Part shown: positions 1-33,427 of the stretch, piece by piece
Position numbering within the stretch: position 1 is the stretch's first letter
How the letters are laid out: the number at the start of each line of letters is the position of its first letter
Assembly: GCA_025361935.1 (NCBI GenBank)
Contig: JANYJB010000029.1
Span: 1 to 33,427 of the forward strand
Source of the DNA: Verrucomicrobiota bacterium
GTDB taxonomy: Bacteria > Verrucomicrobiota > Verrucomicrobiia > Opitutales > Opitutaceae
Reading direction: 5' to 3'
Length of the DNA: 33,427 bases
The notes under the pieces: generated by a model
Seen by the model: only the letters and a program-made list of their open reading frames with translations
Databases searched by the model: none
What the model was told of the DNA's origin: nothing
Made by a program: the position numbers and the translations under genes

Positions 1-1
1 G

Positions 2-1717
2 CCTTCGGTCATTACCAAGGTGACGGGCGGCAAGCACACGCTCACGCGTGAGATGGTGGAGAGCATCCCGGCCGCTTTGCGCGACCCAATCATGGTCTTT
101 GATTCAGCCACCCAAGCCGACGCCGTTACCGTCCTCACCGAAATCCGGCATGAGGGTAAAAACGTGCTTGCCGCCATTCACCTTGATCGCCCGGCACCAC
201 GTTCCCCGGCCAACCTTATTGTTAGCCTGCACGACCGCCCTGCTTCCCAAATTCAAAATTGGATTCAAAGCGGCCTGCTACGCTATGCTCACCAACAAAA
301 AACCCGCGCTTACTTCCAATCTGCTCGGCTACAATTGCCGAGGGAGGGAAGTAAGGTGGGCAACCCCAAGCTGCTCACAGAGGCCGATGTTGTCAACCCC
401 ACGCTGGGGGCGGCTCCGGCGGGCGACGAGTCCGAAGAGGCGCAGGCGATTGCCGACCTGATGGAATCGCTGGGCGGCAAACTCGACGGGGACGCGATGG
501 ATCAAAACGTGAAGCAGGCCGATCTTGAGGGCGGCACGGATAAGAAGACCGTGGGGCGTCCTGATCTGGCGAATCCCAGCAAGAGCGAGAGCGCCCGCCA
601 ATTCGTCAATGCGGTGGACGAAACCCGCAAGCTGGAGGCGGAAAAGCAGACGCATGAGCAGTGGCGGCAACAGGCGGTCGAAATGCTCAAGAAAGACCGC
701 GAGGGCGTGAAGCGCCGCCTGTTGGAAGTGGCGCAAGACCCGCGTTTCAACGGGCTGAACGACGCCGTGGACGTGAAGGCCGCTCAAATGCTGGTCAACG
801 ACCTCGTGCAAAAGGCCATGACCTCCCGCGATCCCGCGGCGATGCGCGAGGCGCAAATCCTCACCTATGCCTACCGCGAGGGTGGCACGGAGCAGGCGCG
901 GGCGTTTGCCGCTCGCCGCGACCCGTTCAAGCGCCCCGAGGATCGCCACCGCGAGTTCCTGGCCTCGGCGTTGTTCCGTCCGGTCGCCTCGGTGCGCAGG
1001 GAGATCAACAAAGCCCCGTCGGCGGCGGAAAAGAGCCGCCTCGTGGATCACTTTAGCCCCGAAGGCCATCGCGCCTACGACGTTGAGGCGATCAAAGTAA
1101 AAGAAGAAACCGCCGAGCATGTTTTACCAGACGGCACCCAAAGGGCGTTGCGCACTGGCTCTGCGGCGGTTTCTACCGTCAAAGTGCGCGATCTTAGCGA
1201 GAGTGTCAATCTAGCTACCGCTAGTTTTGTCTTGGCGTCGCTACAAGGTATGTCGCGCGAAGAAAAGGGGGAGGCGGTCATGGTTTCATGTCAGAAACCA
1301 CTGGTTGACTCTGACGAATACCTCTCACCGATGGAGATCAAGATGCGAACCCAACAACAATCCAATGAGGCGAAGATTGAGGCGGCGGAACAACTAATTG
1401 CCTGTGGCCACCAGATGGAAGCGGTCAAGACCTTGGCTGAATGCCTCAAAGCCGTTGTTCACGTTCGCGGGGTTGGTCCTGTGCCGGACTATTCGACGCG
1501 ATTGAAGGCGGCGGAAAAAATTCTCGGCTACACCGATGGTCTGCCTCCGCGTCGGTTTGAAATCCTTCAGGCTAATCTCAATGCTGAAAAGCTTGCCGGG
1601 GTCGGCAACGACATAGAGATGACGGACTCCATGGTCGAGCTGATGGAGGAGGTCATCCGGTCCTACAAACTCACCAAGCTTGAAAATCAACGGGGGGCGC
1701 CATTAACGCCGGTTTAA
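2..1717 (+). CDS. C-terminal part of a phage/mobile-element polyvalent protein (MuF-C-like region)
   Basis: The frame is open to the left edge, so the gene is probably cut by the window; a GTG at 20 is the first possible start inside it. Counting from that GTG, residues 1-115 resemble the MuF C-terminal-type domain of phage and conjugative-element polyvalent proteins: HTLTREMVESIP, then LRDPIMVFDS, then a strand-rich TEIRHEGKNVLAAIHL, then NWIQSGLLRY. Residues 120-200 are an acidic, low-complexity linker. Residues 200-355 are charged and helical (YAYREGGTEQARAFAARRDPF, HREFLASALF), as in the linkers of such proteins. From about residue 356 the DNA is less GC-rich and the protein changes character. 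The segment STRLKAAEKILGY near the end faintly recalls small terminase or DNA-packaging subunits. Family assignment comes from pattern memory; the function of this piece is unknown. It points to a prophage or integrative element to the left. Confidence 0.6.
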   Translation, partial: PSVITKVTGGKHTLTREMVESIPAALRDPIMVFDSATQADAVTVLTEIRHEGKNVLAAIHLDRPAPRSPANLIVSLHDRPASQIQNWIQSGLLRYAHQQKTRAYFQSARLQLPREGSKVGNPKLLTEADVVNPTLGAAPAGDESEEAQAIADLMESLGGKLDGDAMDQNVKQADLEGGTDKKTVGRPDLANPSKSESARQFVNAVDETRKLEAEKQTHEQWRQQAVEMLKKDREGVKRRLLEVAQDPRFNGLNDAVDVKAAQMLVNDLVQKAMTSRDPAAMREAQILTYAYREGGTEQARAFAARRDPFKRPEDRHREFLASALFRPVASVRREINKAPSAAEKSRLVDHFSPEGHRAYDVEAIKVKEETAEHVLPDGTQRALRTGSAAVSTVKVRDLSESVNLATASFVLASLQGMSREEKGEAVMVSCQKPLVDSDEYLSPMEIKMRTQQQSNEAKIEAAEQLIACGHQMEAVKTLAECLKAVVHVRGVGPVPDYSTRLKAAEKILGYTDGLPPRRFEILQANLNAEKLAGVGNDIEMTDSMVELMEEVIRSYKLTKLENQRGAPLTPV

Positions 1718-1866
1718 CGTCTATATATGTTTACGGGGATAACCAGAGTGCCGACAGCAGTTCCACTCGGTTGGGCTTCAATATCCCAAGCTGGGTTCCA
1801 CTGCCGACTGACCATCTTACGGAACACAGGTCGAATCGTCAACGTGTAGGCCGGCAGTTTGCAGGT

Positions 1867-2760
1867 TTACTCGCCCAGGGTCCGCAGTAACACGTCTCGA
1901 ACTTCAACCGCAGAGCCTCGCGTGCGAATCAGCCGATCGGTCCAAAGGAGCCAAAGCTTTCGGCGCTGTGCCACTTGAGCCGGAAGCGGCATGGAGCGGA
2001 CACCCTTGGGCATACTTGTCGATGCGAGCGACGGCAGGACGGCGGCATGGGTGCCTCGCGTTACCGCGTCGGCAGCCTGCAAGTAGGAATCAACCTCAAG
2101 CCGGATGGTGAGGTCGGTTTTCTGTTTCTTAGCCCAGGTATCAAGCGCCACGCGGAGTGAGCCGCCAATAGGCAAGGCGAGGGGGCAATCGCGCAACACT
2201 GTCGCCGTATCGCCCGCGTTGCTCAGGCTCGCCGGCACAAAAACCGAATACTCGACGTTGCCGAGAAACCGGCGCTTGAGGGTTGTGTGACTGGGCGTGC
2301 CGATAAACAGACCGAAATTAACCTCACCCATCGTGATCTTGTCGCCAATAGCCCTTGATCCCTCGTGGTGGAAAGTCCACTTGACCGCTGGCAGTGCCGT
2401 TGAAATTGCCTTTAATTTTGGCAGCAGCATCCAGTGCAGAACGCTGTTGGATGCGGCGATGGAATAGGCCGCCGGCGCCGCCTTCACTGCGCCGCGCAAA
2501 TCATCGAGGCCGCGCTCCAACTCAGTAACCAGCCTTGCGAGCTGCGCGCCCGCCGGAGTGAATGCGAGTCCTCTGCCAGACCGCCGGATCAATTCCACTT
2601 CAAAGTGTGACGCTAGTTCGCCTATCTGCCGGGAAATAAGCGCCTGTCGCGAAAGATCGTCTCCCGTGGCGGCCGTAATACCGCCCCTGCGGACAACCTC
2701 GGCGAAGTTGCGCAGGCGGTCTAACGAGAGGTTTTTAAGAGGCGGCAATTTTTTAATCAT
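1867..2760 (-). CDS. LysR-family transcriptional regulator
   Basis: A protein of about 297 residues with the LysR layout. The N-terminal winged helix-turn-helix runs through LSLDRLRNFAEVVRRGG, SRQALISRQIGELASHFEVE and RRSGRGLAFTPAGAQLA. A long linker helix follows (LVTELERGLDDLRGAVK), then a periplasmic-binding-like effector domain (AASNSVLHWMLLPKLKAIS, VNFGLFIGTPSH, HAAVLPSLAS). The frame can also start at an ATG at 2790, but the inner ATG at 2760 is preferred. It places the DNA-binding domain at the usual distance from the N-terminus and leaves the palindrome at 2765-2785 outside the gene. Neither start has a strong Shine-Dalgarno. The gene diverges from the orphan gene at 2832, which is the natural candidate target, since LysR regulators often control a divergent neighbour. 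The effector is unknown. Confidence 0.85.
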   Translation of the reverse strand: MIKKLPPLKNLSLDRLRNFAEVVRRGGITAATGDDLSRQALISRQIGELASHFEVELIRRSGRGLAFTPAGAQLARLVTELERGLDDLRGAVKAAPAAYSIAASNSVLHWMLLPKLKAISTALPAVKWTFHHEGSRAIGDKITMGEVNFGLFIGTPSHTTLKRRFLGNVEYSVFVPASLSNAGDTATVLRDCPLALPIGGSLRVALDTWAKKQKTDLTIRLEVDSYLQAADAVTRGTHAAVLPSLASTSMPKGVRSMPLPAQVAQRRKLWLLWTDRLIRTRGSAVEVRDVLLRTLGE

Positions 2761-2764
2761 AACT

Positions 2765-2785
2765 TTATAGTTAAGATAACTATAA
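2765..2785. promoter_or_regulatory. Perfect palindrome at the lysR start, probable operator
   Basis: TTATAGTT-AAGAT-AACTATAA is an 8-bp perfect inverted repeat with a 5-bp spacer, in an AT-rich patch between the lysR-type gene and the divergent gene at 2832. It has the size and symmetry of a LysR-type binding box (T-N11-A type) and lies just upstream of the preferred lysR start, fitting autoregulation. A binding role is inferred. Confidence 0.5.
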
Positions 2786-2831
2786 TCCATTAACTCGCAA
2801 GCGCATCATCTTTGGAAAGCATCCAGTTCAG

Positions 2832-3914
2832 ATGAAAAACAACACGAATACGGAAACGAAATGCGAGGAGCCGCACTCGATCACGGTTGCCATTAAAGAG
2901 CCGATGTCGGGTGAGGACCGATTGATCACGTTAAAAATTGACGGTAGTTTGGCTAAAAAAATTGAGGAGCTGATTGATGCGGGCTTCGCTGGAGCGCTTT
3001 GCGATGCCTTGGAGGTCGAAGCCGATAAACCGGAGGCAAAACTTTTTGTCTGGGAACTGCTCATTCGTCTCGAAATTCATGAGGCCCGATACGAAGAAGC
3101 GGCCGCTCGCGGACGTTATCTTCGCGAGCGGAAGCTCTTGCGCCCTGATTCCTCGATGCGGCTGATCGTGGCTCTCGCCCATCAGTATGCCGGAAGGCTG
3201 GGGGAAGCTTATGCGATCATGGCTGAAAATTATCGCCCGTCGTATGATTACCAGATGGCCTGTTGTGCGGCCCGCATGGGATGGCATTCAGTCGCAATCG
3301 GGCATTTGATCAAGGCGGCGGCGATTTCCGATGCTAACCATTCCCGCTGTATGTTTGACGAAGATTTGGTGCCGCTCTGGGAATATTTCATCTCAGGAGA
3401 AGCGAATTTCCGGGACTGTGTTTTGATTATCTCTCCGGAAATAGCGCCCTGTTTCAAGCTGGAGACTTCTGAGAGCAACGAGTGGGGCTTCCTGGATCAC
3501 TTCGACTTTGCCAAGGTGCCCGAGCGCCTGCGTCCGGCCATTAGGTCGATTTTTTTTCATGTTGTTTATGTTCCGCGTCAGCCTGGAGACCGTGGATATG
3601 ATCCCAAGCTTGGGAACGCCCTGCATCATTTCCGCTCCCACGGAATATTGGAGCGTATAGGGCGCGCAAAGCACGTGCAGGGAATCGCTAGATTCATTCT
3701 TAATTTATTCGCGAAAGCCGAGATGGAAGCCGAAGCAGGCAACATGGAATCCGCATGCGAGCATCTTCGCGTGATAATCTCATATTTTCCGAACGCGGCG
3801 ATGGACCTCAAAGTCTTTTGCCAAAACAAAAAACTCCGGCTCCTTGCGTCTGAATTAAGCACAGGGGGACAGTCTCGGCTACGCCGGGCATCTGAAGATT
3901 TTAGTAAAAACTGA
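2832..3914 (+). CDS. Hypothetical protein with TPR-like helical repeats
   Basis: A 360-residue soluble protein that I do not recognise. Residues 1-45 are polar and start with a strand-like section (ITVAIKEPMSGEDRLITLKI). From about residue 50 the sequence is almost all amphipathic helix pairs with TPR/SEL1-like spacing: LFVWELLIRLEIHEARYEEAAARGRYL, then LIVALAHQYAGRLGEAYAIM, then YQMACCAARMGWHSVAIGHLIKAA. A last pair near residues 300-335 (AEMEAEAGNMESACEHLRVII) looks like a TPR unit. There is no signal peptide, membrane segment or catalytic motif. The gene diverges from the LysR-type gene with a 71-bp gap, and its codon use is clearly less GC-rich than the restriction genes or the core block, which suggests a separate acquisition. 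A scaffold or protein-binding role is plausible only from the fold type. Confidence 0.7.
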   Translation: MKNNTNTETKCEEPHSITVAIKEPMSGEDRLITLKIDGSLAKKIEELIDAGFAGALCDALEVEADKPEAKLFVWELLIRLEIHEARYEEAAARGRYLRERKLLRPDSSMRLIVALAHQYAGRLGEAYAIMAENYRPSYDYQMACCAARMGWHSVAIGHLIKAAAISDANHSRCMFDEDLVPLWEYFISGEANFRDCVLIISPEIAPCFKLETSESNEWGFLDHFDFAKVPERLRPAIRSIFFHVVYVPRQPGDRGYDPKLGNALHHFRSHGILERIGRAKHVQGIARFILNLFAKAEMEAEAGNMESACEHLRVIISYFPNAAMDLKVFCQNKKLRLLASELSTGGQSRLRRASEDFSKN

Positions 3915-4020
3915 AAATAGTCCGTTGTCGAAACGATCGCTGCTCCGTATAGTAAGGAAGCATCCGTCGATTCACCAAATGCCGCCCAAGCACACTTAAC
4001 AATCTCGACCCTCTTTTTGT

Positions 4021-4557
4021 ATGAAAATCACCGATAAAATACTGACTGCCATTTCATTTTCCGCCCGCGCCCATAGCGGGCAGTTTCGTAAAGATCGTGA
4101 AACTCCCTACCATGCCCATCCGATGCGTGTGGCCACCATTGCCGCCGGTTGGGGAGTGGAAGACGAACCGACCCTGATTGCGGCTTTGCTCCACGATACG
4201 ATTGAGGACACCACCACTGATTTCGACGACATTGCCGAGCTTTTCGGCGAAGATGTGGCCCGGATGACCGCTTTACTCACAAAAGACTCACGGCTGCCGG
4301 AAAAAGAGCGGGAAGACGCCTACTACGCCACGCTTGCTAAGGCGGACTGGCGCGTGCGGGTCGTCAAAATGGCCGACGGCTACGACAACCTGCTGGACAG
4401 CCAATCTTCGAAGGTTCCGGTCAAAGCCCTCAATAAAGCTGAGAAAGCGATCGCGCTGCTTTCTCGCAGCGAAGGTGCAGAATCGCCCGTCGGCAAAGCT
4501 CGCGTCGCATTGGCCTCATTGATCGCCAAAACCAAAGCACGGGTTGCGGCCAATTAA
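4021..4557 (+). CDS. Stand-alone SpoT/MESH1-like HD phosphohydrolase
   Basis: A 178-residue HD-domain protein equivalent to the hydrolase half of RelA/SpoT without a synthetase domain, as in MESH1 and small alarmone hydrolases. The visible motifs match that family: AHSGQFRKDRETPYHAHP (ligand His33), ALLHDTIEDT (His58, Asp59, catalytic-type Glu62/Asp63) and VVKMADGYDNLLD (Asp119). These are the Mn-binding and 3'-pyrophosphatase residues. The likely activity is hydrolysis of (p)ppGpp or a related 3'-phosphorylated nucleotide such as NADPH; the sequence alone cannot choose between them. The C-terminus is a short Ala/Lys-rich helical tail. The decayed end of a second copy lies about 190 bp downstream. 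The accessory setting, beside regulators and a restriction locus, leaves a housekeeping alarmone role or an element-linked role equally open. Confidence 0.85.
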   Translation: MKITDKILTAISFSARAHSGQFRKDRETPYHAHPMRVATIAAGWGVEDEPTLIAALLHDTIEDTTTDFDDIAELFGEDVARMTALLTKDSRLPEKEREDAYYATLAKADWRVRVVKMADGYDNLLDSQSSKVPVKALNKAEKAIALLSRSEGAESPVGKARVALASLIAKTKARVAAN

Positions 4558-4746
4558 CCCTCTACCCATGCGTGCAATTACGTCCGAGATTCCGCGGCGA
4601 GCTCCAGATCCTGCCCCGTCCAAGACCTCCGATTGGGAGCTGCCCCTCGATTTTGGCTAAGCTAAATCAACAGGGCAGCTTCCGTCGTTTGAATTACTAC
4701 GAGAAACCAATAAATAAAAAACCTTCGATACCAAGGGGATAAGACA

Positions 4747-4872
4747 CTCGAAAAGGCCGAGAAAGCAATCCCTCTGCTCTCCAACGGTGACGAGCCTGCT
4801 CTTGGCCAAGGTCGAGCAGCATTGGCTCGCTTGATCGCTTAAACTAAGGCGCGTATCGCTGGTGCCAATTAA
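4747..4872 (+). pseudogene. Remnant of a second HD-hydrolase gene (3' end only)
   Basis: Translated from 4747, this stretch reads LEKAEKAIPLLSNGDEPALG, then QGRAALARLIA, a TAA stop at 4840-4842, then TKARIAGAN and a stop at 4870-4872. The intact gene ends with LNKAEKAIALLSRSEGAESP, VGKARVALASLIAKTKARVAAN. The match runs residue by residue to the stop codon, with a few codons deleted and one in-frame stop that replaces the Lys after LIA. Weaker similarity may reach back to about 4729. Everything upstream of that is gone. This is the tail of a tandem paralogue. Its stop codon touches the end of the XRE gene on the other strand. Confidence 0.8.
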
Positions 4873-5093
4873 CCATGCAAAGAGTCCCAAGAGCACCCGA
4901 GCGCCTTGCGAAGTCGAATCGCGGTCGTGATCAAAATATTGGTCTGTCCCGCCTCGATTTTTTGCAGCGTGCGGATGTTCAAGTCTGCCAATTCCGAGAG
5001 TTTTTCCTGTGTGATCTGCCGTGCCACCCGTTCACGTCGTAAGTTTGCGCCGAATGCCTTGAGTTGGCGGGTGATTGAGGGCGAATTAGGCAC
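4869..5093 (-). CDS. Small XRE-family helix-turn-helix regulator
   Basis: A 74-residue protein that is almost entirely one Cro/C1-type helix-turn-helix domain: LKAFGANLRRERVARQITQE, KLSELADLNIRTLQKIEAGQ, then an extension helix (TTAIRLRKALGCSWDSL). Arg/Gln recognition-helix positions and the conserved KIEAG turn are visible. There is no extra effector domain, so it probably dimerises and represses. It diverges from the orphan gene at 5174 with an 80-bp shared region that contains a good sigma70-type promoter. That gene, and possibly the xre gene itself, are the likely targets. Small XRE genes of this kind commonly serve mobile elements, toxin-antitoxin pairs or restriction loci. Confidence 0.85.
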   Translation of the reverse strand: MPNSPSITRQLKAFGANLRRERVARQITQEKLSELADLNIRTLQKIEAGQTNILITTAIRLRKALGCSWDSLHG

Positions 5094-5118
5094 GCCCTAT
5101 CATGCCGTCCTTCGGCTT

Positions 5119-5148
5119 TTGACAGAACGGTACAACAGGCCGTAAAAT
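5119..5148 (+). promoter_or_regulatory. Putative sigma70 promoter for the gene at 5174
   Basis: TTGACA (5119-5124), an 18-bp spacer and TAAAAT (5143-5148) form a near-consensus promoter reading right. Transcription would start near 5155, about 20 bases before the ATG at 5174. It sits in the gap between the divergent xre gene and its neighbour, where a repressor could act. Confidence 0.5.
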
Positions 5149-5173
5149 AAATCTTGCGAGAGCTGTTTAGCCC

Positions 5174-5677
5174 ATGAAATCTTCCGAATCCGATAATCAG
5201 CCTCCGGCTACACAGTCAGAGATGGATGCTCTGTTGCCCCGCCGGAAATTTTCTGAGGCCCGCGCCGAACAGTTGTCGCAACGGCTGGTGCGTCGATTTA
5301 TCTCGGCTCTAAGGAAACTCAATGACCCCTCCATGCTTTTAAGTGGTCAAGATTCGGGGCTAAAAACCGTGTGGGATGAAATCTGTGTGCAGTGTCAGGT
5401 TGATAGATTTTTAGATTGGGACGCCTACGAAATGACGATCCACGCCATTATCGATGGAACGGTGGAGAAACTGTCCCATGATAAGCAGGTTGATCTTTGG
5501 TTACTCACCGAATCCGGCTGGGACTGGCTTTACGACCAGGAGGACGACCAAACACGACCGGATATAGTGCTGAGCGATATTACAGACCTATTGAGGCAGC
5601 GCCTGCTTGAGGCGGCCGGGGACTATTCCAACCAGCGGATTCGCGCCTACGTCGAATGGGCTGGGTCTCGTGATTGA
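5174..5677 (+). CDS. Hypothetical protein, 167 residues
   Basis: I do not recognise this family. The protein is acidic, soluble and mostly helical, with no signal peptide or membrane span. A basic segment near residues 22-48 (LPRRKFSEARAEQLSQRLVRR) precedes Trp/Asp-rich parts (LKTVWDEICVQCQVDRFLDWD and LLTESGWDWLYDQEDDQ) and a final helix ending in RAYVEWAGSRD. The high Trp, Asp and Glu content recalls immunity-type or antitoxin-type proteins, but that is only an impression. A strong promoter precedes it and a divergent XRE regulator lies upstream, so the two may form a regulated pair. It is the last gene before the restriction locus, which begins 183 bp further on. Confidence 0.65.
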   Translation: MKSSESDNQPPATQSEMDALLPRRKFSEARAEQLSQRLVRRFISALRKLNDPSMLLSGQDSGLKTVWDEICVQCQVDRFLDWDAYEMTIHAIIDGTVEKLSHDKQVDLWLLTESGWDWLYDQEDDQTRPDIVLSDITDLLRQRLLEAAGDYSNQRIRAYVEWAGSRD

Positions 5678-5860
5678 CCAAAATGTTTTCCCGGTTGGCG
5701 ACGCCTGAAATGCTGAAGAGGTTGTTGTGCCGTGCTGCCATGTATCGGAAACATCCTAACTTTCATTGCACCTTGAACGAATATCCAAGTCATCCGACTA
5801 ATTTCTGGAAACCATCGTTGCGCTAGGCGGTTGCGGGCTTCAAAAACTGAGCACGTTCGC

Positions 5861-8728
5861 ATGTCGCATATGCCTAACCAAACCCCCGAACAAATCGCCC
5901 GCGACGCCATCGATGCGCAGCTCCGGGCTTCGGGTTGGGCTGTGCAATCAAAGGATGCCATCAACTTCCACGAGGCAGAGGGCCAAGCCGTCCGCGAATA
6001 CACCACGGACACCGGCCCCGCCGATTACGTTCTCTTCGTCGATGGCCAACCCGTCGGCGTGATCGAGGCCAAGAAGGAAACTCTCGGCCACACCATCACC
6101 GCTGTCGAAGACCAGACCGCCGAATACGCCGCCGCCAAGCTCAAGTGGGTCCAATCAACCGGCATCCCGCTCCCTTTCCTCTACGAAGCCACCGGCGTCA
6201 TCACCCGCTTCACCGACCAGCGCGACCCCAAGCCCCGCTCCCGCGAGGTTTTCTCCTTCCACCGTCCCGAAACCTTGCGCGAGTGGATCGCCGCCGGCCG
6301 CTCCCTCCGCGCCCGCCTCCACGATCTCCCCGCGCTCGACCCGGCCAACTTGCGAGAGTGCCAGATCGAGGCCGTCACCAATCTCGAAACTTCCCTGAAG
6401 GCCGCCAAGCCCCGCGCCCTCATCCAGATGGCCACCGGTGCCGGGAAAACCTTCACCGCCATCACGTCCGTATATCGCTTGCTCAAGCACGCTCGCGTCC
6501 GCCGCGTGCTCTTCCTCGTCGATACGCGCAACCTCGGCGAGCAGGCCGAACAGGAGTTCCTCGCGTTCACGCCCAACGACGACAACCGCAAGTTCACCGA
6601 ACTCTACTCCGCCCAGCGCCTCGCCTCGTCGCACGTGCCCGCCGACGCGCAGGTCTGCATCTCCACCATTCAGCGGATGTATTCGCTGCTTCAGGGCACC
6701 GAACTCGATGAATCCGCCGAGGACGAAAATCCCGCCGAGCACTCCTCCGACCGCAAACGCGAACCGCTCCCCGTCGCCTACAACGCCAAAGTTCCGCCCG
6801 AGTTCTTCGATCTCATCGTCATTGATGAGTGCCACCGCTCGATCTACAATCTCTGGCGTCAGGTCCTGGACTACTTCGACGCCTTCCTCGTCGGCCTCAC
6901 CGCCACGCCCGACGCCCGCACCTACGGTTTCTTCTACCAAAACATCGTCTCCGAATACACCCACGAAGACGCCGTCGCCGATGGCGTGAACGTGCAGGGC
7001 GAGATCTACACCATCGAGACCGCCGTCTCCCAACAGGGAGGCACTGTCCTTAAAGGCCTCGTCGAGAAACGCGAAAAGCTCACTCGGGCCAAGCGCTGGC
7101 AGCAACAGGACGAGGACACCGCCTACTCAGCCAAAAAACTCGACCGCGCCATCGTCAACCCGTCCCAGATCCGCACCGTCATCCGCGCTTTCCGCGATCA
7201 CCTGCCCGCGATTTTCCCCGACCGCATCGACGCCGCCGGTGCCTACGAAGTCCCCAAGACCCTCATCTTCGCCAAGACCGACTCCCACGCCGACGATATC
7301 ATCAACATCGTCCGCGAAGAGTTCGGGGAGGGGAACGCCTTCTGCAAAAAGGTCACCTTCGGCACCAACAAGGGCGTCAAGCGCATCACTTTCGACCCCG
7401 CCTACGACAATCAGCGCCACGTCGAGGACGACTACATCCAGGACCCCGAGACCGCCAAATCCGTCCTCTCCCAGTTTCGCAACGGCTACCATCCGCGCAT
7501 CGCCGTCACCGTGGACATGATCGCCACCGGCACCGACGTAAAGCCCCTCGAATGCCTGCTCTTCATGCGCGACGTGAAGTCCAAGGGCTACTTCGAGCAG
7601 ATGAAGGGCCGCGGCACCCGCACCCTCGACCTCGACGGCCTGCGCAAAGTCTCCTCCGCCGCCAAGTCCGGCAAAACTCACTACGTCATCGTGGACGCCA
7701 TCGGCGTCACCAAGTCCCTCAAGACCGCCAGCCGCCCGCCCGTCACCCGGCCCACCGTCCCGTTCAAAGACCTCGCCATGGAGGTCGTCATGGGCGCGAG
7801 CGACGCCGACACCGTTTCCTCCCTCGCCGGCCGCCTCGCCCGCATCGAGCGCCAGCTCACGCCGCTGCAAAAACACCAGATCGCCCAAAAGATGGGCGGC
7901 ACCGCCCTCGGCCAACTCGTCAAAAATCTCTTCCACGCCATCGACGGCGCCGCCATCGAGCAACGCGCCCTCGCCCTCGCCGGCCAGCCACCCGGCACCG
8001 ATCCCGGCGACACCGCCCGCGAAAAGGCCCAGCAACAACTCGTCGCCGCCGCCCGCACCCCGCTCACCGGCGCCGTCGTCACCCTCATCGTCGAGACCTG
8101 CACCGCCAACATGCAGACCATCGACCACGACACGCAGGACCACCTGCTCAACGCCGACTGGGATACCGACATCCACGAGCGCGCCGCCGCCTTCACCCAC
8201 GATTTCGAGACCTTCTGCCGCGATCACCGTGACCAGCTCGATGCCCTCACTATTTACTACTCGCAGCCCCAGCGACGGCAGGAAGTCACCCTCGCTCATA
8301 TTAAAGACGTGCTCGCCGCCCTTCGCCAACACGCCCCGCGCCTCGCGCCCCTCCGCGTGTGGGACGCCTACGCCCGCCTTGACGAAGTCCCCGCCAACGC
8401 CCGCCCCCTCACCGAATTGACCGCATTGATCGCCCTCCTCCGCCGCGCCTGCGGCATCGACCAAAAGCTGACGCCCTTTGCCGACACCGTTCGTCGCAAC
8501 TACCGCGACTGGATCGTCCGCGAAAACGCCGGCACGCCCTTCACGCCCGCGCAGACCGCCTGGCTCCAGCTCATCCGCGACCACGTCATGACGTCTTTCC
8601 GCATCGACCGCGAAGATCTCGAATACGCCCCCTTCGACGCCCAAGGCGGCCTCGGCAAAATGGATCAACTCTTCGGCGACCGCATGGACCCGCTCATCGC
8701 TGAACTGAACAAGGAGCTGACGGCGTGA
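5861..8728 (+). CDS. hsdR: Type I restriction endonuclease subunit R (HsdR, EcoEI-like)
   Basis: The motor and nuclease subunit of a type I restriction-modification complex; it translocates DNA with ATP and cuts unmodified DNA. Numbering from the ATG at 5861 (955 residues), the PD-(D/E)xK nuclease is at 55-71 (GPADYVLFVD then VGVIEAKKE; Asp55, Glu69, Lys71). Walker A is ATGAGKT at 191-197, the DEAD-type box is DECH at 322-325, motif III is LTATPDA, and motifs V-VI are MIATGTDVKPLECLLFM and YFEQMKGRGTR. The remaining roughly 350 residues match the HsdR C-terminal region that contacts HsdM and HsdS. A TTG at 5831 extends the frame and another ATG lies at 5870; no start has a clear ribosome site. 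The stop overlaps the hsdS GTG, indicating translational coupling. Codon use is strongly GC-rich, unlike the genes to its left. Confidence 0.95.
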   Translation: MSHMPNQTPEQIARDAIDAQLRASGWAVQSKDAINFHEAEGQAVREYTTDTGPADYVLFVDGQPVGVIEAKKETLGHTITAVEDQTAEYAAAKLKWVQSTGIPLPFLYEATGVITRFTDQRDPKPRSREVFSFHRPETLREWIAAGRSLRARLHDLPALDPANLRECQIEAVTNLETSLKAAKPRALIQMATGAGKTFTAITSVYRLLKHARVRRVLFLVDTRNLGEQAEQEFLAFTPNDDNRKFTELYSAQRLASSHVPADAQVCISTIQRMYSLLQGTELDESAEDENPAEHSSDRKREPLPVAYNAKVPPEFFDLIVIDECHRSIYNLWRQVLDYFDAFLVGLTATPDARTYGFFYQNIVSEYTHEDAVADGVNVQGEIYTIETAVSQQGGTVLKGLVEKREKLTRAKRWQQQDEDTAYSAKKLDRAIVNPSQIRTVIRAFRDHLPAIFPDRIDAAGAYEVPKTLIFAKTDSHADDIINIVREEFGEGNAFCKKVTFGTNKGVKRITFDPAYDNQRHVEDDYIQDPETAKSVLSQFRNGYHPRIAVTVDMIATGTDVKPLECLLFMRDVKSKGYFEQMKGRGTRTLDLDGLRKVSSAAKSGKTHYVIVDAIGVTKSLKTASRPPVTRPTVPFKDLAMEVVMGASDADTVSSLAGRLARIERQLTPLQKHQIAQKMGGTALGQLVKNLFHAIDGAAIEQRALALAGQPPGTDPGDTAREKAQQQLVAAARTPLTGAVVTLIVETCTANMQTIDHDTQDHLLNADWDTDIHERAAAFTHDFETFCRDHRDQLDALTIYYSQPQRRQEVTLAHIKDVLAALRQHAPRLAPLRVWDAYARLDEVPANARPLTELTALIALLRRACGIDQKLTPFADTVRRNYRDWIVRENAGTPFTPAQTAWLQLIRDHVMTSFRIDREDLEYAPFDAQGGLGKMDQLFGDRMDPLIAELNKELTA

Positions 8729-10092
8729 GTGAAAATGGAATCCCATTGGCCGACGCCGTCATCCCACGCGTCGAGAAGGCAATGCCTACCGATTTCCCAA
8801 GTGAGCCCTTTCTCGGCTTGGACGACATAGAGGCGCACACCACGCGGCTCCTCGGATATAAACCGAGCGAATCAATGAAGAGTGCCGCAAAGAGGTTTTA
8901 TCCCGGCGATGTTCTCTACTCCCGACTTCGTCCCTACCTGAACAAAGTCTGGTTGGCTGATCGCACGGGCCTCTGCTCGTCAGAGTTCATCGTGCTCCCA
9001 TCGAATGAAAATGTGGACGGCGCGTTTCTGAAATACCGCCTCAACGCGATGGATTTTGTCTCATTCGCGAACTCGCTGAATGCAGGTGATCGACCGCGGG
9101 TGGACTTCGACCAGATTGGCCCGTTCCAGTTGCCTCCGTTTTCGGCCAGCTACCAGAAGCGGATCGTGGCGAAGATCGAGGAGTTGTTCAGCGAGTTGGA
9201 GGCCGGGGAGGCGAGTCTGCGGAAGGCGCGGCGGCAACTCGGCGTCTATCGCCAGTCGCTCCTCAAACAAGCCTTCGAGGGCAAGCTCACGGCAAAGTGG
9301 CGCACCCAAAACCCCGACAAACTCGCGGAGTGGTCTTGGCTCACGCTACAAGACATCGCCGACGTCACCGGCGGTCTCACCAAAAACTCAAAGCGGGACA
9401 GCTTACCCACGCGCATTCCCTATCTTCGCGTCGCTAACGTTTACGCGAACGAACTCCGCCTCGACGAAATAAAGGACATCGGCGTCACGACTGCGGAAGC
9501 AGATAAAGTCCGCCTCATGAAAGGCGACCTGCTCATCGTCGAAGGGAACGGCAGCCTTGATCAGATTGGCCGCGTCGCGCTGTGGAATGGCTCGATTTCA
9601 AACTGCGGCCACCAGAATCACCTGATTCGTGCCCGCTGTCGCGCGATGGCACACCCGGCCTTTGTTTTGATGTTCCTCCTTTCGCCGCTCGGCCGCGATG
9701 CGATCGAAAAACAAGCTGCGTCAACTTCGGGGCTGCACACCTTGAGCGTGTCGAAAGTGCAACGGCTTCCCGTCCCCCTCTGCTCCCTCCCCGAGCAACA
9801 GAAAATCGTGCGCATCCTCGACGAGCAGTTCGAGGCTATCGAGCGGAACGAGCGAGAGCTCGACGCCGCCTTGAAGCGCAGCGAGACCCTCCGCCAGTCG
9901 ATCCTCAAGCGCGCCTTCTCCGGCCGCCTCGTCCCCCAAGACCCCGCCGACGAACCCGCGCCCGCCCTCCTCGCCCGCCTCCGCGTCGAGCGGTCGAACA
10001 CATCGTCGTCATCGGCTTCGTCATCGTCATCGTCATCGGCGTCTGCGTCGTCATCAACTAACTCTCTGCGCCGGCGTCGCGCTCTTCCTTAA
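8725..10092 (+). CDS. hsdS: Type I restriction-modification specificity subunit S (HsdS)
   Basis: The DNA-recognition subunit, 455 residues, with the usual two-fold layout. Target-recognition domain 1 covers about 1-145 (YPGDVLYSRLRPYLNKVWLA, then IGPFQLPPF). The first conserved helix pair is at 150-195 (QKRIVAKIEELFSELEAGEA, QSLLKQAFEGKL). Target-recognition domain 2 covers about 205-355 (IPYLRVANVYANELRLDEIK, MKGDLLIVEGN, VQRLPVPLCSLPEQQKIV). The second helix pair ends in RQSILKRAFSGRLVPQDP. The two domains would each read one half of a bipartite site; the site cannot be read from sequence. Translation starts at a GTG inside the GTGA overlap with hsdR. The C-terminus carries an unusual Ser-rich tail encoded by near-tandem TCG/TCA triplets and ends in a basic RRRRALP. 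Confidence 0.95.
   Translation: MSENGIPLADAVIPRVEKAMPTDFPSEPFLGLDDIEAHTTRLLGYKPSESMKSAAKRFYPGDVLYSRLRPYLNKVWLADRTGLCSSEFIVLPSNENVDGAFLKYRLNAMDFVSFANSLNAGDRPRVDFDQIGPFQLPPFSASYQKRIVAKIEELFSELEAGEASLRKARRQLGVYRQSLLKQAFEGKLTAKWRTQNPDKLAEWSWLTLQDIADVTGGLTKNSKRDSLPTRIPYLRVANVYANELRLDEIKDIGVTTAEADKVRLMKGDLLIVEGNGSLDQIGRVALWNGSISNCGHQNHLIRARCRAMAHPAFVLMFLLSPLGRDAIEKQAASTSGLHTLSVSKVQRLPVPLCSLPEQQKIVRILDEQFEAIERNERELDAALKRSETLRQSILKRAFSGRLVPQDPADEPAPALLARLRVERSNTSSSSASSSSSSSASASSSTNSLRRRRALP
10003..10053 (+). repeat. TCG/TCA triplet tract at the 3' end of hsdS
   Basis: Seventeen consecutive codons here are almost all TCG or TCA, broken only by GCT, GCG and TCT, and encode a Ser/Ala run. The block TCATCG is repeated back to back near 10021-10038. 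Such tracts change length by slippage. Here length changes in whole triplets would only alter the Ser tail. Confidence 0.75.
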
Positions 10093-10114
10093 AACCCCAA
10101 AAACACTTTCGCCC

Positions 10115-11602
10115 ATGTCCACCGCACTCAAATTCAACCCGCGACAAATGATGGAGCGCGCCGTCGAAGTAATGAAGGCTTCAATCGCGGAGCAGCGCGA
10201 CGACGGGAAGACCAGCCCGTTGGTGGGCGCTGTGCTGGTCAAACCGGACGGGAGCGTGGAAACCGCCCACCGCGGTGAATTGCGCGAAGGGGATCATGCC
10301 GAGTTCACGCTCATCGAGCGCAAGCACCGTGGCGCCCGTCTCGACGGTTCCTCCTTGTTCGCGACGCTCGAGCCCTGTGCACCCGGAGCGCGCAAACCGC
10401 CCAAGTTAAGCTGCGCCGAGCGCATTGTGAACGCCAGGATCAAGCAAGTTTGGGTGGGCATCGAAGACCCCGATCCCTCCGTGGACCGCGAGGGACTGCG
10501 ACACCTCGAAAAAAACGGTGTCACCGTGCACATGTTCGACGCCGACCTGCAGCAGGAGATTCGCGAAGCGAACAAAGCGTTCCTTGTTCAGGCCGCAAAA
10601 CGAGCCGCCGAAGCGAAAGACGCCCCGGCCCAACCCCAGGCAACTTCAGAGTGGGAACGTTCCTTGAGTGGAGCGGTGAGTGCCGGCTTGTCGAAGACCG
10701 CATTGAAGTCGTTTCGATCCAAGATCGGCCGTCGCCTGAGCGCGGTGGAGTTCGATCAATTGCTCGTGCGGCAGGGATTTCTCGTCAAATCCGGTCGGCA
10801 AACAACACCGACCCGGTTGGGCTATCTGCTATTTGGCTCCTCTCCCCGTGATTTGCTTCCGCAAGCCGGTCTGAAAGGCACGATTCATTTCCCGGACGGC
10901 AAGGAGGAGGTGCGGGATTTTGACCAACCATTAATCCTCATCCCCGATCTCCTGGAGAACTGGTTGCGCGATAAACTACCCTTCGCCAGCGACCGCAGCC
11001 ATATGACTAGAAAGGATTCTTTCGGGGCACCTTTTGAGATTGTTCGTGAAGCGGTGATTAACGCGCTCGTGCATCGGGACTATGATATCCCGGGAGCCAC
11101 CTGCCATGTGGTCGCTACCGCCGATACGATTACCGTCCGCAGTCCAGGAGCGGCGCCGTCGCCGGTGAGTCTTACGCAGTTGCAAGCCCTCCGAGCACCG
11201 ATGCTAAACCGGAATCCGAAACTTCAACTGGCTTTTGGCGGAGCGCGGCTGGCGGAAGGACGGGGTCTGGGCATGAAAACCTTCAATGAAGCCGCCACCA
11301 AACACGGCCTACCATTGCCACGATATGAGTTCGACGGCGTTTACCTGAACCTGACCATCTACCGAAACGCGGAGGCGGCAATCCAATCACTTGAGCCAGC
11401 CATCGTGAAGAAACTAAGCGGATCTGAACGCAAAGGCTGGGCATGGCTGACATCGCAAGGAGCCGTGAAATCGAGTGAATACGCTCTCGCCACCGATAAT
11501 GATGAACGCACCGCACGGCGGCATCTCAATTACTTCATCGAACTCAAACTAGTGGAGAAAATCGGCTCGGGACCTTCCACCCAATATCAAATTCGTCGAT
11601 GA
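10115..11602 (+). CDS. RibD-like deaminase fused to HATPase_c_4 and winged helix, inside the type I R-M locus
   Basis: A 495-residue multidomain protein. Residues 8-157 are a zinc-dependent deaminase of the RibD/dCMP-deaminase superfamily: VGAVLV at 37-42, His61-Ala-Glu63, TLEPC with Cys88, second cysteine ligand Cys100, then GIEDPDP. There are eleven residues between the two cysteines, longer than usual for RibD. A linker at 158-185 leads to a region (186-285) that resembles the middle part of COG2865-type putative regulators. Residues 286-417 are the divergent HSP90-like ATPase module HATPase_c_4: EIVREAVINALVHRDY with Asn316, RSPG, NRNP, then RLAEGRGLG. The rest (about 425-495) looks like a winged helix (LNYFIELKLVEKIG). 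The AlbA/Schlafen domain that usually precedes HATPase_c_4 is absent; the deaminase takes its place. The gene lies between hsdS (22-bp gap) and hsdM. It could deaminate a nucleotide or sense one and control the operon. The substrate is unknown. Confidence 0.85.
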   Translation: MSTALKFNPRQMMERAVEVMKASIAEQRDDGKTSPLVGAVLVKPDGSVETAHRGELREGDHAEFTLIERKHRGARLDGSSLFATLEPCAPGARKPPKLSCAERIVNARIKQVWVGIEDPDPSVDREGLRHLEKNGVTVHMFDADLQQEIREANKAFLVQAAKRAAEAKDAPAQPQATSEWERSLSGAVSAGLSKTALKSFRSKIGRRLSAVEFDQLLVRQGFLVKSGRQTTPTRLGYLLFGSSPRDLLPQAGLKGTIHFPDGKEEVRDFDQPLILIPDLLENWLRDKLPFASDRSHMTRKDSFGAPFEIVREAVINALVHRDYDIPGATCHVVATADTITVRSPGAAPSPVSLTQLQALRAPMLNRNPKLQLAFGGARLAEGRGLGMKTFNEAATKHGLPLPRYEFDGVYLNLTIYRNAEAAIQSLEPAIVKKLSGSERKGWAWLTSQGAVKSSEYALATDNDERTARRHLNYFIELKLVEKIGSGPSTQYQIRR

Positions 11603-11626
11603 TCGCCTCCTTCAGCCGCACCCCCC

Positions 11627-11714
11627 ATCCGGACATTTATCCGGACGTTTGTCCGGATAAAGATGGCATGCTCAAAACGCTATCCGGACATCTATCCGGA
11701 CATTTGTCCGGATA
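11627..11714. promoter_or_regulatory. Two matching clusters of ATCCGGAC words before hsdM, probable operator array
   Basis: Cluster 1 (11627-11659) reads ATCCGGACATTT, ATCCGGACGTTT, GTCCGGATA. Cluster 2 (11682-11714) reads ATCCGGACATCT, ATCCGGACATTT, GTCCGGATA. In each, two direct 12-bp units are followed by an inverted half, so the second unit and the end form a palindrome ATCCGGAC-N4-GTCCGGAT. The clusters begin exactly 55 bp apart, about five helical turns. No long T-run follows, so a terminator is unlikely. The position, 20 bp before the hsdM start, suits an operator, and the winged-helix protein encoded just upstream is the nearest candidate binder. That link is inferred. Confidence 0.7.
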
Positions 11715-11734
11715 GAGTTTGAACCTTTAATCCC

Positions 11735-13213
11735 ATGACCACCGACAGCATCATCTCCAAAGTCTGGAGCTTCTGTAACACCCTCCGCGACGACGGCGTG
11801 GGCTACGGCGACTACCTCGAACAGCTCACCTACCTCATCTTCCTCAAGATGGCCGACGAATACGGCCGCCCGCCCTACAACCGCAAGGTCGGTGTGCCCG
11901 CGCGCTATTCGTGGTCGGTCATGCGCCCCCTCAAGGGCAAGGAACTCGAAGACCACTATATCGAGGCGCTGCGCGCACTCGGAACAGAGAAGGGCATGCT
12001 TGGCCAGATATTCACCAAGGCCCAAAACAAGATCCAAGACCCCGCCAAACTCGCCCGCCTCATCGAGATGGTCGATGACATCTCGTGGGTCACTCTCGAT
12101 GCCGACACCAAGGGCGACATCTACGAGGGCATTCTCGAAAAGAACGCCGAGGACACCAAGTCCGGCGCCGGCCAATACTTCACTCCCCGCGCCCTCATCA
12201 AGGCCATGGTCGAGTGCGTCGCTCCCGAACCCGGCAAATCCATCGCCGACCCGGCCTGCGGCACCGGCGGTTTCTTCCTTTCGGCCTACGACTACCTCGT
12301 CGGCCATCATCAGCTGAACCGCGACCAGAAGGCGTTTCTCAAAAACGAAACCTTCCACGGCAACGAGATCGTCGCCGGCACCCGCCGCCTTTGCCTGATG
12401 AATCTCTTCCTCCACAATATCGGCGAGATCGACGGCAACAGCCTCATCGCCTCGACCGACGCTCTCATCGCTCAACCGGCCCAGACCGTGGACTACGTGC
12501 TCGCCAATCCCCCGTTCGGCAAAAAGAGCTCGATGACCTTCACCAACGAGGAAGGCGAACAGGAGAAGGAAGACCTCGTTTACAACCGTCAGGATTTCTG
12601 GGCCACCACGTCCAACAAGCAGCTCAACTTCCTCCAGCACATCCGCTCGCTCCTCAAGACCACCGGCCAGGCCGCCGTGGTGTTGCCCGACAACGTGCTC
12701 TTCGAAGGCGGCGCCGGCGAAACCGTGCGCAAAAAGCTCATGGAGACGACGGAACTCCACACCATCCTCCGCCTGCCCACCGGCATCTTTTACGCGAACG
12801 GCGTGAAGGCCAACGTGCTCTTCTTCGACAACCGTCCCGCCAGCAAGACTGTCGCGACCAAGGAAGTCTGGTATTACGATTACCGCACCAATATCCACCA
12901 CACGCTGAAGCGAAAGCCGCTCCGACTCGAAGATCTCCGCGAGTTCGTCGATTGCTACAACCCGACCAACCGCCACAAGCGCAAGGAAACGTGGCACGCG
13001 GAAAAAAATCCAGACGGCCGCTGGCGCAAGTTCACCCACGCCGAACTGATCGCGCGCGATAAAACCAGCCTCGACCTCTTCTGGCTCAAGGACGACAGCC
13101 TCGCCGACCTCGACAACCTCCCCGAGCCCAACGTGCTCGCCGACGAGATCATCGAAAATATCGAAACCGGCCTCTTAAACTTCCGCAACGTCGTGGCGGC
13201 ACTCGGCAAGTAA
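11735..13213 (+). CDS. hsdM: Type I restriction-modification DNA methyltransferase subunit M (HsdM)
   Basis: The N6-adenine methyltransferase subunit, which protects host sites and is required with HsdS for target recognition. It has 492 residues. An N-terminal HsdM helical domain covers about 5-130 (LRDDGVGYGDYLEQLTYLIF, then KGDIYEGILEKNA). The S-adenosylmethionine motif DPACGTGG is at 172-179, and the catalytic motif IV NPPF at 258-261 belongs to the (D/N)PP(Y/F) type of N6-adenine enzymes. QYFTPR (147-152) is a further family signature. The C-terminal helical part carries VWYYDYRTNIHHTLKRKPL. The gene stands behind the ATCCGGAC array rather than next to hsdS, so methylation can be expressed separately from restriction, which makes sense for avoiding self-cutting. 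It converges on tRNA-Asn; no clear terminator of its own is seen. Confidence 0.95.
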   Translation: MTTDSIISKVWSFCNTLRDDGVGYGDYLEQLTYLIFLKMADEYGRPPYNRKVGVPARYSWSVMRPLKGKELEDHYIEALRALGTEKGMLGQIFTKAQNKIQDPAKLARLIEMVDDISWVTLDADTKGDIYEGILEKNAEDTKSGAGQYFTPRALIKAMVECVAPEPGKSIADPACGTGGFFLSAYDYLVGHHQLNRDQKAFLKNETFHGNEIVAGTRRLCLMNLFLHNIGEIDGNSLIASTDALIAQPAQTVDYVLANPPFGKKSSMTFTNEEGEQEKEDLVYNRQDFWATTSNKQLNFLQHIRSLLKTTGQAAVVLPDNVLFEGGAGETVRKKLMETTELHTILRLPTGIFYANGVKANVLFFDNRPASKTVATKEVWYYDYRTNIHHTLKRKPLRLEDLREFVDCYNPTNRHKRKETWHAEKNPDGRWRKFTHAELIARDKTSLDLFWLKDDSLADLDNLPEPNVLADEIIENIETGLLNFRNVVAALGK

Positions 13214-13350
13214 GTTTGCTGTGAGCCAATTGGGCGGCGTGGTCCTTATCGGCGAATAGTCGGGAAACACGAGTCGCTTCGCGCGCGCCCGCGCGAGGAC
13301 CGGTATTTTACTGTCCGCGACTCGGTTTCCGGTCAAGAGAGGACTCGAAA

Positions 13351-13371
13351 AACCGGACAGCAACCGGACAG
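13351..13371. repeat. Short direct repeat sharing the CCGGACA core
   Basis: AACCGGACAG occurs twice, at 13351-13360 and 13362-13371, in the non-coding gap after hsdM. The core CCGGACA is also the core of the array before hsdM, so the methylase gene is flanked on both sides by this word. The 218-bp gap from 13214 to 13431 shows no gene. Confidence 0.45.
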
Positions 13372-13389
13372 ACAAATATTTTGGACCAC

Positions 13390-13427
13390 AAAAAAGGCCC
13401 CAAAAACTTGTGTAAGTCTTTGGGGCC
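13390..13427 (-). terminator. Intrinsic terminator of tRNA-Asn
   Basis: A 14-bp hairpin with one mismatch (13396-13427; outer arms GGCCCCAAA and TTTGGGGCC, loop GTGT) lies just downstream of the tRNA 3' end. Read on the minus strand it is followed by six T residues (complement of A 13390-13395). The plus-strand side has no T-run, so it serves the tRNA. Confidence 0.85.
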
Positions 13428-13431
13428 AAAG

Positions 13432-13506
13432 TGGCTGCCCGGGTAGGGGTCGAACCTACGACCAAGTGATTAACAGTCACCTGCTCTGCCACTGAGCTAC
13501 CAGGCA
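13432..13506 (-). tRNA. tRNA-Asn(GTT)
   Basis: Read on the minus strand, the gene begins TGCCTGGTAGCTCAGTGG and ends GGTTCGACCCCTACC then CGGGCAGCCA. The acceptor stem TGCCTGG/CCGGGCA pairs over seven positions with one G-T. The anticodon arm is GTGA-CTGTTAA-TCAC, giving anticodon GTT (Asn). The T arm has the standard GGTTCGA loop, and the CCA end is encoded. Its 3' end faces the accessory region, the usual orientation for an integration site. Confidence 0.95.
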
Positions 13507-13531
13507 ATACTCCTTTCTCAAGGAGGGTTGG

Positions 13532-13560
13532 AAAAACAGGGCTAGCGTGGGGGTTGTCAA
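13532..13560 (-). promoter_or_regulatory. Possible promoter of tRNA-Asn
   Basis: On the minus strand a perfect TTGACA (complement of 13555-13560) lies about 50 bases before the tRNA. At the right spacing there is only a T-rich GTTTTT (about 13532-13537), a poor -10. A small inverted repeat CTCCTT-TCTC-AAGGAG (13510-13525) sits between it and the tRNA. Confidence 0.35.
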
Positions 13561-13687
13561 CGCTCGTTTTGGGTGAATCCGCAGATTTTCAAAGTTTTGA
13601 TTGCCTTCCCCTCGGGCGATTCTATTCCTCCAGACCCTTTTCTATTACGCCTGCCTCCAATTCCGGAGGGACAGGGGGAACGAATCT

Positions 13688-14437
13688 ATGAGCACTACAC
13701 AACTGATCCTTAATGTCTCGACCCGCGCCCAGACGGGTCGCAGCGCCTCCCGCCGCGTGCGCAAGGCCAACCAGATCCCCGCGATCCTCTACGGAAAGCA
13801 CACCAACCCGGAGACGCTCGCCATCGACGCCCCGGAGTTCACCCGCCTCCTGAAGTCCGTCGCCGGTCGCGCGCTCCTCATCGAGCTTAACCGCAAGGAC
13901 AACACCTCCAAGGCTCTGTCCTTCGTGCAGGAAATCCAGCGCGATCCCATCACCGACAAATTTCTCCACGTCGATCTTCAGGAAGTGAAGTCCGACGAGA
14001 AGCTCGAGATCCGCGTGCCGATTGCCATCGTAGGCGAGGCCTTTGGTGTCAAGAAGCAGAGCGGCGTGCTTGAAATCGCGCTGCATGCCCTCCGCATCCG
14101 CTGTCTCCCGGCTGATCTTCCTCCGGTCATCGAAGTCGATGTCACCGAGTTGAAGGTTGGCGAGGCGCTGAAGGTCGGCACGCTCAAGGCCATCAAGGGT
14201 GTCGAGTTCCTCGACCTCAAGGGCCAGCCCGTCGTCTCGATCGTCGAGCCTGTCGCCGAAGTTGCCGCCGCCGTGGTTGCCGCCGCCGCTCCCGTGGCCG
14301 GTGCTCCTGGTGCCGCCGCTCCTGCTGCTGGTGCCGCCGCCGCTCCCGCCGCCGGCGATGCGAAGGCCGCCGCTCCCGCCGCCGGTGCCAAACCCGCCGC
14401 CGGCGCCAAGCCCGCTGCTGCTCCCGCCAAGAAGTAA
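13688..14437 (+). CDS. rplY: 50S ribosomal protein L25/TL5 (general stress protein CTC)
   Basis: Ribosomal protein L25 binds 5S rRNA in the large subunit. The ATG at 13688 starts at the family's normal N-terminus (TTQLILNVSTRAQTGRSASR) and has purine-rich upstream sequence (GGAGGGACAGGGGG); the open frame reaches back to 13601 but those codons are not part of the family. Residues 4-95 form the 5S rRNA-binding beta barrel (KANQIPAILYGKH, FVQEIQRDPITDKFLHVDL). Residues 100-190 form the TL5/CTC C-terminal domain (RIRCLPADLPPVIEVDVTEL, LKVGTLKAIKGVEFLD). The last roughly 60 residues are an Ala/Pro/Gly-rich, Lys-ended low-complexity tail. The product is 249 residues. It heads the core block and lies directly before pth, a common pairing. 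A 7-bp GC hairpin without a T-run (14450-14477) lies between the two. Confidence 0.95.
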   Translation: MSTTQLILNVSTRAQTGRSASRRVRKANQIPAILYGKHTNPETLAIDAPEFTRLLKSVAGRALLIELNRKDNTSKALSFVQEIQRDPITDKFLHVDLQEVKSDEKLEIRVPIAIVGEAFGVKKQSGVLEIALHALRIRCLPADLPPVIEVDVTELKVGEALKVGTLKAIKGVEFLDLKGQPVVSIVEPVAEVAAAVVAAAAPVAGAPGAAAPAAGAAAAPAAGDAKAAAPAAGAKPAAGAKPAAAPAKK

Positions 14438-14497
14438 GCTTTTCCGTCACGGCCCGCCGCTTGACCGCGACGGGCCGAGACGATTGTTCTTTGAGTT

Positions 14498-15082
14498 ATG
14501 TCCATCTCGCTCGTTGCCGGTCTCGGCAACCCGGGCCGCGAATACGAGAAAACCCGCCACAATGTGGGTTTTCTCGTCGTCGAGGCGATCACCCGTCAGC
14601 TCGGCCTTGCGTGGCAAACGCAACGGTCGTTCGAGGCGATGGTCGCCCGTTGGGATCCGGAACCAAGTCGCACCATCCTGTTCGCCAAGCCGCTCACGTT
14701 TATGAACGAAAGCGGCCGGGCGCTGCAGGCGATGACCGGGTTCTACAAGATTCCGGCCACCTCGGTGATCGCCGTCTATGATGATCTCACGATCAACCTC
14801 GGTCTCGTGAAGGTCTCGGTAAACGGCAGCGCAGGAGGCCACAACGGTGTGGCCAGCCTCATCGAGCGATTCGGCGGCGGATTTATCCGCTACCGCATTG
14901 GCATCGGTCCCAAAGACCCGCCGCAGATGGACCTCAAGGACTTCGTCCTCGGACAATTTACTTCTGACCAACAACACCTCCTCGATAAACATTTAGACCA
15001 TTACACGTCCGGACTTCGACTCGTGATAGAACACGGAGCCGACCGGGCCATGAACCAACTTAACCGCAGAGACTCCCAATGA
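14498..15082 (+). CDS. pth: Peptidyl-tRNA hydrolase
   Basis: Pth cleaves peptidyl-tRNAs that drop off the ribosome, releasing tRNA for reuse. The 194-residue protein has the family motifs in order: AGLGNPGREYEKTRHNVGF with substrate-binding Asn11 and catalytic His21, PLTFMNESG with its conserved Asn, VYDDLTINLG with the conserved Asp, and SAGGHNGVASL with the conserved Asn. The length is normal for bacterial Pth. It follows rplY by 60 bp, and its stop codon overlaps the rpsF start in ATGA at 15079-15082, so rpsF is probably translated by coupling. Nothing is missing from the active site. Confidence 0.97.
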   Translation: MSISLVAGLGNPGREYEKTRHNVGFLVVEAITRQLGLAWQTQRSFEAMVARWDPEPSRTILFAKPLTFMNESGRALQAMTGFYKIPATSVIAVYDDLTINLGLVKVSVNGSAGGHNGVASLIERFGGGFIRYRIGIGPKDPPQMDLKDFVLGQFTSDQQHLLDKHLDHYTSGLRLVIEHGADRAMNQLNRRDSQ

Positions 15083-15378
15083 GCACCATCACCAAACGTA
15101 ACTACCGCGCCACCTTCATCCTCGATAACCGTGGCAAGGAAGACTCCATCGAACAGATCATCGACGGCGTGAAGAAAGACATCGTCGCCGTCGACGGTGA
15201 GGTTTCCTCCGTCGAGACCCTTGGCCGCAAGGATTTCGCCCGCGTCACCGACCGCAACCTCCCCGGCGCCACCTACGTCCAGGTCGCCTTCTCCGCTCCC
15301 GCGCAGGGCCCCGCCCAGCTCAAAGAGCGCCTCCGCCTCAACAGCACCGTTTACCGCACCTTCCTCCAGACCGTCTAA
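15079..15378 (+). CDS. rpsF: 30S ribosomal protein S6
   Basis: Ribosomal protein S6, 99 residues, a ferredoxin-like fold in the small-subunit platform, where it normally pairs with S18. The family pattern is visible: RNYRATFILDNRGKEDSIEQ at the first strand, a middle segment (VSSVETLGRKDFA), YVQVAFSAP in the third strand, and LKERLRLNSTVYRTFLQTV at the end. The start overlaps the pth stop, and ssb follows 23 bp later, matching the widespread rpsF-ssb operon core. The S18 gene rpsR, often next in such operons, is not in this window. Confidence 0.93.
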   Translation: MSTITKRNYRATFILDNRGKEDSIEQIIDGVKKDIVAVDGEVSSVETLGRKDFARVTDRNLPGATYVQVAFSAPAQGPAQLKERLRLNSTVYRTFLQTV

Positions 15379-15401
15379 GTCCGGGCGAACGCGCTCCTCC
15401 C

Positions 15402-15902
15402 ATGGCCTCCCTCAACAAAGTAATGCTCATCGGCAACCTCACGCGCGATCCGGAACTCCGGGTTACGCCGAAAGGGACGGCCATCTGCCAGTTCGGCCTC
15501 GCGGTAAACCGCACCTTCAAGGACGAATCCGGCGCGACCCGCGATGAGACGACCTTCGTTGATATCGAAGCCTGGGGCAAACAGGGCGAAACCGTCGCGA
15601 AATACTGCGTCAAGGGCCGTCCCCTCTTCGTTGAGGGCCGTCTCAAGCTGGACACGTGGGACGACAAGACCACCGGCCAGAAGCGTAGCAAAATGAAGAT
15701 CGTCCTCGAGAACTTCCAGTTCCTTGGCGGACGTGAAGGCGGCGAAGGTGGCCCCGGTGCCGCCCCCCGCTCGGCCGCCCCCGCCTCGGGTGGAGACGAA
15801 GGCATCGACCAGACGGTCGAGCGCCACACGCCTCCCCCCCGCGCCGGCGCCAAGCCCGTCGTCCCCCCGCAGGACAACATCGACGAAGACGTTCCGTTCT
15901 AA
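15402..15902 (+). CDS. ssb: Single-stranded DNA-binding protein
   Basis: SSB coats single-stranded DNA in replication, repair and recombination. The 166-residue protein has a typical OB-fold in residues 1-108: MASLNKVMLIGNLTRDPELR, GTAICQFGLAVNRTF, TFVDIEAWGKQGE, YCVKGRPLFVEGRLKLDTW. A Gly/Ala/Pro-rich flexible linker follows (GGEGGPGAAPRS and onwards). The acidic C-terminal tip ends DNIDEDVPF, the motif that recruits partner proteins. It sits between rpsF and rplI as in many bacteria and is followed later by dnaB, putting two replication proteins in the same block. Confidence 0.97.
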   Translation: MASLNKVMLIGNLTRDPELRVTPKGTAICQFGLAVNRTFKDESGATRDETTFVDIEAWGKQGETVAKYCVKGRPLFVEGRLKLDTWDDKTTGQKRSKMKIVLENFQFLGGREGGEGGPGAAPRSAAPASGGDEGIDQTVERHTPPPRAGAKPVVPPQDNIDEDVPF

Positions 15903-15956
15903 AAAACGCACCTCCCGCACCTCTCTTAAAAACAACAATCAAACTAAACACCCATC

Positions 15957-16535
15957 ATGGCCCACCACGAAGTTCTCCTTATCAAGCCCGTTGACGGCCT
16001 TGGCGCCGAAGGCGACCAAGTCAAAGTCCGCGCCGGCTACGCCCGCAACTACCTCCTCCCGCAGAAATTCGCGGTCGCTCTCACCCAGTCGAACCGCAAG
16101 CAGGTTGACGCCCTCAAGAAGCGTCGCGTTTCCCGCGAGTCTGAAGAGCTCGCCGGCGCCCAGGCGCTCGCCGCCCAGATCGCCAAGGTCTCCATCGCGT
16201 TCGCGGTAAAGACCGGCGAAGGCGGCAAGCTGTTCGGCGCGATCACCTCGGCCGACCTTCACCAGAAGCTCACCGACGCCGGCGTCGTCATCGAGAAGAA
16301 GAAGATTCACCTTCACACCCCGATCAAGACCCTCGGCAAGCACGAGGTTAAGATCAAACTGCACGCCGAAGTTTCGGTTGAGGTTTCCTTCGACGTTGTG
16401 TCGGAAAATCCTATCGTCGAGGCCGGCGCCGCCGAGGCCCCGAAGAAGGAAATCGATCCTTACGCCGAGCACACCAAGATGGCTGCGAACGCCGCCCGCG
16501 CCGCCGAGAAGGCCGCCAAGCGCTCCCGCAAGTAA
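15957..16535 (+). CDS. rplI: 50S ribosomal protein L9
   Basis: L9 binds 23S rRNA near the L1 stalk. The N-terminal domain shows the family signature, including GDQVKVRAGYARNYLLPQKF at residues about 18-37, then the long connecting helix (NRKQVDALKKRRVSRESEEL) and the C-terminal domain (GKLFGAITSADLHQKLTDAG, then KKKIHLHTPIKTLGKHEVKI). At 192 residues it is longer than the usual roughly 150, because of an Ala/Lys-rich tail from about residue 155 (AAEAPKKEIDPYAEHTKMAA and on) that ends KRSRK. It is the last gene of the rplY-led run, closed by a strong terminator 25 bp downstream. Confidence 0.96.
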   Translation: MAHHEVLLIKPVDGLGAEGDQVKVRAGYARNYLLPQKFAVALTQSNRKQVDALKKRRVSRESEELAGAQALAAQIAKVSIAFAVKTGEGGKLFGAITSADLHQKLTDAGVVIEKKKIHLHTPIKTLGKHEVKIKLHAEVSVEVSFDVVSENPIVEAGAAEAPKKEIDPYAEHTKMAANAARAAEKAAKRSRK

Positions 16536-16560
16536 ACTCGTCCCGAGTTTTTCAATCACC

Positions 16561-16590
16561 AAGCCGCAGTCGCAAGACTGCGGCTTTTTT
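16561..16590 (+). terminator. Intrinsic terminator after rplI
   Basis: AAGCCGCAGTC, loop GCAA, GACTGCGGCTT: a perfect 11-bp stem (16561-16586) running into a six-T tract on the plus strand (two bases in the stem, four after it). It separates the ribosomal run from dnaB. Confidence 0.93.
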
Positions 16591-16706
16591 GCGCCCGGCG
16601 GAAAGACGGAAAACAGAACCGTCCGAGGTGAACAACGCGTGAAAAACTTTCCGCACACTGGCGTTGCTTATCTGGTTCCAGCCTGTTGCCTCTTTAATTT
16701 CTGTTC

Positions 16707-18116
16707 ATGGCCGACGACGCGCAAAAATCTCCACGCCGCCCGCGTGCATCCACCGATTCCGCCGGTGCCACGCCGTCCGCCATCGGGCGCACGCCGCCGC
16801 ACAGCATCGAAGCCGAGGAATATTTGCTGTCGTGCTGTTTCCTTGACGGCGCCGACGTCGTCGCTCGCTGCCTTGAGGGCAAGCTCACGGCCGCCGCGTT
16901 TTATTTTCCGGCAAACCGCGTCATCTTTGAAAAGCTCGTCGAGCTTTACAACAAGGGCACCGCGATCGACCTCGCCATCCTCGCCGAGGAGTTGAAGACC
17001 AGCCGTCAGCTAGACGAGATCGGTGGCTACGCCTATCTTACCCAGATCAGCGGCCGCATCCCCACGACCGCGCAGGCGACTTATTTCATTGAGAAGGTTC
17101 GCGAGCTTCACCTCTTGCGCGAACTCATCAAGGTCGCCACCGGTGCGGTCGAAAGCTGCTACTCCTACGACGGCGGCTTGGAGGAGTTCGTGGACAAGGT
17201 GGAGCAGGACATCTTCAAGGTCACCCAAGACCGCGTCTCCGACGGTGCCGTCCAGATGAAAGGCCCGACCAACGAGGCCATGGCCGTCATCACGAAGATG
17301 ATGATGAAAAAGGGCGAACTCACCGGAGTCTCGTCCGGCTTCAAAGACCTCGACGGCTTCACCTATGGGTTTCAGAAGCAGGAAATGATCGTCCTCGCCG
17401 CCCGTCCGTCCATGGGCAAGACCTCGCTTGCGCTCAATTTCGCCGAGGCCGCCGCCATGCCCAAGCGAGGCGAAGGCGTGCCCACGCTTATCTTTTCGCT
17501 CGAAATGGGTTCCTCGCAGCTCGCGCTGCGCATGCTGTGCGCACGAGCCCGCGTGAACATGAAACTTTTGCGTGAAGGCCTGCTTTCAAAAAACGGCCAG
17601 GAGCAGCAAAAATTGCTCGAAGCCGCCGACGAGTTTTCCAAGGCCCCCATCTACATCGACGACTCGAGTCACCTCACCATCATGGAGCTGCGCGCCAAGG
17701 CCCGCCGCCTGCAAGCCCGCGTCAAACTCGGCCTGATCGTGGTGGACTACCTCCAGCTTCTCTCGCCCACCGACGCCAAAACCCCTCGTGAACAGCAGGT
17801 CGCGGAGATTTCTCGCGGACTCAAGGCGCTCGCCAAGGAACTGGACGTGCCGGTCATTGTTCTCAGTCAGCTCAACCGTTCCGCCGAAAAAGAAAACCGC
17901 ACGCCCAAACTTTCCGACCTCCGTGAATCCGGCTCCATCGAGCAGGATGCGGACGTCGTTCTCATGCTCGCTCGGCCCAAAGATGCTGACGAGAAATTCC
18001 AAGTCGCCGCCGACTCGGCGGAGTTAATAGTTGCCAAACAACGAAACGGGCCAGTAGGAGAATTGAAACTTACATTCCTCAGGGACATTACACGCTTTGA
18101 AAATTATACCCAGTAA
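16707..18116 (+). CDS. dnaB: Replicative DNA helicase DnaB
   Basis: The hexameric replication-fork helicase, 469 residues, no intein. After a basic, Pro/Ser-rich leader (1-30) comes the N-terminal helical domain (PPHSIEAEEYLLSCCFLDGA, then RQLDEIGGYAYLTQISGRIP, residues 30-135). A linker follows, then the RecA-like domain from about 205: SSGFKDLDGFTYGFQKQEM, Walker A ARPSMGKTS at 232-240, LIFSLEMGSSQL, Walker B LIVVDYLQLLSPT, the sensor loop VIVLSQLNRSAEKE, and the arginine-finger region DLRESGSIEQDADVVLML. The gene has its own upstream gap of about 115 bp after the rplI terminator. Its 3' end overlaps the bamA start by 20 bases in another frame, so dnaB and bamA are probably cotranscribed. 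Confidence 0.97.
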   Translation: MADDAQKSPRRPRASTDSAGATPSAIGRTPPHSIEAEEYLLSCCFLDGADVVARCLEGKLTAAAFYFPANRVIFEKLVELYNKGTAIDLAILAEELKTSRQLDEIGGYAYLTQISGRIPTTAQATYFIEKVRELHLLRELIKVATGAVESCYSYDGGLEEFVDKVEQDIFKVTQDRVSDGAVQMKGPTNEAMAVITKMMMKKGELTGVSSGFKDLDGFTYGFQKQEMIVLAARPSMGKTSLALNFAEAAAMPKRGEGVPTLIFSLEMGSSQLALRMLCARARVNMKLLREGLLSKNGQEQQKLLEAADEFSKAPIYIDDSSHLTIMELRAKARRLQARVKLGLIVVDYLQLLSPTDAKTPREQQVAEISRGLKALAKELDVPVIVLSQLNRSAEKENRTPKLSDLRESGSIEQDADVVLMLARPKDADEKFQVAADSAELIVAKQRNGPVGELKLTFLRDITRFENYTQ

Positions 18117-20472
18117 CCCCTTTTCCGGGGTGATTCGCCTTGTTTTTGCCCTTAGTTTGCTCGTCGCGACGGGTGGACTTTCGCGGGCGCAGACTCCAAT
18201 CGCGCCGGCCCCCCCCCCCGCGACGACGTCGCCCTACAAAGTCGGCACGGTAACCGTGAAGTTTGTCGGTCCGGCCACCATTAACGAGCAGGTCGTGCGC
18301 GCCAACATGGAACTCCGCGAGGGTGTCGATCTGGACGACACGATGATCGACCATGACATCCGCTCGCTCTACAAGAGTGGCCTCTTCGAGTTTATTGAAG
18401 TCAAACGTGACGTGCGTCCGGACCGCACGGTTAATCTCGTCATCGAGGTGACTCCCAAATTCCGCGTATTGAGCGTGCGCTACGAGGGTAATAAGGAGAT
18501 CAAGAGCCGCCGTCTCGACAAGGAGATCAAAACCAAGTCCAACACCGCCCTTGACGAACGTCAGGTCAAGGAAGACGTCGAAAAAATCCGCGGATACTAT
18601 CAAAAGACCGGCTACAACCGCGCCCAGGTGAGTTATACCATCGATCGCAACCGCGCCACGGGGTTTGGCGCGGTTACTTTCAAAATCGTCGAGGGCGGCA
18701 AGGTTAAGATTGCCGACATCAAGTTTGTCGGCAACGATCACGTGAAGGCCAAGGCGCTCCGCAAGGTTATGGAAACCAAGCGTCGTTGGATGTTTTCTTG
18801 GCTCACAGGCTCCGGGCGCTTCAAAGACGACCAGTTTGAGGACGACTTGGACAAGATCCGCGATTACTACCGCGAACTCGGTTACCTCGACGTCGAGGTG
18901 CCGGAAGACAAGGTAGTTTACGACTATCCTACGACCAAGAAACTGGTGCTCACCATCCGTGTGATCGAAGGTCGCCAATACAAAGTTGGTGATATCACGA
19001 TTACCGGCAACACCATCATCACGACTGACAAGCTGCGCGCCGCGCTCAAGCAGACCAGCGGCAAGATTTTCGCCCCCTCCCAGATAGAGAAAGATGTGAC
19101 CGCCTTGGAGGACGCCTATGGAGTGGGCGGCTACATCGAAACACGCGTTCGCCTCGTGAGGAAACCCAATCTGGCCACCGGCAACATTGACATCGAATAC
19201 ACGATAAAGGAGAGCGACAAATTCTACGTCGAATCCATCAAGATCGAGGGGAACACCAAGTCCAAGAGCACCGTGATCCTTCGCGAACTCGCGATTGGTC
19301 CCGGAGAGGTGTTTGACATTGTCCGCATGAAAACATCCAAGCAGCGCCTGGAAAACACGCGCTTCTTCGAAGATGTGAACATGACACCGGAAACCACCGC
19401 CATCCCGGGTCGCAAAAACCTGAAGATCGCCGTCAAGGAAGGCCGCACGGGTAATCTTACCTTCGGCGCGGGTTTCAGCACGTTGGAAAATGCCGTCATC
19501 TTTGCGGAGCTCACCCAGTCGAATTTCGATATTTTCAACCGCCGTTCCATGTTCCAAGGCGACGGCCAGAAGTTCCGTCTGCGCCTCCAGCTGGGTTCCA
19601 GGTCCAGCGAAGCGATTCTGTCCTTTGAGGAGCCCTGGCTCTTCCAGCAGCAGCTTGCGCTGGGTTTCTCGATTTTCCGGTCGTCCTCCGACTATAATAG
19701 TTCCGACTATCAGGAAATCCGCACAGGCGGAGAGGTCTATCTGCGCAAACGCCTCTTCGAGCTGGTTGAGGGACGCCTTTCCTACGGTTACCAGGCGGTT
19801 GATATCCGTGATGTTACACCCGGCTACGCGGCGGTATATCCTCCTGGCACGAGCACCGTAACCAAGGTCAGCTTTCAACTCCTTCGCGACACACGCGACA
19901 AATTGATCAACACGACCAAGGGCAACCGCATCGAGTTTAACACCGACGTTGCTTCGTCCAGTCTGGGTGGCGACGTAGATTACTACAAATTTGAGGTGCG
20001 TGGCGCCCAGTTTTTGCCTCTATTTGACACTCAAAATCAGGTTCTGGCCATCGTCGGTCGTGGCGCCGTTCTGGATCCCTATGGCAACACCGCCACCGTT
20101 CCGTTTTACGACCGTCTTTACCTCGGCGGCCCTTACACGTTGCGGGGTTTTGCTTACCGCGAAGTAGGTCCGAAGGCCACCGTTGGCGCCGACCATGTTC
20201 CGGTGGGTGGTAACACCTACGGGATGTTCAGCCTCGAATATTCTTTCGATATTGTGGAACCAGTGCGCTTTGCGGTTTTCTATGACTCAGGCTTCGTGAA
20301 CACAGGATCGTATGACTTTAATCCCAGCAGCTACAACGACGACTTCGGTTTTGGCCTCCGCCTGACCATTGCCGGCGCCCCCTTGAGCTTGGATTATGGC
20401 ATTCCGATCACCGGCGACGCCTACAACAAGAAATCCGGCCAGTTTAACTTTTCGTTTGGCACCCGTTTTTAA
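18097..20472 (+). CDS. bamA: Outer-membrane protein assembly factor BamA
   Basis: BamA inserts beta-barrel proteins into the outer membrane. The 791-residue form starts at a TTG inside the end of dnaB and gives a good signal peptide (basic start, GVIRLVFALSLLVATGG, cleavage near SRAQ). A GTG at 18130 is an alternative start that keeps most of the signal. Five POTRA-like repeats fill about 45-440 (VGTVTVKFVGPATINEQVVR, FRVLSVRYEGNKEIKSRRLD, KIADIKFVGNDHVKAKALRK, YKVGDITITGNTIITTDKLR, FYVESIKIEGNTKSKSTVIL). The rest is a beta barrel with YLGGPYTLRGFAYREVG, containing the family's RGF motif, and it ends in Phe (FNFSFGTRF) as barrel proteins do. skp follows 29 bp later. The presence of this gene means a Gram-negative envelope. 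Confidence 0.95.
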   Translation: MKIIPSNPFSGVIRLVFALSLLVATGGLSRAQTPIAPAPPPATTSPYKVGTVTVKFVGPATINEQVVRANMELREGVDLDDTMIDHDIRSLYKSGLFEFIEVKRDVRPDRTVNLVIEVTPKFRVLSVRYEGNKEIKSRRLDKEIKTKSNTALDERQVKEDVEKIRGYYQKTGYNRAQVSYTIDRNRATGFGAVTFKIVEGGKVKIADIKFVGNDHVKAKALRKVMETKRRWMFSWLTGSGRFKDDQFEDDLDKIRDYYRELGYLDVEVPEDKVVYDYPTTKKLVLTIRVIEGRQYKVGDITITGNTIITTDKLRAALKQTSGKIFAPSQIEKDVTALEDAYGVGGYIETRVRLVRKPNLATGNIDIEYTIKESDKFYVESIKIEGNTKSKSTVILRELAIGPGEVFDIVRMKTSKQRLENTRFFEDVNMTPETTAIPGRKNLKIAVKEGRTGNLTFGAGFSTLENAVIFAELTQSNFDIFNRRSMFQGDGQKFRLRLQLGSRSSEAILSFEEPWLFQQQLALGFSIFRSSSDYNSSDYQEIRTGGEVYLRKRLFELVEGRLSYGYQAVDIRDVTPGYAAVYPPGTSTVTKVSFQLLRDTRDKLINTTKGNRIEFNTDVASSSLGGDVDYYKFEVRGAQFLPLFDTQNQVLAIVGRGAVLDPYGNTATVPFYDRLYLGGPYTLRGFAYREVGPKATVGADHVPVGGNTYGMFSLEYSFDIVEPVRFAVFYDSGFVNTGSYDFNPSSYNDDFGFGLRLTIAGAPLSLDYGIPITGDAYNKKSGQFNFSFGTRF

Positions 20473-20501
20473 TCCCGTCTAACCTCATCTATTTAATCTA
20501 T

Positions 20502-21155
20502 ATGCATAAAATCCTAAAATCGTTCCTCGCTTTGGCTACCGCCGGTATTTTCATAGCTTCCGTTCACGCTGAGAGCACGCTGAAAGTCTGTGTCGTTGAC
20601 ATGGTTAAGCTCTACGACGGCCACTACAAAACTGAAGAGCAGAACGCCAAGCTCAAGATTGACCAGCAAAAGGCCGAAGACGAACTCCAGAAGCTGAACG
20701 CAGAAGGCAACGCCTTGGTCAAACAGGCTCAGGATATTCAGGAGCAGCTCAAGAACGCTACCTTGACTGATGCCGCCAAGACCAACGCCCAGAAGGATAT
20801 CCAGGCCAAGGCCGAGGAAATCCAGAAAAAGCAAAACGAAGTGAACAGCTTCCGCCAGAACACCCAGCGTTCCCTCCAGCAGCGCATTAACACCTTCAAG
20901 CAGCTCTTGCTTGAGGAAATCAGCAAGACCGCCATCGACATCGCCAAGAAGAAGGGCGCCACCCTCCTGTTTGACAAGTCCGGACCCTCGCTGATCGGCG
21001 TTCCCTCCCTTGTTTATTTCGATTCTTCCTACGATATCACCGACGAGGTCGCCAAGGAGATCAACAAGGACCGTCCGGCCGGCTCCTCTGCGGCCACCGC
21101 CCCTGCCGCTTCCAACGCGTCGCCTTCGGTTTCCTTCCCCGGCAGCAAGAAGTAA
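20502..21155 (+). CDS. skp: Periplasmic chaperone Skp/OmpH
   Basis: A 217-residue OmpH/Skp family protein that would carry unfolded outer-membrane proteins across the periplasm to BamA. There is a signal peptide (KILKSFLALATAGIFIASVHA, cut near AESTL), then the first strand (LKVCVVDMVKLYDGHYKTEE). A long coiled coil rich in Gln, Lys and Glu spans about residues 40-145. The C-terminal strand region reads GATLLFDKSG and VPSLVYFDSSYDITDEVAKE. The last 25 residues are Ala/Ser/Pro-rich and end in a dilysine. The position directly after bamA and before lpxD is the classic envelope-biogenesis order. An intrinsic terminator follows. Confidence 0.93.
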   Translation: MHKILKSFLALATAGIFIASVHAESTLKVCVVDMVKLYDGHYKTEEQNAKLKIDQQKAEDELQKLNAEGNALVKQAQDIQEQLKNATLTDAAKTNAQKDIQAKAEEIQKKQNEVNSFRQNTQRSLQQRINTFKQLLLEEISKTAIDIAKKKGATLLFDKSGPSLIGVPSLVYFDSSYDITDEVAKEINKDRPAGSSAATAPAASNASPSVSFPGSKK

Positions 21156-21173
21156 CCCACGTTTTCGACGGAC

Positions 21174-21203
21174 AACCCCGCTCTTAACCGAGCGGGGTTT
21201 TTT
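21174..21203 (+). terminator. Intrinsic terminator after skp
   Basis: AACCCCGCTC, loop TTAACC, GAGCGGGGTT: a perfect 10-bp stem (21174-21199) ending in a T-run to 21203. It closes the dnaB-bamA-skp unit, so lpxD, 50 bp further on, needs read-through or its own promoter. Confidence 0.92.
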
Positions 21204-21253
21204 GTTTGCACGGCGGCTTGCCATGATTGTCCGTGCGACCACCCTCAATTGCC

Positions 21254-22318
21254 ATGCAGCTTGTTTTCAGCGCGGCCGACGTCGCCGCTATTGTTCAGCC
21301 CCTCTTCTCGAAGGGAGCCACCCTCGAAACCATCCGCGACATTGCGTCCTTGGGCGCGGCGAAGACCGGCGACCTTTCGTTTTTGGGCAATCCGAAGTAT
21401 AAGACCGAAGTCGCGTCCACTGCGGCCTCGGTGGTGTTGCTGCCGCCGGATTACGCAGGCGAGCCCGCGCCTGGGCAGCAGTTTCTTTTTGTCGAAAAAC
21501 CCTCTGTGGCGCTCGCCCGCGTGTGCGCCCGCATCGAGCAGTTGCTCTGGCCCAAGCCGGTCGCCGGGGTACATCCCACGGCGGTCGTCGCGTCGAGTGC
21601 ACGGGTTGCGTCGAACGCGACCATCGGGCCGTTTTGCGTGATTGAAGAGGGTGTGGTCGTCGGTGAGCGCACGCACGTGCAGGCGCAGGTTTTTATTGGG
21701 CGCAACGCCACCATCGGCGCCGATTGCTGGCTCATGCCCGGTGTGGTAGTGACCAGCGAGTGCGTGCTGCGCGATCGCGTGCGTCTGCACGCCGGCGTCG
21801 TGGTGGGCGCGGACGGCTTCGGCTACGAATTTGTCGCCGGTCGCCATGAGAAAGTGCCTCAGGTCGGTAACGTGGTCATCGAAAACGATGTCGAGATCGG
21901 GGCCAACAGCACTCTGGACCGCGCACGTTTCAGTCAAACCGTCGTGGGCGAAGGCACCAAAATTGATAACTTGGTGCAGATCGCGCACAACGTTCGTATC
22001 GGTCGGCATTGCCTCATTTGCTCGCAGGTGGGCATTTCCGGAAGCACCACGGTCGAGGATTACGTCGTGCTTGGCGGCCAGGCCGGCCTTGCCGGTCACA
22101 TCACGGTGGGCAAGGGGAGTAAGATTGACGGTCAGTCGGGCATCAATTCCGATCTTCCCCCCGGCAGCTTTATGAAGGGCTCGACTGCGCTTCCCTACAA
22201 CTTGGAGCAGCGTATCAATGTCCTTCGCAAACGCATCCCCGACCTCTTCAAGCGCGTCGATGCGCTTGAATCCGGGCTGGCGGACTTAAAAAAGCCTTCC
22301 GCCCCGTCACAATCCTGA
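21254..22318 (+). CDS. lpxD: UDP-3-O-(3-hydroxyacyl)glucosamine N-acyltransferase LpxD
   Basis: LpxD adds the second acyl chain in lipid A synthesis, using acyl-ACP in the cytoplasm. The ATG at 21254 is chosen because it starts right at the family's N-terminus ([18 protein letters not shown]); an upstream TTG at 21227 would add nine unconserved residues. The protein has 354 residues. The N-terminal uridine-binding domain (1-105) includes [21 protein letters not shown] left-handed beta helix of hexapeptide repeats (about 110-310) includes [32 protein letters not shown] and [14 protein letters not shown] with the catalytic His of IAHN. A C-terminal helix closes the protein ([19 protein letters not shown]). 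The organism therefore very likely makes lipid A. Confidence 0.96.
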
Positions 22319-22334
22319 CACGTTCCCTTTATTC

Positions 22335-23282
22335 ATGAGCATACACGGGCTGAAAATCTTCACAGGTAACTCCAATCGTCCTCTCGCCGAGGAAATTTGT
22401 GTCAACATGAAGGTGCCGCTCGGAGAGGCCACCGTCACCAGTTTTCCCGACGGCGAGTCCTTCGTGAAGATCAACGAGAATGTGCGCGGGCAGGATGTTT
22501 ACATCGTCCAGCCGACCTGCACGCCCACCAACCAGTCGTTGATGGAACTGCTCATCATGATCGATGCGGCGCGCCGCGCATCGGCCAAGCGCATCACCGC
22601 TGTCATGCCGTTCTACGGTTACGCCCGTCAGGATCGCAAGGACCAGCCCCGCGTGCCCATCACCGCCAAGCTCGTGGCCAACCTGCTCGTGGCCGCCGGT
22701 GCCAATCGCATCCTCACGATGGATCTGCACTCTCAGCAGATTCAGGGTTTCTTCGACATCCCGGTGGATCACCTTTTTGCCTCGCCGGTTTTCTTCAAAT
22801 ACCTGGAGCAGTTCAAGGGTGACAACATGGTCGTGGTTTCTCCCGATGTCGGTGGCATGAAGATGGCCGCCGCCTATGCGGGCATCCTCGGTGCGCAGCT
22901 CGGCATGGTTTGGAAAAAGCGCACCAATGCCACCACGGTAGAGACGGTCAACGTGGTCGGCGATGTCGCCGGCAAGGATGTTCTCCTTGTGGATGACATC
23001 ACCGAGACCGCCGGCACCCTGGCCAACGCGGCCAAGATCATGCGCGCCAGCGGCGCCCTCAGCGTGCGCGCCGCCGTGAGCCACGCCCTGCTCAGCCCCG
23101 TGGCCTACGAGCGCCTCGCGCTCGGCCACATCGACGAACTCATCACCACCAATTCCATCCCCGTGGATACGCGCGGCCTGCCGATTCGCGTCCTCAGCAT
23201 CGCCCCGTTGATGGCCGACGCGATCACGCGCATCCATCGCAACGAGAGCGTCACGAGCCTGTTTAAAATCAAAGGCTTCTAA
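22335..23282 (+). CDS. prs: Ribose-phosphate pyrophosphokinase (PRPP synthetase)
   Basis: Prs makes phosphoribosyl pyrophosphate from ribose 5-phosphate and ATP, feeding purine, pyrimidine, His and Trp synthesis. The 315-residue length is standard for class I enzymes. Motifs in order are FPDGESFVKINENVRGQDVY, the flexible-loop and ATP region FYGYARQDRKDQPRVPITAK, the Mg-binding signature DLHSQQIQGFFDIPVDHLF, PDVGGMKMAAAYAG, and the PRPP-binding loop VLLVDDITETAGTLANAA. It follows lpxD by 16 bp, so the two are probably cotranscribed. pyrE, which consumes PRPP, lies about 1.5 kb further on the opposite strand. Confidence 0.97.
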   Translation: MSIHGLKIFTGNSNRPLAEEICVNMKVPLGEATVTSFPDGESFVKINENVRGQDVYIVQPTCTPTNQSLMELLIMIDAARRASAKRITAVMPFYGYARQDRKDQPRVPITAKLVANLLVAAGANRILTMDLHSQQIQGFFDIPVDHLFASPVFFKYLEQFKGDNMVVVSPDVGGMKMAAAYAGILGAQLGMVWKKRTNATTVETVNVVGDVAGKDVLLVDDITETAGTLANAAKIMRASGALSVRAAVSHALLSPVAYERLALGHIDELITTNSIPVDTRGLPIRVLSIAPLMADAITRIHRNESVTSLFKIKGF

Positions 23283-23354
23283 GCCCGGATTTGAGGCGGA
23301 GCCGACGGTTTCGGTGGGAACTTTTCAAGACGTTTCGAGGTCATCATCGCAGCC

Positions 23355-24752
23355 ATGAAAATCGCATTCCGCTTCGGCCTTTTCTTCTTCGCAGTCATTG
23401 CATTGGCGCTCGCGCCACGCGTCTCCGCCGATGAAAAAAAGGCGATCCTTCAGCCTGAACTGAAGGTTGACCGTTCGCCGGTCACGACGGGCATGGAGAA
23501 CCGCGTGGCCAGTTATGCCGATGTCGTTGAGCCTGCGCAGAAGGCCGTCGTTTCCGTTTATTCAAAACGACTCATGCGCGAGCAGGTGCGCTTGGATATT
23601 TTCACCGGGCGTCTCTCCGGGGGGAATCGCGAGGAGGACGGCCTCGGCTCCGGCGTCATCGTCTCGCCCGACGGCTACATTCTGACCAATAACCACGTCG
23701 TGGAGGGCGCGGACGAGTTGAAGGTGGCGCTTTCCGACGATCGCGAGGTGATCGCAAAAGTCATCGGCACAGATCCGAAGACCGACATCGCCGTCATCAA
23801 GATCGACGCCAGGAACCTCCCGGCAATCACTCTGGCCGACAGTGACAAGACCCGCGTGGGCGACCTCGTGTTTGCCCTCGGCAATCCTCTCGGCGTGGGC
23901 CAGACGGTCACCATGGGCATCGTCTCCGCGAAGGGCCGCAGCAAACTTGGATTGCTTGAACAGGTGGGCGGCTACGAGAGCTTCATCCAGACCGACGCCT
24001 CCATCAATATGGGCAACTCCGGCGGCGCGCTGATCGACGCCAAAGGTCGTCTTGTGGGCATCAACAGCGCCATTCTTTCGCCATCCAAGGGCAGCATCGG
24101 CATCGGCTTCGCCATTCCGGTGAACTTGGCCGCCTCCATCATGCGCAGCCTCGTGGAAACCGGAAAAGTTGCCCGTGGTTTTCTGGGCGTGAGCACCGAC
24201 ACCATCACGCCCGAGGTGGCCGAACAACTGGGTCTTTCCAAGGACACCAAGGGTGTCCTGTTGTCCGATATTTCGCCCGACGGTCCGGCCGACAAGGCCG
24301 GTCTCAAGCGCAACGACGCAGTCCTCTCCATCGATGGCAAACCAGTCTCCTCGCGCGAAGAGCTCCGCTTCATCATCGCCCAGAGCGTTCCCGGTTCGAC
24401 CGTAAGTCTTGCGGTCGTGCGCGACGGTAAGACCCGCACCATTCCGGTCGCCCTTGGCAAGCTGGTGGAGAACCCCAACGAGCTTCTGGCTGGCATCCAG
24501 GCCGAGCCGCTCGGCGTTGAGGCCCGTCGTCGCCTGCAGGTTGACGGTCGGATAACCGGCCTGTTGGTCACTGCGGTCGCGGAGGATTCCCCTTATCGTG
24601 ATCGTTTGGCGCCCGACGCGGTCATCGTGGAAATCGATCGGCAGGCGGTGACAGATTTCAGCTCCGCCAAAAATACGCTCCAATCCGGCCGCCATCTGCT
24701 GCTGGTTTATTACCGCGGCCAAATCAGTTACCAGCTGCTCACGGTGAAGTGA
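23355..24752 (+). CDS. HtrA/DegP-type periplasmic serine protease with PDZ domains
   Basis: A 465-residue envelope protease and chaperone of the HtrA family. The signal peptide (FGLFFFAVIALALAPRVSA) is cut near residue 25. The trypsin-like domain carries the triad His114 (TNNHVVEG), Asp144 (KTDIAVIKI) and Ser222 (NMGNSGGALID), with spacing close to that of E. coli DegP; the common Pro of NPGNSGG is Met here. LGNPLGVGQTVTMGIVSAKG is another family signature. A first PDZ domain covers about 275-370 (GFLGVSTDTITPEVAEQLGL, DGPADKAGLKRNDAVLSIDG), and a shorter second PDZ-like unit ends the protein (GLLVTAVAEDSPYRDRLAPD). It fits quality control beside bamA and skp. Whether it is DegP, DegQ or DegS cannot be settled here. 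A terminator follows at once. Confidence 0.94.
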   Translation: MKIAFRFGLFFFAVIALALAPRVSADEKKAILQPELKVDRSPVTTGMENRVASYADVVEPAQKAVVSVYSKRLMREQVRLDIFTGRLSGGNREEDGLGSGVIVSPDGYILTNNHVVEGADELKVALSDDREVIAKVIGTDPKTDIAVIKIDARNLPAITLADSDKTRVGDLVFALGNPLGVGQTVTMGIVSAKGRSKLGLLEQVGGYESFIQTDASINMGNSGGALIDAKGRLVGINSAILSPSKGSIGIGFAIPVNLAASIMRSLVETGKVARGFLGVSTDTITPEVAEQLGLSKDTKGVLLSDISPDGPADKAGLKRNDAVLSIDGKPVSSREELRFIIAQSVPGSTVSLAVVRDGKTRTIPVALGKLVENPNELLAGIQAEPLGVEARRRLQVDGRITGLLVTAVAEDSPYRDRLAPDAVIVEIDRQAVTDFSSAKNTLQSGRHLLLVYYRGQISYQLLTVK

Positions 24753-24762
24753 ACCCGCATGA

Positions 24763-24793
24763 AAAAACGCCGGACATCGCGTCCGGCGTTTTT
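24763..24793. terminator. Bidirectional intrinsic terminator between htrA and pyrE
   Basis: AAAAACGCCGGAC, loop ATCGC, GTCCGGCGTTTTT: a perfect 13-bp stem with an A-run on the left and a T-run on the right. It can stop transcription from either side of the convergent pair. Confidence 0.92.
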
Positions 24794-24815
24794 GCGTCCG
24801 CGAAAAACCGGCGGT

Positions 24816-25385
24816 TCAGCTACCCGGTTTTTCCACGGTGATTTTGGCGAGCGCCTCCGGAACCTGGTCGGCAGGGTAGGTGGGGAAACTGAGCTCGAGC
24901 AGCGAGACCGCCGGGATTTCGAAGCGCATAGTGCCGGCGCTGCGATCCACCAGCATCGCCACGGCCACGGGCAAGCCGCCGCCCTTCCGCACGATGTCGA
25001 TGCACTCCAGCACGCGACCGCCGCGCGTGACCACATCCTCGACGATCAGCACCGGCTCGCCGGGCGCGAATTTGAAGCCGCGGCGCAGCACGAGACGGTC
25101 GTTTTCCTTCTCGGCAAAAACGTAGCGCGCCTTGGCCTGGCGCGCAACCTCCTGCCCGATGACTAGGCCGCCCATGCCGGGCGCGAGCACGGTTTCGAAC
25201 GTGAAGCCGCCGAGCTTGGCGACTAACAGTTCGGCGAGGCGGGTGACGGCGTCCATGCGCTGGCAGACCTGCGCGCATTGAAAATAGTGGCCGCTGTGCA
25301 GGCCGGAGCGGAGCACGAAGTGGCCGGTCAGCAGCGCCTTCGTGCGCTTAAAAATGTCGAGGACTTCCTGTTGTTGCGAATCCAT
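24816..25385 (-). CDS. pyrE: Orotate phosphoribosyltransferase
   Basis: PyrE joins orotate to PRPP to make OMP in pyrimidine synthesis. The frame is open further upstream, but the start is set at the ATG at 25385 (MDSQQQEVLDIFKRTKALLT), where the family begins; this gives 189 residues. Motifs are GHFVLRSGLHSGHYFQCAQV, VLAPGMGGLVIGQEVA, ARYVFAEKEND with the catalytic-loop Lys, and the PRPP-binding loop VLIVEDVVTRGGRVLECID. It converges on htrA across the shared terminator. It diverges from the metallo-beta-lactamase-fold gene, with only 79 bp between the two starts, so both promoters must lie there. An ATG at 25427 would add 14 hydrophobic residues and is less likely. Confidence 0.95.
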   Translation of the reverse strand: MDSQQQEVLDIFKRTKALLTGHFVLRSGLHSGHYFQCAQVCQRMDAVTRLAELLVAKLGGFTFETVLAPGMGGLVIGQEVARQAKARYVFAEKENDRLVLRRGFKFAPGEPVLIVEDVVTRGGRVLECIDIVRKGGGLPVAVAMLVDRSAGTMRFEIPAVSLLELSFPTYPADQVPEALAKITVEKPGS

Positions 25386-25464
25386 GAAGTCCAACGGTGT
25401 GCCGCCCGCGTAAAAAAACAAAAACATTTTTGCCGTCCTCGGGCAAAGCAGGTAGCACGTTGTC

Positions 25465-26310
25465 ATGGTCATCGAACACGCACCGTTGGAAGACGAGCTT
25501 GGCGACGTCTTGGAGAAGGCGATGCGCCACGCCGGCCTCAACGAACAATCGCTCGCTGCGCTCGCCCAGGTCGAGGCGGGGAAGATCAGCGACGCCATCG
25601 ATTACCGCTATGATATCACGTCCGATGAATTGAAGCGCCTCGGCCGCGCGCTCGCCCTGAACGAGCTGGGCGTGCAGGCGCTGGCGGCGGGCCGTTATCC
25701 GCTGCCGGAGATCGCGGGGCTCCCGTTTTGCCTTTATCCGCTGCGCACCGCCCACGGGATCGGCGTGGCCAACGCCTACATCGTCGCCGACTGCGGGAAA
25801 CATTCCGGGGTGCTCTTCGACACCGGAAGCGATCCGGTGATGCTGCGCCGCGTGTGGCCGGCGATCATCAAAAAACTAGACGGCGTATTCATTACCCACG
25901 CCGAGACCGAGCACACCGGAGGACTGGCCGAGGTGGTGAAACAATTCGGCCCCGTGCCGGTATTTTGCCCGGTGGACGCAAAGATCGCCGGGGCAGCGGC
26001 GCTGGGCGAGGGCGCGTGCGTCACGTTGGAAGGATTTTCGATCAAGGCGCTCGCGACGCCGGGCCACGCCGAGGCGCACAACTGCTACGAGGTGCGCGCG
26101 ACGAAGGTCGCCGGCGGCACGCCGCTGCTGGTTTCGGGAGATTTGTTTTTCGCCGGTTCGGTGGGCGGGGCTTATTTCTGTTCTCAACAGCTCAGGAAAC
26201 ACCTCGCCCGCCTCTTGGCGGCTTTGCCCGAGCAGACGGTGGTCGCGCCTGGCCACGGTCCGCTCACGACCATAAAAAACGAACGCACTTTTAATCCGTT
26301 TGTCCTGTGA
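25465..26310 (+). CDS. Metallo-beta-lactamase-fold protein with an N-terminal helical (HTH-like) domain and an altered metal motif
   Basis: A 281-residue protein. Residues 10-75 are helical and look like a degenerate helix-turn-helix (LEKAMRHAGLNEQSLAALAQ, TSDELKRLGRALAL). Residues 88-275 follow the metallo-beta-lactamase fold: strand GVLFDTGSDP (117-124), metal loop THAETEHTGG (144-153), TPGHAEAH with His201, SGDLFF with Asp226, and PGHGP with His264. The family's HxHxDH is HAETEH here (His145, Glu147, Glu149, His150), so one histidine and the aspartate are replaced by glutamates while the other ligands are kept. The protein may bind metal differently or have lost hydrolysis. The rest of the fold is not degraded, so the change looks selected. 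It diverges from pyrE. The substrate is unknown; the glyoxalase II-like layout suggests a small soluble enzyme. Confidence 0.85.
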   Translation: MVIEHAPLEDELGDVLEKAMRHAGLNEQSLAALAQVEAGKISDAIDYRYDITSDELKRLGRALALNELGVQALAAGRYPLPEIAGLPFCLYPLRTAHGIGVANAYIVADCGKHSGVLFDTGSDPVMLRRVWPAIIKKLDGVFITHAETEHTGGLAEVVKQFGPVPVFCPVDAKIAGAAALGEGACVTLEGFSIKALATPGHAEAHNCYEVRATKVAGGTPLLVSGDLFFAGSVGGAYFCSQQLRKHLARLLAALPEQTVVAPGHGPLTTIKNERTFNPFVL

Positions 26311-26373
26311 CTGAAAACACTCTGACGTGCATTCCTGATACCCTGTCATGACCGCCAGACCGGCCTCCCCGCC

Positions 26374-28755
26374 ATGCCCATGAAACCAGCCTTCCTCCTT
26401 GTTTTCTCGTTAGTGTTGTTGTCATTTTCATCCACGCTCTCCGCCGCTCCGGCGCCGGCACCGACTCAGGCTCGGCATACGTTCGGCATGGATGACCAGA
26501 ACTTCCTGCTGGACGGCCAGCCTTTTGTCATCCGTTGCGGTGAGCTCCACTTTCCCCGTATCCCTCACGAATACTGGCGGCACCGCCTTCAGATGTGCCG
26601 GGCGATGGGGCTCAACACCGTGTGCGTTTACATTTTCTGGAATTTTCACGAATGGCAGGAGGGAAAATACGACTGGTCCGGCCAAGCTGACGTTGCCGAG
26701 TTTTGCCGTCTCGCGCAGGCCGAGGGACTTTGGGTTATCCTCCGGCCGGGGCCGTATTCCTGCGCGGAATGGGAAATGGGCGGCCTGCCCTGGTGGCTGC
26801 TGAAGCGCGACGGCATCCGCCTGCGGACCTCCGATCCCCTGTTTTTGGATCCCGCGACCAAGTTCCTTCGGGAAATCGCCCGCGTGCTCGCCCCGTTGCA
26901 GATTACACGCGGTGGGCCGTTGATCATGGTGCAGGTTGAAAATGAATACGGTTCGTTCGGGAAGGATGCGGCCTACATGGGGGTTCTTCGTCAGACGTTG
27001 ATCGATGGCGGATTCGACGTGCCGCTCTTCGCCTGCAACCCGGCCGGTGCCATTCGCGGCGGTTATCGCGACGATCTTTTCCAAGTGGTTAATTTCGGCC
27101 CCGGAGCCGCCAAGAAATCGTTCGAGACCCTTCGCAAGTTTCAAAAGACGGGGCCGCTCATGAACGGCGAATATTATCCCGCGTGGTTCGATACCTGGGG
27201 GCGTCCGCACCGCATTGGTTCGCCTGAGCCGATAGTCGCCGATTTGGACTACATGCTGAATAACCACCATTCCTTTAGCATCTACATGGCTCACGGCGGC
27301 ACGTCTTTCGGTCTCTGGGCCGGTGCAGACCGGCCTTTCCTGCCGGATACTTCCAGCTACGACTACGATGCTCCCATCAGCGAGGCCGGCTGGGTGACGC
27401 CCAAGTTCAACGCCATTCGTGACGTTTTCGCCCGCCACCTTCAACCCGGCGAAACCATTCCGCCCCCGCCGCCTGCGAACCCGGTCATTACCGTCGCGCC
27501 TTTCACGCTCGCCGAAGCCGCCCTCGTGTTGTCCAACCTGCCTGCGCCGGTTGCCGACCTGACGCCGCGCACGATGGAATCTTACGACCAAAGCCGCGGC
27601 CTCATAGTCTATCGCACCACGCTTCCCGCCGGTCCGGCCGGCACTCTTTCCGTGAAGGAAGCCCATGATTTTGCATGGATATTTCTCGACGGGCAACCCG
27701 CCGGTCTTTTCGACCGCCGCAGCAAACGTTACGGCATCACTTTGCCCGCGCGCACGAAAAACATACAGCTCGACATTCTGGTCGAGGCCATGGGGCGCGT
27801 GAATTTCGGCGTGGAGGTTTTCGACCACAAAGGTCTTCACGCACCCGTGCTTTTCACCCCGTCCATTCCCGCAGCGACGCCTCAAGAGCTGACCGGTTGG
27901 TTCATCCATTCGTTGCCCATGGATTCAGCGTTCCTTGCTTCGCTGAAATTCAAGCCTGTCTCCGCCAAGGCAAGCGGCCCCGCCTTCTGGCGCGGTGCCT
28001 TCACCGTCGCCAAGCCCGGCGATACATTCTTGGACGTCCGCTCATGGGGTAAAGGCATCGTGTGGATCAATGGCCATTGCCTCGGCCGCTTCTGGAATAT
28101 CGGCCCCACCCAGACGATGTATGTCCCCGGCCCCTGGCTGCGCGCCGGAGCCAACGAAGTCCTCGTCCTCGACCTCCTCGGCCCGCAAAATCCCGTGCTC
28201 GCCGGTCTGGCCACGCCCATCCTCGACGACCTCCGCATCGATCGTGACTTCGCCCGTGCCTCGCGCGCCAAGGGCGGGTTTGACGCCGGCACCCTCGTTC
28301 CCGTAGCCGCCGGCCAGTTCCGCCCCGAACCCGAGTGGCAGGCCGTGCGTTTCGACCACCCCGCCACCGGCCGCTACCTCGCGGTCGAGGCCATCGACGC
28401 CCATGATGGCCAGCCCGTTGCCGCCATCGCCGAACTCGATGCGACCGACATCCGTGGCGAAGTGCTGTCGAAGTCCGCCTGGAAAATCCTTTGGACCGAC
28501 AGCGAGGAGACTTCCACTGATTCCGGCTACGCCGAAAACATGCTGGACGGCCAGCCCAACACCCAGTGGCTCAGCGCCAGTTTGCCTTCGCCATCCGCCT
28601 ATCCTCACCGCGTGGTCATCGACTTGGGGTTATCTCAAACCCTCGGCGGCATCCGTTATCTACCGCGCGCCGGCGACAACAAGAAATCCGGCCGCATCAA
28701 AAACTATCGCGTTTACCTGAACGACACTCCTTTCGGGCTCACCTTCGCGAACTGA
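26374..28755 (+). CDS. Secreted GH35 beta-galactosidase-like enzyme with discoidin-like tail
   Basis: A 793-residue glycoside hydrolase family 35 protein, expected to release terminal beta-linked galactose from plant-type or host glycans outside the cytoplasm. The signal peptide (KPAFLLVFSLVLLSFSSTL) is cut near SAAPA; the second Met (26380) is an equally good start. The catalytic TIM barrel covers about 35-360: FLLDGQPFVIRCGELHFPRI, the acid/base in VQVENEYG (Glu191) and the nucleophile in NGEYYPAWFDTWG (Glu266), matching the Glu pair of human GLB1. Beta-sandwich domains follow (about 400-620), including GPAFWRGAFTV and VWINGHCLGRFWNIGPTQT. The last 130 residues resemble an F5/8 type C (discoidin) carbohydrate-binding unit (SGYAENMLDGQPNTQWLSA, HRVVIDLG). 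It is transcribed toward tRNA-Pro; no terminator of its own is evident in the gap after it. Confidence 0.93.
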   Translation: MPMKPAFLLVFSLVLLSFSSTLSAAPAPAPTQARHTFGMDDQNFLLDGQPFVIRCGELHFPRIPHEYWRHRLQMCRAMGLNTVCVYIFWNFHEWQEGKYDWSGQADVAEFCRLAQAEGLWVILRPGPYSCAEWEMGGLPWWLLKRDGIRLRTSDPLFLDPATKFLREIARVLAPLQITRGGPLIMVQVENEYGSFGKDAAYMGVLRQTLIDGGFDVPLFACNPAGAIRGGYRDDLFQVVNFGPGAAKKSFETLRKFQKTGPLMNGEYYPAWFDTWGRPHRIGSPEPIVADLDYMLNNHHSFSIYMAHGGTSFGLWAGADRPFLPDTSSYDYDAPISEAGWVTPKFNAIRDVFARHLQPGETIPPPPPANPVITVAPFTLAEAALVLSNLPAPVADLTPRTMESYDQSRGLIVYRTTLPAGPAGTLSVKEAHDFAWIFLDGQPAGLFDRRSKRYGITLPARTKNIQLDILVEAMGRVNFGVEVFDHKGLHAPVLFTPSIPAATPQELTGWFIHSLPMDSAFLASLKFKPVSAKASGPAFWRGAFTVAKPGDTFLDVRSWGKGIVWINGHCLGRFWNIGPTQTMYVPGPWLRAGANEVLVLDLLGPQNPVLAGLATPILDDLRIDRDFARASRAKGGFDAGTLVPVAAGQFRPEPEWQAVRFDHPATGRYLAVEAIDAHDGQPVAAIAELDATDIRGEVLSKSAWKILWTDSEETSTDSGYAENMLDGQPNTQWLSASLPSPSAYPHRVVIDLGLSQTLGGIRYLPRAGDNKKSGRIKNYRVYLNDTPFGLTFAN

Positions 28756-28949
28756 ACTCAAGCTCCAGTTCAGAACACACTGCTATACGTCGCCGATACC
28801 GGGTTATCTTTTGATTTTACTCGTCTTGCTATCGTCTCCGGCAGTCTAGGTGGTCGCGCACTCCGCATTGTTAACCTCGGCGGGCGCTGGCCGGATGAAC
28901 GTGGCCGGCGGATCTAGGCGCCCGAAGGCGGTATCACTCCGTCCCTTTG

Positions 28950-28988
28950 CAAAGGCAAAGAAGCCGGACTGGTTGATTCCAGTCCGGC
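28950..28988 (-). terminator. Intrinsic terminator of tRNA-Pro
   Basis: GCCGGACTGG, loop TTGATT, CCAGTCCGGC: a perfect 10-bp stem (28963-28988). Read on the minus strand it leads into a T-rich tail (TTCTTTGCCTTTG), just after the tRNA 3' end. The rest of the gap from 28756 shows no gene. Confidence 0.8.
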
Positions 28989-28996
28989 CTCTCAAA

Positions 28997-29073
28997 TGGT
29001 CGGAGCGGAGAGATTCGAACTCTCGACCTCTACAACCCGAATGTAGCGCTCTACCAGGCTAAGCTACGCTCCG
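28997..29073 (-). tRNA. tRNA-Pro(CGG)
   Basis: On the minus strand the gene begins CGGAGCGTAGCTTAGCCTGG and ends GAGTTCGAATCTCTCCGCTC then CGACCA. The acceptor stem CGGAGCG/CGCTCCG pairs perfectly, with encoded CCA. The anticodon arm CTACA-TTCGGGT-TGTAG gives anticodon CGG (Pro), with the G at position 37 typical of tRNA-Pro. A terminator follows on the same strand. Confidence 0.95.
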
Positions 29074-29307
29074 TTTTCTTTCATTTGCTCGTCGGTAAGA
29101 GTTGCAAAAGAACCTCGCGCTGGTCGTGAAGAGGAGGAGTAGACAAGGGAATCGGATGGAAATTCAAGGGCTAATTTCTCGCGCTTTGCGCCGCAGTCTT
29201 CAGGAGCCGCCACCTTCCCGATACTGGTCCGATGTCGCGGCCGTTTGATGTGATCACTGGCTTCTTCCCGGCGGGAACCTTGTGTTGTGGCCCGTTGGAT
29301 TTCTGCC

Positions 29308-31554
29308 TCAGAACTTGATGGAGCTTTCCAGCTGGATATCGCGGGAGTTGCGGGCGACCGAGACGGTGTATTTGCCGGGTTCGAGCACCCACTGGTTCTG
29401 CTTAAGGTCGAAATACTTAAACGCCGTCCAGTGGAGCGGGATTTCAACGGTCTTCGACTCGCCGGGCTTCAGGTCGACCTTGGCGAAGCCTCCCAGTTCG
29501 CGGACAGGTTGCTCGACCACGCTTTTCTCTTCGCTCACGTAAACCTGCACGACTTCCTTGCCGGCGAGCTTGCCGGTGTTTTTCACCGTGACCGTCGCCG
29601 TCGCGGGGTATTTGGGATTGTCCGACTTGGCGACCTTCAAGCCTGCATAGGCGAAGCTGGTGTAGCTCAATCCATAGCCGAAGGGGAAACGCACGGGCTT
29701 TTTCTGGGCATCAAAATAACGGTAGCCGAATTCGTTGATCGTGTCGTGGTAGTTCGAGTCGGGGCCGGTGTAGGCCAGGTCTTTTTCATCCAAGGGCCAG
29801 GTGATGGTCAGCCTACCGGAGGGATTCACGTCGCCGAAGAGCACATCCGAAACGATGTTTCCTCCCTCGGAACCCGGATGAAAGGCTTCGACCACGGCTG
29901 GGACCTCTTTGATCCAATGGCGTAAATCCGATCCGCCCGCCGTGAACAAAACCACCACGGTCTTGGGATTGACCGCACGGACGGCCTTCACGAGTTCATC
30001 CTGCCATGAGGGCAAGTCGTAGGTGCCGCGGTCGTGGCTCTCGCCCTGCAATTCGGGCTGGCTGACGCCCACGCAAACCACGGCAACATCGGCTGCGGCT
30101 GCTGCTTTGCGGGCCTCGGCGAAAATATCCTGCGTGGGCGGAAGCGCGTAATCGACGCGCAGAAAACCGGTGTCGCGATGGTTTTTGCTGGAGAACTCGA
30201 CCACGACTTCATGCGCCTTGGTGTCATCGAAAACGTGCCAGAGGTATTGGCGAAGTCCCTCGCCGGCTTGTTCGTCCCAAAGATCATAAACCAGCTTGCC
30301 GTCGATCTTCACGCGGACGCCGCCGTTGCTCTCGATGCGAAACGCCACCTTGCCGGGTTTATCCAACTGAATCTTGCCGGTCGCCCGCGCACTCATGCGG
30401 AGCCGGTCTTTGACTCCCGGAATGCCGCCACCGGAAACCTGCGCGTCTTCAAAGCTGTGCGTTTCCACTGGACCGGCGACTTTCCGGCCCGTCGCCAGAT
30501 CTCCGATTTCCTTTTCGGAAAGGGCGCGGTTCCAGAGCTGGAGCTCGTCTACATCCATCGCCATGCCATTCCGGTTGTTTTTGTCGGCGCCCACCCGGAT
30601 ATACATGGGTGAGAACGAGCCCGTCTTGGGCGCCTCGGCCAACAGCTTGCCCTCGCGATAAAGTTTCACGCTGTCGCCCGTGGCGACGACGACCACGGGA
30701 ATCCAGTGGTTGTTGCGGTCCTTCCAATTCGTTTCGATCTTGGCCGGACGGCTTCCCTTGGCTTCGAACGAAGCTCCGCGAACGGTGATCGATTGCGTCT
30801 TGTTGGAGAATTCAAAGAAAACCCCTTTCGCCGACGGAAACTGTTCGGGCCACCGCACCCAACCGGCCAGCGTCCACGCTTTGCTGTCGGGTGTATCGGT
30901 CACTCGGGTGGTTACGCGGCCCGCGCAGCGCAACGCCTTGCCGGATACGCCTTCGATTTCGATGGGCTGGGCTCCTTCATCAAGAAACTCAGGGATATTC
31001 AAGGCCCCCAAATCCCTGCCATGGACCGGTTTTCCGGTAAGTTCTTGGTCGTTAAAATACTCCATCCGGCAGGGGAAGGCGCTTACAAACTGGGCGCCGT
31101 TGTAGGTCAACGTGCCGCATCCTTCCGCGAAGGTCGTGGCGATGCCCTGCTGTTCGAGCGCCGCCTTGAGCGTCACCACGTAGCTGGGGAAAACCGTGCT
31201 GCTTCCCTGGTTGCCGACGGTCTCGTTTTTATCCGCCGCAAACGGGCCGATCAACGCTACCTTGTTTTTGTGCGAGAGGGGAAGCAGCGCTCCTTCGTTC
31301 TTCAAGAGAACCATGCCTTCGTCGCCCACGGTGCGCATCATTTTTTGGAAATCCTTGAGCTCGTAACCCGAGGGCGTGTCTTCCCCGTAGTAGGTGATGT
31401 GCCGGAATTTCAGCCGCAGGACTTCCGACACTCGCGCATCGACGTCCGCCATGGTGATTTCCCCCGCATCCAAGGCCGCTTTGATCGCCTTCAAGTTGAA
31501 CTGCATCTGTCCGGGCAGTTCCAGGTTCTGGCCCGCCTTGATCGCTTGCGCCAC
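29308..31554 (-). CDS. GH3 glycosidase, downstream part after a frameshift (C-terminal domains with LamG- and PA14-like inserts)
   Basis: This frame continues the GH3 gene that begins at 32342; the two join if one base is added near 31563-31565. The true reading picks up at IGSVAQAIKAGQNLELPGQM, so the GTG at 31554 is an artefact of the break unless the gene really restarts there. Domains in order: the end of the GH3 barrel; the first half of the GH3 C-terminal alpha/beta sandwich (EGMVLLKNEGALLPLSHKNK); a LamG/concanavalin-like insert at about residues 200-350 (AWTLAGWVRWPEQFPSAKGV, MDVDELQLWNRALSEKEIGD); a PA14-like insert at about 370-460 (FRIESNGGVRVKIDGKLVYD); the rest of the sandwich (VVCVGVSQPELQGESHDRGT, FHPGSEGGNIVSDVLFGDVN); and a fibronectin-like end (AGKEVVQVYVSEE, GKYTVSVARNSRDI). 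The inserts probably bind glycans. The family includes beta-glucosidases and beta-xylosidases; the substrate cannot be chosen. Confidence 0.88.
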   Translation of the reverse strand: MAQAIKAGQNLELPGQMQFNLKAIKAALDAGEITMADVDARVSEVLRLKFRHITYYGEDTPSGYELKDFQKMMRTVGDEGMVLLKNEGALLPLSHKNKVALIGPFAADKNETVGNQGSSTVFPSYVVTLKAALEQQGIATTFAEGCGTLTYNGAQFVSAFPCRMEYFNDQELTGKPVHGRDLGALNIPEFLDEGAQPIEIEGVSGKALRCAGRVTTRVTDTPDSKAWTLAGWVRWPEQFPSAKGVFFEFSNKTQSITVRGASFEAKGSRPAKIETNWKDRNNHWIPVVVVATGDSVKLYREGKLLAEAPKTGSFSPMYIRVGADKNNRNGMAMDVDELQLWNRALSEKEIGDLATGRKVAGPVETHSFEDAQVSGGGIPGVKDRLRMSARATGKIQLDKPGKVAFRIESNGGVRVKIDGKLVYDLWDEQAGEGLRQYLWHVFDDTKAHEVVVEFSSKNHRDTGFLRVDYALPPTQDIFAEARKAAAAADVAVVCVGVSQPELQGESHDRGTYDLPSWQDELVKAVRAVNPKTVVVLFTAGGSDLRHWIKEVPAVVEAFHPGSEGGNIVSDVLFGDVNPSGRLTITWPLDEKDLAYTGPDSNYHDTINEFGYRYFDAQKKPVRFPFGYGLSYTSFAYAGLKVAKSDNPKYPATATVTVKNTGKLAGKEVVQVYVSEEKSVVEQPVRELGGFAKVDLKPGESKTVEIPLHWTAFKYFDLKQNQWVLEPGKYTVSVARNSRDIQLESSIKF

Positions 31555-32342
31555 GGAGCCGATTTCGCGTCCCAGTCGGACACGAAGAACCCGTCAAAAC
31601 CCCACTCTTTGCGGACGATGTCTGTCAGGAGCCATTTGCTGGCGCTTCCCCATTCGCCGTTCACCTGGTTGTAGCAGGTCATGAAGCTCCAGGTGTGCCC
31701 TTCCTCCACGCACATCTGGAATGCGGGGAAATAGAGTTCGCGCAACGAGCGCATGGGCACGATCACGTTGTGATATTTGCGTCCGGTTTCCCAGTTGTTC
31801 GCGACAAAGTGTTTTACATTGGCCGCTACGCCCACCGATTGCATGCCTTGCGTGAGCGCGGAACCGACCTTGCCCGACTGGAACGGGTCTTCGCCAAAGT
31901 ATTCGGCGTTTCGTCCCGCGCGCGGGTCCTTGATCATGTTCACGCCGGGGCCAAAAATCGTGTTCAGGCCGACTTCCTTGGTCAGCAATCCCCACTGCCG
32001 GCCGGTCTCAAATTGCAGCTCCGTGTTCCAAGTGGAGGAGATGCACAAACCGGTCGGTGAACAGGGGGTGAGGACGGATGGGCGCTCGATGCTGCCGCGG
32101 GGTCCTCGCGGACCGGGGGTGGCCAGAATCGGCCCTATGTTGAGCTCCTTGTTCCAGACCTGCGAGCGCGGCCCCAGTTTGCTGTGTTGTTTTGATTTCT
32201 CCGGCTCGATGTTCAACTGCTCGACCTTGTCCGCCAGCGTCATCTTCGCCAGGGTCTCTTGGACGCGGGCCTCCACTTCGTCGGCCTTAGCGTGCGAAAA
32301 AGGGAGGCAGATCAGGAAGGCAAACAGGGTATGTTTATACAT
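31491..32342 (-). CDS. GH3 glycosidase, upstream part (signal peptide and catalytic barrel), broken by a frameshift
   Basis: The N-terminal 260 residues are a normal GH3 barrel. The signal peptide (MYKHTLFAFLICLPFSHAKA) is cut near residue 20. Then come the family patterns TLADKVEQLN, FGPGVNMIKDPRAGRNAEYF, VKHFVANNWETGR (Lys177-His178) and the nucleophile motif GFFVSDWD with Asp256. Four residues later the frame turns to nonsense (SAPWRKRSRRARTW), while the correct continuation lies in the adjacent frame. With one extra base the whole gene would encode about 1011 residues. As it stands the piece lacks the C-terminal domain that completes the active site, so it is either a recent pseudogene or a sequencing error. 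Codon use and conservation on both sides of the break look healthy. The ATG at 32342 has no clear Shine-Dalgarno. Confidence 0.88.
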   Translation of the reverse strand: MYKHTLFAFLICLPFSHAKADEVEARVQETLAKMTLADKVEQLNIEPEKSKQHSKLGPRSQVWNKELNIGPILATPGPRGPRGSIERPSVLTPCSPTGLCISSTWNTELQFETGRQWGLLTKEVGLNTIFGPGVNMIKDPRAGRNAEYFGEDPFQSGKVGSALTQGMQSVGVAANVKHFVANNWETGRKYHNVIVPMRSLRELYFPAFQMCVEEGHTWSFMTCYNQVNGEWGSASKWLLTDIVRKEWGFDGFFVSDWDAKSAPWRKRSRRARTWNCPDRCSST

Positions 32343-32350
32343 CGGGGGAA

Positions 32351-32366
32351 TGTTGTTTAAGCAACA
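32351..32366. promoter_or_regulatory. Small inverted repeat upstream of the GH3 gene
   Basis: TGTTG-TTTAAG-CAACA lies 9 bases before the GH3 start. It could be an operator half-site pair or a leader hairpin covering the start region. It is short, so chance is possible. Confidence 0.3.
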
Positions 32367-32462
32367 CCAAGAGAGGTTTCCTTAGTCAAACAAGTTTCGC
32401 CCAATCATCCCGGCGATGTTCCCGTGTGTCCGGTGTTCATGATGGGGGACGGTGCGGTGGCT

Positions 32463-32672
32463 TTAGGGCGTGTCGTCGCGGGGGCGCGCTCGATCGAAGT
32501 CGAACTGCGTGAAGTCGTTTTCGATGCCCTCGTAGGGTTTGTCCTGCTTGTAGATTTGCAGGATGCGGCCGTGCTCGGCGTCGGTCGTCGGGAAAATCTT
32601 CGGCGGCTCGCCGGGGAGAAAAATCCCGGTGTAGGCGCGGTAACGATCAACGAGGCGGCGAATCACAACCAT
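32463..32672 (-). CDS. Small hypothetical protein, 69 residues
   Basis: A short frame with strongly GC-ended codons like the real genes of this genome, reading VVIRRLVDRYRAYTGIFL, PGEPPKIFPTTDAEHG, RILQIYKQDKPYEGIEN, DFTQFDFDRARPRDDTP. The ATG at 32672 is preferred; the open frame begins at 32705. It is charged and lacks a signal peptide or membrane span. I do not recognise it. It could be a small gene or the C-terminal remnant of a larger protein, since the IYKQDKPYEG then DFTQFDFDRARP end has the look of a tail. It lies 120 bp upstream of the GH3 start on the same strand. Confidence 0.45.
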   Translation of the reverse strand: MVVIRRLVDRYRAYTGIFLPGEPPKIFPTTDAEHGRILQIYKQDKPYEGIENDFTQFDFDRARPRDDTP

Positions 32673-33226
32673 GAGACACGGAATTGGGATAACGACACAG
32701 TGCAAGTCAGGGCGGCGGGATTGGGGCCGTCAGAAGGTAAAGGGTAAAACATGGCCACTTTTCCGGCTTTCCCTGTTCTGGACCCCGTTTTTCATTTTGA
32801 TAAAGCTACGAGAATCAAAAAGGTCAGCGAGATTAGCTGCGGGGACAAATGGGCGGGGGCAAATGGGTCAGGCCGTAAATGGGCAATTGGCTGTTTAGTG
32901 CGATGTATTTATTGCCAATTTACGGCCTGACCCCTTTGGCTCGTCCGGTTTCTGTAGTCGAGCTGTGAGGAAAACCGGTGCGCGTAAATGCGGCTGAGGT
33001 CGGCTTGGTCGTTGGCTTGCATGGGGCGGGTAGGCTCAAGGGGATGGGTTTGACGGATAAATGGGAAGTCTGGAAATTACCGGCGCAAGCCTCGCCCCCA
33101 GAGAGCGTGTTGGGTCAACCCGCTCCACCTTACGTCAACCGGCCACGACTTTACTTGAATCACTCTCAATTTTCATGATCCAAACGATTGGCTTGCCTGA
33201 CCGTGGCGAGGGTTAATCATCTGCGC
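32673..33226. other. Gene-poor stretch
   Basis: I see no convincing gene in these 554 bases. An open frame at 32978-33178 has irregular codon use and no family signature. The only structured element is the long inverted repeat at 32860-32938. Confidence 0.5.
32860..32938. repeat. REP-like long inverted repeat
   Basis: The left arm 32860-32886 and the reverse complement of the right arm 32912-32938 match at 25 of 27 bases and share the core GGGTCAGGCCGTAAAT. The loop is 25 bases. Just left of it, GGGACAAATGG and GGGGCAAATGG partly repeat the arm's outer end. The shape and the GGGGTCAGGCC-type end resemble REP/BIME palindromes mobilised by RAYT (TnpA-REP) transposases, but no such transposase gene is in the window. 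It could also be a small non-autonomous element. There is no T-run next to it, so it is not a standard terminator. Confidence 0.7.
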
Positions 33227-33424
33227 ATGATCAAACCGGCACAGGCTATCGAGGAGGCGGAAAAGGCGGGTTTTGACCTGAGCCTTGTGGACGAAAGCCT
33301 GGCGCTTTCCCACGAAGAGCGCGCCCGTCAGCACGATCAAGCCCTGGCCCTCGTCCTGGAATTCGACCGTATCCGCAACGAACGCGATGCAAAGCCTGAG
33401 TCACCTGCTGCAACGTCTCGCTGA
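33227..33424 (+). CDS. Small charged hypothetical protein
   Basis: A 65-residue protein starting at the ATG at 33227 (IKPAQAIEEAEKAGFDLSLV); a start at 33188 would add 13 unlikely residues. It is helical and acidic, with the pattern GFDLSLVDESLALSHEERAR followed by QHDQALALVLEFDRIRNERD. Short proteins with a 'DLSLIDENL.LS.EERA..H..AL' pattern are familiar to me as small partners next to nucleotidyltransferase- or toxin-like genes, but this is memory of a pattern, not a proven family. The partner, if any, would lie beyond the right edge, 3 bases after the stop. Confidence 0.6.
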   Translation: MIKPAQAIEEAEKAGFDLSLVDESLALSHEERARQHDQALALVLEFDRIRNERDAKPESPAATSR

Positions 33425-33427
33425 CTC

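Follow-up and report, generated by a model that had tools for sequence, protein, structure and literature searches.

A RibD-like deaminase on a HATPase_c_4/winged-helix chassis in a type I restriction operon, with a putative operator array behind its gene

Why should a type I restriction operon carry the gene for a protein that unites deaminase, ATPase and winged helix in one chain? The question is raised by a 33,427-nucleotide stretch of a Verrucomicrobiota genome (contig JANYJB010000029.1, positions 1 to 33,427), referred to here as the window. In it hsdR, coding for the type I restriction subunit (5831-8728; ResIII, EcoEI_R_C and HSDR_N domain matches), hsdS for the specificity subunit (8725-10092; profile matches) and hsdM for the N6-adenine methyltransferase subunit (11735-13213; profile matches) lie on the plus strand together with a fourth gene, called F here. 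The F open reading frame (10115-11602, ATG start) codes for a 495-amino acid deaminase-HATPase_c_4-winged-helix fusion, as assigned from the reading frame, Pfam, an alignment and a structural model. The original prediction, made from the letters alone, had placed this fusion between hsdS and hsdM, and the gene coordinates agree: the operon order is hsdR-hsdS-F-hsdM, all on the plus strand, and F is separated from its two neighbours by 22 and 132 bp. Near this operon lies a tRNA-Asn gene on the minus strand (13432-13506). The tRNA-Asn-rplY-pth block is kept in the 11 same-genus genomes where it was found, and the other side of these blocks is without hsdM within about 1.2 kb; the hsd operon of the window therefore looks like an island next to tRNA-Asn. 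Ahead of hsdR there is a 167-amino acid open reading frame (5174-5677) without a significant Pfam, NCBIfam or PADLOC match, which a codon-usage gene model does not call and which is possibly no gene. The 3' end of hsdS encodes a serine-rich run (9990-10061) past its last conserved region.

Domain search, structure prediction and fold comparison of the F protein recovered all three predicted parts. A RibD-like zinc deaminase domain occupies residues 8-165 (10136-10609), with a Pfam match to dCMP_cyt_deam_1 over residues 15-115 (E 4.4e-11). It is followed on the same plus strand by a central region common to AlbA/DUF4062-HATPase_c_4 proteins (residues 191-300; 10685-11014), by a HATPase_c_4 (GHKL) region (residues 301-420; 11015-11374) with an above-cut-off Pfam match over residues 327-415 (E 1.2e-10), and by a C-terminal winged helix (residues 428-495; 11396-11599). 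The zinc motif H-A-E ... P-C ... C of the CDA fold is present as had been claimed, and its residues His61, Glu63, Cys88 and Cys100 are invariant in 70 homologues, where residues 5-14 and 59-66 have to be read as ascertained since the locus scan used peptide patterns at those positions. Within the HATPase region the predicted Asn316 is likewise invariant in the 70 homologues, together with Glu312, His320, Arg321, Ser343, Gly345, Asn367, Glu381 and Gly386. The deaminase is the best-conserved part of F, with a mean pairwise identity of 62% (61% once the residues that served for locus detection are left out) relative to 48% for the HATPase. An AlphaFold model built from the 70-sequence alignment has a mean pLDDT of 88.8, and places the winged helix at residues 428-494. 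Among solved structures this model is matched best by 3lmm, an AlbA-HATPase_c_4 protein, over residues 118-450 (Z 22.8, 241 residues), and by RibG/RibD over residues 8-163 (VIA Z 20.6). Thus, F is the chassis of 3lmm with a RibD-like deaminase in place of the AlbA domain. Pfam finds no match in F to the AlbA_2 domain (PF04326), whose place is taken by the deaminase, or to DUF4062 (PF13271).

Other proteins carry different domains on this chassis. Ten homologues of the core that lack the deaminase were tested, and the N-terminal domain is DUF4062 in eight of them and SLFN_AlbA_2 in two. The presence of DUF4062 or Schlafen-AlbA in the deaminase's place points to exchangeable antiphage effectors at the N-terminus of the HATPase_c_4/winged-helix chassis, a set to which the deaminase would now be added. 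The Schlafen(AlbA_2)-HATPase_c_4-wHTH proteins (3lmm/DIP2311) resemble F in the central region, the HATPase_c_4 and wHTH chassis and their occurrence in defence operons, but have an N-terminal RNase-like AlbA domain, no deaminase and, in the examples tested, no 3' array of the kind described below. According to a passage in PMC12839542 that cites a preprint, BREX and related loci have backup effectors in the form of Schlafen-minimal histidine kinase-wHTH proteins. The DUF4062-HATPase_c_4 proteins are the nearest chassis homologues of F in our searches, but differ in having an NADase for the deaminase and no comparable 3' array. DUF4062 is the antiphage TIR-like NADase of Swarozyc (PMC13174449, a preprint); in the characterised Swarozyc an auxiliary HTH domain binds the phage portal, unlike the array reading that we propose for F.

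The expectation that homologues of the whole fusion exist was borne out by a scan of about 85,000 species genomes, which yielded 80 F-family loci in many phyla. Three of 388 genomes of the phylum have the family, with one internally deleted copy in addition, and there are no full-length relatives among the 55 relatives searched, same-genus genomes included, or in plasmid and phage records; viral contigs hold deaminase-domain or chassis relatives of F only. The family is evidently a widespread and horizontally moved one. No model in Pfam, NCBIfam or PADLOC-DB 2.0 matches F over its full length, the PADLOC matches being weak, partial and of pAgo type. A literature search found no paper describing the fusion or the array; its coverage of papers on deaminases and conflict systems was incomplete, and prior mention is possible. 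We regard the protein as a variant on a chassis already known, whereas the operator cassette may be of a new kind. In one copy (L052:8343-8936, identical with L024) residues 89-390 are gone by one in-frame deletion, which joins the deaminase start to the winged helix with the 3' array kept; this may be a decayed gene, an assembly error or a solo DNA binder.

When neighbourhoods were analyzed with a purpose-made gene caller and clustering, which are simple tools applied to incomplete contigs, type I hsd genes were seen to adjoin F, in the same orientation, at 21 of 81 loci. The orders around F include R-F-M (L095, L104), S-F-M (the window) and S-F-R (L080, L087, L112, L122). HsdM occurs 13 times in the F flanks relative to 1.4 occurrences expected (Poisson P about 3e-9), the expectation being based on 390 N6_Mtase (PF02384) matches in 78 of the family's genomes, or about 326 Mb with sizes rounded. 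On a quick family tree the hsd context was gained or lost about 13 times, at least 11 of which are forced by well-supported branches. The association with restriction operons is thus non-random. Most members, on the other hand, do not lie beside type I genes and often adjoin other defence genes: type III res/mod (L071, L072), Eco57I-type (IIG) enzymes (L110, L115), GmrSD (type IV; L098), SIR2 and/or HerA genes (L053, L061, L066, L124, with overlaps of 3-10 bp in two of these), DUF1156/NOV_C helicase (L079, L084), HD-CE (L121) and, next to some members, DISARM-like genes. Integrases (L055, L120) and housekeeping genes (L051, L107, L113) are also found around F. The presence of F beside these type III, IIG, GmrSD, SIR2-HerA and DISARM-like genes indicates that its link is to defence and not to type I systems alone. 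Hence, the enrichment beside hsd genes expected from the original prediction was found, and a defence-type role gains support from the restriction and other defence neighbours, but the survey rules out an exclusive link to type I systems and does not support F as a specific switch for them. Judged by these neighbours, F belongs to defence islands in general and has often found its way into restriction operons. Two loci combine defence genes in other ways: in L053 the SIR2/HerA genes lie within the hsd operon between hsdS and F, and in one type I locus (L129:9971-13838) a deaminase fusion lies close to an AlbA-HATPase_c_4 gene that shares its chassis.

Between F and hsdM lies an array (11627-11713) that is absent from the earlier reading of the window. 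It consists of two putative operator units on the plus strand, ATCCGGACA-TTT-ATCCGGACG-TT-TGTCCGGAT at 11627-11658 and ATCCGGACA-TCT-ATCCGGACA-TT-TGTCCGGAT at 11682-11713, each built of three 9-mers around TCCGGA, of which two are direct and one is inverted. The direct-repeat pattern of the window has four occurrences in the 2.48-Mb genome, all of them behind F. In the 4.4 Mb of Pedobacter insulae the exact palindrome has just two occurrences, which lie 63 bp from each other, as they do behind F. The array sites are thus private to the F gene in the genomes tested. When all flanks were read, this A-A-A' plan was seen in the 3' flanks of nearly all F-family members. In the usual unit the direct copies are 4 (or 3) bases apart and the inverted ones 3, and the period is 61-63 bp, relative to which the window array is slightly irregular with its 2-base loop and 55 bp period. 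With loose settings a scanner picks up 128 units in the 58 kb of 3' flank as opposed to 99 in 1,152 kb elsewhere, and with strict settings 49 units in 54.5 kb of 3' flank (36 loci) as opposed to 1 elsewhere. The array is also present in all four members found by plain protein search, which used no DNA or peptide pattern, the internally deleted one included. Behind the RibD genes and AlbA/DUF4062-type homologues that were fetched there is none, save for one loose, dissimilar unit 537 bp behind L028. Coding repeats were rejected as an explanation of the array because its period of 62 is not divisible by 3. Exact A-A-A' units without the fusion gene occur in viral contigs (L170-L220; for example L186:3807, L190:3263, L205 and L214). 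About 35 of these lie directly behind a ribonucleotide-reductase-like gene in one phage group and run into a terminator-like T-stretch, and about a dozen more are in unrelated places. The motif may therefore have other users, and the viral solo units may be decoys, other users of this kind or a coincidence of form.

The sites differ from locus to locus, with words that include CCGGACA, CCCGCCA, CGGGCCA, CGCGACA, CTCGCCA, TTGGACA and ATAGACA among others; examples of arrays with other words than that of the window are ATCCCGCCA, ATCGCGACA and CTTGGACA. Close relatives can differ in their word and distant ones agree. What the word follows is the C-terminal winged helix: given the rest of the protein, word distance and helix distance have a partial r of 0.366 (0/2000 permutations) for 62 words that were read by eye after the helix alignment was seen, as compared with -0.12 for the deaminase and 0.004 for the HATPase in the same test. 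Because the words had been read by hand with the alignment already seen, the test was repeated with 49 automatic words, errors included, and this gave a partial r of 0.265 (0/2000 permutations) with the other regions not significant. The co-varying segment, which belongs to the recognition helix, is RTARRHL at residues 465-471, which pairs with CCGGACA in eight of nine cases, the ninth being RSARRHL. At the same positions RTALNH goes with CCCGCCA, RTAKNHL with CGGGCCA and RT[AT]SRHL with ATAGACA, and at 469-470 NH goes solely with GCCA (12/12) and RH with GACA in 35 of 36. Exchange is evident from individual pairs. L095 and L104 are 84% alike outside the C-terminal winged helix and 29% within it, and have different words, whereas L088 and L114 are 49% alike outside and 87% within, and have the same word. 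All pairs that are alike outside but unlike in this helix differ in word, and nearly all pairs alike in the helix only share it. The simplest account would be that the array is what the winged helix reads, and that it travels with the 3' end of the gene as one exchangeable specificity cassette. If helix and array are so exchanged, then the distal units with other words in L064, L089, L104, L105 and L069 would be relics of earlier words. A widespread defence-island gene would thereby carry its own diversified, privately matched DNA sites, and the co-variation between residues 465-471 and the 7-base word is a ready-made candidate for a protein-DNA recognition code.

From the architecture, the invariant catalytic residues, the repeated association with restriction and defence genes, the 3' array and the co-variation of word and helix, all of them read from sequence, we propose that F is a second-line defence effector under the control of its own DNA sites, a reading that we hold to be about evenly balanced between right and wrong. 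F would be a mobile defence module in which a RibD-like deaminase serves as effector on a GHKL-ATPase/winged-helix chassis, where other proteins have a Schlafen RNase or a DUF4062 NADase in that role. The effector reading draws its main support from the replacement of the deaminase by DUF4062 or SLFN_AlbA_2, both reported as antiphage effectors, on the same chassis. The C-terminal winged helix would bind the private array just 3' of its own gene, probably as duplex DNA, and the F oligomer would be switched in an ATP-dependent manner. Array binding would hold F in check and/or regulate the surrounding operon until infection, or failure of first-line restriction, triggers the deaminase, which would then provide a second line by acting on nucleotides (or nucleic acids). 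Several findings count against this proposal. Most members do not adjoin type I genes, the solo viral units may point to other users of the motif, and operon regulation can be only part of the account, since at least 13 of the 80 loci lack a co-directional gene behind the array. Moreover, no array sites were seen upstream of F, a lack that would be unusual for an autorepressor. Such a backup role is likened to that of PrrC backing up EcoprrI; PrrC is, as F is, an extra gene embedded in a type I hsd operon, but differs from F in being an ABC-ATPase anticodon nuclease, and we know of no operator array in PrrC/EcoprrI. PrrC guards a type I restriction system (PMC3710099, PMC12707154). A more specific version, which we consider unlikely, is that the private array serves as self tag or DNA 'antitoxin' and keeps the ATPase-deaminase parked on the chromosome of its own cell, so that loss, degradation or takeover of that DNA would free the enzyme; helix and array would then be an exchangeable, orthogonal lock and key that leaves relic arrays behind. 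The array thus offers a concrete prediction of what keeps such effectors inactive or targets them, a question that concerns the whole Schlafen/DUF4062 chassis group.

The alternative that survives best, although it seems to us somewhat improbable, is that F is mainly a transcription regulator whose array is a roadblock or a promoter-proximal operator that tunes the downstream gene (hsdM in the window), with the deaminase and ATPase acting as a nucleotide sensor or signal-clearing enzyme. This would be congruent with the second unit of the window ending 21 bp ahead of the hsdM start codon, and with the next gene being co-directional in 55 of 80 loci at a median gap from F of 316 bp. However, in 13 loci an opposite-strand gene comes next, and the downstream genes are unrelated among loci. 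The operators of restriction C (controller) proteins usually lie upstream of the C gene. These C proteins are similar to F in being HTH-type DNA binders with their own operator within a restriction locus, the Kpn2I one acting as an elongation roadblock, but are small HTH proteins without an enzyme domain (PMC6237814). Also at odds with a regulator are the fully conserved catalytic site, which exceeds the needs of a sensor, and the toxic effectors that sister chassis proteins carry according to passages in PMC12839542 and PMC13174449.

An RNA reading of the array was the one first favored, given its hairpin-like covariation: each unit can be folded as a hairpin (A2-A3), repeating at 61-63 nt, and the hairpins of the 3' transcript might serve as antitoxin or cofactor of the deaminase, the part that AvcI RNA plays towards the deaminase AvcD in avcID, a type III system. 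AvcID is indeed similar in that a deaminase is the antiphage effector and a nucleic-acid element lies beside its gene (PMC10511110), and it differs in that an RNA antitoxin restrains AvcD, which acts on dCMP/dCTP. The element behind F, unlike AvcI RNA, has the appearance of duplex DNA sites and tracks the winged helix, a fold that typically reads DNA. Mismatched pairs within the units show no preference for G-U over A-C (12 to 14 and 7 to 9), which favors duplex DNA over RNA; the third copy, A1, is kept as strictly as the other two, and an Rfam search of the array found no family. The RNA reading was set aside on these grounds and now appears quite improbable. Slightly less probable still, in our estimate, is the idea that F and its array are a mobile cassette in which the array is the recombination or target site for entering operons and deaminase function is secondary. 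The F gene does enter many different operons, and relic-like units lie behind the proximal ones as noted above, but F contains no recombinase, the array is on the 3' side only, and the catalytic deaminase is the part that is best conserved.

That F might be an ordinary riboflavin or tRNA deaminase, an outcome the original prediction had named against itself, or a dCMP deaminase, and just happens to lie in the operon, is hardly credible: the closest solved deaminases are indeed RibG/RibD, but F has defence neighbours and lacks the RibD_C reductase domain (Pfam), and its genome encodes a RibD of its own, with RibD_C, as well as three further deaminases elsewhere. F shares with RibD/RibG the fold, the zinc site HAE...PC...C and about 30% identity, and differs in having extra residues between both cysteines, an altered pocket and a separate place in the tree, the family deaminases forming one clade beside RibD (support 97/98). 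The NCBIfam RibD model TIGR00326 stays below threshold on F (62.8 as opposed to a cut-off of 156.35 bits), and the Pfam Inv-AAD (AID/APOBEC-like) match to F of 36.3 bits (cut-off 26.5) covers a half-domain and is to be compared with 25.9 bits for RibD itself. Several positions are invariant in the family and differ from RibD, namely Arg53 (His in RibD), Glu55, Arg57, Phe64-Thr65, Glu68-Arg69 and Lys97, and position 120 is mostly Asp in the family and Asn in RibD; the RibD pocket residues Asn/His/Asn have become Ser/Arg/Asp. The RibG residues that match the changed positions presumably line the substrate pocket, and these changes therefore suggest a substrate other than that of RibD. A nucleotide substrate is our guess; pockets of the RibD kind can equally take other pyrimidines or pteridine-like rings. 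A similar RGE...GDHAEF signature was also seen in deaminases from two other settings, one on a viral contig with an unidentified N-terminal region (L133:4267-5316) and one joined to a methyltransferase domain (L025:1480-2787).
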